A stretch of DNA of 59,006 bases, taken from NCBI GenBank assembly GCA_947373105.1, contig CANBWK010000007.1, positions 1 through 59,006 of the forward strand, written 5' to 3'. The notes under the pieces are model-generated. The model was not told the DNA's origin. It saw only the letters and a program-made list of their open reading frames with translations, and did no database searches. Origin of the DNA: Comamonadaceae bacterium. GTDB taxonomy: Bacteria; Pseudomonadota; Gammaproteobacteria; Burkholderiales; Burkholderiaceae_C. Numbering within the stretch: position 1 is the stretch's first letter; every line of letters begins with the position of its first letter. Both the position numbers and the translations under genes were made by a program. Shown one piece after another: positions 1 through 59,006 of the stretch.

Positions 1-139
1 ACCGTGGAGTAGTTAAGTTTTTGAATCATGTTGACGACCTGACAGCCATTTGCCTTAACGCCCAAACCGGCCTCAGCTTAAGATTTCCGAATTGGTGACG
101 ATTTATGACTGAATATGCGAAAAATGGCTTAGGAACATG
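1..139. other. window edge, no complete gene
   Basis: No complete gene is visible here. Frame 1 reads Thr-Val-Glu-stop at bases 1-12, which could be the very end of a plus-strand gene lying outside the window, but three codons cannot establish this. An AGGAA sequence at 131-135 serves as the ribosome binding site of the following lipoprotein gene. Confidence 0.3.
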
Positions 140-1660
140 ATGTTTTCAAGATCGATTCTCATGGTGCTCAGTGTGTCTGTGCTCATGGCTTGCGGGGGTG
201 GATCCATGTCCAATGGACCAGCGCCGTCGACCATCACCAACGGCCCAGCGCCATCGACCATCACCATGGGTTCGACAACGCCTAATACATCGACAGTTCC
301 CGTAGTCGCTAATCCAGCAGTTGCACAAAGTACAGACTATATTGATTTTGCTAAATTTTGGGATGAGAATATAAAAACTGGATACAGCAGAAGTGGTGGA
401 TTAACTGCTTTCAGTTTTAAAGATTTTGCATCTGTAAAACTAAGTTCAGTAGTTAAAGAGTTGAGCGTTGCAAATGGCGTCACCACACTGAAGATTTATC
501 ACTTAGCGCATGGCGCTAATAATGGGGATAGAGTCAATTTTTCGAAAATTGATTCTACGCCGCATGGCATTATTAAAGAAATAATGAATGGCTCTTTTGA
601 ATTATTTGATGTCACTCCTGAATATTATTCCATCAATGTAAAATATGTCGCTAAAAATAGTTTGGCAACTGAATTCATTGCCGATGCGACTTACAAATAC
701 AAAGAATGTACGGGTTACCAAAGTGTCAAACAATTGCCACCAGATAATTCTGTGGCCTCACTTAAATTTGGCATTGTTTCTGCAATACGAGTAGCTTTCA
801 CAGTGAATACCAATTTGATGGGTTGTAGCCCAGAAAAAAGTAACTTCACAACATATAAGTATTTCACGGATGGTATTTCTTCATCTGGCGAAAATATAAA
901 ATTCGCTCCACTGGGGCAAGACATCGTAGGTGGCATGTACTCGGTTGTGGATGGCACTTTTGCCATTCCTTCCGGCACATTGAAATCAGGTGGTTCTGGA
1001 AAAATAGCCTCCATGACCAACTACTCGGACATCACGAGAACAGTCAAACAAGGGAAAACAGAAGTTTCATACAGTGTTCTGCCGCATACATCGCAATCGG
1101 TATTTTTGCAGATCATTTCGAAGACCTTTGATAACAGTGGTAAGGTTCTGAATACAGTATTGGATACTTATGGTAAAAGCACTTTGACCGCAGATCCAAA
1201 TTACAATCTTGTTCAAACCTTAGTTACTTATAATAACCCCAATCGAAATGAGGTAGATATAGTCTATTCAGCCAATTCAATGGATGTGAAGCCAGCCGAT
1301 TTAACAGGGATCGGTACCCTTCAGGGCACACCCAATGGCAAGCATAATTGGACTTTTGTTCCTATTGACCTTACAAACGTAAAATCTGCAAAGACAATAA
1401 CCATCATCATTAAATTGGAAAACGGCAAGAGTGCAGCTAATTATGATATTTTTGCGACTGGAAACCCGCAACTGAATCCTAATGGGAAACCTATTGGATC
1501 GTTGGCAAATACATACGATGCACCTCCTGGTAGCAATACCACGCTTAAATATACTTTGGATAATAATTTTGTAAAAACATATTATCTGGCTATTGAGGGG
1601 AATTGGCTTTCTGCAGCCACTGACACCAATTCATACTTCTATGGAATTTGGATTGATTAG
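140..1660 (+). CDS. putative lipoprotein, family not recognised
   Basis: The protein has about 506 residues and starts with a short basic and hydrophobic signal ending in a lipobox (LMAC, followed by GGGS). It is therefore probably lipid-modified at the Cys and anchored in the membrane, most likely the outer membrane. A Ser/Thr/Pro/Asn-rich linker follows, containing two copies of NGPAPSTIT encoded by a 27-bp tandem repeat. The rest is Ser/Thr/Asn/Tyr-rich and looks like an extracytoplasmic beta-rich protein, but I recognise no domain. ATG occurs at 137 and 140; AGGAA at 131-135 fits the second better. The gene is visibly richer in A+T and in AT-ending codons than everything downstream, which suggests acquisition by transfer or weak selection. 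It stands alone, with the SET-domain gene 56 bp downstream. Function unknown. Confidence 0.8.
   Translation: MFSRSILMVLSVSVLMACGGGSMSNGPAPSTITNGPAPSTITMGSTTPNTSTVPVVANPAVAQSTDYIDFAKFWDENIKTGYSRSGGLTAFSFKDFASVKLSSVVKELSVANGVTTLKIYHLAHGANNGDRVNFSKIDSTPHGIIKEIMNGSFELFDVTPEYYSINVKYVAKNSLATEFIADATYKYKECTGYQSVKQLPPDNSVASLKFGIVSAIRVAFTVNTNLMGCSPEKSNFTTYKYFTDGISSSGENIKFAPLGQDIVGGMYSVVDGTFAIPSGTLKSGGSGKIASMTNYSDITRTVKQGKTEVSYSVLPHTSQSVFLQIISKTFDNSGKVLNTVLDTYGKSTLTADPNYNLVQTLVTYNNPNRNEVDIVYSANSMDVKPADLTGIGTLQGTPNGKHNWTFVPIDLTNVKSAKTITIIIKLENGKSAANYDIFATGNPQLNPNGKPIGSLANTYDAPPGSNTTLKYTLDNNFVKTYYLAIEGNWLSAATDTNSYFYGIWID
211..264 (+). repeat. 27-bp tandem repeat, two copies
   Basis: Two adjacent 27-bp units (211-237 and 238-264) differ at three positions and encode NGPAPSTIT twice, just after the lipobox Cys. 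The unit is a multiple of three, so copy-number change would lengthen or shorten the linker without a frameshift. Confidence 0.8.
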
Positions 1661-1716
1661 ATGTCGCATCCCGCAAACCGCCATTGTACAGTTGACGACT
1701 TTGCTTGTGATTCAAC

Positions 1717-2175
1717 ATGCTCAATGAGATGACGCCCCATCTTGAAGTCAGACAATCCGATGTCCATGGTCGAGGTGTGTTTGCACTGATTAATTTCGCT
1801 GAGGGTGCCATTCTGATCGACTATGCGGGCGAGGTGATTTCCATGCAAGAGGCGATTCGTCGCCATCCACACGACCCGAATGAACCTGACCATACCTTTT
1901 ACTTTCACATCGACGATGAACACGTCATCGATGGTTTGTATGGCGGCAATGCATCTCGCTGGATCAACCATTCTTGTCGACCTAATTGCGAGCCAGATGA
2001 GGTGAATGGCGGCATTGTCATCAAGGCTTTGCGCACTATCTGGCCAGGTGAGGAGTTGACGTTTGATTACGACTTGTTCAGCGACGAGCCGATGACGGAC
2101 GCACTCAAGGCACGCTATGCCTGTCGCTGCGGTACTAAAAAGTGCCGAGGGACCATGTTGGGTTTCACTGCATAG
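1717..2175 (+). CDS. SET domain protein with post-SET cysteine cluster
   Basis: This is a 152-residue protein consisting almost entirely of a SET domain, the fold of protein lysine methyltransferases that use S-adenosylmethionine. The motifs are in order: GRGVFA near residue 18, the cofactor-binding and pseudoknot motif NHSCRPNC near residue 85, GEELTFDY near residue 110, and a post-SET CRCGTKKC cluster near the end, which with the Cys in NHSC can bind zinc. The essential Tyr of FDY and the Asn-His pair are present, so it looks catalytically intact. The substrate is unknown; bacterial members could act on ribosomal or nucleoid proteins. ATG at 1732 (residue 6) is an alternative start. Its 3' end overlaps the convergent FAD dehydrogenase gene by 11 bp. 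Confidence 0.85.
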   Translation: MLNEMTPHLEVRQSDVHGRGVFALINFAEGAILIDYAGEVISMQEAIRRHPHDPNEPDHTFYFHIDDEHVIDGLYGGNASRWINHSCRPNCEPDEVNGGIVIKALRTIWPGEELTFDYDLFSDEPMTDALKARYACRCGTKKCRGTMLGFTA

Positions 2176-3997
2176 GCGACTCAGTGTGATGCATCAGGCT
2201 GCGGGCCAGCGCTTCACCTACTTTGATGCCATCAACACCTGCCGACAAAATGCCGCCTGCATAGCTGGCACCCTCTCCGGCAGGGTAAAGACCTTGCGTG
2301 TTCAGACTTTGAAAATCCTCGCCCCGACTGATTTTGAGAGGGGATGACGTGCGCGTTTCAACGCCTGTCATCACCGCATCGTGCATGTCAAAGCCTTTGA
2401 TCTTGCGGCCAAATACCGGCAGCGCTTCGCGCATGGCCTCGATTGCGTAGGGGGGCAATACATCCGATAAGTCACCCAGCCGTATCCCGGGTTTATAAGA
2501 GGGCACCACACTGCCCAGTTGGGTTGAGGGCCGTTGGGCCATAAAGTCACCGACCAATTGCCCCGGTGCTTCGTAGGCACCGCCGCCAACGGCAAAAGCC
2601 AAGCTTTCGAGTTGCCTTTGCAGCACGATGCCCGCCAACGGGTGCGATTGTTTGGGCTGCTGCGCGGCCAGTTGCATAGCCTCTTGGGCCAGAGCTGGTC
2701 CGGTGTTTTCGCCAAAGGCGGCAATCCAGGCCGATGTATCCAACGGAAAGTCGCTGGGTTCAATGGCAACCACCAAGCCTGCGTTGGCATTGCGCTCGTT
2801 GCGTGAATATTGGCTCATGCCATTGGTCACCACGCGGCCATGCTCGCTGGTGGCGGCCACCACGGTGCCACCGGGGCACATGCAAAAGCTGTAGACCGCG
2901 CGGCCGTTTTGCGCGTGGTGTACCAGTTTATAGTCGGCTGCACCGAGCAGGGGGTGACCGGCATGGCGGCCCCAACGGGCTTGGTCGATCACGCTTTGCG
3001 GGTGCTCGATGCGAACGCCAATTGAGAACGCTTTGGCTTGCATGAAGACACCGCGTTCATGCAGCATGGCAAAGGTGTCGCGTGCGCTGTGCCCCAGCGC
3101 CAACACCGCATGGCGTGTGCGAACTAAACTGGATTGACCGCTGCGCAGGTCGAGCACTTGCAGGCCGGTCAATTGGCGGCCTTGCGGTGTGGGGGTGATC
3201 TGAACATCGGTGACCCGATGTTCAAAAAGTATCTCACCCCCTAAAGCGATGATTTGTGCACGCAGGTGCTCAACCACCTTGACCAATTTGAAGGTGCCAA
3301 TGTGCGGGTGCGCTGCGTACAAAATTTCAGCGGGTGCGCCGGCTTGAACAAACTCGTTCATTACCTTGCGGCCCAAATGGCGCGGATCCTTGATTTGGCT
3401 GTACAACTTGCCGTCCGAGAAGGTGCCTGCACCACCTTCGCCGAATTGCACATTGCTTTCTGCGTTCAGTACTTTTTTGCGCCACAAGTTCCAAGTGTCT
3501 TTGGTGCGTTGGCGAACGGTGGTGCCGCGTTCGATCACGATGGGTTTGAAGCCCATTTGGGCAAGTACCAAGGCGGCAAACATGCCACAAGGTCCAAAGC
3601 CGACCACCACTGGGCGTTCCCCTTCTTGCTCACCAAAGTGAGCAGGGGCATGGCAGGGAGCGGTCCAGTCCATATCGGGAGTGGCCTGGATGTGGGGGTG
3701 ATCTGCATGTTGCGCCAGCACAAGGCGCTCTTGCTGGGTGTCTTTCAATTGCACATCGACAATGAAAACCGCCAGGATATCGGCCTTGCGGGCATCAAAG
3801 CTGCGTTTGAAGACATTCAGAGAGATCAATTCAGTGGGATCAAGTCCCAAGGCTTGCGCCGCCTTTTGACGCAGGGCATCTTCGGGGTGGGGCGGCGGGA
3901 CGCGGTCGGCGTCGGTCTCATGGGGTGCATCGGCAGCCCGACGAGATTCGACCGGCAGTGCGGTCAGCGGCAGTTTGAGTTCAGAAATTCGGATCAT
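2165..3997 (-). CDS. NAD(P)/FAD-dependent dehydrogenase (COG2509-type)
   Basis: The protein has 610 residues. An N-terminal region of about 120 residues precedes a Rossmann FAD-binding motif (VVVGFGPCGMFAALVLA) around residue 135, followed by a conserved FGEGGAGTFSDGKL segment and a C-terminal PAGEGASYAGGI segment contacting FAD. This is the layout of the large uncharacterised FAD-dependent dehydrogenase family COG2509, whose substrate is not known. The ATG at 3997 lacks a strong Shine-Dalgarno sequence. A -10-like GATAAT lies on the minus strand at 4043-4038, so the gene may have its own promoter behind cysteine synthase. Family assignment is firm; function is unknown. Confidence 0.85.
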   Translation of the reverse strand: MIRISELKLPLTALPVESRRAADAPHETDADRVPPPHPEDALRQKAAQALGLDPTELISLNVFKRSFDARKADILAVFIVDVQLKDTQQERLVLAQHADHPHIQATPDMDWTAPCHAPAHFGEQEGERPVVVGFGPCGMFAALVLAQMGFKPIVIERGTTVRQRTKDTWNLWRKKVLNAESNVQFGEGGAGTFSDGKLYSQIKDPRHLGRKVMNEFVQAGAPAEILYAAHPHIGTFKLVKVVEHLRAQIIALGGEILFEHRVTDVQITPTPQGRQLTGLQVLDLRSGQSSLVRTRHAVLALGHSARDTFAMLHERGVFMQAKAFSIGVRIEHPQSVIDQARWGRHAGHPLLGAADYKLVHHAQNGRAVYSFCMCPGGTVVAATSEHGRVVTNGMSQYSRNERNANAGLVVAIEPSDFPLDTSAWIAAFGENTGPALAQEAMQLAAQQPKQSHPLAGIVLQRQLESLAFAVGGGAYEAPGQLVGDFMAQRPSTQLGSVVPSYKPGIRLGDLSDVLPPYAIEAMREALPVFGRKIKGFDMHDAVMTGVETRTSSPLKISRGEDFQSLNTQGLYPAGEGASYAGGILSAGVDGIKVGEALARSLMHHTESPMQ

Positions 3998-4049
3998 GGT
4001 GGCCTCGCAGGCTTGTGGTTATCAAGCAGAGGCCCTCATTATCCAAGAT

Positions 4050-4071
4050 GTCGCACTGGGTTGAGTGCGAC
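4050..4071 (-). other. hairpin downstream of cysteine synthase
   Basis: Perfect 8-bp arms (4050-4057 and 4064-4071) enclose a 6-nt loop just beyond the cysK stop codon. No uridine run follows on the minus strand, so it is not a standard intrinsic terminator. It may protect the mRNA 3' end or help Rho-dependent ending. Confidence 0.4.
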
Positions 4072-4080
4072 TTGTTTGAT

Positions 4081-5001
4081 TTAAACGTTGGGCAAAAAAC
4101 CTTCAATGGACAGGTAGCGCTCGCCGGTGTCGTAGTTGAAACCCAGCACCGTTGCGCCTGCAGGCAGGTCAGGCAATTTTTGGGCAATGGCGGCCAAAGT
4201 CGCGCCAGACGAAATGCCGACCAACAGGCCTTCTTCACTTGCCGAACGGCGGGCATACTCACGCGCCGCTTCGGCCTCTACTTGGATCACGCCATCTAGC
4301 AAACTGGTGTCCAGGTTCATGGGAATAAATCCTGCACCAATGCCTTGAATCGGATGGGGCGCGGGTGCGCCTCCGGAGATGACAGGGGATGCTGAAGGCT
4401 CAACCGCATACACCTTGAGATTCGGGAACTTGGCCTTCAAAACGCGGGCTGTGCCGCTGAGGTGGCCGCCCGTGCCTACGCCGGTAATTAAGGCGTCTAT
4501 GCCTTGGGGAAAGTCGGCCAATATTTCTTGCGCGGTGGTGCGCACATGGACATCGATGTTGGCGGGGTTTTCAAATTGTTGGGGCATCCAGGACCCCGGT
4601 GTTTGAGCGATCAACTCCTGTGCACGGGCAATGCAGCCTTTCATGCCTTTTTCACGGGGCGTCAAATCAAAGCTGGCGCCATAGGCCAGCATCAAGCGAC
4701 GCCGCTCAACGCTCATGCTGTCGGGCATGACCAGAATCAGTTTGTAGCCTTTGACGGCCGCCACCATGGCCAGGCCAATGCCAGTGTTGCCTGAGGTGGG
4801 CTCAATGATGGTGCCGCCAGGTTTCAAGGCGCCGGATTTTTCGGCAGCCTCGACCATGGCCAAAGCGATACGGTCTTTGATTGAGCCGCCTGGATTGCTG
4901 CGTTCTGACTTGATCCACACATTCGCGCCAGCGCCAAACAGGCGGTTGATGCGCACATGGGGGGTGTTGCCGATGGTCTCAAGAATGTTTTGGGCTTTCA
5001 T
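4081..5001 (-). CDS. cysK: cysteine synthase (O-acetylserine sulfhydrylase)
   Basis: This 306-residue fold-type II PLP enzyme makes L-cysteine and acetate from O-acetyl-L-serine and sulfide, the last step of cytoplasmic cysteine synthesis. The PLP-binding lysine lies in NPGGSIKDR near residue 42, the substrate-binding loop is PTSGNTG near residue 68, and the phosphate-binding loop is [10 protein letters not shown] near residue 175. Length fits CysK/CysM (about 300-310). I favour CysK but cannot exclude CysM from sequence alone. A GGAG Shine-Dalgarno sequence sits 5 nt before the ATG. It is divergent from the RNase P RNA gene, with about 100 bp for both promoters. Confidence 0.9.
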
Positions 5002-5071
5002 GGAGTCTCCTGTTTGAGTTTGTTGTCTTGCGTGATATCTGGTTTATTTTGACGCATTTCTGAGATTGTTT

Positions 5072-5102
5072 TTGGCATATGGTTATGCATGCAAGCGATA
5101 AT
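5072..5102 (+). promoter_or_regulatory. predicted rnpB promoter
   Basis: A GATAAT -10 at 5097-5102 lies 6 nt before the expected 5' end of RNase P RNA. TTGGCA at 5072-5077 could be the -35, but the 19-bp spacer is long, so the -10 is the more secure part. Confidence 0.5.
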
Positions 5103-5108
5103 GCGTGC

Positions 5109-5446
5109 GTGGAGCTCGCCAGACCGCCGCTGGTGCAAGGACAGAAATGTCGCACTGGAGGAACGTCCGGACTGCACAGGACAGCGTAGGAGGTAACTCC
5201 TCTCCACCGAAAGGCCGCAAGGCACCAAGGTGAGGATCAGAGCAACAGAGACGAGCCGATTCAGTTCGGGTGAAACGGGCAATCTCTACGCGCAGCAATA
5301 CCAAGTAGGCCAGCGTTGAGGCGGTTCGCTGAGTTGGCGGGTAGGTAGCATCGAGCCGGGTGGGTGACCCTCGGCCCAGAGTAATGGCGGTCACATCGGG
5401 GGCAACTCCGGTGCACAGAATCCGGCTTATCGGCGAGCTTCACACT
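5109..5446 (+). ncRNA. rnpB: RNase P RNA (M1 RNA)
   Basis: This is the catalytic RNA of RNase P, which removes the 5' leader of tRNA precursors together with the RnpA protein. The P1 helix is visible between GAGCTCGCC (5112-5120) and GGCGAGCTT (5432-5440). Conserved region I (GGAGGAACGTCCGG, starting near 5157), the AGGTAACTCC loop, the AGAGTAATGGCGGTC segment near 5380 and the 3' conserved ACAGAATCCGGCTTATCGG near 5416 are all in order. The length of about 335 nt fits bacterial type A RNAs of betaproteobacteria. One oddity is that conserved region I reads GAACGTCC where GAAAGTCC is expected. Ends are estimated from P1 and the promoter. Confidence 0.95.
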
Positions 5447-5472
5447 TTTAAGGGTCTGCTGACCACCATGCA

Positions 5473-5497
5473 AAAGGGCCCCGCAGGGCCCTTTCGT
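5473..5497. terminator. rnpB terminator, probably bidirectional
   Basis: AAAGGGCCC at 5473-5481 pairs with GGGCCCTTT at 5486-5494 across a CGCA loop. A-rich and T-rich flanks on both sides mean it could also stop iscR transcripts coming from the right. Confidence 0.85.
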
Positions 5498-5505
5498 AAT
5501 CAACT

Positions 5506-5523
5506 GGCCCCGCAGGGCCTTTT
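5506..5523 (+). terminator. second, near-duplicate terminator hairpin
   Basis: GGCCC (5506-5510) pairs with GGGCC (5515-5519) over a CGCA loop and is followed by TTTT. It is a shortened copy of the preceding hairpin, giving rnpB a tandem terminator. Confidence 0.65.
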
Positions 5524-5548
5524 GCCGTAAGCGTGCAACTTTTAAAAG

Positions 5549-6079
5549 TTATCCTCGCGATGGAACCAAACTGGCCGCCAAGGCAAAAACCGAGTTGGGG
5601 GCATTGATTCGCATCGGCGCCGTTTTGGGCTTGGCAAACACGCCACGCTTGATCATGGGGGCCACGGGTTCGACGGTCACACCTTTGGCGCGTTGCTCAG
5701 ACACGAGTTGACGCAGGGTGATGGACTGCAGATGGGCCAACATTTTTTCGTTCAGGCTGGACCACAGGTCGCTGCTCATCCAGCTGTCGGCTTCACCACT
5801 GGCTGCCCCTTCATGTTCGGCATTCAAGTCCACGGCGCTGACGATGTCGGCCATGGTGATTTTTTCTGCATTCCGAGCCAAGGAGTAACCACCGCCAGGG
5901 CCGCGGGTGCTTTCGACCAGAGCTTGCTGGCGCAACTTGCTGAACAATTGCTCCAGATAGGACAAAGAGATGTGATGGCGCTCACTGATGGCAGCCAAAG
6001 AGACAGGCCCCCGGTCTTCTCGCAGGGCGACGTCTATCATGGCGGTTACGGCAAAGCGACTTTTGGTGCTCAAACGCAT
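5549..6079 (-). CDS. IscR-like Rrf2 regulator lacking all cysteines
   Basis: This 176-residue Rrf2-family DNA-binding protein is closest by eye to IscR, the [2Fe-2S] repressor of Fe-S assembly genes. The winged-helix part (MRLSTKSRFAVTAM, SLSYLEQLFSKLR, RGPGGGYSLA) is very IscR-like. The loop that in E. coli IscR carries cluster ligands Cys92, Cys98, Cys104 and His107 is replaced by an Ala/Glu/Ser-rich stretch (residues 85-104), and the whole protein contains no cysteine. It therefore cannot hold a cysteine-ligated cluster and may act permanently as an apo-type regulator or sense something else. No iscSUA genes are adjacent. AAAGGA precedes the ATG. I leave the symbol empty because function may differ from IscR. 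Confidence 0.85.
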   Translation of the reverse strand: MRLSTKSRFAVTAMIDVALREDRGPVSLAAISERHHISLSYLEQLFSKLRQQALVESTRGPGGGYSLARNAEKITMADIVSAVDLNAEHEGAASGEADSWMSSDLWSSLNEKMLAHLQSITLRQLVSEQRAKGVTVEPVAPMIKRGVFAKPKTAPMRINAPNSVFALAASLVPSRG

Positions 6080-6201
6080 GTTATTTTTCCTTTCAGCGCA
6101 TTAAGCGCAAGCGGGACAGGTTGCGGACCTGTGGTGTGCGGCATCGTTGGATATCTCGGAATGCAGCGCAGCACCGGAAGCTATTTTCTCAAACTTCTCA
6201 C

Positions 6202-6231
6202 CCTATATTGGGGTTCCCATACGTAAATCAA
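6202..6231 (-). promoter_or_regulatory. possible promoter of the IscR-like gene
   Basis: On the minus strand TTGATT (6231-6226) and TATAGG (6207-6202) are 18 bp apart, about 120 nt upstream of the start codon. Short CCC/GGG inverted elements surround it and may be operator half-sites, but I could not match an IscR box convincingly. Confidence 0.35.
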
Positions 6232-6287
6232 GGGTAAATCTCGTGTTTTTGTGCGTCTTGGTGTCTCTTTTTGTTCCTGCATGCGGG

Positions 6288-7022
6288 TCAAAACCGCTCG
6301 TAAGGCAAAAGTGCGCGCCATTGACCCGGTTGCAAGGGGGCTAAGCTGACCCGTCCAAGTCGTTGGCGTTTGAGGCTGAACAAGTCCAGACCATTGCCGG
6401 CGAACAAGCGTCCCAATTCGCCCGGCACATAGCCTTTAAGGGCCAAACGAAGGCCGGTCATTTGATCGGTCTGGTGGTTGACGCTGGTGCGAAGGCCCAA
6501 GGGGTTCAGGCGTGCCAGGACGTCTGGGGTGATGGGGCTTTTGACTTCTGCTGTCATTTCATTTTCAAGCGGCGCTTGCCGATCTTCGAGTCTTCTCAAA
6601 ATACGGGGATCTTCGCTCAAGACAACCAAGCCGGTGGCCGCATCTTCGATGGGGGTTAAACACACCAGAAGTTTGCATTGGCGAGAGGTCACGTTCAGTT
6701 CGGAACGGTCGGTTTCTGATCTTTGTCCCGGGTCCAAAACGTCCCACAGGCTGGACTGACCTCGTTTTTTGCTGTCGGCCCAACAGGTCACACCTTCGGC
6801 CTTATGCAAAACGATGGTCAACAAGGGCACACTGCCGCGTTGCGCCTTCGGGTGGACTTCAATCTGCTCGTTAGTCACCCGACGGGCTGGGTCGTCCACG
6901 ACCTTGCCATTGACTTGAACCCAACCGCCCACAATCACTTGCTCGGCTTCACTGCGTGAACAGCTTAGCAAGGCGGCCACGCGTTTGGCCAAGCGGATGC
7001 CTTCCGTCGATTCAAATTGCAT
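6288..7022 (-). CDS. S4-domain pseudouridine synthase-like protein, degenerate active site
   Basis: The protein has 244 residues when started at the ATG at 7022, five nt after the stop of the upstream gene; a longer in-frame reading to 7133 would overlap that gene and adds no recognisable sequence. Residues 8-55 form an S4 RNA-binding domain (RLAKRVAALLSCSRSEAEQVI, then GGWVQVNGKVV). The remainder resembles the RluB/E/F type of rRNA pseudouridine synthase, including a KGYVPGELGRLF-like end segment. At the motif that should read GRLD-x4-GL it has TPIE-x4-GL, so Glu126 stands where the catalytic Asp belongs, although Asp127 is next to it. It may be an RNA-binding protein without synthase activity. 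It is co-transcribed with the Nudix-MBL gene. Confidence 0.7.
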   Translation of the reverse strand: MQFESTEGIRLAKRVAALLSCSRSEAEQVIVGGWVQVNGKVVDDPARRVTNEQIEVHPKAQRGSVPLLTIVLHKAEGVTCWADSKKRGQSSLWDVLDPGQRSETDRSELNVTSRQCKLLVCLTPIEDAATGLVVLSEDPRILRRLEDRQAPLENEMTAEVKSPITPDVLARLNPLGLRTSVNHQTDQMTGLRLALKGYVPGELGRLFAGNGLDLFSLKRQRLGRVSLAPLQPGQWRALLPYERF

Positions 7023-7026
7023 GCGC

Positions 7027-8679
7027 TCAGTCGTTGCCGGGTTCAAAGGATCGGATGCGGTCGACGTGTGCCTGCAAGGAACGCGCAGCCACAGGCCACA
7101 ACCGTGGCGGAACATCGGCATAGGCGTGTTCAACCCACGCTTGCAGGGTGCCTTCAGGAAGCGCTTGCATGGCAGCCATGATTTTGGCCTCGCGCTTCAG
7201 GCGGTGCGCCTTGAGCTGCGTGATGGCGTTTCTGGCAGAGTCCAGCACATGGCCGTGTGCGGGCAAAATAAAATCAATGTGAAATTGATCGCAAGCGTTG
7301 GCCAGCAGGTCCAAAGAGGCCAAGTAGTCGTTCATGTTGCCGTCTGGCGGGTCGATGACGGTAGTGCTGCCGTTCAGGACATGGTCGCCCGAAAACAACA
7401 GACCATCTTCTTCCAAAACCAGGCACAAATGGTTGGCTGCATGGCCAGGGGTGTGTAGCACACGCAGTGTGTGGGTCACTTCACCTTCAGCCCCTTGGCC
7501 TTGCAAAACCAGTTGTTCGTTGTGAGCTAGTGCCCGATCAGGTACAAAAAAACTGTTTGCCCGTGCCGTGGGGAGTGAGTGCAGGCCTAAAACCGGTGGG
7601 GTGTGGGCACACAAGTCTTGCAAAGGCTTGGCCCCAGGCGAGTGATCGGCATGCGAGTGGGTGCACACGATCATGCGGATGTTCCCACCTGCAGCACGCC
7701 ACAGGTTGTGCACGTGTGCGTTATCTGCCGGGCCGGGGTCAATGACGATGTAGCCTGTGGCAGGGTCGCCCACCAAATAGCTGTTGGTGCCCGGGCCCGT
7801 CATGACGCCGGGGTTGGGGGCGGTCAGTCGCATCAGGTTTTTGAGTAAGGGGACGGGACGCTCGCATTGCCAGTCCAGCGCATGGACAATCTGGCCGTCG
7901 GGGCTGACCAGGGTCAGTTCACCAAACGGCGCTTCGTGTTCCATGTAACGCTGGTCTTTGCCGGCCAGGAGTCCACCGCGCGGGCAACTCGTCCAAAGGG
8001 GTTCATCGTCCACGGCGCAGGCATTCAGGACCGCCTCCACGGTGGCAAATGCTTGGAGACGCTCCAAGGTGCGAATGGTCGGGAAGATGATGAAAAACGT
8101 GCCTGCCGCGTGTTGTGCCAGGGCTTGCGCGGGGCTGATCCAGACAGGCTCGAACTGTTCGGCTTCGTCGGCCACCGGCGTTTGACCTTCGGGCATGCGG
8201 GCCACCAGAAAAGGCACATCAAATCGGCGAGGCAGGTCGCGGTCGGTGATCCAATGGGCGAACACATACACAGCGTCGGCGGTCAGCGTCAGTCCGCGCT
8301 CGGCGCATTGGGCCGTGAATGGCGCGCTGCGGTCGAGGGCTGTTATGTCATCGGCCGTGGCGGGCTTGCCATCGGCGCGCCGGGCCAACAAAACCCCCAA
8401 TTCTTCAAAGCTTTCGCGGATGGCGGCAATCGCTTGCGTCAGTCGCAAATCGCTTTGGGTGGGGCGCCGAAGTGCCTGGCCATGGGCTTGCGCGTCTGTC
8501 GGGTCAATGCCGCCGCCTGGAAAGACATAAGCGCCAGGGGCAAAGCTGGCGGTCATGGAGCGCCGGGTCATCAGCACTTGCAGGCCATCGGGGCTGTCCC
8601 GAAGCAGCAACACGGTGGCCGCAGGACGAAGGGCAACGCTTTCGCGTTGGGGATGAAGGAGTTGACTGATTCGGGCCAT
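7027..8679 (-). CDS. Nudix hydrolase / metallo-beta-lactamase fusion protein
   Basis: This 550-residue protein has two enzyme domains. The N-terminal part (about residues 15-250) is a Nudix hydrolase of the NUDT19/coenzyme-A type, with FPGGGIDPTD and a core RESFEELGV Nudix helix separated by an insertion. The C-terminal part (about residues 270-550) is a metallo-beta-lactamase fold with GPGTNSYLVG, the metal motif THSHADH, a later HTPGHAANH and FSGDHVL, and a LACTB2-like winged-helix tail. Likely substrates are a nucleoside-diphosphate or CoA derivative and a thioester or RNA, respectively, but neither can be fixed here. The start is preceded by GATAAT with a 5-nt gap and no Shine-Dalgarno sequence. 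Confidence 0.85.
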   Translation of the reverse strand: MARISQLLHPQRESVALRPAATVLLLRDSPDGLQVLMTRRSMTASFAPGAYVFPGGGIDPTDAQAHGQALRRPTQSDLRLTQAIAAIRESFEELGVLLARRADGKPATADDITALDRSAPFTAQCAERGLTLTADAVYVFAHWITDRDLPRRFDVPFLVARMPEGQTPVADEAEQFEPVWISPAQALAQHAAGTFFIIFPTIRTLERLQAFATVEAVLNACAVDDEPLWTSCPRGGLLAGKDQRYMEHEAPFGELTLVSPDGQIVHALDWQCERPVPLLKNLMRLTAPNPGVMTGPGTNSYLVGDPATGYIVIDPGPADNAHVHNLWRAAGGNIRMIVCTHSHADHSPGAKPLQDLCAHTPPVLGLHSLPTARANSFFVPDRALAHNEQLVLQGQGAEGEVTHTLRVLHTPGHAANHLCLVLEEDGLLFSGDHVLNGSTTVIDPPDGNMNDYLASLDLLANACDQFHIDFILPAHGHVLDSARNAITQLKAHRLKREAKIMAAMQALPEGTLQAWVEHAYADVPPRLWPVAARSLQAHVDRIRSFEPGND

Positions 8680-8684
8680 CCCCC

Positions 8685-8690
8685 ATTATC
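8685..8690 (-). promoter_or_regulatory. -10 element of a predicted leaderless transcript (Nudix-MBL)
   Basis: GATAAT on the minus strand ends 5 nt (GGGGG) before the ATG at 8679, which would place the transcription start at or next to the start codon. No clear -35 is visible. Confidence 0.5.
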
Positions 8691-8750
8691 GTTTGCTCTG
8701 GCCCTTTTGGGTTTGCGCAACGCAGTGTGACCGATGGGCGCTGATCAGGG

Positions 8751-8756
8751 GATAAT
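8751..8756 (+). promoter_or_regulatory. -10 element of a predicted leaderless transcript (dapF)
   Basis: GATAAT ends 6 nt before the dapF ATG at 8763, so +1 would coincide with the A of ATG. GTGACC at 8727-8732 could be the -35 (18-bp spacer). No Shine-Dalgarno sequence is present. Confidence 0.55.
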
Positions 8757-8762
8757 TCGGAC

Positions 8763-9629
8763 ATGCGAATTAGCTTCACCAAAATGCAGGGCGCCGGGAA
8801 CGATTTTGTCGTGCTCGACGAAACCCAAGGCCGCTTGAATCTGAGCGCGGCGCAATACCGTTTTCTGGCTGATCGGCATTTCGGGGTGGGCGCCGATCAA
8901 ATTTTGAGTGTGAGGCCTTCGCCTGCAGCCGGGCTGGATTTTGAGTATGTGATTCACAATGCCGATGGTGGCGAGGTGGAGCATTGCGGCAATGGGGCAA
9001 GGTGTTTTGTTCGCTATGTGATTGACAAAGGCCTGACCCCCAAAACTTCCGTCAAAGTCAAAGTCCAACGTGGCCATATCGAGTTGAACATGAACGACGA
9101 TGGCCGCGTGACGGTCAATATGGGTGCGCCTGTGCTTGAACCTGAGCAGATTCCTTTCAATCCAGTCGGGTTGACAGCGAAAGGTCACAAGGGCTCCACG
9201 ACATGGTTGTTACCTTTGAGTGACGGGTCTGAGGCGGAGATTATGGCCATCTCCATGGGCAATCCGCACGCCGTTCAAGTGGTAACAGATGTTGCTCTGG
9301 CACCGGTGCTGACCCAAGGGTCTTTGATCGAAAAACATCCTGCGTTCCCCAATCGCGTGAATGCGGGCTACATGCAAATACAAAGCCGATCGGCTATCCG
9401 TTTGCGCGTCTATGAGCGCGGTGCGGGCGAAACCCTGGCCTGCGGCACCGGTGCGTGTGCTGCTGTGGTGGCTGGGATCCAACTGGGATTGCTGGATGCC
9501 CGCGTGGATGTGCACACGCATGGTGGCATCTTGACGATTGAATGGGCGGGTCTTGCGGACAGCCCTGTGTACATGACCGGACCGGCAGCGTCTGTGTTTG
9601 ACGGCGAAATTGATATTCCTGAACTATGA
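8763..9629 (+). CDS. dapF: diaminopimelate epimerase
   Basis: This 288-residue enzyme converts LL-diaminopimelate to the meso form, the precursor of lysine and the cross-linking residue of peptidoglycan. It is PLP-independent and uses two cysteines as acid and base; both motifs are present, [16 protein letters not shown] near residue 70 and [10 protein letters not shown] near residue 225. The N-terminal [13 protein letters not shown] is typical of the family. It leads a dapF-DUF484-xerC block (gaps of 13 and about 9 bp), the same order as in enterobacteria. The MurE encoded later in the window carries the meso-DAP specificity motif, so the product of DapF is used by the dcw cluster. Confidence 0.97.
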
Positions 9630-9642
9630 ACGGACGAACTGA

Positions 9643-10347
9643 ATGACCACAACTCCACCGACAGGCATGAGCCCGATGAACCCGATTACCGAAGATGACA
9701 TCGCTGAATTCTTGGCCAACACCCCCGATTTTTTTGAGCGCCATGCCCAATTGTTAGCCACCGTTCAATTGAACAGCCCCCACAGCCACAGGGCGGTGAG
9801 TTTGCAAGAGCGGCAAGCTGAAATGCTGCGTGACAAGATCAAAGGGCTCGAAGGGCGAATCATGGACATGATCCGCAACGGCACCGACAACATGATCCTC
9901 ATGGACAAGCTGCACCGCTGGGCATGTGAGTTGTTTGAAACCCCGTTGGACGAACGTCCGTTCGTGGCGACAGACAAAATTGCTGTCCAATTTGCGGTAC
10001 CACAAGTGGCTTTAAAGCTTTGGGGTTTGGATGCACGGTATGAGACACAGCCCTATGCGCAAAACATCAGCGACGATGTCAAAACATATGCCAATGGTTT
10101 GACAGACCCTTATGTTGGCGCCAATACGGGCGTGGCAGCCGTGCAATGGCTGGCGCAACCAGCGCAAGCGGCATCGGTCGCTGTGGTGGCCTTGCGCCGC
10201 GCAAAAGGTCAGCAGGCATTTGGTTTGTTGGTCTTGGCCTCTCCAGATTCCCAGCGTTTTCATGGCCACATTGGCACCGATTTTCTGACGCGGTTGGCCG
10301 ATTTGTCCAGTGCCGCTTTGCTCCGTCTGCAACCTTTGACCATTTGA
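9643..10347 (+). CDS. DUF484 family protein
   Basis: This 234-residue protein matches the DUF484 family, a GAF-like domain preceded by a helical segment. The N-terminal signature ITEDDIAEFLANTPDFFERH is clear, followed by SLQERQAEMLRDKI, a probable helical linker, and a GAF-like half ending in LTRLADLSSAALLRLQ. In many proteobacteria it sits between dapF and xerC, as here. Its biochemical role is not established; signalling or regulation is usually suggested because of the GAF-like fold. It follows dapF by 13 bp and is nearly fused to xerC, so the three are probably one transcript. Confidence 0.9.
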   Translation: MTTTPPTGMSPMNPITEDDIAEFLANTPDFFERHAQLLATVQLNSPHSHRAVSLQERQAEMLRDKIKGLEGRIMDMIRNGTDNMILMDKLHRWACELFETPLDERPFVATDKIAVQFAVPQVALKLWGLDARYETQPYAQNISDDVKTYANGLTDPYVGANTGVAAVQWLAQPAQAASVAVVALRRAKGQQAFGLLVLASPDSQRFHGHIGTDFLTRLADLSSAALLRLQPLTI

Positions 10348-10356
10348 CGCTTGCCA

Positions 10357-11346
10357 ATGGACTCCTTGGCCACAAGGTATTTGGCACACGTCCGTTTTGA
10401 AAAGCGGCTGGCCGAACGCACGGCCGCCTTGTACACCCTGGATTTGGAAAAGCTCAAGCGCTTTACCGATTCCGCAAACATTGATTTGTTACAGGTACAA
10501 AACACACATATCCGTCGCTTCGTGGCCCAAATGCATGGCTCGGGGCGATCGGGTCGCGGGATTGCTTTGATTTTGTCGGGTTGGAGGGGTTTTTATACCT
10601 GGTTGGGCCGTGAAGGACTCATCTCCAGCAACCCTGTGCAGGGCGTCCGTGCGCCGCGAGTGGCCAAGCCTTTGCCCAAGGCCTTGGGTGTCGATGAAGC
10701 CATGCAATTGGCAGACCACACGCAAGCGGGTGATGACCCTTGGCTGGAGGCGCGTGATGCCGCAATGGTTGAATTGCTCTACGGTTGTGGTTTGCGGGTT
10801 GCCGAGCTCACAGGACTCGATGTGGTGGCCAGCGACGCCGCGGCCAAACAAGGTCGAGGGTGGATTGATTTGCAGGCAGGCGAGGTGATGGTTCAAGGCA
10901 AGGGGGGTAAGCGTCGTTCGGTGCCCCTGGGTGCTTCAGCGATGGAAGCCTTGTCTCGTTGGCTAAAGGTGCGTACGCAAGTCACCGGTGTTTTGTCTCA
11001 GGCCTCACCCGGTGTTTCATCGCAGGCTCTGGCCTTGTTTCCAGGTCAACATGCCACACGTCTGACATCGCAATCGGTGTGGCAACGGCTCAAGCGGCGC
11101 AGTCAATTGGCCGGTCTGGCGACGCCTGTGCATCCCCACATGCTGCGGCATTCCTTTGCCAGCCATCTGCTCCAGTCGAGCAGTGATTTGCGGGCGGTGC
11201 AAGAGCTTTTGGGTCATGCCAACATCACCACCACGCAGGTGTATACGCGGCTTGATTTTCAACACCTTGCCAAGGCTTATGACGCAGCCCACCCACGCGC
11301 CAAAAGAAGGGGTTCGGGCAACAATTCGGGCAGCGGGTCGACATAA
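10357..11346 (+). CDS. xerC: tyrosine recombinase XerC
   Basis: This tyrosine recombinase of about 329 residues works with XerD at dif to resolve chromosome dimers at division. The N-terminal SAM-like core-binding domain (SLATRYLAHVRFEKRLAERT) is followed by the catalytic domain with the expected residues: Arg in GCGLRVAELTG, His and Arg in HPHMLRHSFASHLL, His in LLGHANITTT and the nucleophile Tyr in QVYTRLD. The position after dapF and DUF484 favours XerC over XerD. The start is either ATG 10357 or TTG 10351; neither has a good Shine-Dalgarno sequence, and translation may be coupled to the preceding gene. Confidence 0.93.
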   Translation: MDSLATRYLAHVRFEKRLAERTAALYTLDLEKLKRFTDSANIDLLQVQNTHIRRFVAQMHGSGRSGRGIALILSGWRGFYTWLGREGLISSNPVQGVRAPRVAKPLPKALGVDEAMQLADHTQAGDDPWLEARDAAMVELLYGCGLRVAELTGLDVVASDAAAKQGRGWIDLQAGEVMVQGKGGKRRSVPLGASAMEALSRWLKVRTQVTGVLSQASPGVSSQALALFPGQHATRLTSQSVWQRLKRRSQLAGLATPVHPHMLRHSFASHLLQSSSDLRAVQELLGHANITTTQVYTRLDFQHLAKAYDAAHPRAKRRGSGNNSGSGST

Positions 11347-11381
11347 TCCGCGTCTTAATCAGGTGCATTTGCGTTCGGCCC

Positions 11382-11387
11382 GACAAT
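11382..11387 (+). promoter_or_regulatory. -10 element of a predicted leaderless transcript (RlmI-type gene)
   Basis: GACAAT ends 7 nt before the ATG at 11395. The hexamer deviates from TATAAT at two positions and no clear -35 is seen. Confidence 0.4.
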
Positions 11388-11394
11388 AAGGCCC

Positions 11395-12579
11395 ATGAAA
11401 AACATCCGTCTTAAAGAAGGCAAAGAGAGGTCTTTGCAGCGCCGCCATCCTTGGGTGTTCGACTCTGCCATTGCCAAAGGAGGCGCTGACCCTGGCGAAA
11501 CCGTGCGTGTGGAGTCGCACGATGGACAGTTTCTGGCCTGGGCGGCTTTCAGTCCTGCTTCACGTATCAAGGCGCGGGTATGGAGTTTTGACGAAGGGCA
11601 ACACATTGATACCGTCTTCATCGGAGGGTTGATTGAAAAGTCCATCGCCGCCCGCCAATTGTTTGATATCCAAAGCGATGGCATGCGTTTGGTCCATGGC
11701 GAGTCCGATGGGCTACCCGGCCTGATCGTAGACCGCTATGCCGATACTTTGGTGGCGCAGTTCACCTCGTGCGGGACCGAGCGTTTCAAACAAGACATTG
11801 CCGATGCTTTGTTGCGTTCAACGGGTTTGACGCGACTGTATGAACGGTCAGATGCCAGCGTCCGTTCTCTGGAAGGCTTGCCCGAGGTCACGGGCTGGTT
11901 GCGTGGTGAGGGGCCGCTGGATATGCAGATTCGCGAGCACGATTGGCAGATGTCACTCAATATCGCGGAGGGTCACAAAACTGGTTTTTACCTCGATCAA
12001 CGCGACAGTCGTCAGCGTTTTGCTGTGCACACTCGGCACCGTCGCTATCAGAAGGTGCTCAATTGCTTTTGCTACACCGGCGGTTTCACAGTGGCGGCTT
12101 TGGCCGGTGGGGCTGGGCACGTGACCTCGATTGATTCCTCTGGTCCGGCATTGGAGCGGGCGAAGGCCAACGTCGTGCTCAATGGTTTTGACCTGTCGCG
12201 CACCACTTTCATGGATGCCGATGTCAACGCTTCTTTGCGAGCCTTCATTGACCGAGGGGAAACGTTCGATGCCATCGTGCTCGACCCGCCCAAATTTGCG
12301 CCAACAGCCGCGCACGCTGACCGTGCAGCGCGCGCTTACAAAGACATCAATCGTTTGGCCTTCAAGCTGTTGGTGCCCGGCGGCGAGTTGTTTACCTATT
12401 CCTGTTCAGGTGGCATCAGCGCCGATTTGTTTCACAAAATTGTGGCATCAGCGGGCATGGATGCGGGCGTGGACGGCTTTATCAGCGAACGTTTGCAAGG
12501 CGCGCCCGACCACCCCATGACGGTCTTGTTCCCTGAAGGCGAATACCTCAAAGGCCTGGTGGTTGTAAAGAAGCCTTGA
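11395..12579 (+). CDS. rlmI: RlmI-type class I SAM-dependent rRNA methyltransferase
   Basis: The protein has 394 residues. An N-terminal PUA-like RNA-binding domain (KNIRLKEGKERSLQRRHPWVFDSAI) is followed by an EEHEE-type linker (MRLVHGESDGLPGLIVDRY) and a Rossmann methyltransferase domain. Visible motifs are KTGFYLDQRDSR, the SAM motif LNCFCYTGGF, and LDPPKFAP. This is the architecture of RlmI (YccW), which makes m5C1962 in E. coli 23S rRNA, and of related RlmK/RlmL-like enzymes. The exact target base is inferred from family only. It is probably expressed alone. Confidence 0.8.
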   Translation: MKNIRLKEGKERSLQRRHPWVFDSAIAKGGADPGETVRVESHDGQFLAWAAFSPASRIKARVWSFDEGQHIDTVFIGGLIEKSIAARQLFDIQSDGMRLVHGESDGLPGLIVDRYADTLVAQFTSCGTERFKQDIADALLRSTGLTRLYERSDASVRSLEGLPEVTGWLRGEGPLDMQIREHDWQMSLNIAEGHKTGFYLDQRDSRQRFAVHTRHRRYQKVLNCFCYTGGFTVAALAGGAGHVTSIDSSGPALERAKANVVLNGFDLSRTTFMDADVNASLRAFIDRGETFDAIVLDPPKFAPTAAHADRAARAYKDINRLAFKLLVPGGELFTYSCSGGISADLFHKIVASAGMDAGVDGFISERLQGAPDHPMTVLFPEGEYLKGLVVVKKP

Positions 12580-12630
12580 AATCACCGATACACTTCGCAT
12601 CTGCTCAGTACTGACACAAAGAAATTCATC

Positions 12631-13695
12631 ATGGCTCTTATCCCTGTGACCATCCTGACCGGTTTTCTTGGATCCGGTAAAACCACCTTGCTTAAACGCG
12701 TGCTCACTGAAGGCCATGGCCAAAAAATTGCGGTGATCGAAAACGAGTTCGGTGAAGAAAATATCGATAACGATATTTTGGTCTCCGATACGACGGAGCA
12801 AATCATTCAAATGAGCAATGGCTGCATTTGCTGCACCATTCGCGAAGACTTGCGTGTCACACTTCAATTGCTGGGCGCCAAACGGCGCAAAGGCTTGTTG
12901 GATTTTGAGCGTGTGGTCATTGAGACCACCGGTTTGGCCGATCCTGGGCCTGTGGCGCAAACGTTTTTCATGGACGACGAAATTGCCGAGACCTTTTTAC
13001 TGGATTCGATTTTGACTTTGGTGGATGCCAAGCATGCGCCCTTGCAGCTCAATGATCGTCAGGAGGCTCGCCGCCAGGTGGGCTTTGCCGATCAGATTTT
13101 TATCAGCAAGGCCGATTTGGTGTCAGCGCAAGAACTGGATGCTCTGCAGCACCGCCTGAAGCACATGAACCCGCGTGCGCCGCAAAAAGCGGTGCACTTT
13201 GGCGAGGTGACGCTGGCCGAAGTGTTTGATTTGCGCGGATTCAATTTGAACGCCAAGCTGGATATTGACCCGGACTTCCTCAAAGACGATACCCATGACC
13301 ACCATGACCATGACCATGACCATGACCATGACCATGGTGATCATTGCGATCACCCCTCTCATCAAGGTGAGCAGGGACATCACCATCACCATGATGATGA
13401 CGTCAAGAGTTTTGTGTTTCGTTCTGAAAAGGCTTTTGACCCGGCCAAATTGGAGGACTTTCTAGGCGCCATCGTTAACATTTACGGTCCCCGTATGTTG
13501 CGATACAAGGGCGTTTTGAACATGAAAGGCACCGATCGAAAGGTGATCTTTCAAGGGGTGCACCAATTAATGGGCAGTGATTTGGGGCCGATTTGGGCAG
13601 ATGGAGAGCAAAAATTGAGTAAAATGGTATTCATTGGTATTGATTTACCTCAAGATATTTTGTTGCAAGGCTTGGAGCAATGTTTGGTGGGGTGA
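12631..13695 (+). CDS. CobW/COG0523-family G3E GTPase, His-rich
   Basis: This 354-residue metal-handling P-loop GTPase has a Walker A GFLGSGKTTLL near residue 9, the diagnostic metal-binding GCICCTI (CxCC) near residue 67, ETTGLADPGPV near residue 97 and SKADLV for guanine recognition. A histidine/aspartate-rich insert spans residues 220-255, followed by the CobW C-terminal domain. Such proteins are zinc or other transition-metal chaperones (ZigA/YeiR/ZNG1 type) or cofactor-insertion factors. With no cobalamin genes nearby and a strongly His-rich loop, a zinc role is my preference. I saw no convincing Zur box upstream. The His/Asp loop is encoded by a hexanucleotide tandem repeat. Confidence 0.88.
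   Translation: MALIPVTILTGFLGSGKTTLLKRVLTEGHGQKIAVIENEFGEENIDNDILVSDTTEQIIQMSNGCICCTIREDLRVTLQLLGAKRRKGLLDFERVVIETTGLADPGPVAQTFFMDDEIAETFLLDSILTLVDAKHAPLQLNDRQEARRQVGFADQIFISKADLVSAQELDALQHRLKHMNPRAPQKAVHFGEVTLAEVFDLRGFNLNAKLDIDPDFLKDDTHDHHDHDHDHDHDHGDHCDHPSHQGEQGHHHHHDDDVKSFVFRSEKAFDPAKLEDFLGAIVNIYGPRMLRYKGVLNMKGTDRKVIFQGVHQLMGSDLGPIWADGEQKLSKMVFIGIDLPQDILLQGLEQCLVG
13303..13332 (+). repeat. hexanucleotide CATGAC repeat, five copies
   Basis: Five uninterrupted CATGAC units, with a partial sixth, encode alternating His-Asp in the metal-binding loop of the G3E GTPase. Slippage would change the number of His-Asp pairs without a frameshift. Confidence 0.85.
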
Positions 13696-13780
13696 GCACC
13701 GGGGGTAGCCTTTCAGAAGCCCTTTTAGCTCAAATGAAAATTTAATATCCGCAGATCCAGATTTTGTCTTGTCCTGTCGC

Positions 13781-13786
13781 TACAAT
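13781..13786 (+). promoter_or_regulatory. possible -10 of the dksA promoter
   Basis: TACAAT in the context TCGCTACAATCGCC resembles the -10 elements used elsewhere in this window. A -35 at standard distance is not obvious. If used, it gives dksA a leader of about 140 nt that contains a small ORF. Confidence 0.35.
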
Positions 13787-13842
13787 CGCCGCCCTGACAG
13801 GGTGCCTTATTGAGGCGCCATCCGCCCCAGGAAATCGAATTC

Positions 13843-13908
13843 ATGGGTTTTGATGCAAATGAGCGCCAAGCGTTCTATGCGACGGGCTGGCGCACAGTGT
13901 GCGTGTAA
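13843..13908 (+). CDS. small upstream ORF in the dksA leader (21 aa)
   Basis: An ATG-started frame of 21 codons plus TAA begins MGFDANERQ and ends RTVCV. AGGAA at 13829-13833 sits 9 nt before the ATG, so it has a plausible ribosome binding site, and it ends 23 nt before the dksA start codon. It resembles no known leader peptide. It could couple or modulate dksA translation, or be chance. Confidence 0.35.
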   Translation: MGFDANERQAFYATGWRTVCV

Positions 13909-13931
13909 GCTGCACGGCTAGGAGACAAGAC

Positions 13932-15164
13932 GTGAAGACATCCAGTAAGTCATCTGTAAAAGGAGCTGCCGCCAAGGCGGCGCCAAAATTTGCCGCGAAG
14001 ATTGCGACGAAAACCAAACCTGCTGCCAAACCTGCAAAGAAGCATCAGACGCCAGTCAAGCTCAAGCCCGCGCCTGTGAAAGCCAAGCCGTTGACAGCTG
14101 CAGTCAAAACCAAGGTCCAGCCTGCAGTTAAATCCAAAATAGCCGATAAGTCTCCAGTGAAGTCGGCGGCTAAAGCGAAGGTAAAGCCCGCCGTGAAAGT
14201 GAATCAAAAGGTGCCTGCGAAAGCATCCATTAAAGCGCCAACTAAAACAGCAGCCCAGTCGAAGACAGTGACACCGGCGGCCAGTAAGAGTAAGCCTGCA
14301 GTCAAGCTCTCAGCGTCTCAAGCTGTAAACGCATCCAAAAAGAAACCCCCAGTCAAAACTGCTGCTAAATCGGCAGTCAAGACGCCTCCATCAACCGTCC
14401 CAAAGGAAGTTTTGAAGCCAGTTAAAGCTCCTGCAAAAGCAACCATTGCAACGCCGCCTGTTAAGGTGAAGTCCTCACTCAAAGCATCAACAACCAAAGT
14501 GGCAGTTCCTGCCGCTGTGGTCACTCTTGTTGAGCCTATTCCTGTGGTCGCTGGTGATGTGCCTGCTCGGGCAACACGCCCTTCAGCCCGATTGGCCCAA
14601 ATCACCGTACCCTCTATGGCCCAATCCGTTGCCTCCACGGCGGCCAAGGCCAGTTACCTTCAAAATACGCCTACTCAAGTGATGACTCCAGTATTTACAG
14701 CATCCATCAAAAAAGACGCCAAGTTGGCCAACAACTGGAAAACCAAAAAAGTAGAAGATCTCTCAGACCCTGAAATCCTAGCCATGTCTGACGACTTTTA
14801 CATGAACGACGCTCAGATGGCATACTTCCGACGGAAATTGGTGATTCTCAAGAATGAAATTTTGGCCAGCGCCGGCCAAACCACTGAAAACCTGCGAGAA
14901 GACACGGTCGTCGTACCCGACCCAGCCGACCGTGCCACAATTGAAGAAGAGCATGCCTTGGAACTGCGTACAAGGGACCGCGAGCGCAAGTTGCTTAAGA
15001 AAATTGAGCAATCCATCATCCGTATCGATGCGGGTGACTACGGTTACTGTGATGAAACAGGCGAACCCATTGGCGTAGGCCGTTTGTTGGCCCGTCCGAC
15101 TGCGACGTTGTCTCTAGAGGCGCAGCAGCGTCGTGAACTCAAGCAAAAAATGTTTGGTGATTGA
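13932..15164 (+). CDS. dksA: DksA-type RNA polymerase-binding regulator with long basic N-terminus
   Basis: DksA enters the RNA polymerase secondary channel and, with ppGpp, controls stringent-response promoters. The C-terminal part (about 150 residues) is DksA: a coiled-coil hairpin starting around NNWKTKKVEDLSDPEILAM and the zinc-finger region YGYCDETGEPIG then LLARPTATLSLEAQQ. Of the four zinc cysteines of E. coli DksA only the first remains (Cys373); the others are Thr, Ser and Ala, so no classical zinc site exists. The first 240 or so residues are an unusual Lys/Ala/Pro/Val-rich tail of histone H1-like composition. The GTG at 13932 is chosen because AGGAG lies 7 nt upstream. The gene is followed by a strong terminator. 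Confidence 0.9.
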   Translation: MKTSSKSSVKGAAAKAAPKFAAKIATKTKPAAKPAKKHQTPVKLKPAPVKAKPLTAAVKTKVQPAVKSKIADKSPVKSAAKAKVKPAVKVNQKVPAKASIKAPTKTAAQSKTVTPAASKSKPAVKLSASQAVNASKKKPPVKTAAKSAVKTPPSTVPKEVLKPVKAPAKATIATPPVKVKSSLKASTTKVAVPAAVVTLVEPIPVVAGDVPARATRPSARLAQITVPSMAQSVASTAAKASYLQNTPTQVMTPVFTASIKKDAKLANNWKTKKVEDLSDPEILAMSDDFYMNDAQMAYFRRKLVILKNEILASAGQTTENLREDTVVVPDPADRATIEEEHALELRTRDRERKLLKKIEQSIIRIDAGDYGYCDETGEPIGVGRLLARPTATLSLEAQQRRELKQKMFGD

Positions 15165-15200
15165 TCGGCACGTTTAAATAAAGTCCCAAACATCATGAGA

Positions 15201-15228
15201 AAGGCTCCGTTCAGGAGCCTTTTCTTTT
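15201..15228 (+). terminator. dksA intrinsic terminator
   Basis: AAGGCTCC (15201-15208) pairs with GGAGCCTT (15214-15221) over a GTTCA loop and is followed by TTCTTTT. Confidence 0.9.
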
Positions 15229-15412
15229 GCTTGAGTTCAGTGAGAATTTTGAATTTATTATTTTTAGTGATTGCATTTGGTTTTGAATTCCTTCATATCT
15301 TACTTTCATTCAATTCTCTAAGTGCCTAATTTAGAACGATTTTTTCTCAAAATCAATCTTTCAAATCACTTCTAACCCTTTGATTTCATTGAAAAAAATG
15401 TTCATTTCTCCT
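15229..15412. other. AT-rich intergenic spacer before the mra promoter
   Basis: This stretch, distinctly richer in A+T than its surroundings, contains no ORF or RNA that I recognise. It separates the dksA terminator from the promoter of the division cluster and may act as an upstream promoter element or a nucleoid-protein binding region. Confidence 0.5.
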
Positions 15413-15440
15413 TTGTGAAGTGCGTAATTCCTGATACAGT
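15413..15440 (+). promoter_or_regulatory. predicted mra (dcw cluster) promoter
   Basis: TTGTGA (15413-15418) and TACAGT (15435-15440) are 16 bp apart. The -10 touches the first MraZ box, as expected for an autorepressed promoter. Confidence 0.6.
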
Positions 15441-15477
15441 GCAAAAAAGTGCAATTAAGTGGGGGAAAGTGCCCGAA
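15438..15477 (+). promoter_or_regulatory. MraZ operator: four 10-bp direct repeats
   Basis: AGTG recurs with exact 10-bp spacing at 15438, 15448, 15458 and 15468. The third unit, AGTGGGGGAA, is closest to the TGGG-type MraZ box. MraZ binds such helically phased direct repeats upstream of its own gene and represses the dcw operon. The array begins in the -10 and extends downstream of it. Confidence 0.75.
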
Positions 15478-15512
15478 GATTGCATTGAATGTTCATGTCA
15501 AAGGAATACTGC

Positions 15513-15941
15513 GTGTTTCAAGGTGCTTCATCGTTGAGTCTGGATGCCAAGGGGCGGCTTTCTGTGCCGACCCGACATCGTGACGTTCTCAGCGCGACGG
15601 CATCGGGACAACTGACCATTACCAAGCATCCGCACGGTTGTTTGATGGTTTTCCCTCGTCCTGAGTGGGAAAAATTCCGTGAACGTATTGCGCAGTTGCC
15701 AATGTCTGCGCAGTGGTGGAAGCGTATTTTTTTGGGCAATGCCATGGATGTAGAAATGGACGGCACGGGGCGCGTTCTGATCTCGCCCGAGTTGCGTCAA
15801 GCTGCAGGTATCGCTAAAGACACCATGCTGTTGGGCATGGGCAATCATTTCGAGTTGTGGGACAAAGCCACTTACGACGCACAAGAGTCCCAAGCCATGC
15901 AGGGTGAAATGCCTGATGTCTTTAAAGACTTCTCCTTCTGA
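15513..15941 (+). CDS. mraZ: transcriptional regulator MraZ
   Basis: MraZ is an AbrB-like (SpoVT/AbrB fold) DNA-binding protein that autoregulates the dcw cluster. The protein has about 142 residues and two MraZ half domains: [15 protein letters not shown] near residue 12 and [15 protein letters not shown] near residue 85, each with the conserved Gly-Arg turn. I choose GTG at 15513 ([13 protein letters not shown] follows) because AAAGGA lies 7 nt upstream and homologues begin there; the in-frame ATG at 15489 would add eight residues. The four-repeat operator lies directly upstream. rsmH follows after 5 nt. Confidence 0.93.
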
Positions 15942-15946
15942 GTTCA

Positions 15947-16876
15947 ATGGCCATGACCCCTTTGAACCACACCACTGTCTTGTTGAATGAAGCCGTCGAT
16001 GCTTTAGTCGGCGGTGTTTGGGCGGATGCTGGCACTTATGTAGATGCCACTTATGGTCGTGGCGGACATTCTCGTCTGGTGCTCTCCAGGCTGTCTGCAG
16101 GCGGCCGCCTGATCGCTTTCGACAAAGATGTTGAGGCGATAGCAGATGCGAAAACCATTGTAGACATGCGGTTTTCAATTCGACATGAGGGTTTTGCCCA
16201 TCTGGGGGAACTGCCTGCGGCCAGCGTCGCCGGGGTGTTGATGGACCTGGGTGTGAGCTCCCCGCAAATTGACAGCCCCGAGAGGGGTTTTTCTTTTCGT
16301 TTTGACGGCCCCTTGGACATGCGCATGGACACGACGCGTGGACAAAGTGTGGCTGAGTGGCTTGCTTTGGCAAGTGTGGATCAGATCACTGAGGTGATAC
16401 GTGATTATGGGGAAGAACGATTTGCTTCTCCGATTGCAAAAGCGATTGTGGCTCGCCGACAAGAACGGGGCCCAATTTCAACCACCACCGATTTGGCCGG
16501 GCTCGTGGCTGGTACGGTCAAAACCCGTGAGCAGGGCCAGAACCCTGCAACGCGGACATTTCAGGCTCTTCGGATTTTCATCAACGCCGAGCTGGCGGAG
16601 CTTGAACAAGCGCTAGAGGCGAGCTTGCAAGTGCTCAAGCCGGGTGGGCGTTTGGTGGTGATCAGTTTCCATTCGTTGGAAGACCGCATCGTCAAACAGT
16701 TCATCGTTAAGCATTCCAAAGAGGTGTACGACCGTCGCATGCCTTTCGCGGCAGCTTTACCCATGAAGCTTCAAGCCATTGAGCGCGTGCGTCCTTCTGC
16801 CTCAGAGGTGGGAGGCAATCCTCGTGCACGCAGTGCCATCATGCGTGTCGCTCAGCGAACGGAGGTGGCGGCATGA
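15947..16876 (+). CDS. rsmH: 16S rRNA (cytosine1402-N4)-methyltransferase RsmH
   Basis: RsmH (MraW) methylates N4 of C1402 in 16S rRNA near the P site. The protein has 309 residues, the normal length. The N-terminal [16 protein letters not shown]-binding [36 protein letters not shown] and the late [13 protein letters not shown] are all family hallmarks. Its last four bases overlap the ftsL start (ATGA). It is the second gene of the dcw cluster, as in nearly all bacteria. Confidence 0.97.
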
Positions 16877-17160
16877 TGCGCTTGAATCTGGTTTTGTTGG
16901 TCGCCGTGGTCGTGAGTGCGATGTTCTTGGTACACAGCCAGTATGAAACGCGACGTTTGTTTGTAGAGCATGAAAAAACAATCAAAGAAGCTGCACAACT
17001 TGAGATGTCGTTGGAGCGTTTGACGGTTGAGCGACGTGCGCAAGCGACTCCTTTGCGGGTTGCGAGGTTGGCGCGTGAACAATTGCAGATGCGTAACCCA
17101 GCCCCTGGTATCACGCAATATGTGACAGGTCAAAGACCTGCGCGGGAGGCCACGCAGTGA
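16873..17160 (+). CDS. ftsL: cell division protein FtsL
   Basis: FtsL is a small bitopic divisome protein that forms the FtsQ-FtsL-FtsB complex and relays activation to FtsW-FtsI. The protein has 95 residues, with one N-terminal membrane segment ([19 protein letters not shown]) and a periplasmic coiled coil rich in Glu/Arg (about residues 25-70). Sequence is poorly conserved in this family, so position between rsmH and ftsI is the main support. It overlaps both neighbours by 4 nt. Confidence 0.93.
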
Positions 17161-18899
17161 GCAGTCGCAGCGTACAACTCAGCTCCAGCCCGTTACTGAC
17201 CAGTAAGACGCCTGTATGGCGCAGCAAATTGATTGTGGCGACGATTGCGGTTGCCTTTGCGGGCTTGGCCGTCCGCGCAGCCTATGTACAGGTGATTGAC
17301 AACGCTTTTTTCAAAAGGCAAGGTGAAGTTCGGTTTGCTCGCACCTTGGAATTGCCGGCCAATCGTGGACGAATAGTGGACCGCAACGGATTGTTGTTGG
17401 CGACAAGTGTCCCCGCACCCAGTATTTGGGCTAACCCGGAGGATATGGAGCGTGATCCCGAAAAACTGCGGCAATTGGCCCGTCTTCTGGAAATGATGCC
17501 CGCTGATTTGGAGAAAAAGTTAGCCAATGAAGACAAAACATTTGTTTGGCTCAAGAGGCAGCTGGACGAGCCCGTAGTGAAAGAAATTTTGGCTTTAGAC
17601 ATTAAAGGCGTCTATAGCATCAAGGAGTACAAGCGCTTGTATCCTGAAGGCGAGGCCGCCGCCCACGTGGTGGGGTTCACCAATGTGGAAGATGTGGGTC
17701 AAGAGGGTATGGAACTGGTGTTTCAAAAGCAACTGTCTGGGCGCTCAGGATCACGTCGTGTGATCAAAGATCGATTAGGTCGTGTGGTTGAAGACATAGG
17801 TGAAGCTGTTTTGCCAGTGGATGGTGAAGATCTGCAATTGAGCATTGACAACAAAGTGCAATTTTTTGCGTACCAAAAATTGCGTGATGCGGTGTTGGAG
17901 CACAAGGCCAAGGCGGGAAGCGTGGTGGTGCTCGATGCACAGTCGGGAGAGGTTCTGGCATTGGCCAATTACCCGAGCTATTCACCGGACAAGCGTGTCA
18001 ATTTGAGTGGAGAACAACTGCGTAACCGTGCCTTAACGGATACTTTTGAGCCAGGCTCGACCATGAAACCATTGGTGATTTCACTGGCGCTAGAAAAGGG
18101 CGTTGTCAAACCAGAATCGCGAATCGATACGGCCCCTGGTCGCTTGACCATTTCAGGCTCGACCATTTCTGATTCACATCCGCACGGGACGTTGACAGTG
18201 AATGAGGTGATCCAGAAATCAAGCAACATTGGCACCGTGAAAATTGCGATGCAAATGCAGCCCAAAGACATGTGGGAAATTTACACCCAGGTAGGTTTTG
18301 GACAAAAACCCCAGGTCCCATTTCCTGGCGTAGTGAGCGGCAGACTGCGCCCTTATAAAACTTGGCGACCCATTGAGCAAGCCACGATGAGTTATGGCTA
18401 TGGATTGTCCACCAGCTTGTTTCAATTGGCACGCGCTTATACCGTCTTCTCGCATGATGGCGAGGTGATTCCAGCCAGCCTGATGAAGATCGAACACCCC
18501 GGTGCGACAGCTGGCGTGCGTGTGATGAACGCGGAGCATGCCTTGGCTGTTCGCAAAATGTTGAACTTGGCAGCTGGACCCGGTGGTACAGCTCCTAAGG
18601 CTCAAACTGTGGGGTATTCGGTTGGAGGCAAAACCGGAACAGCGCACAAACAGGAGGGAAAAGGTTATTCCGGTAAAAAATACCGCGGCTTTTTTGTGGG
18701 ACTGGCACCGATTGAGCGCCCTCGAATCATCGTCGCAGTCATGATCGATGAGCCTAGCAATGGAAGGTACTTTGGAGGTGATGTGGCTGCCCCTGTGTTC
18801 AGTGAAACGGTGCAGCAAACCTTGCGCTTGATGGGGGTTCAGCCTGACATGTCTGTAAAGCCACAAACTTCGGTTCAGGCCGTAGAGGAGTCTTTCTGA
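17157..18899 (+). CDS. ftsI: peptidoglycan D,D-transpeptidase FtsI (PBP3)
   Basis: FtsI is the septal class B penicillin-binding protein that cross-links new peptidoglycan at the division site. The protein has 580 residues: a basic start, one membrane anchor (about residues 23-40), a pedestal domain with RGRIVDRNGLLLA, and the transpeptidase domain. Active-site motifs are SxxK (Ser301-Thr-Met-Lys304 in EPGSTMKP), SSN in KSSNIGTV, and KTG at Lys492 in GGKTGTAHK. The GTG start overlaps the ftsL stop. A one-base overlap joins it to murE. Confidence 0.97.
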   Translation: MSSRSVQLSSSPLLTSKTPVWRSKLIVATIAVAFAGLAVRAAYVQVIDNAFFKRQGEVRFARTLELPANRGRIVDRNGLLLATSVPAPSIWANPEDMERDPEKLRQLARLLEMMPADLEKKLANEDKTFVWLKRQLDEPVVKEILALDIKGVYSIKEYKRLYPEGEAAAHVVGFTNVEDVGQEGMELVFQKQLSGRSGSRRVIKDRLGRVVEDIGEAVLPVDGEDLQLSIDNKVQFFAYQKLRDAVLEHKAKAGSVVVLDAQSGEVLALANYPSYSPDKRVNLSGEQLRNRALTDTFEPGSTMKPLVISLALEKGVVKPESRIDTAPGRLTISGSTISDSHPHGTLTVNEVIQKSSNIGTVKIAMQMQPKDMWEIYTQVGFGQKPQVPFPGVVSGRLRPYKTWRPIEQATMSYGYGLSTSLFQLARAYTVFSHDGEVIPASLMKIEHPGATAGVRVMNAEHALAVRKMLNLAAGPGGTAPKAQTVGYSVGGKTGTAHKQEGKGYSGKKYRGFFVGLAPIERPRIIVAVMIDEPSNGRYFGGDVAAPVFSETVQQTLRLMGVQPDMSVKPQTSVQAVEESF

Positions 18900-20407
18900 T
18901 GCTGGAACTGCATAACCCTCTAGAGGCCGCACGTTGGCTGCGTCAGCGTGTGACTGGACAACTGCAAACAGACAGTCGAAACGTCAAGGCGGGTGATGGT
19001 TTTCTGGCTTGGTCAGGCGCTTCATCAGATGGTCGATTGTTTGTGTCGTTGGCGCGCGCGCAAGGCGCCGCAGCATGTATCGTTGAGAAGCAAGGCCTGG
19101 ATGCTTTAGAAATGGGCGACTCGCCTGACATCGCCTGCTTTGAGGGCCTTAAAGCCAGTGCCGGTTGGATTGCCAACGAATTTTATGAGTCTCCCAGTCA
19201 AGAGCTGACCTTGCTGGCCGTGACTGGAACCAATGGGAAAACATCGACCACCTGGTGGTTGGCGCAAGCCTTGAATCAATTAAAAGGCGCTGATGACTGT
19301 GGCGTGATAGGTACTTTGGGTACAGGTGTCATGTCTGCACTGACATCGACTGGCATGACCACCCCGGATGCCGTGTTGTTGCAAAGTCAGTTGCGCGGTT
19401 TTGCAGATCAAAAAATGACCTATGTGGCCATGGAAGCCTCCTCTATTGGGATCCAAGAGCACCGCATGGACGGCGCGTCAGTGCAAGTGGCCGTGTTCAC
19501 CAATTTGACGCAAGACCACCTCGATTACCACGGTGAGATGACCGCCTACGGACAAGCGAAAGCACGGTTGTTTTCTTGGCCAGGTTTGAAGTCGTGCGTC
19601 ATCAACATCGCGGACCCATTTGGCGATGAGTTGGCTGCAACTTTGCAGGGTAAGGGGTTGGATGTCTGGACCTGCTCACGTATGGGTGGTCATGGGCGTT
19701 TGCAGGCACGGCAAGTCAAGAGTGTTCAGGCTGGATTGGTGTTGGACATCGTAGAAGCAGGTCGGGTCGTATCTTTGCAAACCTCTTTGATCGGTGACTT
19801 CAACATCGACAACTTGCTGGGCGTGATCGGTGTGCTGCGTGCCCTGGGTTATCCGCTCGATGCGGCCGTGCAAGCTTGCGCTCAGCTGTCACCCGTGCCA
19901 GGGCGCATGCAACTGATCTTGTCACAGTCAAGTCATTTGCCCCTCGCCGTGGTGGACTACGCACACACGCCGGATGCTGTTGCAAAAGCTTTGCAGGCGC
20001 TTAAAAATGTGGCTGCAGAGCGGGAAGGGAAGTTGTGGTGTGTGATGGGTTGCGGTGGAGACAGAGATCCTTCTAAACGCCCTTTGATGACGCGTGCAGC
20101 GGAGCAGGTTGCCGACCAGGTGGTGCTCACCAGTGATAACCCTCGTACAGAAGATCCGGTTCATATTTTGGAGCAAATGTCATTGGGTATGCGCAAGCCT
20201 TTGGATGCGCGAGTGATCGTAGATCGAGCGTTGGCGATTGAAAAAATTCTGTCTGAAGCCAAACCCTCAGATGTGGTTCTGATTGCTGGAAAAGGGCACG
20301 AAAACTACCAAGATATTGCGGGCGTTCGCCATCCTTTTTCTGATATCGAGCATGTGCAAAGGGTGTTGAACAGATTGGCATTACGCAACGAAGGAGATGC
20401 CCCATGA
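18899..20407 (+). CDS. murE: UDP-MurNAc-tripeptide synthetase MurE (meso-DAP type)
   Basis: MurE adds meso-diaminopimelate to UDP-MurNAc-L-Ala-D-Glu in the cytoplasm, using ATP. The protein has 502 residues with the ATP-binding loop GTNGKTSTTWW near residue 109 and the specificity motif DNPRTEDP near residue 412, which marks meso-DAP rather than lysine enzymes. VMGCGGDRDPSKRP and GKGHENYQ are also typical. The start overlaps ftsI by 1 nt and the end overlaps murF by 4 nt. Confidence 0.97.
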   Translation: MLELHNPLEAARWLRQRVTGQLQTDSRNVKAGDGFLAWSGASSDGRLFVSLARAQGAAACIVEKQGLDALEMGDSPDIACFEGLKASAGWIANEFYESPSQELTLLAVTGTNGKTSTTWWLAQALNQLKGADDCGVIGTLGTGVMSALTSTGMTTPDAVLLQSQLRGFADQKMTYVAMEASSIGIQEHRMDGASVQVAVFTNLTQDHLDYHGEMTAYGQAKARLFSWPGLKSCVINIADPFGDELAATLQGKGLDVWTCSRMGGHGRLQARQVKSVQAGLVLDIVEAGRVVSLQTSLIGDFNIDNLLGVIGVLRALGYPLDAAVQACAQLSPVPGRMQLILSQSSHLPLAVVDYAHTPDAVAKALQALKNVAAEREGKLWCVMGCGGDRDPSKRPLMTRAAEQVADQVVLTSDNPRTEDPVHILEQMSLGMRKPLDARVIVDRALAIEKILSEAKPSDVVLIAGKGHENYQDIAGVRHPFSDIEHVQRVLNRLALRNEGDAP

Positions 20408-21816
20408 GTGGCATGAAACTCTCATTGCATCGCATTTTGTCCTGGGTGAAAGTGGGCGTTGTGCATGGTGATGCCACAGTTCAAGTGGAGCGGGTACACA
20501 CCGATACGCGCACGCTGAAACCTGGTGATTTATTTGTGGCCTTGCGAGGTGAGCGGTTCGATGGAGGGCAATTCATTGCCCAGGCCAAAGACATGGGTGC
20601 TGTGGCCGTTATGTGTGACGCCACGGGCTTGGCCAATGCACAAGCGGCAGGACTCCCCGCCCTGGTGGTGGCAGATACACGTTTGGCTCTGGGCCAATTG
20701 GCTGCTGGGTGGCGAGCCCAGTTCGATTTGCATTTGATTGCTGTTACCGGTAGCAATGGCAAGACCACTGTGACGCAAATGCTGGCCAGTATTTTGCAAT
20801 TGGCGCAACCGAACGCCAGCTTAGCAACACAAGGAAATTTGAACAATGACATTGGCGTTCCATTGACCTTACTCAATTTGCGCTCACATCACACGATGGC
20901 CGTAGTGGAGTTGGGGATGAATCACCCGGGTGAAATTTCCAATTTGGCGAATATGACGCAACCGACCGTGGCATTGGTAAACAACGCACAACGGGAGCAT
21001 CAGGAGTACATGAACAGCGTTGAAGCTGTTGCCCAAGAAAACGGTGCGGTCATTGATGCCTTGACATCAAATGGAATTGCAATTTTCCCTGTCGATGACG
21101 AATACACCCCGATGTGGAAAGTCATGGCCGAGGCGCGTCAGGTTATGACATTCGGTTTGCAAGCTGGGGACGTGCGTTCTCATGAGCCGGTTTGGACTCA
21201 AGGGGCTTGGAATTTTGAGTTAAGAACCTTGGAAGGACATCAGGCTTGTCGTGTCCATGTGGCAGGAAGGCATAACGTCAAAAACGCCTTGGCTGCAGCG
21301 GCTTGTGCGCTGAGTATTGGTGTTTCGATACAAGACATTGTTCAAGGCTTGCATGCTTTCGAACCTGTCAAAGGACGCTCTCGTGCAATGACATTAAGAG
21401 ATGCCACGCATGACGTCACAGTGGTCGATGACAGTTACAACGCGAATCCGGATTCTGTCTGTGCGGCCATCGATGTGCTTTGTGAATTGCCCGGACCCCA
21501 GTTGCTGGTGTTGGGTGACATGGGGGAGGTTGGAGATCAAGGTCCTCAATTCCATGCGGAAGTAGGTGCCTATGCCCGCGCCAGAGGACTCACACAAGTA
21601 TTCACCTTGGGCAACATGAGCCACAACACGGTTAAATCGTTCAGCGGTGGACAGCATTTTGAGGACATGGCTCACTTGCAAGCGAACGTGATTAAAGACT
21701 TGCCTCTTTACAACAGTATTTTGGTCAAAGGTTCGCGGTTTATGAAAATGGAAAGGGTGCTTGAAGCACTGAGTGCGCATTTAAAGCCAAGAGAGGAATA
21801 CAAGCATGCTGCTTAG
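20404..21816 (+). CDS. murF: UDP-MurNAc-tripeptide:D-Ala-D-Ala ligase MurF
   Basis: MurF adds D-Ala-D-Ala to complete the UDP-MurNAc-pentapeptide. The protein has 470 residues, with an N-terminal substrate domain ([16 protein letters not shown]), the ATP loop [12 protein letters not shown] near residue 116, and the C-terminal [13 protein letters not shown] motif near residue 340. It overlaps murE by 4 nt and mraY by 11 nt, consistent with translational coupling. Confidence 0.97.
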
Positions 21817-22984
21817 TCTTGCTCAATGGCTACAGACGCTGTCTCCAGAGTGGGGTTTTTTGCGCGTATTCCAATACATCACTTTCCGAGCTGTGATGGC
21901 CGCAATGACTTCTTTGTTGATGGGGCTGACGGCCGGACCTTGGGTGATTCGGCGTTTGACTGCGCTCAAAATAGGTCAACCTGTTCGCGGTTATGGCATG
22001 CAATCGCATTTGGCAAAGAGCGGCACACCCACCATGGGTGGCGTATTAATCTTGTTGTGCATCGCAATTTCGACTTTGCTTTGGTTTGATTTGTCAAACC
22101 GATTTGTGTGGATTGTGTTGATTGTGACTTTGGGTTTTGGTGCGATCGGTTGGGTCGATGATTGGCGCAAAGTGGTCAACAAAGATCCTGAAGGAATGCG
22201 GTCGAGAGAAAAATATTTTTGGCAATCGATTATTGGAATTTTGGCGGCGCTTTATTTGGTCTTCAGTATTTCAGAAAATTCCAATATGCGGGTACTGGAT
22301 TTGTTTTTCCGTTGGATCATCTCTGGTTTCGATGTCAGCTTGCCCCCCAAAGCCGGCTTGTTTCTGCCTTTCTTCAAAGAAGTCAGTTACCCCTTGGGCA
22401 TCTTGGGATTTGTCATCATGACCTACTTGGTGATTGTCGGTGCCAGCAATGCGGTCAATCTGACGGATGGTTTAGATGGCTTGGCGATCATGCCGGTCGT
22501 GATGGTGGGTTCTGCGTTGGGCGTATTTGCTTACGTGACAGGCAGTTCGGTTTACTCCAAATATTTGATATTTCCTTACATACCCGGGTCAGGTGAGTTG
22601 ATGATTTTTTGTGCAGCCATGGCCGGTGCGGGTCTGGCATTTTTGTGGTTTAACACCCACCCAGCGCAAGTGTTCATGGGGGATGTTGGGGCACTGGCTT
22701 TGGGTGCTGCATTGGGAACGATTGCCGTCATTGTTCGGCAAGAAATTGTGTTGGCCATCATGGGGGGTATTTTTGTGGCAGAAGCCCTTTCGGTGATGTT
22801 GCAAGTGATGTATTTCAAGTACACCAGGAAAAAGTATGGAGAAGGTCGACGTATTTTAAAGATGGCGCCTTTGCACCATCATTTTGAAAAAAGCGGATGG
22901 AAAGAAACCCAGGTTGTGGTGCGCTTTTGGATCATCACCATGTTGTTGTGCTTGGTCGGTTTGTCTACTTTGAAGCTGAGATAA
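21806..22984 (+). CDS. mraY: phospho-MurNAc-pentapeptide transferase MraY
   Basis: MraY is an integral inner-membrane enzyme that moves phospho-MurNAc-pentapeptide onto undecaprenyl phosphate, forming lipid I. The protein has 392 residues with about ten hydrophobic segments. Motifs are KSGTPTMGG, the catalytic aspartates in [27 protein letters not shown] and the cytoplasmic [11 protein letters not shown]. It overlaps murF by 11 nt; murD begins 3 nt after its stop. Confidence 0.98.
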
Positions 22985-22987
22985 GTC

Positions 22988-24502
22988 ATGCAGCAACTTC
23001 AAGGGCAACACATCCTGATACTGGGGCTTGGCATCTCAGGTATGGCCATGGCCCGTTGGTGTGTGAGGTTTGGCGCGCAAGTGGTTGTAGCGGATACGCG
23101 TGAAGAGCCGCCATATTTGCACTCACTTCAACATGAATTGCCAGCGGTGCAATTCGTGGGTGGTGCTTTCACTCCTCAATTGATTGAAGGCAATCCGATC
23201 GGATCCGTTCTTGTCAGCCCTGGTTTGTCGCCAGATACCACTGCGCCAGTTTTAGATGCAGCGAAGGTCGCGGGATTGTGTGTGGGTGGTGAATTGAGTT
23301 TGTTTGCAAATGCGTTGCAGGATCTTCAAACTCAACGTGCATATACACCTCAAGTATTGGCGATTACAGGTACCAATGGAAAAACTACAGTCACATCATT
23401 GACCGGTAAGTTGGTCGCGCGGGCTGGGAAAACAGTCCAAGTGGCCGGCAACATTGGTCCCTCGTTACTCGACACACTGAGCGCCGCATTAGACAGTCAT
23501 TTGCCAGAAGTCTGGGTGCTTGAATTGTCCAGCTTCCAGCTCGTGATGTGTGGAGCGTTTGAGCCTACAGCTGCGACAGTGCTCAATATCAGCCAAGATC
23601 ATTTGGACTGGCATGGCAGCATGGACGCCTATGTCTCAGCTAAAGCATCCATTTTTGGTTCAAGTTCTCTGATGATTTTGAATCGAGACGATGCAGCTGT
23701 GATGTCAATGTTGCCGGAACCAATCCGGGTCAAACTGCAAAAACCGGTAGTTCGCAACCATGTCACTTTTGGTGGCGGTATGCCTCAACGTCCTGGTGAC
23801 TTTGGCATTGAAGTACTGAATGGCATGGCTTGGTTGGTCCGAGCCATAGAGGCTGATGAGACCCGCAAGCTCCGAAAGGGCGAAGTTGAAGAACTTCATA
23901 TTCAGCGATTGATACCAGCAGATGCATTGCGCATCCGTGGTCGACATAACGCAGTGAATGCACTGTCTGCTTTGGCATTGGCCAGCAGAGCGGGTTGCAG
24001 CTTGGCGTCCATGTTGTATGGGTTGCGTGAATACCGAGGTGAACCTCATCGGATGGCATCAATTGGAATTCTCAATGGCATTGAATATTTTGATGACAGC
24101 AAAGGCACCAATGTTGGCGCTACGGTTGCGGCATTACAAGGCTTGGGCGTTGACCGGCGAATCGTGGTGATCTTGGGTGGAGATGGCAAGGGACAAGATT
24201 TTTCACCTTTGGTAAATCCAGTCACTCGTTTCGCACGCGCTGTGGTGTTAATAGGACAAGATGGTCCTTCTATTTCCGATGAGTTAGCTGATACGGGTGT
24301 GCCTTTGATACACGCCCAAGACATGCAGGACGCAGTTTCTAAAGCGAGCCATCTGGCGCAAGCCGGTGATGCTGTTTTGTTATCGCCTGCCTGTGCGAGT
24401 TTTGATATGTTCAGAAGTTACGTTCACCGAGCCGAGGTGTTTGGCATGGCGGTGTCTGAGTTGGCTGAAATGTCTGGTGTCGTCATGGAGTTCAGCGCAT
24501 GA
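22988..24502 (+). CDS. murD: UDP-MurNAc-L-alanine:D-glutamate ligase MurD
   Basis: MurD adds D-glutamate to UDP-MurNAc-L-Ala. The protein has 504 residues, somewhat longer than the 440 or so of E. coli. It contains an N-terminal Rossmann-like domain ([14 protein letters not shown]), the ATP loop [11 protein letters not shown] near residue 129, [10 protein letters not shown], the central [13 protein letters not shown] and [10 protein letters not shown] near the C-terminus. The extra length lies in the middle domain (about residues 250-300). It overlaps ftsW by 4 nt. Confidence 0.96.
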
Positions 24503-25800
24503 GTGAACGCCATCAATCGATGCCAGATCGTATTAACCAACGATTGAGAGGAATTTTGTTTCTGCTCTCAGGCGGGCTGATGGGTATGAAGCCCCTGGGT
24601 GAAGGTGCATTGCCTGTCAATTTGGGCGGTTATGACTATGCGAGATCATCCAGTGCATCTGCCAAACTGCAAGGAGTCGATCAGGTTTTAGTTTGGGTGG
24701 TGGTTGCATTGTTGATGTGGGGCATGATCATGGTGTATTCGGCTTCAATTGCCCTGCCTGACAGTCCCAAATTTGCACGTTACGCGCAAACGCATTTTGT
24801 GTTCCGGCACATCATTTCAATATTAATTGGTTTCGCTGTAGCGCTGTTGGCGTTTCAAGTTCCTCTGGAATCTTGGGAAAAATTCGCACGCCCCTTGTTT
24901 GTCATATCACTGGTCCTGTTGCTCGCGGTACTGATCCCGCATATTGGAAAAGGGGTCAATGGTGCGCGAAGATGGATCTCTTTGGGGGTCATGAATTTCC
25001 AACCTTCCGAGTTTGCCAAGTTGGCTGTGATCATTTATGCCGCTGACTACATGGTCCGCAAGATGGATGTGAAAGAGCGCTTTTTCCGAGCTGTTTTACC
25101 TATAGGAACGGCCGTGGCCTTGGCTGGCATTTTGTTGCTGGCAGAGCCTGATATGGGTGCATTCTTAGTGATTGCCATCATTGCAATGGGAATTTTGTTT
25201 CTAGGTGGTGTCAATGCGCGAATGTTCTTTTTGATTCTAGGTGTGCTGGTCTTTATTTTTGCCATGATCATCATGACTTCTGAATGGAGGCGTGAACGAA
25301 TCTTTGCTTATCTCGATCCCTGGGATCAAAAGCATGCATTGGGCAAAGGCTACCAACTTTCTCATTCTTTGATAGCGATAGGACGAGGTGAAATTTTTGG
25401 AGTGGGTCTAGGCGGTAGTGTTGAAAAATTGCACTGGTTACCCGAAGCCCATACAGACTTTTTGCTGGCCGTGATCGGAGAAGAGTTTGGGCTGGTAGGC
25501 GTGATTTTTGTGATCTCGATGTTTTTCTGGCTGACCCGCCGGATCATGGTGATTGGAAGACAAGCCATTCAATTGGACCGTGTCTTCGCAGGATTGGTGG
25601 CACAAGGTGTAGGGATCTGGATCGGATTTCAGTCTTTCATCAACATGGGTGTGAACCTGGGGGCTCTGCCCACCAAAGGACTGACATTGCCCTTGATGAG
25701 TTATGGAGGCTCAGCCATATTGCTCGATATGGTGGCGATCGCCATCGTGCTGCGCATCGATGTCGAAAACAAAAAAATGATGCGCGGAGGCCGTGAATGA
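24499..25800 (+). CDS. ftsW: septal peptidoglycan glycosyltransferase FtsW
   Basis: FtsW is the SEDS-family polymerase that makes septal glycan strands from lipid II together with FtsI. The protein has 433 residues. A cytoplasmic N-terminal stretch of about 65 residues is followed by roughly ten membrane helices. SEDS hallmarks include GARRWISLG with [22 protein letters not shown], the long periplasmic loop ending in [18 protein letters not shown], and the C-terminal [11 protein letters not shown] paralogue, rodA, lies at 39881. It overlaps murD and murG by 4 nt each. Confidence 0.96.
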
Positions 25801-26858
25801 ATCGGTGCGCATTGATTATGGCTGGAGGAACGGGCGGGCATATTTTTCCTGGGCTGGCTGTTGCCGAGGCTTTGCGAGGCAAAGGTTGGCGAGTCCACTG
25901 GCTGGGTACGCCAGGTAGCATGGAAAGTGAATTGGTGCCTAGACGAGGCTTTGCATTGGAGACCATTGAGTTTGGTGGCGTTAGAGGTAAAGGTTTGACA
26001 GCATTCTTCAAGCTGCCATGGCATTTGTGTAAAGCCTTTGTGCAAAGTATGTCTGTGATGCGCCGCGTGAAACCCGACGTGTTGGTCGGTATGGGAGGGT
26101 ATGTCTCATTTCCCGGCGGAATGATGGGGGTGCTGAGTGGAACGCCCTTGGTCTTGCATGAACAAAATTCTGTTGCTGGATTGGCCAATCGTATTTTGTC
26201 CAAAATCGCTGATCGGATTTTCACGGCATTCCCTGGCGTTCTTAAAGATGCGCAATGGGTGGGCAATCCGCTGCGTTCAGCATTCACTCAACAAGATGAA
26301 CCTTCGAAGCGCTTCGCAAACCGCAGTGGGCCACTGCATGTTTTGGTGGTGGGCGGAAGTCTTGGTGCCAAAGCCTTGAACGATTTGGTACCCAGAGCGA
26401 TTGCTTTGATGAAAGAGGAAGATCGGCCCCAAATAACCCATCAAAGCGGTGCAAAACAAATCGATGCTTTGCGTGCGAATTACCAAGCCGAAGGAGTGAA
26501 TGCTGAATTAACTCCGTTCATAGAAGACACTGCGACAGCGTTTGCCCAAGCAGATTTGATTATTTGCCGTGCTGGTGCCAGCACAGTGACTGAAATTGCC
26601 GCGGTGGGGGCGGCAGCGCTGTATGTGCCATTTCCTTTTGCAGTCGATGATCACCAAACCACGAATGCCCAATTTCTGGTTACGCAGGGCGGCGGTTGGT
26701 TGGTTCAGCAGAATGAATTAAGTCCTGAGTCCCTGGTCACCCAATTCCTCACGTTGAATCGAACTGAGTTGCTGTCCAAAGCGGAAGCGGCATGGTCACA
26801 GAAAAAAATAAATGCCACCAATGAAGTGGTTTCGGCGTGCGAGGAATTGACAAAATGA
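25797..26858 (+). CDS. murG: UDP-GlcNAc:lipid I GlcNAc transferase MurG
   Basis: MurG is a peripheral inner-membrane GT-B glycosyltransferase that converts lipid I to lipid II. The protein has 353 residues: the N-terminal glycine loop [40 protein letters not shown], the second glycine motif [12 protein letters not shown] and the donor-site [10 protein letters not shown]. Overlap with ftsW (ATGA) and with murC (ATGA at 26855) indicates coupled translation. Confidence 0.97.
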
Positions 26859-28270
26859 AGCACGCCATTAAGCACATTCATTTCATTGGCATCGGTGGCT
26901 CCGGTATGAGCGGAATTGCTGAAGTATTGCTGAATTTGGGTTACACCATTTCGGGGTCCGATCTATCGGACAGTGCTACTTTGCGGCGGTTGGCCGGCCT
27001 GGGCATTCTGACCTACGTCGGACATCAGGTGCAAAACGTGCAAGGCGCTGATGCCGTCGTGACATCTACCGCCGTAAAAGCAGACAACCCCGAAGTCATG
27101 GTGGCCAGGCAGCGGCATATTCCCGTAGTTCCTCGTGCCGTGATGTTGGCTGAATTGATGCGCATGAAGCAAGGCATTGCGATTGCAGGAACGCACGGTA
27201 AAACGACAACAACGAGTTTGGTTGCCAGTGTATTGGCTGAAGCCGGACTGGATCCAACGTTTGTGATTGGTGGTCGCTTGAACAGTGCAGGGGCTAATGC
27301 CAAACTGGGTAAAGGTGATTACATTGTGGTCGAAGCTGACGAGTCTGATGCTTCGTTTCTGAATTTGTTGCCGGTGATGGCCGTGGTCACCAACATCGAT
27401 GCAGACCACATGGAAACCTATGGCCATGATTTTGAACGGCTGAAGTCGGCATTCATTGAGTTTTTGCACCGCATGCCTTTTTACGGCACTGCAATTTTGT
27501 GTTCGGATGATGCAGGCGTCCAAAGTATCTTGCCTCAAGTGGCGCGTCCGGTGACCACATATGGTTTGGAAGAAGGTGCGCAAGTCAGGGCCGTTAACGT
27601 ACGTCCTGAAAATGGACAAATGCACTTTACAGTGCAACGGCGCAATGGGGTGACTTTGCCAGACCTGCAGGTCACGCTGAATTTACCAGGTGTACACAAT
27701 GTTTTGAATGCACTTTCTGCCATTGCTGTGGCCGTGGAGTTGAACGTGCCAGATGATGCGGTGGTGCGCGCATTGGCTGGCTTCAAGGGCGTGGGACGGC
27801 GATTCCAGAGCTATGGCCAAGTGGCAGTATCCGCCGCACATGGGGGCGGCAAATTTACCGTGATCGATGACTATGGTCATCACCCCGTGGAAATGGCGGC
27901 AACACTGTCTGCAGCCAGAGGCGCTTTTCCTGGTCAAAGGATTGTGCTGGCGTTCCAACCCCATCGTTACAGTCGAACACGCGATTGCTTTGAAGATTTT
28001 GTGAAAGTCATTGGCCAAGGCGCTGACGCCGTACTTTTGGCCGAGGTATATGCCGCAGGCGAGGCCCCCATCGTTGCGGCTGATGGCCGATCTTTGGCGC
28101 GCGCTCTCAGGGTTGCAGGAAAAGTTGAGCCCGTGTTTGTTGACAAGATTGCCGCTATGCCCCAAGCCATTCTGGACAATGCTCGCGATGGGGATGTTGT
28201 GATGTGCATGGGTGCCGGTTCAATAGGTAATGTGCCCGCACAGGTGGTTGAGTTGGGGGGTGTTCGGTGA
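26855..28270 (+). CDS. murC: UDP-MurNAc:L-alanine ligase MurC
   Basis: MurC starts the pentapeptide by adding L-alanine to UDP-MurNAc. The protein has 471 residues from ATG 26855, which overlaps the murG stop and directly precedes [14 protein letters not shown]; an upstream in-frame start at 26837 would overlap murG by 22 bp and is less likely. Motifs are [14 protein letters not shown], the ATP loop [13 protein letters not shown] near residue 110, [22 protein letters not shown] and DDYGHHPVE. It overlaps ddlB by 4 nt. Confidence 0.97.
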
Positions 28271-29244
28271 ACGCAGCAACTCACAATTTTGGTAAAGTCG
28301 CCGTGCTGATGGGCGGACGCTCTGCTGAGCGAGAAGTGTCTTTCATGTCAGGTCAAGGCGTACTCAATGCATTGCGCAGCCAAGGAGTGGATGCTCATGC
28401 CTTCGACCCTTCTGAACGTGATTTGTCAGAACTCAAGCGAGAAGCATTTTCATGTTGTTTTATCGCTTTGCATGGTCGATTTGGCGAAGACGGTACAGTC
28501 CAAGGCGCTTTGGAGTTACTTGGGATTCCCTATACGGGGTCGGGTGTCATGGCGTCCAGCATTGCGATCGACAAGACCATGACCAAGCGCGTCTGGATCG
28601 CTGAAAACATCCCTACGCCTGCATACAAATTGGTGCTCCGGGATCAGATTGAACAACTCGATCTGGATGAATTGATTTCTCAGTTGGGCTTGCCTCTCAT
28701 CGTTAAACCCGCCAGTGAAGGCTCCTCCATTGGGGTGTTCAAAGTCAAGAGTGCACACGAGTTGCCGCATGCATTAGCGCAGGCGGCTTCATGCGATGCA
28801 GACATTTTGTGTGAACAATTCATTTCCGGTGATGAAGTTACTTGTCCCGTTTTAGGGCAAGGTGAAAAGGCAGTGGCCTTGCCTGTGATTCGTATCGTTG
28901 CCCCGCAAGGCAATTACGATTATCAAAACAAATATTTCTCCAACGACACCCAGTACATCGTCCCATGTGGTTTGCCTGAAGGGGAAGAACAAGCCATTCA
29001 GGATGTGGTACTCAAGGCATACAGAGTTTTGGGATGCAAAGGATGGGGTCGGATTGACGTCATGATCGATGCAGTAACAAGACTTCCCTATCTGCTCGAG
29101 ATCAACACATCTCCGGGTATGACAGGTCACTCCCTGGTACCAATGTCGGCGAAAGCAGCCGGAATTTCCTACGAAGATTTGTGTGTTCAGTTGCTTCAAA
29201 GCGCTGCGCTGGAGCACGCTGTTCAAGGAGGTCAAGCTTTATGA
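28267..29244 (+). CDS. ddlB: D-alanine:D-alanine ligase
   Basis: Ddl joins two D-alanines for MurF. This ATP-grasp enzyme has 325 residues: [17 protein letters not shown] near the start, the ATP-binding [10 protein letters not shown] near residue 148, and the metal and substrate motif [15 protein letters not shown] near residue 277. The GTG start overlaps the murC stop. Position between murC and ftsQ supports the ddlB name. Confidence 0.96.
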
Positions 29245-30029
29245 ACAAGTTGGAACCTCTACCTTTGGACATTCGCATGATGAACATCACCTCCGGGCTG
29301 CTGTTGGTTGTTCTGTTGTGTTCAAGTTTAGGCATCAGCGTATGGTGGGTCCTACGTCATCCCGTTTTTGATCTCAAGGGAATTTCTGTGCATGGGGATG
29401 TGACCCACAACAACGAGGTGACCTTACGGGCGAATGTGACGCCTCAACTGACTGGCAATTTTTTCACGTTGAGTTTAGGGCAAGCACAAAAAGCTTTTGA
29501 AAGTTTGCCTTGGGTTCGCAAAGCGATTGTTCGACGCGAGTTTCCCAATCGTTTAAGGGTTCGATTAGAGGAACACCAAGCTGTGGCCCTTTGGGGGGAA
29601 AACAGTGACACCAGCATGGTGAACCAATATGGTCAGGTGTTTGAGGCCAATGTGGATGACATTGATGCAGACAGTTTGCCGGTATTGACAGGTCCACTCG
29701 GGCAGTCAGCCATGGTGTGGCAGATGTACCAATATTTATTTCCAATCTTCAACACTGTATCCATGGGTATGGACAAATTGGAATTGACGCCCCGCGGAAG
29801 TTGGAGGGTCAAGACCGATGGCGATGCAATGATTGAACTGGGTCGCGGAACGCAAGAAGAAATTGGACAGCGATTGAAAACATTTTTACAAACAGTAGCG
29901 CAAGTGACTTCGCGTTATCAGCGCACGAACACCTCGTTGCTTGCGGCAGATTTAAGGCACACCAATGGCTATGCGTTGCGCTTGCGGGGTGTGACTACGT
30001 TGGCGGATGACGGTAAAAAGAAACCATAA
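29241..30029 (+). CDS. ftsQ: cell division protein FtsQ
   Basis: FtsQ is a bitopic divisome scaffold that binds FtsL-FtsB. The protein has 262 residues from ATG 29241 (ATGA overlap with ddlB). It has a short cytoplasmic N-terminus, one membrane helix (about residues 20-42) and a periplasmic POTRA domain starting at [16 protein letters not shown], then the beta domain with [30 protein letters not shown] written here as two motifs: [15 protein letters not shown] and [14 protein letters not shown]. Confidence 0.95.
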
Positions 30030-30066
30030 ATCACAGTGATCAGGTATTAAAAGAACGGTTGGAACT

Positions 30067-31296
30067 ATGGCAAAAGAATACAAAGATTTGGTGGTTGGGC
30101 TCGACATTGGAACATCCAAGGTCATGGTCGTGGTTGCTGAAGTGATGCCTAGCGGTGAGCTCAAACTTGCCGGTATGGGCATTGCGCCAGGCAACGGCCT
30201 CAAGCGAGGTGTGGTGGTCAATATCGATGCCACCGTGCAGAGCATTCAACAGGCTTTGAAAGAAGCGGAATTCATGGCAGATTGCAAAATCACGCGCGTG
30301 AATACGGGCATCACAGGCGCACACATTCGAGGGCTCAATTCCAGTGGCATGGTAGCGGTGAAAGACAAAGAAGTCACGGCGGCCGATGTGGCGCGTGTGA
30401 TGGAGACTGCGCGAGCCATCAATATCTCAACCGATCAACGGTTGCTTTTGGTGGCGCCTCAAGAATTTGTCATTGACAGTCAAGACGTCAAAGAACCCAT
30501 CGGTATGAGTGGCATGCGCCTCGAAGCCAAAGTCCATATCGTGACAGGCGCACAAAGTGCAGCCGAAAACATCATTAAATGTGTTCGACGTTGCGGCCTG
30601 GAAGTCGATCAGTTGCTGCTCAACCCGCTGTCTTCCAGCCTGGCGGTATTGACTGAAGATGAGCGGGAGTTGGGCGTCGCTTGCGTTGACATTGGTGCAG
30701 GTACAACTGATGTGGCCATATTCACCAATGGAGCGATTCGTCACACTGCCGTGATTCCGATTGCTGGCGACTTGATTACCAGTGATATCGCCATGGCACT
30801 GCGCACCCCGACCAAAGATGCTGAAGACATCAAAGTCGAGAGCGGGTACGCAAAACAATTGTTGGCAGACCCGGATGCGCAAGTTGAAGTGCCTGGATTG
30901 GGTGACCGCGGCCCACGCATGCTCAGTCGACAGGCATTGGCTGGGGTCATTGAGCCGCGCGTAGAAGAAATTTTTTCACTTGTTCATCAGGTAATTCGGG
31001 AATCCGGTTATGAAGAAGTTTTGTCCTCTGGCATTGTCCTGACAGGTGGTAGCGCTGTGATGCCCGGCATGCTTGAGTTGGGCGAAGATATCTTTTTGAA
31101 ACCCGTTCGTCGTGGGGTTCCCAAGTACAGAGGGGCCTTGGCAGACATGGTCAGTCAAGCCCGTGCAGCGACTGTGATGGGCCTGCTCGAAGAAGCCCGG
31201 ATGGCACGCTTACGAGGGTTTAAGGTTCAAGAACGTAAAAGCTCAATGAACAATGCATTTGGCAGATTCAAAGACTTTATTGTGGGGAATTTTTGA
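30067..31296 (+). CDS. ftsA: cell division protein FtsA
   Basis: FtsA is an actin-like ATPase that tethers FtsZ to the membrane. The protein has 409 residues. ATP-site motifs are VGLDIGTSKVMVVV at the start, VDIGAGTTDVAIF near residue 208 and VLTGGSAVMPG near residue 325. The C-terminal amphipathic tail (NAFGRFKDFIVGNF) is the membrane-targeting helix. A TTGGA sequence precedes the ATG. It lies 37 bp after ftsQ and 130 bp before ftsZ. Confidence 0.97.
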   Translation: MAKEYKDLVVGLDIGTSKVMVVVAEVMPSGELKLAGMGIAPGNGLKRGVVVNIDATVQSIQQALKEAEFMADCKITRVNTGITGAHIRGLNSSGMVAVKDKEVTAADVARVMETARAINISTDQRLLLVAPQEFVIDSQDVKEPIGMSGMRLEAKVHIVTGAQSAAENIIKCVRRCGLEVDQLLLNPLSSSLAVLTEDERELGVACVDIGAGTTDVAIFTNGAIRHTAVIPIAGDLITSDIAMALRTPTKDAEDIKVESGYAKQLLADPDAQVEVPGLGDRGPRMLSRQALAGVIEPRVEEIFSLVHQVIRESGYEEVLSSGIVLTGGSAVMPGMLELGEDIFLKPVRRGVPKYRGALADMVSQARAATVMGLLEEARMARLRGFKVQERKSSMNNAFGRFKDFIVGNF

Positions 31297-31357
31297 TGCG
31301 ATTTCACCACTTTTACCAAGCCCGAGGCAGTCCATTGTGGCTTTGTCGATGTCGATG

Positions 31358-31386
31358 TTGACAATGATTTCCCGTCAAAACAAAAA
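31358..31386 (+). promoter_or_regulatory. possible ftsZ promoter
   Basis: A perfect TTGACA at 31358-31363 lies in the ftsA-ftsZ gap, but the region 16-18 bp downstream is only A-rich (31380-31386) rather than a good -10. Extra transcription of ftsZ is plausible, but this site is weakly supported. Confidence 0.3.
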
Positions 31387-31426
31387 AGCAAATTTTCAGG
31401 CAACTGCAGTAATTTAGGAGTTAAAT

Positions 31427-32650
31427 ATGATTGAAATGATCCAAGTCGAAGAGTTTAACCAAGGCACTCGCATCAAAGTGATTGGCGTAGGTGGTGGTGG
31501 TGGAAACGCCGTCGAACACATGATCGAGCGCAATGTACAAGGAGTCGAGTTTGTTTGTGCAAATACCGATGCACAAGCATTGACTCGCAGCGCTGCGCAT
31601 CGCTTCATTCAGTTGGGGCATACAGGTTTGGGTGCGGGTAGTAAGCCAGAAAAAGGTCGTGAAGCTGCAGAGACCGCAGAAGAGGATATTCGTGCAGCCA
31701 TAGATGGCGCACACATGCTGTTCATCACGGCAGGCATGGGCGGCGGCACTGGTACAGGCGCAGCACCCGTCATTGCAAGGATCGCCAAAGAAATGGGCAT
31801 CTTGACAGTGGGTGTTGTAACCAAACCATTTGAATTCGAAGGTGGACGTCGGATGTCCAATGCCGAAGCTGGCATGACAGAGCTCGAAGCGAATGTGGAT
31901 TCGTTGATTGTGGTGTTGAATGAGAAGCTGCTGGAATTGCCTGGCGGTGAAGACATGACGCAGGATGAGGCTTTTGCGCATGCCAACGATGTGCTCAAAA
32001 ATGCCGTCGGTGGTATTGCTGAGATCATCAACGTGCCCGGACATGTCAACGTTGACTTTGAAGATGTGCGCACAGTCATGGGTGAGCCTGGCAAAGCCAT
32101 GATGGGTACAGCGGCTGCCAGTGGTCCGGACCGAGCGCGTATCGCAGCCGAACAAGCGGTGGCCTGTCCATTGCTGGAAGGTATTGACCTGTCAGGTGCT
32201 AAAGGCGTTTTGGTCTTGATCAGCGCTGCCAAGGGATCCCTCAAACTGAGCGAGTCTAAGCAAGCGATGAACACCATTCGCGCTTATGCTTCTGAAAGCG
32301 CGCATGTCATCTACGGTACAGCCTATGATGAAGCCTTAGGTGATGAAATTCGAGTCACTGTTGTGGCAACCGGCTTATCGCGTCAAGGTGCGGCACGCCG
32401 CCCGACACTGGTTCAACAGCCTATGCTGCGGACCGGTACGGACAACATGCCATTCCAAATGGGTGGACATGATGCAGTGTCAACCAGCGCCATGCCCGGC
32501 GCTGCTATTGGAAATGACTATGGTCGTTTGAACACGCCGAGTGTTTGGCGCACCAACCGTACCCAGGCCGCTGACAAAGTGAATGGCATGTCTTCCGCGG
32601 GAATGGATGACATTGAAATCCCTGCCTTCTTGCGCAAGCAAGCGGACTGA
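31427..32650 (+). CDS. ftsZ: cell division GTPase FtsZ
   Basis: FtsZ polymerises into the Z ring that organises division. The protein has 407 residues with the GTP-binding loop KVIGVGGGGGNAVEHM near residue 19, the tubulin signature GGGTGTGAAPV near residue 107, the T7 synergy loop NVDFEDVRTVM, a variable linker and the conserved C-terminal peptide DDIEIPAFLRKQ that binds FtsA and ZipA. TAGGAG lies 6 nt before the ATG. A long hairpin terminator follows. Confidence 0.98.
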   Translation: MIEMIQVEEFNQGTRIKVIGVGGGGGNAVEHMIERNVQGVEFVCANTDAQALTRSAAHRFIQLGHTGLGAGSKPEKGREAAETAEEDIRAAIDGAHMLFITAGMGGGTGTGAAPVIARIAKEMGILTVGVVTKPFEFEGGRRMSNAEAGMTELEANVDSLIVVLNEKLLELPGGEDMTQDEAFAHANDVLKNAVGGIAEIINVPGHVNVDFEDVRTVMGEPGKAMMGTAAASGPDRARIAAEQAVACPLLEGIDLSGAKGVLVLISAAKGSLKLSESKQAMNTIRAYASESAHVIYGTAYDEALGDEIRVTVVATGLSRQGAARRPTLVQQPMLRTGTDNMPFQMGGHDAVSTSAMPGAAIGNDYGRLNTPSVWRTNRTQAADKVNGMSSAGMDDIEIPAFLRKQAD

Positions 32651-32671
32651 ACGAGAACTGCATTGCAATTC

Positions 32672-32713
32672 AAAGGGGGTGAAACGCATACCCGGCGTTT
32701 CACCCCCTTTTCC
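32672..32713 (+). terminator. ftsZ terminator ending the dcw cluster
   Basis: A perfect 15-bp stem (32672-32686 with 32696-32710) closes a 9-nt loop and runs into TTTTCC. An outer ATTGCA/TGCAAT pair can extend it. It separates the dcw genes from lpxC. Confidence 0.85.
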
Positions 32714-32722
32714 AATGCAATT

Positions 32723-32728
32723 TAAAAT
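32723..32728 (+). promoter_or_regulatory. -10 element of a predicted leaderless transcript (lpxC)
   Basis: TAAAAT ends exactly 6 nt before the lpxC ATG at 32735. There is no Shine-Dalgarno sequence. It lies just after the ftsZ terminator, so lpxC would need it. Confidence 0.55.
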
Positions 32729-32734
32729 CTCATC

Positions 32735-33658
32735 ATGCTTGCACAAAGAACTCTTAAAACGCTGACCAAAGCCGTAGGCGTCGGGTTGCACAGCGGTCAA
32801 CGAGTGGAGCTGACATTGCGGCCTGCTGGGCCAAACACGGGTATTGTTTTTCGGCGCGTAGACCTGCCTGAACCCGTCGACATACCTGTCTCCGCTGAAG
32901 CCGTGACCGATACTCGACTGGCTTCCACACTTTCTTGTGGCCAAGCCAAAGTTCATACGGTTGAGCATCTCATGTCTGCTTGTGCAGGTTTGGGCATTGA
33001 CAATCTGTATGTGGACATCACAGCCGAAGAGGTACCCATTCTTGACGGTTCAGCATCCTCTTTTGTGTACCTGCTGCAAAGTGCTGGGATTGAGTTGCAA
33101 AAAGCGCCTAAGCAATTCATTCGCATCTTGGAGACAGTTGAAATTTCCGAGGGAGCAGGGGAGAACATGAAGTGGGCACGATTGACGCCATACAACGGGT
33201 ACCGATTGAGTTTTGAAATTGATTTCAAACACCCAGCCGTGGACTCGACTGGCCAGCAAGTCGTTTTTGATGTGGGGCAAGGCAACTACGCGCGCGACAT
33301 TGCACGGGCTCGTACCTTTGGTTTCACCAAAGATGTTGAATTGATGCGCTCAAATGGTCTGGCTTTAGGTGGCGGTTTGGACAACGCGATTGTCATGGAT
33401 GACTACAAAGTGCTGAACAGCGATGGGTTGCGCTATGACGATGAATTTGTCAAACACAAAATCCTGGATGCAATGGGCGATTTGTTCATTGTGGGAAAGC
33501 CTTTTTTGGCGGCTTATTCGGCCTTTCGCTCAGGTCACGCCCTGAACAACAAGCTATTGCGAGCCCTGCTGGCCCGACCGCAAGCCTATGAAATTGCGAG
33601 CTTTGTTGATGAAAGCAAGGCGCCTGCCGGTTTTGCATGGGCTCAACCCGCTTGGTGA
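32735..33658 (+). CDS. lpxC: UDP-3-O-acyl-GlcNAc deacetylase LpxC
   Basis: LpxC is a zinc amidase that catalyses the committed step of lipid A synthesis in the cytoplasm. The protein has 307 residues: the N-terminal [18 protein letters not shown], the first zinc His in [16 protein letters not shown] (near residue 79), [10 protein letters not shown], and the other ligands in HKILDAMGD (near residue 238) with the late RSGHALNN. It closes the dcw region as in other proteobacteria but appears separately transcribed. It ends 3 bp before the MFS gene. Confidence 0.97.
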
Positions 33659-33661
33659 TTT

Positions 33662-34882
33662 GTGACACCTCATAGCCTTTCCGAATTACTGACGCACAAA
33701 GCGTTTGTCCGCTTTTGGTTTTCCCGCTTGTCAGGGATTCTGGCCCATCAAATGTTAATGGTCGCTTTGGCATGGCATATGTACGAACTGACCAGCAGTG
33801 CTTGGAGTTTGGGCTTGGTGGGCTTGTTTCAGTTTGTCCCTGCGTTGCTGATGACTTTGCCTGCGGGCCATTGGGTGGATCGCTTGCACAAGGCCCGTAT
33901 TTATGCAGTTTGCATGGGACTCCAAGCTGTCGTCGCAGGCTTGTTGATTGCTGCCAGTTGGGGCCATTTTGCTAGCCCCGAATTGATTTATGGCATCTCC
34001 ATCGTATTGGGTGGGGTCAGGGCTTTTCAGATGCCGACCCAACAAGCCTTGACACCTCAATTGGTTCCTCCGCCGTTGCTACCCCGGGCCATTGCGATGA
34101 GCTCCATGGGCGTCCAGACCGCGGTGATTGGGGGGCCTGCTTTGGGCGGACTGTTGTATGCACACAATGTGACAACGGTGTATGCCGTGTGCCTGGGACT
34201 TTTCTTGTTGGCTATGGCTTTAGCTTTGTGGGTTCGTTACCACCACCAACCCTCTTCAGGTGCTGCCGATATGCAGACTGTTTTGGCCGGCGCGGTTTTT
34301 GTCTGGAATCACAAACCGTTGATGGGCGCCATAACCCTGGACTTAGTGGCCGTCTTGTTGGGGGGTGCCACGGCCTTATTGCCGATTTTTGCGAAAGATA
34401 TTTTGCATACCGGTCCTGAAGGTCTTGGGTTGCTGCGGGCTGCACCCGCCATAGGCTCATTGATCATGTCCACCGTGCTCACGCGCTGGCCACTGCAGCG
34501 CAAAGTGGGTCACAGCATGTTGGCCGCAGTGGTGGTGTTTGGTTTGGCCAATGTAGTGTTTGGCATTTCGCAGAACTTGATTCTGTCAATGGTTGCATTG
34601 GCAGTCACGGGGGCGGCAGACACCATCAGTGTGGTGACCCGTTTGACCTTGATGCAGCTGGAAACTCCTGATGACATGCGGGGCCGAGTGTCAGCAGTTA
34701 ACTCTATTTTCATTGGCGCCTCCAATCAACTCGGTGAATTTGAATCAGGCGCCACTGCTGCACTTTGGGGCCCCGTGGGATCGGTGGTCGTTGGTGGTGT
34801 TGCCACCGTGCTGGTGGCGGTTGCTTGGTTGCGTTTGTTCCCTGACTTGGCGCAACGGGACCGCATGGTTCCTCACCAGTGA
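33662..34882 (+). CDS. MFS transporter (EntS-like)
   Basis: This 406-residue major facilitator protein has about twelve hydrophobic segments. FWFSRLSGILAHQMLMVALAW at the start is the LxGxxxxQ-type first helix seen in the EntS-like drug and siderophore exporter branch. The DRLHKAR loop corresponds to the MFS A motif (GHWVDRLHKAR). The substrate is unknown. The start is GTG at 33662, immediately after lpxC, so the two are probably co-transcribed. It converges on ruvC with a 42-bp gap that contains no clear terminator. Confidence 0.85.
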   Translation: MTPHSLSELLTHKAFVRFWFSRLSGILAHQMLMVALAWHMYELTSSAWSLGLVGLFQFVPALLMTLPAGHWVDRLHKARIYAVCMGLQAVVAGLLIAASWGHFASPELIYGISIVLGGVRAFQMPTQQALTPQLVPPPLLPRAIAMSSMGVQTAVIGGPALGGLLYAHNVTTVYAVCLGLFLLAMALALWVRYHHQPSSGAADMQTVLAGAVFVWNHKPLMGAITLDLVAVLLGGATALLPIFAKDILHTGPEGLGLLRAAPAIGSLIMSTVLTRWPLQRKVGHSMLAAVVVFGLANVVFGISQNLILSMVALAVTGAADTISVVTRLTLMQLETPDDMRGRVSAVNSIFIGASNQLGEFESGATAALWGPVGSVVVGGVATVLVAVAWLRLFPDLAQRDRMVPHQ

Positions 34883-34924
34883 AGCGCTCATGACTTTGTG
34901 GTGAGTGGTGTTGTGACTGGTGTC

Positions 34925-35473
34925 TCAGTGACTGCGCCCACCCCTGTACATGCCATGGGTCTTGCGATGCAAGGCATTGACAGCCGCCAATTTGTTCATG
35001 GACGGACTGGCATGGGCGTGCGTGATGGCCAATCCCAAGGCATCTGCAGCATCTTGTCGGGGTAGTACTGGCAAGCGCAAGAGTCGTTTGACCATTTCTT
35101 GAATTTGAGATTTTGCAGCGCGTCCATGACCTGTAATAGCTTGCTTCATTTGTAAAGCCGTGTATTCGGCAACCGCTAAATCGCAAGACACCAATGCCGT
35201 GACACAACAGCCACGGGCTTGACCCAACAACAATGTAGCTTGCGGGTTGACATTCACGAATACGATTTCTACGGAGGCCACATCCGGTTGGTAACGTGCC
35301 GTAATTTCACGTACGCCTTCATAAATGACTTTAAGTCGAGCAGGCAAATTGCCCATTTCTTCTTTGGTCGTTTGGATCACACCACTGGCCACGTAAGTCA
35401 ATTGAGAGCCTTCCACGTCAATCAGGCCAAAGCCAGTGGTTTGCAATCCGGGGTCAATTCCCAAAATTCTCAT
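34925..35473 (-). CDS. ruvC: Holliday junction resolvase RuvC
   Basis: RuvC cuts Holliday junctions in the RuvABC pathway. The protein has 182 residues and an RNase H-like fold with acidic catalytic residues: Asp in [15 protein letters not shown], Glu in [10 protein letters not shown] and the paired Asp of [14 protein letters not shown]. ruvA and ruvB are not adjacent. The start ATG lies 19 bp downstream of the mtgA stop on the same strand, so it may be in one operon with mtgA. Confidence 0.97.
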
Positions 35474-35492
35474 GGTTCAGAGTGTCATGGTT

Positions 35493-36230
35493 TCATGGCG
35501 CCACCACATCGTTCATGCGGATGACGATGGTTTGGGCTCGGTCCGACAAATAAGGTGATTGTGGACGCTTTTCGAAGAAACGGGGGCGAGGTAGCATGAC
35601 CGATAAACGAGCGGACTCCCAAGGCGTCAACTGGGCAGCTGTTTTTTTAAAATAATGATGTGCTGCAGCCTCAGCGCCAAAAACCCCTTCTCCCCATTCG
35701 ACGTGGTTCAGGTAAATTTCCATGATTCTCTGTTTAGAAAGGCAAGCTTCCAAAGCCATCGTCAAAATGAATTCTTGTCCCTTACGCACCATGGTGCGCT
35801 CACCCGATAAAAGCAGGTTTTTTGCCAATTGCTGAGTAATGGTTGAGCCGCCAACGATTTTGATTGCAGGGGGTGCGGCGTGAGGACCTGATTTTTCTAT
35901 GCGTTGTGCAATCTTGGCCTTGGCCTTGGCATTGCGACCCCAGGCCTTTTCGATGGAGTCCCACCATACACCGTTGTGCTGCAAAAAAGCACTGTCTTCG
36001 GATGCCATAACGGCACGTTTCAAGTTGACCGAAATATGCTCGGCGTTAACCCAGTCCTGACGCCATGGCAGTGCGCCTTGGGTTCGCACTATTTGCCAGA
36101 TTTGGGATCGCTCAAAAGCAGTCGATGGTGGATCAATGAAACGCATTAAACCAATGTGCATGACAAAGAAAATTTGCAGTCCCAACCCCGCAATCATGAC
36201 CAATTTGAACCAATGAACAACAGCCTTCAT
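35493..36230 (-). CDS. mtgA: monofunctional peptidoglycan transglycosylase
   Basis: MtgA is a GT51 glycosyltransferase that polymerises lipid II without a transpeptidase domain. The protein has about 245 residues from the ATG at 36230, which has AAAGGG upstream and overlaps the preceding TonB-like gene by nothing (13-bp gap). An N-terminal membrane anchor (WFKLVMIAGLGLQIFFV) precedes GT51 motifs: EDSAFLQHNGVWW with the catalytic Glu, GGSTITQQLAKNLLL, RKGQEFILTMALE, and EIYLNHVEWGEGVFGAEAA. It probably assists wall growth together with the nearby rodA. Confidence 0.95.
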   Translation of the reverse strand: MKAVVHWFKLVMIAGLGLQIFFVMHIGLMRFIDPPSTAFERSQIWQIVRTQGALPWRQDWVNAEHISVNLKRAVMASEDSAFLQHNGVWWDSIEKAWGRNAKAKAKIAQRIEKSGPHAAPPAIKIVGGSTITQQLAKNLLLSGERTMVRKGQEFILTMALEACLSKQRIMEIYLNHVEWGEGVFGAEAAAHHYFKKTAAQLTPWESARLSVMLPRPRFFEKRPQSPYLSDRAQTIVIRMNDVVAP

Positions 36231-36243
36231 GTGTGAAACCCTT

Positions 36244-37155
36244 TCATTCAGGGGCCTGTACATCTGGAGTTTGGATCACGGTTTTCAAAGTTTCATCACG
36301 CGAAAATCGGAAACGGGAGACGACAACAATCTGATCGGCCGATTTACGCATCTTGGCTGAAAAAGCATCAAAAGGAGCCGTATTGCGCGCTATGGCCAAG
36401 GCGCGACTGTCTAAAAGAGGTTTGCCTGAGGATCGGGCAATTTCGGCTTCGATCAATTGACCTTGACTGTCGACGGTCAGGATCATGGTCAAAGCGCCAT
36501 AAATTTTTTGCCCAGCCACTTCTGGAAAATTTTGCGTTCCATTGGTCTCGATGGCACGTCTTAACTTGTCGTAATACAAAGCGTAAGCCACTTCGCGTGT
36601 GGCGGGACTGATGTAGCGCTTACGTGGCGCATTATTGATATCTTGAACGGACTTTTCAATTTGAGCTAATTGGCGAGACAGTTGCTGGCGGCGTTCTTCC
36701 CTGGCTTGTTTATTGGGACTTTTTTCGGCTTCGCCGCTGGCGTCTTGAGACAGATTGACCAACTCTTGACGCAATTGAGTCAGCAGCTTGAATTGTTGAA
36801 CTTTGAGTGCTTCAATTTTCTGCTGTAAATCGCTCACATCCTGACCGTCCTCACTCTGAAGCGCGGGCGGCAAAGGCGAGGTCGCAATCAGATGGCCAGC
36901 ATTTTGACCGCCACCTGCCAAACTCGCTTGCGCCAAGGCCTGTGGCGAATCTGTTTTTTCTTGACTGCGTGCGTTGACCAGGATCACCTCCATGGGGGCG
37001 TCTTCAAAGACGCGTTTGAAGGTTTCGGGCGCTGCAAAGCGCAAAGTAAGCAAAGCTGCATGTATACCCAGAGAAATAGCCAAAGCCCATTTCAAAGTGC
37101 GATGAGAGGATGAAAAAAAAGTGATGTTCATCTTTGAACTGATCGAAAAAATCAT
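36244..37155 (-). CDS. TonB-like periplasmic energy-transduction protein
   Basis: This 303-residue protein has one N-terminal membrane helix (LKWALAISLGIHAALLTL), then a Gln/Glu/Lys-rich periplasmic region predicted to be a coiled coil (about residues 105-180), and a C-terminal TonB-type domain: KLRRAIETNGTQNFP, GALTMILTVDSQGQLIEAEIARSSG and LDSRALAIARNTAPFDAFS. No exbB/exbD or receptor gene is near, and there is no Pro-rich spacer, so I read it as a TonB-family protein of uncertain partner rather than the main TonB. ATG at 37131 is an alternative start. It starts 5 nt after the RNB ribonuclease stop. Confidence 0.8.
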   Translation of the reverse strand: MIFSISSKMNITFFSSSHRTLKWALAISLGIHAALLTLRFAAPETFKRVFEDAPMEVILVNARSQEKTDSPQALAQASLAGGGQNAGHLIATSPLPPALQSEDGQDVSDLQQKIEALKVQQFKLLTQLRQELVNLSQDASGEAEKSPNKQAREERRQQLSRQLAQIEKSVQDINNAPRKRYISPATREVAYALYYDKLRRAIETNGTQNFPEVAGQKIYGALTMILTVDSQGQLIEAEIARSSGKPLLDSRALAIARNTAPFDAFSAKMRKSADQIVVVSRFRFSRDETLKTVIQTPDVQAPE

Positions 37156-37160
37156 GCAAG

Positions 37161-39215
37161 TCAGGCTGTCGTTTCTGCCGGTGACTCACTCACATCGAGG
37201 GCAATGGCAATGGGACCAGCAGAAGTATCTTCATCCTCGTTTTCTTCTGCCGATTCAACAGCCTGTTGCGAGTCAAGTCGCTCGAGAACCGTGCCATGAA
37301 CATCCAAAGCTATCGGGTCGATATGGGCTAATTTGACAAGAACTTTGGCACCTCTTTCCATACCTTGGGCGCCAAGGACAGTCAACACCAGCGGTAGGGT
37401 ATCTGCTCGGACCAGCCATTGCCCGCCAGAGGCTTCCTTGAACAAAGTGGCGGTCAGCTCAGAGATCTTTTGCTGAGAAAGATATTGCAAAGTCCAAAAA
37501 CGCTCCATGCCCGATTGGTAATTGTTGTAAGCGCTGTAGGCTGCATCAAAACCACTGATGATGGCAAACAGGTGTGCATCTTTGGGTTTAAAGGGGGCTG
37601 CCAGGGCCGCAGTGGCGCCGTGGCGTGCGCACGCAATAATTTGCCATTGATTGACCAAGTCAGTGTAACGACGAAGCGGGGAAGTGCTCCAAGCGTAACT
37701 GGGCACGCCGATGCCCGCATGTGGCAAGGCCTTGGTGCCCATGCGCACTTTCACACCGGGCGCTAAGCTGGCTTGACTCCGGTAGATTGCAGGCACACCC
37801 AGACTCGCCATCCATTGCCCCCAGGTACTGTTGGCCAAAATCATGGCCTCGGCCACGATCAAATCAAGCGGAGCACCGCGTTGGCGCGTGCCAATGCTGA
37901 CGAGTTCATTGCCAACAGGCGGAATAGCATTGTTTTCGCGTTCCAAGCGGAATGTGTAATCGGGTCGATTGAATGCCTCAGGCTTTCCACGAACCACTTC
38001 ACGGCCGGCTTTAAGGTGTTGAGCCAAGCGCCAATAGAAAGCCAACGATGAACGCGCCATCGGCAAATCCGGTTGCGCTTCGGCATGAGCAAATTCGGGG
38101 TCTTCTAGCCACTGCGCAGTCACTAGGCTGTCGAGTTGATCGTGCCGCAGGTTGGCGGCAATGTGCACTTTTTCAAGTTTGGTTTCACTGCTCAGGATGT
38201 TCAAACTGGATTCATCGAAAGTCACATACAAAGATACGGCAGGACAGTCCTGACCTTCAGCCAGTGTGTAATTCTTAACAACATCGTCAGGCAGCATGGT
38301 GATTTTGTAGCCCGGCATGTACACAGTTGAAAAACGATTTCGACCCAGTTGATCGATGGGGCTGTCGGGCAACACGGCCAGGCCCGGTGCCGCAATGTGG
38401 ATGCCCACGGTCACCGTACCACTGCCTAAGCCCTGTAAAGACAAAGCATCGTCAATCTCGGTTGTTTGGGAGTCGTCAATTGAATAAGCCTGCGCGTTGG
38501 ACAAGGGCAGTGTGTCAGTGATGGGCGGTGCAGACAAAGCCGGAAATCCGGTCCCTTTCGGAAAGTTGTCAAACAAAAACCGTTGCCAGTGAAAGTCATA
38601 AGCCGACTCAATGGCACCGGCTTGTTGCAACAGCTCCAATGGTGCGGTTTGGGTTGCTCGACTGGCTTCGACTACGGCTTTGTATTCAGGCGCATTCTTG
38701 TCAGGTTTGAACAGAATTTTGTACAACTGCTCACGAATGGGGGCTGGGCAGACCTTTTGCGAAAGTTCGGCAGCCCAGTTTTCGATTTGGGCTTGAACCA
38801 ACTTTTTCTTTTCGATGGCGGCAAGTGCTTGGGCCACAATTTCTGGGGAGGCTTTTCGGAAACGCCCTTTGCCTGCGCGGCGAAAATAATGAGGTGCTTC
38901 AAACAATGTGATCAGTGCGGCAACCCGTTCGGTGGTGGACGCCGAGGCACTGAAGTAGTCGTGTGCCAGATCGGTGAACCCAAATTCGGTTTCGGGTGCG
39001 AATTCCCAAGCCAAATTCAGGTCAATGGTTTGACTCAGGGTTGTTGATTCTTCAAGCAATACGGCAGGCGCAGGCTTGTCAAACTTGAGTAACACATTGG
39101 CAGCCTTAACTTTAACGCGTTTGCCGCTGTCGAGTTCAACCTGAGTTGAAGCCTCGGCTTCGGACAAGATGCGACCGGCCATGAATTTTCCGGCTTCTTC
39201 AAACAATAAAAACAT
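37161..39215 (-). CDS. RNB-domain 3'-5' exoribonuclease (RNase II family)
   Basis: The protein has about 684 residues from the ATG at 39215 (MFLLFEEAGKFMAGRILSE). An N-terminal region with an OB-like segment is followed by the RNB catalytic domain: SIDDSQTTEIDDALSL carries the magnesium-binding aspartates, then GIHIAAPG, FSTVYMPGYKITMLP and the late SPLRRYTDLVNQWQI. RNase II and RNase R degrade single-stranded RNA; the short C-terminal S1-like part and the overall length favour an RNase II-like enzyme. The longer reading to 39245 would overlap the esterase gene. A GACAAT with 7-nt gap precedes the chosen start. Confidence 0.88.
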   Translation of the reverse strand: MFLLFEEAGKFMAGRILSEAEASTQVELDSGKRVKVKAANVLLKFDKPAPAVLLEESTTLSQTIDLNLAWEFAPETEFGFTDLAHDYFSASASTTERVAALITLFEAPHYFRRAGKGRFRKASPEIVAQALAAIEKKKLVQAQIENWAAELSQKVCPAPIREQLYKILFKPDKNAPEYKAVVEASRATQTAPLELLQQAGAIESAYDFHWQRFLFDNFPKGTGFPALSAPPITDTLPLSNAQAYSIDDSQTTEIDDALSLQGLGSGTVTVGIHIAAPGLAVLPDSPIDQLGRNRFSTVYMPGYKITMLPDDVVKNYTLAEGQDCPAVSLYVTFDESSLNILSSETKLEKVHIAANLRHDQLDSLVTAQWLEDPEFAHAEAQPDLPMARSSLAFYWRLAQHLKAGREVVRGKPEAFNRPDYTFRLERENNAIPPVGNELVSIGTRQRGAPLDLIVAEAMILANSTWGQWMASLGVPAIYRSQASLAPGVKVRMGTKALPHAGIGVPSYAWSTSPLRRYTDLVNQWQIIACARHGATAALAAPFKPKDAHLFAIISGFDAAYSAYNNYQSGMERFWTLQYLSQQKISELTATLFKEASGGQWLVRADTLPLVLTVLGAQGMERGAKVLVKLAHIDPIALDVHGTVLERLDSQQAVESAEENEDEDTSAGPIAIALDVSESPAETTA

Positions 39216-39222
39216 AGTCCTG

Positions 39223-39228
39223 ATTGTC
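39223..39228 (-). promoter_or_regulatory. -10 element of a predicted leaderless transcript (RNB ribonuclease)
   Basis: GACAAT on the minus strand ends 7 nt before ATG 39215, with TTGGCT as a possible -35 (16-bp spacer). It lies inside the 3' end of the esterase gene or just after it, giving the ribonuclease its own promoter. Confidence 0.45.
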
Positions 39229-39241
39229 CCATGCTCCGGCT

Positions 39242-39838
39242 TCAAGCCAAGTTCAAAAAATTCAGAATATCGTCCTGATGGTCCTCAAAATCAGACAAAG
39301 CATGGTCGCTGCCCGGCAAAAGTTTGATTTGGGCATGAGGAAGGTGCCCCGTCATTTCTCGCCAGTCCAGCACCTCATCCCCTTTGGCCACGATGGCAAA
39401 CACCTCAGAATGTGTTGATTCCAGGGCATTTTGAAGGGCTTCCAACTCGTCTACATAGTTGGATTGAAAGTAAAAGGACTGCGCAGGATCGTGCCATGCC
39501 TGTTGCGTGCCCACATGATGTATTAGATCTCGGGCAGGTTCTACCGCCGGGTTCAACAGGACTGATGGGCAGCCCGTAGCAGCAGCAAAACACTGCGCAT
39601 AAAAGCCGCCTAAGGAAGAGCCGACGACGGCGGTTTGGCTCAATGGCCAATTCTTGGTGCCTTGATTAATCAAGGCCATGGCCTCTTTAGGTGAGGGAGG
39701 GAGTTGCGGACACCACCAGTGAACCTGCGGGTGCAGTTGGTGCACCCAGTGGGCCATTTTTTGGGCCTTCATGGATTGGGGGGACGAACGAAAACCATGT
39801 AAGTACAGCAAATGGGTGATGGATGCTTTGCTTTTCAT
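39242..39838 (-). CDS. YqiA/YcfP-like alpha/beta-hydrolase
   Basis: This esterase-like protein has about 198 residues. LLYLHGFRSSPQSMKA marks the oxyanion region, GSSLGGFYA holds the nucleophile Ser, GDEVLDWRE supplies the acid and GSDHALSDF the His. This is the UPF0227/YqiA esterase family; the natural substrate is unknown. I choose ATG 39838 (MKSKASITHLLYLHG) because the ATG at 39847 would lie within the -10 element GATAAT. It is divergent from rodA, with only 42 bp between the start codons. Confidence 0.82.
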   Translation of the reverse strand: MKSKASITHLLYLHGFRSSPQSMKAQKMAHWVHQLHPQVHWWCPQLPPSPKEAMALINQGTKNWPLSQTAVVGSSLGGFYAQCFAAATGCPSVLLNPAVEPARDLIHHVGTQQAWHDPAQSFYFQSNYVDELEALQNALESTHSEVFAIVAKGDEVLDWREMTGHLPHAQIKLLPGSDHALSDFEDHQDDILNFLNLA

Positions 39839-39845
39839 ATAGTTC

Positions 39846-39851
39846 ATTATC
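39846..39851 (-). promoter_or_regulatory. -10 element of a predicted leaderless transcript (YqiA-like)
   Basis: GATAAT on the minus strand ends 7 nt before ATG 39838, and TTATCT 16 bp upstream is a possible -35. No Shine-Dalgarno sequence is seen. Confidence 0.5.
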
Positions 39852-39868
39852 TGGGCATTCGAAGCTGA

Positions 39869-39874
39869 GATAAT
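39869..39874 (+). promoter_or_regulatory. extended -10 of a predicted leaderless transcript (rodA)
   Basis: TGAGATAAT is an extended -10 whose hexamer ends exactly 6 nt before the rodA ATG at 39881. No Shine-Dalgarno sequence is present. Confidence 0.55.
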
Positions 39875-39880
39875 CGCAGT

Positions 39881-41035
39881 ATGAATACGGTCATCCAGAA
39901 ACAGACACTGATTCAGCGATTGCAATTGTGGTTCGAAGGTTTCGATGGGCCTTTGGCATTCGCTGTTTTTTTGCTCGCATGTGCGGGCTTGGTGATCATG
40001 TTTTCTTCAGGTTATGACCATGGCACTCGCTTTACTGACCATGCCCGTAACATGTTGATTGCCGCCTTCATCATGTTTGTTGCGGCGCAAATACCACCTC
40101 AAAAATTGATGAGTTTGGCAGTGCCGATGTATACATTGGGGGTCATTTTGTTGATTGCCGTGGCTGTCTTTGGAATCACCAAGAAAGGCTCGCGCCGGTG
40201 GGTGAATCTGGGGGTGATCATTCAGCCCAGCGAAATATTGAAAATTGCCATGCCATTGATGCTGGCTTGGTGGTTCCAAAAGCGCGAAGGTCAATTGCGT
40301 CCCTTGGACTTTGCCGTTGCGGGCGTTTTGCTGGCGATACCGGTGGGGTTGATTCTTCGTCAACCTGATTTGGGCACAGCTTTGCTGGTTTTGTCAGCTG
40401 GTTTGTCTGTGATTTTCTTCGCGGGATTGAGCTGGCGGCTGATCGTTCCCCCTTTGCTCATGGGATTGATTGGGATCGTGTTGCTGGTTATTTTTGAACC
40501 TGGCTTGTGCGCAGACGATGTGAATTGGCATGTATTACACGAATACCAACGTCAGCGGATATGCACTTTACTGGACCCCACGCGCGACCCCTTGGGACGA
40601 GGTTTTCATATCATTCAGGGAATGATTGCGATTGGCTCCGGTGGCTTTTGGGGCAAAGGATTTATGCAGGGCACACAGACGCATTTGGAGTTCATTCCTG
40701 AGCGTACGACAGACTTTATTTTTGCAGCATTCTCGGAAGAGTTTGGCTTGTTCGGTAACCTTTTTCTGATTTCTTCGTTTCTTTTCTTGGTTTACCGGGG
40801 TTTGATGATTGCGCTGGACGCGCCCACCCTGTTCACCCGTTTGCTGGCGGGCAGTGTGACCATGATTTTCTTCACCTATGCATTTGTCAACATGGGGATG
40901 GTCAGCGGGATCTTGCCCGTGGTAGGTGTGCCCCTTCCGTTTATCAGCTATGGCGGGACAGCCATGGTCACTTTGGGTCTGGGTTTGGGGATTTTGATGT
41001 CGATTGCTAAAGCTAAAAGGTTGGTGCAAACATGA
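39881..41035 (+). CDS. rodA: elongasome peptidoglycan glycosyltransferase RodA
   Basis: RodA (MrdB) is the SEDS polymerase of the cell-elongation machinery. The protein has 384 residues and about ten membrane helices. SEDS motifs are GSRRWVNLG with IIQPSEILKIAMP, LRQPDLGTALL, the periplasmic FIPERTTDFIFAAFSEEFG and the C-terminal LPFISYGGTAM. It is distinguished from FtsW by the shorter N-terminus and by not lying in the dcw cluster. mreBCD and mrdA, its usual neighbours, are absent here. Its stop overlaps the next gene by 4 nt. Confidence 0.94.
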   Translation: MNTVIQKQTLIQRLQLWFEGFDGPLAFAVFLLACAGLVIMFSSGYDHGTRFTDHARNMLIAAFIMFVAAQIPPQKLMSLAVPMYTLGVILLIAVAVFGITKKGSRRWVNLGVIIQPSEILKIAMPLMLAWWFQKREGQLRPLDFAVAGVLLAIPVGLILRQPDLGTALLVLSAGLSVIFFAGLSWRLIVPPLLMGLIGIVLLVIFEPGLCADDVNWHVLHEYQRQRICTLLDPTRDPLGRGFHIIQGMIAIGSGGFWGKGFMQGTQTHLEFIPERTTDFIFAAFSEEFGLFGNLFLISSFLFLVYRGLMIALDAPTLFTRLLAGSVTMIFFTYAFVNMGMVSGILPVVGVPLPFISYGGTAMVTLGLGLGILMSIAKAKRLVQT

Positions 41036-41928
41036 GTTCAGTCAACGGGGTTCAAGTTGCAGTCATTGGCGCAGGCAACATGGGCGGCGCCATGCTTGCC
41101 CGCTTGTGCGAGGCGGGTTGGACGGTCGCTGTGTGCGACGTGGATCCTCAACAGCAAGCTGTGGCCGTGGCTTGTGGCGCCCGAGATTGTTCAACTCCTT
41201 TGGATGCGGCGCAGCTTTTGTGCGCAGAAGGTGTTTTGCTGATCGCGGTGATTGATGCGGAACAAACGCGTGAGGTTTTGACCGGTCCAAATGGCGCTAT
41301 GGCCGCCATGCATTCAGGTCAAACGGTGATGCTGTGTCCGACCCTGTCACCCACCGATGTACAAGCCATAGGTTCGATGCTGGCCCAGCATGGGGTAAGT
41401 TGTATAGATGCGCCCATGTCGGGAGGGCCTATACGGGCACGTGATGGCAGCATGAGTTTGATGGTCGCATGTGAAGACGGTGTGTTTCAGCGTCATGCAG
41501 GGTTATTGAATACCTTGAGTCAGAAAATTTTTCGCATCAGCGGACGTGTTGGCGATGGCGCCAAAACCAAGCTGGTCAATAACCTTTTAGCTGCGATCAA
41601 TTTGTCAGGTGCCGCAGAGGCTTTGGCTTTGGCCGATCGTTTGGGATTGAACCTGAACACCACCTTGTCCGTCATGGCGCAGTCAAGCGGCCAAAGCTGG
41701 ATTGCGTCAGACCGGATGCCGCGGGCTTTTGTGGGGGATCTGGCCCCACGAGCGCATGTGACATTATTGGAAAAAGACACTCGCTTAGCTGTCGAAATGG
41801 CGCAAAGTGTTGGGTTTGACGCAGCCATTGGGCAATTGGCCCGTCTTGCGTTTGCGCAAGCCAGCGCGGATGGTTGGGCAAATCAAGACGATGCTGCCCT
41901 TTTTCAGTGGATGAAAGATCACCGCTGA
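41032..41928 (+). CDS. NAD(P)-dependent beta-hydroxyacid dehydrogenase family protein
   Basis: The protein has 298 residues and a typical 3-hydroxyisobutyrate/6-phosphogluconate dehydrogenase-like layout. The Rossmann motif is VIGAGNMGGAMLARL near residue 10, the substrate motif DAPMSGGPIRARDGSM near residue 128, and the catalytic Lys in GAKTKLVNNLL near residue 180. The family covers tartronate semialdehyde reductase, 3-hydroxyisobutyrate dehydrogenase and similar enzymes; the substrate cannot be set from sequence. It overlaps rodA by 4 nt and probably shares its transcript, without an obvious functional link. Confidence 0.85.
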   Translation: MSSVNGVQVAVIGAGNMGGAMLARLCEAGWTVAVCDVDPQQQAVAVACGARDCSTPLDAAQLLCAEGVLLIAVIDAEQTREVLTGPNGAMAAMHSGQTVMLCPTLSPTDVQAIGSMLAQHGVSCIDAPMSGGPIRARDGSMSLMVACEDGVFQRHAGLLNTLSQKIFRISGRVGDGAKTKLVNNLLAAINLSGAAEALALADRLGLNLNTTLSVMAQSSGQSWIASDRMPRAFVGDLAPRAHVTLLEKDTRLAVEMAQSVGFDAAIGQLARLAFAQASADGWANQDDAALFQWMKDHR

Positions 41929-41985
41929 TCCCTCCGGCTTAAAAGGCCGAACAATATCCTTTGGGCGTGGTTGGTGCTCTTTCTC

Positions 41986-41991
41986 TACAAT
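41986..41991 (+). promoter_or_regulatory. -10 element of a predicted leaderless transcript (tldD)
   Basis: TACAAT ends 6 nt (GGGGGC) before the ATG at 41998. TTGGGC at 41961-41966 is a distant -35 candidate (19 bp). Confidence 0.5.
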
Positions 41992-41997
41992 GGGGGC

Positions 41998-43458
41998 ATG
42001 ATTTCTCGTGAACCCACCCTTGAACGCCTGGCCACGGCCCGGTCCTTGTTGCTTGAACCTTTTGGTTTGGATGAAACGCATTTGACGCAGGCCTTGTCTG
42101 CAATCAAAGCGCACAAAATCGATGATGCCGATTTGTACTTTCAATACACCCGCTCAGAAGGCTGGAGTTTGGAGGAAGGCATCGTTAAAACTGGCAGTTT
42201 CAGCATTGATCAGGGTGTGGGCGTCAGGGCTGTTGCAGGTGAAAAAACAGCATTTGCGTATTCCGATGACATCTCTATCAGTTCTTTGATGGACGCCGCA
42301 GTCACGGTACGCAGCATTGCCAGTGCCGCGCAAAATCGCCGAGCCAAAGTGCCCGCCCGCAAAGTAGCAACAAGTCGTTTGCTCTACCCTTCCATGGACC
42401 CGATGGGCAGCATGGACAGCGCGGCGAAAGTCAAATTGCTAGAGAAGGTTGAACAACTCGCACGTGCCAAGGATGCCCGTATTGTGCAGGTCATGGCGGG
42501 TTTGGCCACTGAATACGACGTGGTAATGGTGGCGCGTGCAGATGGTACGTTGGCCGCCGATGTTCGCCCTTTAGTCCGTTTGTCGGTCTCGGTCATCGCC
42601 GAGCAAGGTAAGCGCCGCGAATCAGGTAGCGGCGGTGGAGGTGGACGGTTTGGGTTGGCGTATTTTGATGACGCAATGATCAACACTTATGTCAATGATG
42701 CTGTTCATGCTGCCGTCACCAATTTGGACGCACGTCCTGCGCCAGCAGGTGAAATGACGGTTGTATTAGGTCCGGGTTGGCCAGGAGTCTTGTTGCATGA
42801 AGCGATCGGGCATGGACTTGAAGGCGACTTCAACCGCAAAGGCTCCAGCGCTTTCAGCGGTCGCATTGGACAACGTGTCGCGGCAAAAGGCGTGACCGTC
42901 TTGGATGACGGTACCTTGGCCGATCGACGGGGCTCGCTCAATGTCGATGATGAAGGCCATGTCAGCCAGCGCAATGTCCTGATCGAAGACGGTATTTTGA
43001 TGGGGTACATCCAGGACTCCATGAATGCCCGACTCATGGGCGTCAAACCGACAGGCAATGGCCGACGTGAAAGTTACGCCCATGTTCCCATGCCCCGCAT
43101 GACCAACACGTACATGTTGGGAGGAGACAAAGCGCCTGAAGAAATTGTGGCCAGCATCAAGAAGGGTTTGTATGCCCCCAATTTTGGTGGCGGACAGGTG
43201 GACATCACCAGCGGCAAATTCGTCTTTTCTGCCAGCGAAGCCTATTGGGTTGAAAACGGCAAAATTCTGTACCCCGTCAAGGGGGCCACACTGGTGGGTA
43301 GTGGGCCTGAATCTCTCAAAAAAATCTCCATGATCGGCAACGACATGCGTTTGGACAGCGGTGTGGGCACTTGCGGCAAGGAAGGTCAAAGCGTCCCTGT
43401 GGGCGTAGGCCAACCTACTTTGCGAATTGACGGTTTGACCGTTGGCGGCACGGCTTGA
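41998..43458 (+). CDS. tldD: metalloprotease TldD
   Basis: TldD forms a heterodimeric zinc protease with TldE (PmbA) that trims unfolded peptides and matures microcin B17 and CcdA-type substrates in enterobacteria. The protein has 486 residues from ATG 41998. The catalytic motif is HEAIGH near residue 265, within VLLHEAIGHGLEGDFNRKG, followed by SVPVGVGQPTLRIDGLTVGG at the C-terminus. No tldE is nearby. A longer reading from 41971 would overlap the -10 element and is not supported. Confidence 0.95.
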   Translation: MISREPTLERLATARSLLLEPFGLDETHLTQALSAIKAHKIDDADLYFQYTRSEGWSLEEGIVKTGSFSIDQGVGVRAVAGEKTAFAYSDDISISSLMDAAVTVRSIASAAQNRRAKVPARKVATSRLLYPSMDPMGSMDSAAKVKLLEKVEQLARAKDARIVQVMAGLATEYDVVMVARADGTLAADVRPLVRLSVSVIAEQGKRRESGSGGGGGRFGLAYFDDAMINTYVNDAVHAAVTNLDARPAPAGEMTVVLGPGWPGVLLHEAIGHGLEGDFNRKGSSAFSGRIGQRVAAKGVTVLDDGTLADRRGSLNVDDEGHVSQRNVLIEDGILMGYIQDSMNARLMGVKPTGNGRRESYAHVPMPRMTNTYMLGGDKAPEEIVASIKKGLYAPNFGGGQVDITSGKFVFSASEAYWVENGKILYPVKGATLVGSGPESLKKISMIGNDMRLDSGVGTCGKEGQSVPVGVGQPTLRIDGLTVGGTA

Positions 43459-43504
43459 GCTTCATGGGTCTCGAGTCCTTTCAAGTGATGTCAGAAACTT
43501 GTGA

Positions 43505-43510
43505 TACATT
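43505..43510 (+). promoter_or_regulatory. extended -10 for the aroG leader transcript
   Basis: TGATACATT is an extended -10 type sequence. The hexamer TACATT ends 6 nt before the leader ATG at 43517, so the leader peptide would be translated from a leaderless RNA. TTCAAG at 43480-43485 is a poor -35 candidate. Confidence 0.45.
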
Positions 43511-43516
43511 GCCACC

Positions 43517-43588
43517 ATGAATTCGCGTATTGCATTTTATTTTTACTTTTGGTTCTCAGTCCCCGGCGGACGAGAGGCGAGCGCGTAA
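43517..43588 (+). CDS. aromatic leader peptide for aroG attenuation (23 aa)
   Basis: This is a 23-codon reading frame whose codons 7-13 encode FYFYFWF: four Phe, two Tyr and one Trp in a row. Such a run is the hallmark of an amino-acid-sensing leader peptide (pheL/trpL type). It ends 84 nt before the DAHP synthase gene, the entry enzyme for all three aromatic amino acids. Codons 15-18 contain CCGGCGG, identical to the 3' arm of the terminator hairpin downstream, so the same segment can capture the terminator's 5' arm. Ribosome stalling on the aromatic codons would leave that segment free and prevent termination. No Shine-Dalgarno sequence is visible, and translation may be leaderless. Confidence 0.85.
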   Translation: MNSRIAFYFYFWFSVPGGREASA

Positions 43589-43617
43589 ACAGCACCCCAC
43601 TCAGTCAAAACCGCCGG
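43563..43617 (+). promoter_or_regulatory. antiterminator pairing of the aroG attenuator
   Basis: CCGGCGG at 43563-43569, inside the leader peptide frame just after the aromatic codons, is perfectly complementary to CCGCCGG at 43611-43617, the 5' arm of the terminator. The two pairings are mutually exclusive. Confidence 0.7.
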
Positions 43618-43642
43618 AGCCTAAAGCCCGGCGGTTTTTTTA
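43607..43642 (+). terminator. attenuator terminator upstream of aroG
   Basis: AAAACCGCCGG (43607-43617) pairs with CCGGCGGTTTT (43628-43638), and a run of T continues to 43641. It lies between the leader peptide and aroG, so it must be passed for aroG expression. Confidence 0.88.
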
Positions 43643-43672
43643 TTTTCAGTTTTATTTTCAAGGAGTTTGATG

Positions 43673-44797
43673 ATGCCCACGAAAGCCACTGCCACCAGCG
43701 AAGCCTGGTATGCGAACCAAGTCGACAAAACAGGACAAACCGACGACGAACGCATCAAGGACATCACCGTGCTCCCACCTCCAGAACATTTGATTCGCTT
43801 TTTTCCTATTGCCGGTACACCGGTGGAAAAGCTGATATCACAGACCCGCAAGGCCATTCAAAACATCGTGCATGGCAAGGACGATCGCTTGTTGGTCATT
43901 ATTGGTCCTTGCTCGATCCACGACCCAGCCGCAGCAATCGAGTATGCGCGCCGACTCAAGCCTTTGCGTGACAAGTACGCCGATACCTTGGAAGTAGTGA
44001 TGCGCGTTTACTTTGAAAAACCGCGTACGACAGTGGGCTGGAAAGGGCTGATCAACGATCCGTATTTGGATGAAAGCTGCCGCATCGATGAAGGTCTGCG
44101 TATTGCCCGCCAACTGCTGATCGAGATCAACCGCGCCGGCTTGCCAGCGGCAAGCGAGTTTCTGGATGTGATTTCACCGCAGTACATTGGTGACTTGATC
44201 AGCTGGGGTGCCATTGGTGCCCGTACGACTGAGAGTCAGGTGCATCGCGAATTGGCCTCTGGTTTGTCTGCCCCAATTGGCTTCAAAAATGGCACCGATG
44301 GCAACATTAAAATCGCAACGGATGCGATTCAGGCAGCCTCTCGTGGGCACCACTTTTTATCTGTGCATAAAAATGGTCAAGTGGCGATTGTGCAAACACA
44401 GGGTAACAAAGATTGCCATGTGATCTTGCGTGGCGGCAAGGCGCCCAACTACGACGCCGCCAGCGTGGCTGCAGCGTGTAAAGAGCTGGAGGCCGCAAAA
44501 TTACCGGCCACCTTGATGGTCGATTGCAGCCATGCCAACAGCAGCAAATTGCACACCCGTCAAATTGAGGTGGCCAAGGACATCGCTGCGCAAATGGCGG
44601 GCGGTTCTCACCAAGTTTTTGGTGTGATGGTCGAGAGCCACTTGCTGGATGGCGCGCAGAAATTCACGCCGGGCAAAGACGATCCTTCCAAGTTGAATTA
44701 CGGTCAGAGTATTACCGATGCCTGCATCAGTTGGGACGACAGCCAGCAGGTTTTGCAGGTTTTGTCGGATGCCGTGAAGTCGCGCCGTTTGCGCTGA
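43673..44797 (+). CDS. aroG: 3-deoxy-7-phosphoheptulonate (DAHP) synthase, class I
   Basis: DAHP synthase condenses phosphoenolpyruvate and erythrose 4-phosphate, the first step of the shikimate pathway. The protein has about 374 residues, the AroG/AroF/AroH type. Motifs are IIGPCSIHDP near residue 80, MRVYFEKPRTTVGWKG with the PEP-site residues, GARTTESQVHRELASGL and MVDCSHANSSK. Which aromatic acid inhibits it cannot be read directly. ATG occurs at 43670 and 43673; AAGGAG at 43660-43665 gives a 7-nt spacing to the second. Expression is predicted to be controlled by the aromatic attenuator just upstream. Confidence 0.95.
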   Translation: MPTKATATSEAWYANQVDKTGQTDDERIKDITVLPPPEHLIRFFPIAGTPVEKLISQTRKAIQNIVHGKDDRLLVIIGPCSIHDPAAAIEYARRLKPLRDKYADTLEVVMRVYFEKPRTTVGWKGLINDPYLDESCRIDEGLRIARQLLIEINRAGLPAASEFLDVISPQYIGDLISWGAIGARTTESQVHRELASGLSAPIGFKNGTDGNIKIATDAIQAASRGHHFLSVHKNGQVAIVQTQGNKDCHVILRGGKAPNYDAASVAAACKELEAAKLPATLMVDCSHANSSKLHTRQIEVAKDIAAQMAGGSHQVFGVMVESHLLDGAQKFTPGKDDPSKLNYGQSITDACISWDDSQQVLQVLSDAVKSRRLR

Positions 44798-44808
44798 TCG
44801 CCATGGTC

Positions 44809-44836
44809 AGGGTCACTGATCAGAGGCCCTCATTTT
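44809..44836 (+). terminator. weak possible terminator between aroG and mpl
   Basis: AGGGTC (44809-44814) can pair with GGCCCT (44825-44830), including one wobble, and is followed by CATTTT. It lies between two convergent genes. Evidence is slight. Confidence 0.25.
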
Positions 44837-44854
44837 GTCTGATCTTGAGGTTGC

Positions 44855-46228
44855 TTATGAACTTCCAATGGCCGCAAGGAGCCGGTCGTGAATCCCGCCA
44901 AAACCGCCATTGCTCATGCACAGCAAATGATCGCCAGGCCGCACTTGTGCCAATACCTGCGCAATTGCCTCGTCAATGTTGGCACTCACTTTTGCGCGCT
45001 CTCCCATAGACATGAGTGCCGCAGCTGCATCCCAGTCCAGCCCACCCGAATGACAAAAGGCCAGGTCGGTTTCTGCCAGACTCCAAGGCAACTGGGATTT
45101 CATGGCGCCCAATTTCATGGTGTTGCTGCGAGGTTCAAAGATGGCCAGAATGCGTGCATGAGATCCGACCTGTCTGCGAAGGCCATTGACTGTGGTGCGG
45201 ATGGCTGTAGGGTGGTGTGCGAAGTCGTCATAGACCGTGACGCCTTTGACTGAACCCCGCACTTCCATTCTTCGTTTGACATTTTCAAAGCTGGACAGAG
45301 CCTGGGCGGACAAGGAGGGGTTGACGCCCACGTGCTCTGCGGCGGCCATGGCGGCCAAAGCATTGAGCTGATTATGAACACCACCGATACGCCATTGGAC
45401 TTTGGCGACCGATTGACCGCCGGAAAACACGTTGAATTCAGCAGGTTCGCCTTGGGCTACAAAGTCACTGACAGCCGATCCAAATGTACGTATTTCGCTC
45501 CAGCAGCCGAGAGCCAGCACGCGGGTAAGGCTTTCTTCCAGCCCATTAAGGACCAAGCGTCCTTTGCTGGGGACGGTACGAACCAGGTGATGAAATTGCC
45601 TTTCGATGGCAGCCAGGTCGTCAAAGATGTCGGCGTGGTCGAACTCGAGGTTATTCAAAATAACTGTGCGGGGGCGGTAGTGGACGAACTTGCTGCGTTT
45701 GTCAAAAAAGGCAGTGTCGTATTCGTCGGCCTCAATGACAAAATACTGACCACCTCCCAAACGGGCCGACACGCCAAAGTTCAGCGGAACCCCACCCACC
45801 AAAAATCCGGGTTCAAGTCCGGCTTGTTCGAGGATCCATGACAACATGGAGGTGGTGGTCGTTTTGCCATGGGTACCCGCCACCGCCAACACATGCCGAC
45901 TTTGAAGCACGTGCTCTGCAAGCCATTGCGGTCCGCTGGTGTAGCGCGCGCCGGCGTCCAGAATGGCCTCCATCAGAGGAAATTTGGGAGAGCCGTCCTT
46001 CAGGTGGGCACGGCTGACCACGTTACCGATCACGTACATGTCAGGTTTGAGGCTCATTTGATCGGCGTTAAAGCCTTCAATCAAATCAATACCCAAAGCC
46101 CTGAGTTGGTCACTCATCGGGGGGTAAACGCCGGTATCGCAACCGGTGACTTGATGGCCCGCTTCTCGTGCCAAGGCGGCCAATCCTCCCATGAAGGTGC
46201 CGCAAATACCTAAAATATGAATGTGCAT
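44855..46228 (-). CDS. mpl: murein tripeptide ligase Mpl
   Basis: Mpl joins recovered L-Ala-gamma-D-Glu-meso-DAP tripeptide to UDP-MurNAc, recycling peptidoglycan. The protein has about 457 residues starting MHIHILGICGTFMGG at ATG 46228 (46234 is also possible); the much longer reading to 46450 overlaps the divergent gene and has no family support. Motifs are the ATP loop [28 protein letters not shown] and DDFAHHPTAI. It resembles MurC but has the Mpl N-terminus. It is consistent with the meso-DAP wall made by the dcw cluster here. Confidence 0.95.
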   Translation of the reverse strand: MHIHILGICGTFMGGLAALAREAGHQVTGCDTGVYPPMSDQLRALGIDLIEGFNADQMSLKPDMYVIGNVVSRAHLKDGSPKFPLMEAILDAGARYTSGPQWLAEHVLQSRHVLAVAGTHGKTTTTSMLSWILEQAGLEPGFLVGGVPLNFGVSARLGGGQYFVIEADEYDTAFFDKRSKFVHYRPRTVILNNLEFDHADIFDDLAAIERQFHHLVRTVPSKGRLVLNGLEESLTRVLALGCWSEIRTFGSAVSDFVAQGEPAEFNVFSGGQSVAKVQWRIGGVHNQLNALAAMAAAEHVGVNPSLSAQALSSFENVKRRMEVRGSVKGVTVYDDFAHHPTAIRTTVNGLRRQVGSHARILAIFEPRSNTMKLGAMKSQLPWSLAETDLAFCHSGGLDWDAAAALMSMGERAKVSANIDEAIAQVLAQVRPGDHLLCMSNGGFGGIHDRLLAAIGSS

Positions 46229-46264
46229 GGACATCGATTTTAGGCGTACTGCCTGCATGGGGTG

Positions 46265-46270
46265 CACAAT
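46265..46270 (+). promoter_or_regulatory. possible -10 for the nucleotidyltransferase-like gene
   Basis: CACAAT ends 7 nt before ATG 46278. It matches TATAAT at four of six positions, so this is the weakest of the leaderless-type sites listed. Confidence 0.25.
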
Positions 46271-46277
46271 TCGTGGC

Positions 46278-46904
46278 ATGGACGAATTGATGCAAGAAAT
46301 CGCCGCATGCGCCGCCCGTCTGGTGGTCGAAGAAGGCTTGGAATATGGCCCTGCCAAGCGCAGAGCGGTCAAAACGATGCGCCTGCCACAGCGCGCTGCG
46401 CTGCCAAACAACGATTTGATTGAGCAACACGTATTCGAATACATAGACATGTTTTGCGCCGAGACGCAACCGCAAGAGTTGTTGGCTTTGCGTCGTCATG
46501 CCTTGCAATGGATGGGGCGACTCCAGGAGTTCCGACCGTACCTCTCCGGCGCTGTCTGGCGCGGCACGGCCACGCGACTCTCGGATATTTACTTGCAACT
46601 GTTCTGTGATGACCCAAAATCGACAGAAATCGCTTTGCTCAATATGAATCTATCCTATGACGTAACCACGGTGAAGGGCTTTCAGGGTGAAGCGGTGGAC
46701 GCCCTAAGTCTGCACAGTGTGTGCCCAGAATTGGAAGAGGATATTGGCATTCACCTCATGATTTATGATCATGATGATGTGCGAGGGGCCTTGAAACGGG
46801 ATGAGAAGGGCCGTTCTGTACGCGGTGATTTGTCTGCGTTAAAGAAATTGATTGAAGACGGATGTGGACATGAAGACGTTAGAAGATATGAAAATAAACG
46901 GTAA
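46278..46904 (+). CDS. nucleotidyltransferase-like protein of unknown function
   Basis: This 208-residue protein has no domain I can name with certainty. Residues 95-125 (SGAVWRGTATRLSDIYLQLF and then DDPKSTEIALL) recall the minimal nucleotidyltransferase pattern of a Gly-rich turn followed by acidic residues, and the rest is mostly helical. The N-terminal YGPAKRRAVKTM is basic and may bind nucleic acid. It is divergent from mpl and overlaps the TlpA-like gene downstream by about 35 bp, suggesting coupled expression. The start at 46278 (MDELMQEIAA) is preferred over 46221, which would run into mpl. Confidence 0.7.
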   Translation: MDELMQEIAACAARLVVEEGLEYGPAKRRAVKTMRLPQRAALPNNDLIEQHVFEYIDMFCAETQPQELLALRRHALQWMGRLQEFRPYLSGAVWRGTATRLSDIYLQLFCDDPKSTEIALLNMNLSYDVTTVKGFQGEAVDALSLHSVCPELEEDIGIHLMIYDHDDVRGALKRDEKGRSVRGDLSALKKLIEDGCGHEDVRRYENKR

Positions 46905-47433
46905 AGTTGAATTTAGGCGACGTATTTTGTTTTCTTCAGTTGCACTCGCTGCTGGCTTGTCGGGTGCCGGCTGGGCGTGGTGGCGATCAATGCCTCAGCC
47001 TGGATTGCCTCCGGATGTTCAAGCTTTTTGGGGGATGAGCTTTGAAAAACCAGACGGAGGTGAGCTTTCTATACAGAGCTTCAAGGGCCGCCCTTTGTTG
47101 GTGAATTTTTGGGCCACATGGTGCCCCCCTTGTATCGAAGAACTTCCTTTATTAGAGTCTATTTGGATAAAAAATGATCCTAAATATCTCCAAGTTCTAG
47201 GACTTGCTGTAGATCAACCGAGTTCAGTCCGGCAGTTTCTGGCGCGGCATCCCTTGACTTTCCCGATGGGCTTGGCCGGATTGAACGGCACCGAGTTAGG
47301 GCGCAGCTTGGGTAACAGCGTGAATGCGTTGCCATACAGCGTTCTTTTTAACTCGGATGGCCGCATGATTGCTCAAAAAATGGGCAAACTCGAAGCTGTT
47401 GACTTGGCTGAATGGCTGAAAAACCTGAAATAG
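46870..47433 (+). CDS. TlpA/ResA-family membrane-anchored thioredoxin
   Basis: The protein has about 187 residues: an N-terminal basic stretch and a membrane anchor (ILFSSVALAAGLSGAGWAWW), then a periplasmic thioredoxin-like domain. The active site WCPPC lies in NFWATWCPPCIEELPLL near residue 85, and the cis-Pro is in NALPYSVLFN. This is the TlpA/ResA/CcmG type, which delivers reducing equivalents to periplasmic proteins such as apocytochromes. A CcsA-like gene lies at 56748, but they are not linked. Starts at 46870 or 46888 are both possible; either overlaps the preceding gene. Confidence 0.85.
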   Translation: MKTLEDMKINGKVEFRRRILFSSVALAAGLSGAGWAWWRSMPQPGLPPDVQAFWGMSFEKPDGGELSIQSFKGRPLLVNFWATWCPPCIEELPLLESIWIKNDPKYLQVLGLAVDQPSSVRQFLARHPLTFPMGLAGLNGTELGRSLGNSVNALPYSVLFNSDGRMIAQKMGKLEAVDLAEWLKNLK

Positions 47434-47570
47434 TGTGTTTAAGCATTTTGATTTTATTTTTTTGAGCAGTCAGATTGAGCTAATAAAAGCAATATCCCTT
47501 CAAATGGGGGTAAATTGATGTTAATTTAGTGTAAATTCCAGCTTTTACGTTTGCTTATGCGGGAGATCTT

Positions 47571-48023
47571 ATGGATTTGCGAAAACTCAAAACCTTGATT
47601 GACTTGGTGTCTGATTCCAATGTGTCGGAACTTGAAATCACTGAAGCCGAAGGCAAAGTACGTATTGTCAAAAGCATGCCACAAGCCACCCAGATGCCAC
47701 TGAATGCGGTTCAGTATGCGGCAGCACCTTCGCCGGTTGCAGCAGCCCCCGTTGCTGATGTCGTTGCAGCGGCACCCGAAGTTGCCTCTGGACATACCGT
47801 CAAATCCCCCATGGTTGGAACCTTCTACCGTTCAGCCAGCCCTGGGGCCGCTTCATTTGTAGAGATCGGGTCGGTTGTCAAAGAAGGCGACACACTTTGC
47901 ATCATTGAAGCGATGAAGATTTTGAACGAAATTGAATCCGATAAGTCCGGCAGGGTTGCGAAGATATTGTGTGAGAACGGGCAGGCTGTGGAATACGGAC
48001 AGCCCATGTTCATAATCGAATAA
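47571..48023 (+). CDS. accB: biotin carboxyl carrier protein of acetyl-CoA carboxylase
   Basis: AccB carries the biotin that shuttles CO2 between AccC and the carboxyltransferase in fatty acid synthesis. The protein has 150 residues. An N-terminal helical segment and an Ala/Pro-rich linker (about residues 45-72) precede the biotinyl domain, with the biotinylated Lys116 in [10 protein letters not shown]; most homologues have EAMKLMNEIE, so two residues differ here. GGGAGA lies before the ATG. The 137-bp gap upstream is AT-rich and probably holds the accBC promoter. Confidence 0.97.
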
Positions 48024-48040
48024 CCCAGCACGGGGATTGC

Positions 48041-49390
48041 ATGTTCAAGAAAATTTTGGTGGCCAACCGTGGCGAAATCGCTTTGCGTATCCAGCGTGCT
48101 TGCCGCGAATTGGGAATCAAAGCGGTCATGGTCTATTCAGAGGCCGATCGAGAAGCCAAGTATGTGAAGCTCGCTGAAGAAGCCGTGTGTATCGGACCCG
48201 CCCCTTCAGGCCTGAGTTACCTCAATATGCCGGCAATCATTTCGGCCGCTGAGGTGACCGATGCCGAAGCGATTCATCCAGGGTATGGCTTTTTGAGTGA
48301 GAACGCGGACTTTGCAGAGCGCGTTGAAAAAAGTGGTTTCCAGTTCATTGGGCCCTCGCCTGAGTCCATTCGCATCATGGGTGACAAAGTCTCTGCCAAG
48401 CAAGCCATGATTCGTGCAGGTGTGCCCTGCGTGCCCGGCTCAGAGGGAGAGTTACCCGATGACCCAGCACAGATTAGGCGCATTGCGAAAAGTGTGGGTT
48501 ATCCCGTCATCATCAAAGCCGCTGGCGGCGGTGGTGGCCGTGGCATGCGCGTGGTGCACACTGAAGCCGCCTTGATTAACGCGGTGCAAATGACCAAAGC
48601 TGAGGCGGGTGCCGCATTCAACAACCCCGCGGTGTACATGGAAAAGTACCTGCAGAATCCGCGTCACATTGAAATTCAAATTCTGGCCGACAAGCACCGT
48701 AATGCGGTCTACTTGGGCGAGCGTGATTGCTCCATGCAGCGTCGCCATCAGAAAGTGATCGAGGAGGCGCCAGCCCCTGGAATCCCACGTAAATTGATTG
48801 ACAAGATTGGTGAGCGCTGTGTGGCGGCTTGTAAGAAGATCAATTACCGTGGTGCTGGAACGTTCGAGTTTTTGTACGAAAACGGCGAGTTCTATTTCAT
48901 TGAAATGAACACGCGCGTGCAAGTTGAGCACCCGGTGACCGAATGGATCACGGGCGTGGACATTGTGAAAACCCAAATCATGGTGGCGGCAGGAGAAAAG
49001 TTGCCATTCACGCAAAAGCAAATCCAAATTCGTGGCCACGCGGTTGAATGCCGAATCAACGCTGAAGATCCTTACAAATTTGTCCCTTCACCCGGGCGAA
49101 TTACCTTATGGCATGCGCCAGGTGGGCCGGGGGTGCGTGTGGACTCTCATGTTTATCACAACTACTTTGTGCCACCGAATTACGATTCAATGATTGGCAA
49201 AATCATTGTCCATGGCGATACCCGAGAGCAAGCCATAGCCCGTATGCAAACGGCTTTGGCTGAAACCGTGGTCGAGGGCATCAGCACCAATATTCCATTG
49301 CACCGTGAGTTGATGGTGGATGCCAAGTTCATGGCCGGTGGTACCAATATTCATTATTTGGAAGAGTGGCTCAGCCACCATAAGCGCTGA
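48041..49390 (+). CDS. accC: biotin carboxylase subunit of acetyl-CoA carboxylase
   Basis: AccC is an ATP-grasp enzyme that carboxylates biotin on AccB with bicarbonate and ATP. The protein has 449 residues, the normal length. The N-terminal [16 protein letters not shown], glycine-rich ATP loop [12 protein letters not shown] near residue 159, the [17 protein letters not shown] segment and the catalytic [16 protein letters not shown] are all present. It follows accB after 17 bp with a GGGG Shine-Dalgarno sequence, and prmA follows after 2 bp. Confidence 0.98.
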
Positions 49391-49392
49391 CC

Positions 49393-50289
49393 ATGTTTGA
49401 GTTGTGCTTATTGTGTCCGGAAGACCGCGTAGAGGTTTTGAGTGATGCCTTGGAGACCTTGGAGGCTCTGAGCGTATCGGTGGAAGATGCGGATGCTGAA
49501 ACTGAAGCCGAGCAAGCCTTGTTTGGCGAGCCCGGCATGCCAGCCCCCAAAGATGGCTGGCAAAGATCGCGCATAGTGGCACTTTTTCAAGAGGAATTGG
49601 AGGCACGAGAAGCTGCCCGATTGCTGTCAGCGCAAGATTTTTTCGAAGGCTGCCAAGTTGTGGCTGTTGTGGCGGTGGCCGATCAGGATTGGGTTCGTTT
49701 GACGCAGTCGCAATTTTCGCCTGTGGAAATCACGTCCGATTTTTGGATCGTACCGACATGGCATGAACCACCTTCCCAAGCAAAACAGATGATCCGATTG
49801 GATCCTGGATTGGCGTTTGGAACCGGCACGCATCCCACTACACGCATGTGTTTGCGATGGATTGCTTCACACCCTGTTGCTGGTCAGCGTGTACTTGATT
49901 ACGGTTGTGGTTCCGGCATTTTGGCTATCGGTGCTGCCAAGTATGGTGCAACCAACATTGACGCAGTGGATATTGACACCGCTGCCGTTGAGTCAACAGT
50001 ACTCAATGCCCAGGCAAATCACGTCAACCTGAATGCCGGTTTGCCTGATCTGGCCAAGGGTCTTTATGGGACCGTTTTGGCAAACATTCTGGCCACCCCG
50101 CTCAAGGTATTAGCCCCCTTGCTTTGCGCGCATGTGGAGGCGGGCGGCGCTTTGGTTTTGGCTGGAATTTTGGAGCGACAGGCTGACGAGCTCAAGCAAG
50201 CTTATGCGCCTTATTTGTCACTCCAAGTGAGTGATACGCAAGAAGGTTGGATCTTGATGACGGCGATGGCCAAATCATCCATGGCCTGA
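49393..50289 (+). CDS. prmA: ribosomal protein L11 methyltransferase PrmA
   Basis: PrmA trimethylates lysines and the N-terminus of ribosomal protein L11. The protein has 298 residues: an N-terminal L11-binding domain and a Rossmann SAM domain with LDPGLAFGTGTHPTTRM, VLDYGCGSGILAIGAAKYGA and LANILATPLKVLAP. It follows accC by 2 bp, an arrangement common in betaproteobacteria, and is probably part of the accBC transcript. Confidence 0.96.
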   Translation: MFELCLLCPEDRVEVLSDALETLEALSVSVEDADAETEAEQALFGEPGMPAPKDGWQRSRIVALFQEELEAREAARLLSAQDFFEGCQVVAVVAVADQDWVRLTQSQFSPVEITSDFWIVPTWHEPPSQAKQMIRLDPGLAFGTGTHPTTRMCLRWIASHPVAGQRVLDYGCGSGILAIGAAKYGATNIDAVDIDTAAVESTVLNAQANHVNLNAGLPDLAKGLYGTVLANILATPLKVLAPLLCAHVEAGGALVLAGILERQADELKQAYAPYLSLQVSDTQEGWILMTAMAKSSMA

Positions 50290-50290
50290 T

Positions 50291-50296
50291 TACAAT
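50291..50296 (+). promoter_or_regulatory. -10 element of a predicted leaderless transcript (zinc-ribbon protein)
   Basis: TACAAT ends exactly 6 nt before ATG 50303, directly after the prmA stop. No -35 at standard distance is visible. Confidence 0.5.
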
Positions 50297-50302
50297 CAGT
50301 GC

Positions 50303-51028
50303 ATGAGCCTGATCACCCGGTGCCCCCAATGCGCTACCCTATTCAAGGTTGAGCCTGTTGAGCTTTCAGTTGCTCAAGGTTGGGTTCGTTGCGGCCAATG
50401 TGACCATGTATTTGACGGCTATGTGACTGTTGTCAGCCTTCCCGCGCTTGGGCCCATTCTGAGACCAGAGCCCCAATTTGATGCTTTGCGGATCGACTTG
50501 GATGACTTGCTGCTTCGCGAAGATGCAGACGCAGTGGAACCACCGCGATCCGTTCAATCGATACAACCCACCAGGCCCTGGCTCAATAAGTTTTACATCA
50601 TCTTATTGGTTCTGGGTGTGTGTGGACAGGCGATCAGTTATGGACGGCATGAACTCGCTGCCCGAATGCCCTCTTTAGGCCCAGTTCTCAACGCAACCTG
50701 CGTTGCGTTTCAATGCGCCCTGGACCCCCTGCGTCGACTGGAAGGCATGGTGATCGATGGCTCAAGCTTTGCTCCCGCTGATACTGGATTTGTTTTGAAT
50801 CTGACCCTGAGAAACTCAGAGGATGTTCCGTTGGCAATGACCTCCTTGGAATTAACTTTAACGGATGCGAAAGATCACGCCATCATTCGCCGCGTGCTGA
50901 ACCCTTCTGAGATGGGTGCGCCATCAATCATGGAGTCTGGCAAGGTTTGGAATGGCACTCTGGCGATCGAGCCCCTCTACACAACCGCAGATATCGCGGG
51001 CTATCGGCTCTACAGCTTTTATCCTTAA
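50303..51028 (+). CDS. zinc-ribbon DUF3426 membrane protein
   Basis: This 241-residue protein begins with an MJ0042-type zinc ribbon (CPQC near residue 8 and CGQC near residue 32). A cytoplasmic linker rich in acidic residues is followed by one membrane helix (FYIILLVLGVCGQAISYG, near residue 105) and an extracytoplasmic DUF3426 domain (FVLNLTLRNSEDVPLAM). Its role is not known. It follows prmA with a 13-bp gap and is closed by a strong terminator. Confidence 0.88.
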   Translation: MSLITRCPQCATLFKVEPVELSVAQGWVRCGQCDHVFDGYVTVVSLPALGPILRPEPQFDALRIDLDDLLLREDADAVEPPRSVQSIQPTRPWLNKFYIILLVLGVCGQAISYGRHELAARMPSLGPVLNATCVAFQCALDPLRRLEGMVIDGSSFAPADTGFVLNLTLRNSEDVPLAMTSLELTLTDAKDHAIIRRVLNPSEMGAPSIMESGKVWNGTLAIEPLYTTADIAGYRLYSFYP

Positions 51029-51055
51029 AGCATCTATTTTTGAGCGCGTCATAAA

Positions 51056-51085
51056 AAAACCCGATGCGTTGCCGCATCGGGTTTT
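51056..51085. terminator. bidirectional terminator
   Basis: AAAACCCGATGCG (51056-51068) pairs with CGCATCGGGTTTT (51073-51085) over a 4-nt loop. It lies between the convergent zinc-ribbon gene and the histone-like gene, and its A and T flanks suit both directions. Confidence 0.92.
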
Positions 51086-51112
51086 GCTTTGCACTTTTAA
51101 GGGTGCTGAACT

Positions 51113-51586
51113 TTAAGGCTTCGCGGCCGAAGGAAACGGCCAGGCAGCTTGAGGGTTCAAAGTGGTCTGCGCCGCAGGGGCAGCGGGTGCTTTGGCCGCC
51201 TTTTTAGGGGCAGGCTTTTTAGCCGCTTTCTTAGCAGCTGGTTTTTTAGCAGCTGGTTTCTTGGCGGCTGCTTTTTTAGCAGCTGGCTTTTTAGCGGCTA
51301 CAGCTTTTTTGGCTGGAGCAGCTTTTTTCGCGGCAGCTTTAGGCGCAGCTTTTTTAGCAGCTGGCTTTTTCGCTACTGGCTTTTTAGCGGCTACAGCTTT
51401 TTTGGCTGGAGCAGCTTTTTTAGCAGCTGGCTTTTTAGCAGCGACAGCTTTTTTGGCTGGAGCAGCTTTTTTAGCAGCTGGCTTTTTAGCGGCTACAGCT
51501 TTTTTGGCTGGAGCAGCTTTTTTAGCCGGAGCGGATTTCTTTGCGGGTGCAGCTTTTTTAGCTGCTACTTTTTTTGCAGTTGCCAT
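51113..51586 (-). CDS. histone H1-like Lys/Ala/Pro-rich DNA-binding protein
   Basis: The 157-residue protein is almost entirely Ala, Lys and Pro, arranged as KKAAPAKK and KKPAAKK repeats, with a short non-repetitive C-terminus (TTLNPQAAWPFPSAAKP). It resembles eukaryotic H1 tails, chlamydial HctB and the BpH1/H1-like proteins of betaproteobacteria, which bind and compact DNA without sequence specificity. A 17-residue unit, AAPAKKAVAAKKPAAKK, is repeated. GGAG precedes the ATG. The similar basic tail of the DksA in this window suggests a taste for such tails in this organism. Confidence 0.88.
   Translation of the reverse strand: MATAKKVAAKKAAPAKKSAPAKKAAPAKKAVAAKKPAAKKAAPAKKAVAAKKPAAKKAAPAKKAVAAKKPVAKKPAAKKAAPKAAAKKAAPAKKAVAAKKPAAKKAAAKKPAAKKPAAKKAAKKPAPKKAAKAPAAPAAQTTLNPQAAWPFPSAAKP
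51285..51515 (-). repeat. 51-bp tandem repeats in the histone-like gene
   Basis: Units of 51 bp encoding AAPAKKAVAAKKPAAKK occur three times in tandem, the third with a Val change, and a further copy follows after a degenerate spacer. Boundaries are approximate. Copy-number changes would keep the frame. Confidence 0.75.
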
Positions 51587-51660
51587 GGTTTATTCTCCTT
51601 GATCAAGTAGAAAAATCAACAGAGGGAAACGCTGGATGCCTGTTGGAGGGCATAAAGCGA

Positions 51661-51694
51661 TTCAAGGTGCTGGGGCAAGCCCCAACACCTTGAA
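51661..51694. other. 15-bp hairpin between nrdB and the histone-like gene
   Basis: Arms 51661-51675 and 51680-51694 pair over all positions except one C-A mismatch, with a CAAG loop. No uridine run follows on either strand, so it is not a standard terminator. It may stabilise the nrdB mRNA 3' end or act as a processing site. The rest of the 190-bp gap holds nothing that I recognise. Confidence 0.6.
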
Positions 51695-51776
51695 CACGGG
51701 AAAGCAACACACTCCAACCCCTTGAAAGGTTGCTCATGTGTTGCTGGTAAATAAAATGCATAAGTGTGAAGGACTT

Positions 51777-52916
51777 TCAATCCCAATCTAGGGCGCCGCC
51801 CGATTGGTATTCGATCACGCGGGTCTCGAAGAAATTACGTTCTTTCTTCAAGTCAATCATTTCGCTCATCCATGGGAATGGATTTTCTTCGTTCGGGAAC
51901 AAGGTTTCCAAACCAATTTGAGTGGCACGCCGGTTGGCAATGTAGCGCAAGTAGCCTTTGAACATGGATGCATTCATGCCCAGCACGCCGCGAGGCATGG
52001 TGTCTTCGGCATATTTGTATTCCAGTTCGACGGCCTTCATAAACAGGCCCTTGATTTCTTCCTTGAACTCCGATGTCCACAGCTGGGGATTTTCCAGCTT
52101 GACGGTGTTGATCAGGTCGATGCCGAAATTGCAATGCATAGACTCATCACGCAAAATGTACTGGTACTGCTCGGCAGCGCCCGTCATCTTGTTTTGGCGA
52201 CCCAAGGCCAAAATTTGTGTGAAGCCGACATAGAAAAACAAGCCTTCCATCAAGCATGCGAAAACGATCAATGACTTGAGTAGTGTTTGATCGTTTTCCA
52301 GCGTACCCGTATTGAAGTTAGGGTCCATGATCGCGTTGATGAAGGGGATCAGAAATTCATCTTTGTCGCGGATGGACTGAACTTCGTTGTAGGCGTTAAA
52401 GATTTCGCTCTCATCCAATCCCAGTGACTCCACGATGTACTGGTAGGCATGGGTGTGAATCGCTTCTTCAAAAGCCTGGCGCAATAAGAACTGACGGCAT
52501 TCGGGCGCAGTGATGTGACGGTAAGTGCCCAACACAATGTTGTTGGCTGCCAAGGAGTCAGCCGTCACAAAAAAGCCGAGGTTACGTTTGACAATGCGTC
52601 GTTCGTCTTCAGTCAGCCCATTAGGGTCTTTCCATAAAGCGATGTCACGGGTCATGTTCACTTCCTGCGGCATCCAATGGTTGGCGCAGGTGGCGAGGTA
52701 TTTTTCCCAGGCCCACTTGTATTTGAAGGGCACCAACTGATTCACATCAGTCTGGCCATTGATGATACGTTTGTCAGCCGCATTCATTCGGCGATAGGGT
52801 GCTGGGTTGGGTGCTGGGGACGCTGACGCTTCAGTGTTCATGACAGAACCACTGGCTGGGTAAGAAGGCACTGCACTGGGCACTGCTTGTTTAGATTGAT
52901 CGTCCCAAGACAACAT
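51777..52916 (-). CDS. nrdB: class Ia ribonucleotide reductase, beta subunit
   Basis: NrdB houses the di-iron centre and tyrosyl radical used by NrdA. The protein has about 379 residues from the ATG at 52916 (MLSWDD); an ATG 12 nt upstream is in frame but less likely. The metal ligand motifs are [14 protein letters not shown] (first half) and [14 protein letters not shown] (second half), and the [12 protein letters not shown] region also fits. The C-terminal tail SGGALDWD is short, as needed to bind NrdA. It lies 162 bp downstream of nrdA on the same strand. Confidence 0.97.
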
Positions 52917-53007
52917 AAAAAATTCCAATTCGCAAATTATGAAAGCATGTCAAAGAAAAGAAAAGAAGTGATTGACATTCGAGCTTTTTTCAATGACTAA
53001 GTGTTGT

Positions 53008-53055
53008 GCAATTGCATCGTATTGATGTTGTAGACACATCGATACGATGCATTGC
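53008..53055 (-). other. long hairpin in the nrdA-nrdB gap
   Basis: The left arm 53008-53028 and right arm 53036-53055 pair almost throughout, with one bulge and one wobble, over a 7-nt loop. No uridine run follows on the minus strand. It could be a partial terminator or a processing site that sets the NrdA to NrdB ratio. Confidence 0.6.
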
Positions 53056-53078
53056 AGTGACCGTTAAGAGATCACAAT

Positions 53079-55994
53079 TTATTGGCAGGACTCGCAGCCC
53101 GGATCATCAATTGCGCAGAACTTAATGTCGGTTGCTGGCGTTGCATTGATTTGCGCCTGCGCTGCTGCCGCTGCTGCATCCAATGCACTCATGCCATGGG
53201 GCGTACCACCTGAAGAAACTGCATTCATCTTGCTCGATTGAACTGTTGATTTTTCTGCATGTGTTGCGCTGGTCGTGCGCAGATAGTAAGTGGTCTTCAA
53301 ACCACGCAACCATGCCAGCTTGTAGGTGTCGTCGAGTTTTTTGCCTGATGCGCCGGCCATGTAGATGTTGAGTGATTGGGCTTGGTCAATCCATTTTTGG
53401 CGGCGCGCTGCAGCCTCCACAATCCAAGTCGTTTCTACTTCAAATGCAGTGGCATAAAGCGATTTAATTTCTTGAGGAATACGATCAATGGGACGCAGCG
53501 AACCATCGAAGTGTTTGAGGTCCATAACCATCACGTCGTCCCATAGACCCAAGCGTTTTAAGTCGCGCACCAGGTAGCTGTTGATGATGGTGAATTCACC
53601 AGACAAATTGGACTTGACGGAGAGGTTACCAAAGCAAGGCTCAATACAAGCGTCAACGCCGATGATGTTGGAGATGGTCGCTGTGGGCGCAATCGCCACA
53701 CAGTTGGAGTTGCGCATGCCGTCCTTGGCAATTTTGTTCCGCAAAGCATCCCAGTCCATGGTCATGGAGCGATCGACTTCAACGTAACCGCCGCGTTCAC
53801 GCTCGAGCAAATCAAGTGTGTCCAATGGCATGATGCCCTGGTCCCACAGCGACCCTTTGTAGCTGGAGTATTTGCCCCGCTCGCTGGCCAATTCAGTGGA
53901 GGCCCAATAGGCGTAGTAGCAGATGGCTTCCATCGACTTGTCAGCGAATTCAACCGCCTCTTGGGAAGCATAAGGAACACGCATTTCGTACAGCGCATCT
54001 TGGAAACCCATCAAGCCCAAGCCGACGGGGCGGTGACGCATATTAGAGTCTCGGGCTTTTTTGACGGCGTAGTAGTTGATGTCGATCACGTTGTCCAACA
54101 TGCGCATCGCAATGCCAATGGTGCGCTTGAGTTTTTCGTGGTCTATCTCTTTGCCGTTTGGCCCATCTTTCAAGTGCTGTGGTAAGTTAACCGAGCCCAA
54201 GTTACACACAGCAGTTTCGGTGTCGCTGGTATTGAGCGTGATCTCAGTGCACAGGTTTGAAGAATGCACCACACCGGCATGTTGCTGAGGTGAGCGAATG
54301 TTGCAAGGGTCTTTGAAAGTGACCCAAGGGTGGCCCGTTTCAAAGAGCATGGACAGCATCTTGCGCCACAAGTCGGTGGCGGGCACTTTTTTGCTGGGCT
54401 TAATGTCCCCACGTTCGGCTTTTTGCTCGTAGGCCACATAGGCCTTTTCGAAGGCGGCGCCAAACAGGTCATGCAAATCAGGCACATCGGAAGGTGAGAA
54501 CAAAGTCCAGTCGCCCTTTTCCATAACGCGGCGCATGAACAGGTCAGGAATCCAGTTGGCGGTGTTCATGTCATGGGTGCGTCGGCGATCGTCGCCCGTG
54601 TTCTTGCGCAGCTCCAGGAACTCTTCGATGTCCAAGTGCCATGTTTCAAGGTAAGTGCAGACGGCGCCTTTGCGCTTGCCGCCTTGGTTAACCGCCACAG
54701 CCGTGTCGTTGACTACTTTCAGGAACGGCACCACGCCTTGCGATTCGCCGTTGGTACCCTTGATGTGAGAGCCCAGTGCACGCACACGAGTCCAGTCGTT
54801 ACCCAAACCGCCAGCAAACTTGGACAGCAAGGCATTTTCCTTGATCGACTCGTAGATGCCGTCCAAATCGTCGGGCACGGTGGTCAGGTAGCAGCTCGAC
54901 AACTGTGAGCGCAAGGTGCCGCTATTGAAGAGAGTAGGGGTGGACGACATGAAGTCGAATGAGGAAAGAATTTCGTAGAACTCGATGGCACGAGCTTCTC
55001 GATCGGCTTCATTCAATGAAAGACCCATGGCCACGCGCATGAAGAACGTTTGCGGCAACTCGATTCGAGTTTTGCGAACGTGCAGGAAATAACGGTCATA
55101 CAAAGTCTGCAGACCAATGAAGTCAAACTGCAAATCACGTTCAGGTTTGAGTGCTTGGGCCAATTTGCGCAAGTCGAATTGGAGCAGCTTCTCGTCAAGC
55201 AAGCTGTTGTCTACGCCCTTTTTGATGAACAAGGGGAAGTTGTTCACATACTCTTCGGCCATTTGAGCGTGTGTGACTTCTTTGCCAAGTACTTCTTTGG
55301 CAATGGTATGCATCAACAACCGGGCCGTGGCATACGTATAGTCGGGGTCTTTCTCGAGCAAGGTGCGCGAGGCCAGAATGGAGGCTTTGTAGACCTCTTC
55401 CATCGGTACGCCATCGTACAGATTGCGCATGGTTTCGGCCACGATCGGGTCGGGTTTGACGTCAGCGCCCAAGCCAGCGCAAGCGTTTTCGATCAAATTT
55501 TGCAAATACTGCACATCGAGGGCGACCCGTTGGCCGCCGTCAATCACATGCAAAGTCGGTGCGGCTGGGGCTTTTGCCACTTTGACCTGTGCGCGCTCTT
55601 GGGTGCGGCGCTCCCGATACAACACATAGGCGCGGGCCACTTCGTGGTTGCTACTGCGCATCAGCCCCAATTCGACTTGGTCTTGTACGTCTTCAATGTG
55701 GAAGGTGCCGCCGCCTGGCCGTGAGCGGACCAAGGCCTTGACGACGTTTTGGGTCATGCTGTCAACCACTTCACGCACGCTCGCCGAGGCTGCGCCTTGG
55801 GTGCCATGAACGGCCAAAAAGGCTTTCATCAAGGCTACAGCGATTTTGTTGGGTTCAAACGGAACCACAGCGCCGTTGCGGCGGATGATTTGGTAGTTGG
55901 CCAAGGCACTTGAGGCGGTGGTTTGGCCGATTTTTTCAGCTGGATTGCCCAGCAAATTCAAGGTGCTGGTGGTCGGGGCAATATTGATTTGCAT
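53079..55994 (-). CDS. nrdA: class Ia ribonucleotide reductase, alpha subunit
   Basis: NrdA reduces ribonucleoside diphosphates to deoxyribonucleotides. The protein has 971 residues, long for the family (about 760 in E. coli). An N-terminal ATP-cone (about residues 33-130; IIRRNGAVVPFEPNKIAVAL) senses ATP/dATP and controls activity. The catalytic barrel holds SQLSSCYL and NLCTEITLN with the active-site cysteines, and the radical-transfer tyrosines lie in the late KTTYYLRTTSAT. The C-terminal CESCQ tail accepts reducing power from thioredoxin or glutaredoxin. A promoter with paired NrdR boxes lies upstream. Confidence 0.97.
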   Translation of the reverse strand: MQINIAPTTSTLNLLGNPAEKIGQTTASSALANYQIIRRNGAVVPFEPNKIAVALMKAFLAVHGTQGAASASVREVVDSMTQNVVKALVRSRPGGGTFHIEDVQDQVELGLMRSSNHEVARAYVLYRERRTQERAQVKVAKAPAAPTLHVIDGGQRVALDVQYLQNLIENACAGLGADVKPDPIVAETMRNLYDGVPMEEVYKASILASRTLLEKDPDYTYATARLLMHTIAKEVLGKEVTHAQMAEEYVNNFPLFIKKGVDNSLLDEKLLQFDLRKLAQALKPERDLQFDFIGLQTLYDRYFLHVRKTRIELPQTFFMRVAMGLSLNEADREARAIEFYEILSSFDFMSSTPTLFNSGTLRSQLSSCYLTTVPDDLDGIYESIKENALLSKFAGGLGNDWTRVRALGSHIKGTNGESQGVVPFLKVVNDTAVAVNQGGKRKGAVCTYLETWHLDIEEFLELRKNTGDDRRRTHDMNTANWIPDLFMRRVMEKGDWTLFSPSDVPDLHDLFGAAFEKAYVAYEQKAERGDIKPSKKVPATDLWRKMLSMLFETGHPWVTFKDPCNIRSPQQHAGVVHSSNLCTEITLNTSDTETAVCNLGSVNLPQHLKDGPNGKEIDHEKLKRTIGIAMRMLDNVIDINYYAVKKARDSNMRHRPVGLGLMGFQDALYEMRVPYASQEAVEFADKSMEAICYYAYWASTELASERGKYSSYKGSLWDQGIMPLDTLDLLERERGGYVEVDRSMTMDWDALRNKIAKDGMRNSNCVAIAPTATISNIIGVDACIEPCFGNLSVKSNLSGEFTIINSYLVRDLKRLGLWDDVMVMDLKHFDGSLRPIDRIPQEIKSLYATAFEVETTWIVEAAARRQKWIDQAQSLNIYMAGASGKKLDDTYKLAWLRGLKTTYYLRTTSATHAEKSTVQSSKMNAVSSGGTPHGMSALDAAAAAAQAQINATPATDIKFCAIDDPGCESCQ

Positions 55995-56097
55995 TTTGAG
56001 ATTTTTGTTGATTTTGAGTTGGCGGCGAAAAGGCGAGTCGTCAAGAATGGGCTGGCTGAAACAGGTCCTGCTCGTGTGGGTACGGAATTCAGTAGAG

Positions 56098-56145
56098 ACA
56101 CTATATCTGGGGTTTGAAGTGATTGCAAGCCACTACATGTAGTGT
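56098..56145. promoter_or_regulatory. paired NrdR boxes upstream of nrdA
   Basis: Two 16-bp sites, 56098-56113 and 56130-56145, each match an ACACTATATATAGTGT-type NrdR consensus at about 13 of 16 positions, with centres 32 bp apart (three helical turns). NrdR, a Zn-ribbon ATP-cone repressor, binds such pairs at ribonucleotide reductase genes. One box covers the -10 and the other covers the region upstream of the -35. nrdR itself is not in the window. Confidence 0.8.
56100..56128 (-). promoter_or_regulatory. nrdA promoter
   Basis: On the minus strand TTGCAA (56128-56123) and TATAGT (56105-56100) are exactly 17 bp apart. The transcript would have a leader of about 100 nt. The -10 lies within an NrdR box. 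Confidence 0.75.
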
Positions 56146-56505
56146 ACCGGTCCTTGACGCGATGTTGGCACCCCATGCACAAATTTGGGTGGAAATGCCG
56201 GGTTTTTCAGTTGCCGAAATGTCGTTAAAAGCAGCGAGTGAAATCAACAATCTTGAGGATTTTGTGGCGAATATCATGCCTTTCAAGGTACTTCTCACTT
56301 GAAAGGCGCGCCATTACTTGCATTGCCAGTTCGAAAATGGGTGGCCAGATCCTCAAAATTAACCTGGCGGCTGACGGCAAATATTTTTTGCACCCAAATA
56401 GTACATTTTTCACGAGGGTAAACGCTAATATTTTTTGTGGTTTTAAAGTCAATTTTTTGTTTTTATTGGATTATTTGTTAAGTACAACACGTCCCCGAAG
56501 AGGCC
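56146..56505. other. AT-rich intergenic region between nrdA and the PP0621 gene
   Basis: No recognised gene is present here. One 46-codon plus-strand frame (56162-56302, beginning MLAPHAQIW) has protein-like composition but no ribosome binding site. The stretch 56380-56480 has several runs of A and T. No terminator or RNA gene was recognised. In related genomes I would expect ampD or a similar gene near here, but nothing resembling it is visible. Confidence 0.4.
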
Positions 56506-56751
56506 TCAAGGGGCTGGAGAACGATCGCCAGCAGCATGTCTGTGGGCTTGGCTGCAATAAAGGCCCAAGACACCGAGTACCCCTTCATCTTGTGGAAAGT
56601 GGACGCGGCAGTGAAGGCAGCTGACCATGGTGTTTGCTTCGGAATTTGGTTTTGCCGGGTTGTGACTCGGCGTCTTGGTGTGACGGACGCGGCCACGCTT
56701 CCAAAGCCAAATGCCAAAAAGAACCACCAGCAAGAGGATCGCCATTTTCAT
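56506..56751 (-). CDS. PP0621 family protein
   Basis: This small protein of 81 residues has an N-terminal membrane helix (MAILLLVVLFGIWLWKRG), a basic linker, and a C-terminal zinc-ribbon-like motif (CLHC near residue 44, then a Cys near residue 66 in LYCSQAHRH). Such proteins, named after PP0621 of Pseudomonas putida, are of unknown function and occur next to the CcsA-like gene in betaproteobacteria. Its ATG overlaps the stop of the ccsA-like gene by 4 nt, so the two are coupled. Confidence 0.8.
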   Translation of the reverse strand: MKMAILLLVVLFGIWLWKRGRVRHTKTPSHNPAKPNSEANTMVSCLHCRVHFPQDEGVLGVLGLYCSQAHRHAAGDRSPAP

Positions 56752-57557
56752 GCTGTACTTCGCTCTAGCAAAACTTCCAAAACAAATCGCGAGCCCACAT
56801 ACGCGAGCAAGAGCAGGCTCGCACCAATGTAAAGGACACGCACCGCACGCTTACCACGCCAGCCAAAGCGCGCCCTGCCGACCAAAAGCAGTGCAAAGGT
56901 GAGCCAAGACAGCAAAGAGAAAACAGTTTTATGGTCCCATTTCCAGTGGGCTCCGGATTTGCCATACAGGGATTCACCAAAGAAAAACCCGGCCAACAAG
57001 GTTGCCGATAAAAGTACAAATCCCACGCTGACAAACCGAAAGGTCAGGCGCTCCAGGGTCAACAAGGGCAATCCGCTGGCGCCGTCATGGGCCAGTCGAA
57101 TTTGGCGTTCTGCATGGGTCATCAAGATGGCATGGACAACGGCCACTGCAAACATGCCGTAAGAAGCGATGCCCAAAGCCCAATGCAGTGGTAGCCAAGC
57201 AGAGGACTCGATGGACAACGATTTACCCGGAAAGGCAAAAGCCCCGATGACGGCCAGGGCTCCGAGACTGGCCAGTGCCCAACCCGCTTTGAGTTGTGGG
57301 AAAAATTGGCTCTCCACCATATAGGCTGCAAGTACCAGCCATGCAGTGACTGACAAAGCGGGCGCAAAGCCGAACCGTGGGGCCTCTCCCCAAAGACCCC
57401 AAGAGAAGGTCAATAAATGCAAAAATCCTGCTGACATCAAAATTTGCCGTTTGGTTTTCTCGCCCAAGCGCTGCGCGGCCAGCGCTGGTAAGGCGTAGCA
57501 GCAGGCGGTCAACAGGGTCAGAAGCAAGGCCCAAGAAGATGTATTGGCTAAAATCAT
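56748..57557 (-). CDS. CcsA/YpjD-like cytochrome c assembly family membrane protein
   Basis: The protein has about 269 residues and roughly eight hydrophobic segments from the ATG at 57557; the longer reading to 57809 lies in ffh and is rejected. The C-terminal part holds the CcsA/CcmC-like tryptophan motif (KSGAHWKWDHKTVFSLLSW), and conserved His residues occur in LPLHWALGIASYG and AVVHAILMTHAE, suitable for haem binding. It belongs to the YpjD/HemX branch rather than CcsA proper, so the exact role in haem or cytochrome handling is uncertain. It is divergent from ffh. Confidence 0.85.
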   Translation of the reverse strand: MILANTSSWALLLTLLTACCYALPALAAQRLGEKTKRQILMSAGFLHLLTFSWGLWGEAPRFGFAPALSVTAWLVLAAYMVESQFFPQLKAGWALASLGALAVIGAFAFPGKSLSIESSAWLPLHWALGIASYGMFAVAVVHAILMTHAERQIRLAHDGASGLPLLTLERLTFRFVSVGFVLLSATLLAGFFFGESLYGKSGAHWKWDHKTVFSLLSWLTFALLLVGRARFGWRGKRAVRVLYIGASLLLLAYVGSRFVLEVLLERSTA

Positions 57558-57636
57558 AGAACCCAAGTTTAGCGTTTCAGACCCTGTCGCAGGGATTCGG
57601 TCTGCTTTGCGTTGCTTTTTTTTGAAGATGACATCC

Positions 57637-59006
57637 ATGGCCACCGCCCTTTCCGACAAACTTTCCAAACTCGTCAAGCAGATCAGTGGACAGGCTCGCA
57701 TCACCGAAGCCAATGTCTCTGACATGCTGCGTGAAGTGCGCATGGCCTTGCTGGAGGCCGACGTGGCCCTGCCGGTGGTTCGCGATTTCATTGCCCGTGT
57801 GAAAGACAAGGCACTGGGTCAGGAAGTCATGGGCTCACTCAAACCAGGACAAGCGCTGGTGGGCATCGTCAACAACGAGTTGGCTGCCACCATGGGCGAG
57901 GGCATCGCTGACATCAATTTGGCCGCCCAACCGCCTGCTGTGATCTTGATGGCGGGTTTGCAGGGTGCGGGTAAAACCACCACGACCGCCAAGTTGGCCA
58001 AACACCTGATTGAAAAGCGCAAGAAAAAAGTCTTGACCGTGTCCGGTGACGTGTACCGACCTGCCGCCATCGAACAGCTCAAAACCGTGACCGCGCAAGC
58101 AGGGGCTGAGTGGTTCCCGAGCACGCCCGATCAAAAGCCGCTGGACATTGCGCTGGCTGCGCTCGACTACGCCAAAAAACACTTTTTTGATGTCCTGTTG
58201 GTCGATACTGCGGGCCGATTGGCGATTGACGAAGCGCTCATGGATGAGATCCGCGGTTTGCATAAGGCCCTCAACCCGGTAGAAACTTTGTTTGTCGTGG
58301 ACGCCATGCAAGGCCAGGACGCCTCCAATACGGCCAAAGCTTTCAAAGATGCCTTGCCACTGACCGGCATCATCTTGACCAAACTCGATGGCGACTCACG
58401 CGGTGGGGCCGCCTTGTCTGTGCGGCAAATCACGGGCGCTCCGATCAAGTTCGCAGGCACCAGTGAAAAAATTGATGGCCTTGAAGTGTTTGACGCACAT
58501 CGCCATGCCGGCCGTATTTTGGGCATGGGCGACATTGTGGCGCTGGTTGAGCAGGTCACGGCCGGCGTCGATATGGAGGCTGCACAAAAGTTGGCCGCCA
58601 AAGTCAAAAGTGGTGGTGGCTTTGATTTGAACGATTTTCTGTCGCAAATTCAGCAGATGAAACAAATGGGTGGCTTGTCCAGTCTGATGGACAAATTACC
58701 CAGTCAGCTCACCGCCAAAGCGGCCGGCATGGACATGGGCAAAGCAGAAAAAGACATAGGTCGCAAGCAAGGCATCATCCACAGCATGACGCCCAAGGAG
58801 CGCACCAAACCCGAACTGATCAAAGCGACCCGTAAGCGCCGTATTGCCGCTGGTGCCGGTGTGCAGGTGCAAGACGTAAACCGCATGCTCAAAGAGTTTG
58901 AGCAAATGCAGGACATGATGAAAAAAATGCAGGGCGGCGGCTTGATGAAAATGATGAAACGCCTGGGCGGTATGAAGGGCATGGGCGGGATGGGCGGCGG
59001 TTTTCC
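57637..59006 (+). CDS. ffh: signal recognition particle protein Ffh, 3' end outside the window
   Basis: Ffh binds signal sequences and 4.5S RNA and, with FtsY, targets membrane proteins cotranslationally. The frame is open from ATG 57637 (MATALSDKLSKLV) to the end of the window, about 456 codons. It shows the N domain, the G domain with GLQGAGKTTTTAKLA (Walker A), DTAGRLAIDE, TKLDGDSRGGAALS and GEKID-type closure (TSEKIDGLEVF), then the Met-rich M domain (MLKEFEQMQDMMKKMQ) ending in a GGMGGG tail. Since the typical length is about 450-460, only a few residues and the stop are missing. An in-frame ATG at 57628 is an alternative start. Confidence 0.95.
   Translation, partial: MATALSDKLSKLVKQISGQARITEANVSDMLREVRMALLEADVALPVVRDFIARVKDKALGQEVMGSLKPGQALVGIVNNELAATMGEGIADINLAAQPPAVILMAGLQGAGKTTTTAKLAKHLIEKRKKKVLTVSGDVYRPAAIEQLKTVTAQAGAEWFPSTPDQKPLDIALAALDYAKKHFFDVLLVDTAGRLAIDEALMDEIRGLHKALNPVETLFVVDAMQGQDASNTAKAFKDALPLTGIILTKLDGDSRGGAALSVRQITGAPIKFAGTSEKIDGLEVFDAHRHAGRILGMGDIVALVEQVTAGVDMEAAQKLAAKVKSGGGFDLNDFLSQIQQMKQMGGLSSLMDKLPSQLTAKAAGMDMGKAEKDIGRKQGIIHSMTPKERTKPELIKATRKRRIAAGAGVQVQDVNRMLKEFEQMQDMMKKMQGGGLMKMMKRLGGMKGMGGMGGGF

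Follow-up and report, generated by a model that had tools for sequence, protein, structure and literature searches.

The DAHP synthase gene aroG of this Comamonadaceae genome is very probably controlled by ribosome-mediated transcription attenuation, governed across its relatives by phenylalanine, nearly always by tyrosine and often by tryptophan. The window (the whole stretch of 59,006 nucleotides analysed, whose coordinates are used throughout) carries, between tldD and aroG, a short leader frame with seven consecutive aromatic codons followed by two alternative hairpins; this reading draws on the parts themselves, on their conservation, covariation and geometry, and on their association with aroG.

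All parts of the locus lie on the forward strand. The upstream neighbour tldD (41971-43458; NF008006 above cut-off) is outside the switch. An extended -10 promoter element, TGA-TACATT, occupies 43502-43510, and its spacing to the leader ATG predicts that transcription begins with the A of the leader AUG, at 43517. The leader ORF, seen in the sequence and in the ORF list, spans 23 codons (43517-43588, with ATG at 43517 and stop TAA at 43586-43588), lacks a Shine-Dalgarno sequence, and encodes the peptide MNSRIAFYFYFWFSVPGGREASA, for which an NCBIfam search returned no match. Its control codons, TTT TAT TTT TAC TTT TGG TTC (Phe-Tyr-Phe-Tyr-Phe-Trp-Phe), are located at 43535-43555. By folding, and by covariation for UUCUC/GAGAG, segment 1 pairs with segment 2 in a pause hairpin (43553-43576), in which UUCUC (43553-43557) is joined to GAGAG (43572-43576) and GUCC (43559-43562) to GGAC (43568-43571). 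Segment 2 also holds the antiterminator arm CCGGCGG (43563-43569), complementary, as the sequence-only reading had claimed, to CCGCCGG in segment 3 (43611-43617); from segment 2 the outer helix of the antiterminator extends into GAG (43572-43574) and further. Segment 3 is a shared arm, being both the 3' arm of the antiterminator and the 5' arm of the terminator, and segment 4 (CCGGCGG, 43628-43634), part of the terminator stem, is identical to segment 2 in the window, so that segment 3 is able to pair with either. The intrinsic terminator formed by segments 3 and 4 (43607-43641) has its stem at 43607-43638 and its U tract at 43635-43641; described from sequence alone as a perfect terminator at 43607-43642, it does fold where it was placed, but a single A bulges ahead of the last two inner pairs. 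The RNA fold that had been suggested as a check gave, for 43505-43660, a minimum free energy of -40.4 kcal/mol (z -2.0, equalled by 6 of 200 shuffles). Downstream lie the Shine-Dalgarno AAGGAG of aroG (43660-43665) and aroG itself (43670-44797, start ATG at 43670), the proposed regulated gene, whose product scores above cut-off with NCBIfam TIGR00034 and NF009395 (538 bits against a cut-off of 173 for TIGR00034, aroFGH) and has one match only within its own genome; both the FYFYFWF frame and its position before DAHP synthase are as first placed.

These parts suggest the following course of events. RNA polymerase would start at or near the leader AUG, and a ribosome would load on the leaderless mRNA. 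With charged tRNA-Phe scarce (also tRNA-Tyr and, in this lineage, tRNA-Trp), the ribosome would slow on FYFYFWF, leaving the CCGGCGG arm free to capture the emerging CCGCCGG, so that no terminator would form and aroG would be transcribed. With all three plentiful, the ribosome would cover the first CCGGCGG and CCGCCGG would pair with the second, forming the 3:4 terminator that would end transcription in the U tract, close to 43640. The UUCUC/GAGAG hairpin would serve both as the 1:2 pause and as a default-termination element. A response to amino-acid starvation is what we infer from this arrangement.

The element was found to be widespread. The comparison comprised 110 aroG loci, 30 from the same genus and 80 from named genome contigs, with some sequences common to both sets, and a leader ORF precedes aroG in 101 of them. 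No leader was seen at the other nine, namely L067 (for which upstream sequence is lacking), four Polynucleobacter, two Cupriavidus, L107 and L108. Among the named carriers are Polaromonas, Acidovorax, Hydrogenophaga, Limnohabitans, Variovorax, Rhodoferax, Comamonas, Ottowia, Rubrivivax and two Polynucleobacter. The last genus is mixed, with the leader seen in L062 and L065 and none in L073, L075, L079 and L082, a possible loss. A covariance model was built from 75 non-redundant members (alignment A1), whose rows were picked by a GG[CT]GG-plus-T rule and in which the GGCGG of segment 4 and the first Us are, under that rule, invariant. In a sample of the family this model gave one full-length match in each of 120 genomes out of 120 (115 of 115 genera) at E <= 1e-6. 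At the level of the order, 61 full-length matches (E <= 1.8e-4) were obtained in 60 of 250 genomes, spanning 14 families as counted from the listing, and 60 of the 61 precede aroG in the DNA fetched to check them, the remaining one preceding leuA. At L175, where the ORF finder chose a different frame, the model match (513-638) is immediately upstream of aroG. Three weaker full-length matches followed at E 0.002-0.004, of which G269 proved to be an aromatic leader in front of aroG, unlike G073 and G077. Beyond the order, the model matches 2 of 229 genomes of the class, both from one family and both before aroG: L260 has an ATG-led aromatic leader, and L261, with no ATG-led frame over threshold, has a GTG-led frame readable by eye in the alignment.

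When the order was sampled evenly by family, the leader stood at 16 of 69 aroG copies (L236, over the aromatic threshold but without a terminator, was left out of the 16), and the second aroG copies of the carrier genomes G081, G098, G108 and G115 are without it. Within its own genome, the window copy is the only full-length match; the other nine matches listed are partial, mostly to the terminator only, and the stretches fetched from that genome show no leader rich in aromatic codons ahead of trpE or pheA. Leader and aroG occur together in L068 (Solimonas sp. SE-A11), where aroG is 80% identical to that of the window. For this Solimonas-labelled locus and the two genomes outside the order, the pattern suggests that gene and switch moved as a unit, or that the record is mislabelled. 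Had close relatives lost the aromatic codons or the pairing, this would, as stated beforehand, have spoken against an attenuator; the opposite was found: the leaders at 101 of 110 aroG loci, the matches in 120 of 120 family genomes and the covarying pairings described below (the antiterminator core within A1 excepted) support the attenuator reading.

The geometry of the switch was modelled in 118 leaders, 13 of 131 being left out of this set and of the antiterminator covariation set for want of anchors. The ribosome footprint was masked from -15 to +12 about the A site, an assumed extent, and the pairing of segment 3 was computed before segment 4 emerges. In this fold model, the probability of the 2:3 pairing averaged 0.87 while an aromatic codon occupied the A site (n = 821) and 0.003 two to seven codons beyond the last aromatic (n = 696), and the switch point fell 0-2 codons after the last aromatic in 102 of the 118 leaders, with 15 not showing the expected switch point. 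The distance from the last aromatic codon to GGCGG is 10-15 nt in 107 of 118. For the window, the modelled probability is 0.9 at F, Y, F, Y, F and W and 0.6 at the last F, then 0.0 from the next Ser for nine codons, 0.6 at the last Ala and 1.0 at the stop. In a static model, a ribosome at the stop codon leaves segment 2 free again in 61% of 67 leaders, the window included, and ribosome-free RNA forms 2:3 at a probability above 0.5 in 36% of leaders (0.93 in the window). Since 2:3 forms in both states, termination in plenty would need timing, or release followed by the pause hairpin: on these models, RNA polymerase would have to clear the terminator during the passage of the ribosome over segment 2, or else quick release would have to combine with the pause hairpin. 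In the available part of its text, a model of trp attenuation treats release at the stop codon as a determinant of the basal level (PMC1183508).

Aromatic residues make up 29.5% of 75 leaders and 5.5% of the aroG products of the same loci, and Phe is written as TTT in 64% of cases in the leaders against 24% in those aroG genes, a preference that fits slow codons and also a need for unstructured U-rich RNA. The aromatic block could be aligned in 84 of 98 distinct leaders (14 not fitting the block rule were left out; the 98 exclude identical sequences and L102, which has no terminator by regular expression), and much of its variation consists of TTT/TTC, TAT/TAC and Phe/Tyr swaps. Behind the aromatic run, the nucleotides of the GGRE block hardly vary among the 61 leaders with that motif. 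Read in this way, the aromatic block as codons and the GGRE block as RNA, the leader looks translated.

As for what is sensed, Phe codons are present in all 118 leaders, Tyr codons in 112 and Trp codons in 82; 80 leaders combine the three, 32 have Phe and Tyr, four Phe only and two Phe and Trp. Phe is thus the constant signal, and codons for all three are the family rule and not a fixed property of the element, so the proposed sensing of three aromatic amino acids holds for the codon content of most leaders and fails as a universal statement. In L002, L004, L005, L016 and L022, of the same genus, Trp TGG has become Gly GGA via small shifts; to judge from the codons, the Trp input is lost in some close relatives. 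Both the codon counts and these five relatives would suit an attenuator that is real but senses Phe only, with the Tyr and Trp codons as passengers or minor inputs, as would the AroR leader of Corynebacterium, which answered Phe limitation with no effect of Tyr availability according to the available part of the report (PMC11802643). However, in the model the arm is free whichever aromatic codon of the window the ribosome occupies, so a stall on any of the three kinds should be effective; among the 84 aligned leaders, a Tyr codon (TAC or TAT) stands at one position in 68, and 64 retain TGG. We regard sensing of Phe only as unlikely, though deserving of real weight.

Attenuation through alternative pairing is also supported by covariation. 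For the pause helix UUCUC/GAGAG, none of 500 shuffles scored as high and four of the five pairs have changed on both sides; slid by +2 columns, the helix pairs 88.7% of cells, versus 91.7% in register. In L036, L049 and L051 the ORF already stops at the first bases of GAGAGG and the motif is retained nonetheless, which marks it as an RNA element. In the order-wide antiterminator, the base before GGCGG in segment 2 changes with the base after CCGCC in segment 3: among the 118 leaders, counted as sequences and not as independent events, the pair is C-G in 57, U-A in 22, U-G in 6 and G-C in 1, complementary in 86, against a mean of 71.1 and a maximum of 84 in 5000 permutations. Furthermore, an outer helix joins GAGAGG with a CUC-rich sequence ahead of segment 3, and its cognate duplexes outdo every one of 5000 permutations and, after thinning to 16 sequences, all except 22 of the 5000, with a reversed-sequence control leaning slightly the same way (-6.41 vs -6.15, sd 0.19). 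Within A1 alone, covariation of the 7-bp antiterminator core was not above shuffles (72 of 500 by cells paired, 91 of 500 by score), and the duplex of the whole region 2/3 differed only weakly between cognate and noncognate partners (-20.2 vs -19.2 kcal/mol, better in 44 of 75), in both cases because the core is nearly invariant.

Two further explanations concern how the RNA might act. The discrete terminated RNA of ~125 nt that is predicted here, together with the precedent of a leaderless trp attenuator RNA with trans roles in the accessible text of PMC7298713, would be compatible with the leader RNA or its peptide acting in trans as well, like rnTrpL and peTrpL of Sinorhizobium; we judge this improbable, since in the 75-row alignment the sequence drifts between the aromatic block and the hairpins. 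Even less credence is given to a protein- or metabolite-bound RNA switch with an incidental peptide: the nearly frozen RNA just 3' of the aromatic run resembles structured RNAs, but segments 1 and 2 account for this constancy, and a riboswitch would not need the coding signature, the codon bias or the near-fixed spacing. Among the Rfam matches listed for the aroG element, leader and T-box families included, none reached the gathering score of its family. Bp2_287, on the minus strand, had the lowest E of the matches below threshold (17 bits against 70), aligned mainly with the symmetric terminator hairpin, and was dropped.

The leader is real and far above chance. It is the sole ORF of at most 45 amino acids with an aromatic run of at least 5 in the whole window, on both strands, and dinucleotide shuffles of the tldD-aroG gap gave no run of 7 aromatic codons in a short ORF (0 of 5000) and runs of 6 in 3 of 5000. 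Concerning its neighbour, tldD is the next gene upstream in the window, on the same strand; among the 101 leader-bearing loci it takes that place in 65 and not in 35, one locus being too short to tell. Order-wide, it is upstream in 12 of 56 leader-bearing loci and not in 44, and it also precedes 6 of the 18 leaderless aroG copies checked (of 53 such copies in the family-even sample). The leader stays with aroG when the neighbour changes, so the element belongs to aroG. A mere tldD terminator with a chance aromatic frame in a U-rich gap, to which the usual position of tldD lends some appearance, is ruled out by this neighbour comparison and by the shuffles, in line with the full-length matches throughout the family sample, and we leave it practically no likelihood. 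A generic scan of 43000-44000 flagged no promoter and no terminator; its rules need both promoter hexamers and a small terminator loop, and the blank result is due to the bulged A in the stem and to a promoter of the extended -10 type with, by eye, a poor -35.

In 92 of 98 distinct leaders, 91 of which also have TGn, the TAnnnT of the -10 element ends 6-8 nt ahead of the ATG, whereas at control spacings of 14-16 and 22-24 nt it does so in 1 and 0 of 98, respectively; in the order-wide set the strict promoter spacing occurs in 27 of 56, and in the controls in 0 and 2 of 56. An SD-like motif is found at 2 of 98 leader starts versus 83 of 98 aroG starts, and at 2 of 56 order-wide leaders, so the lack of a leader Shine-Dalgarno, remarked on from the window sequence alone, extends to the relatives. 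Given a -10 element ending 6-8 nt before the AUG and no Shine-Dalgarno, the leader mRNA is probably leaderless, with transcription predicted to start on the leader AUG or at most one or two bases from it, which would explain why the ribosome-binding motif is missing. One or two TGTCA motifs lie upstream of the -10 in the window (43489-43494) and in many of L002-L030 (e.g., tgtcaggaactgtcatc), and possibly represent a -35 or a regulator site.

The same arrangement recurs before leuA. In the 3.47-Mb genome, the motif TGTGnTAnAnT-N5-8-ATG has two matches (one for a reversed control), which are the aroG leader and MILTTPILTLLSPNGRDM before leuA. The latter lies outside the window, at G000:C15:28044-28120 (L264, 1501-1580), and consists of TGTGCTAAAGT, an ATG and the peptide MILTTPILTLLSPNGRDM with two CTA Leu codons, followed by a terminator-like hairpin and leuA; many relatives have LALLL-type leaders at this place. 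Across 24 family genomes the motif occurs 32 times and its reversed form 13 times; the 30 loci fetched comprise 11 aroG leaders, 15 leuA-type leaders (poly-Leu) and 4 that are neither. In the leuA-type leaders the -10 element ends 5-8 nt before the ATG, and a terminator-like stretch follows in 13 of 15. Six of them (L266, L271, L278, L279, L282 and L286) stand before a gene only 26-29% identical to the leuA of the genome, which may represent a second isopropylmalate-synthase class. Compared with the aroG leader, the leuA leaders of the family share the TGTGnTAnAnT promoter element, but differ in their codons, Leu in place of aromatic, and in the gene downstream, which is of the leuA type. We tentatively propose, as an idea with nearly as much for it as against it, that the amino-acid attenuators of this betaproteobacterial group share a leaderless design, in which a stereotyped extended -10 sets the start on the leader AUG, gating aroG as well as leuA.

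The proposed aroG attenuator resembles pheL-pheA and trpL-trpEDCBA of enterobacteria in its leader ORF, 1:2 pause, 2:3 antiterminator, 3:4 terminator and aromatic end-product signal. Unlike those systems, which sense one amino acid each and control branch enzymes, a mixed aromatic run stands here before the common entry enzyme. The enterobacterial pheL and trpL leaders have Shine-Dalgarno sites, and the branched-chain leader of ilvGMEDA carries codons for more than one amino acid. An AroR attenuator upstream of aroF in Corynebacterium glutamicum is reportedly the subject of Neshat et al. 2014. In the accessible portions of two sources, AroR has a Phe-Tyr-Phe leader upstream of aroF and is induced under Phe limitation (PMC11802643, PMC4046766). 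It is thus alike in placing a leader peptide with Phe-Tyr-Phe before a DAHP synthase gene under attenuation (here predicted), and unlike in belonging to another phylum and in its Phe-Tyr-Phe run, with no Trp mentioned in those portions, against seven aromatics in the aroG leader; we assume the likeness to be convergence. Likewise, in the text available, IlvL of Streptomyces is a leader with codons for more than one amino acid (PMC8079986). A leader for several amino acids, judged unusual by the sequence-only reading, therefore has precedents in the branched-chain leaders, in IlvL (PMC8079986) and in AroR (PMC11802643), as far as the available parts of these sources go. RNAs that begin at the AUG of the leader ORF are described, in the parts available, for the trpL attenuator of Sinorhizobium meliloti and for Streptomyces leaders (PMC7298713, PMC8079986); those leaders serve Trp, Leu and other signals, whereas the aroG leader is predicted to be leaderless from its promoter spacing. 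The open-access literature searched yielded no paper on an aroG attenuator in betaproteobacteria and no description of a leaderless start linked to attenuation in this group. The class of mechanism is old, and the betaproteobacterial aroG element, its mixed run, its breadth and the proposed leaderless design common with leuA appear to be undescribed in that literature.

Taken together, these observations provide a testable account of control at the entry of the aromatic pathway, through an RNA element of ~125 nt present in every family genome sampled. They offer a natural example in which a single leader is positioned to read as many as three end products at their common step, and the divergent natural versions (Phe only, Phe-Tyr and Phe-Tyr-Trp) allow codon specificity to be tested directly. 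Through its likely leaderless start the element links attenuation with leaderless translation and, if the design shared with leuA is true, such attenuators would read charged tRNA plus whatever favours leaderless translation.
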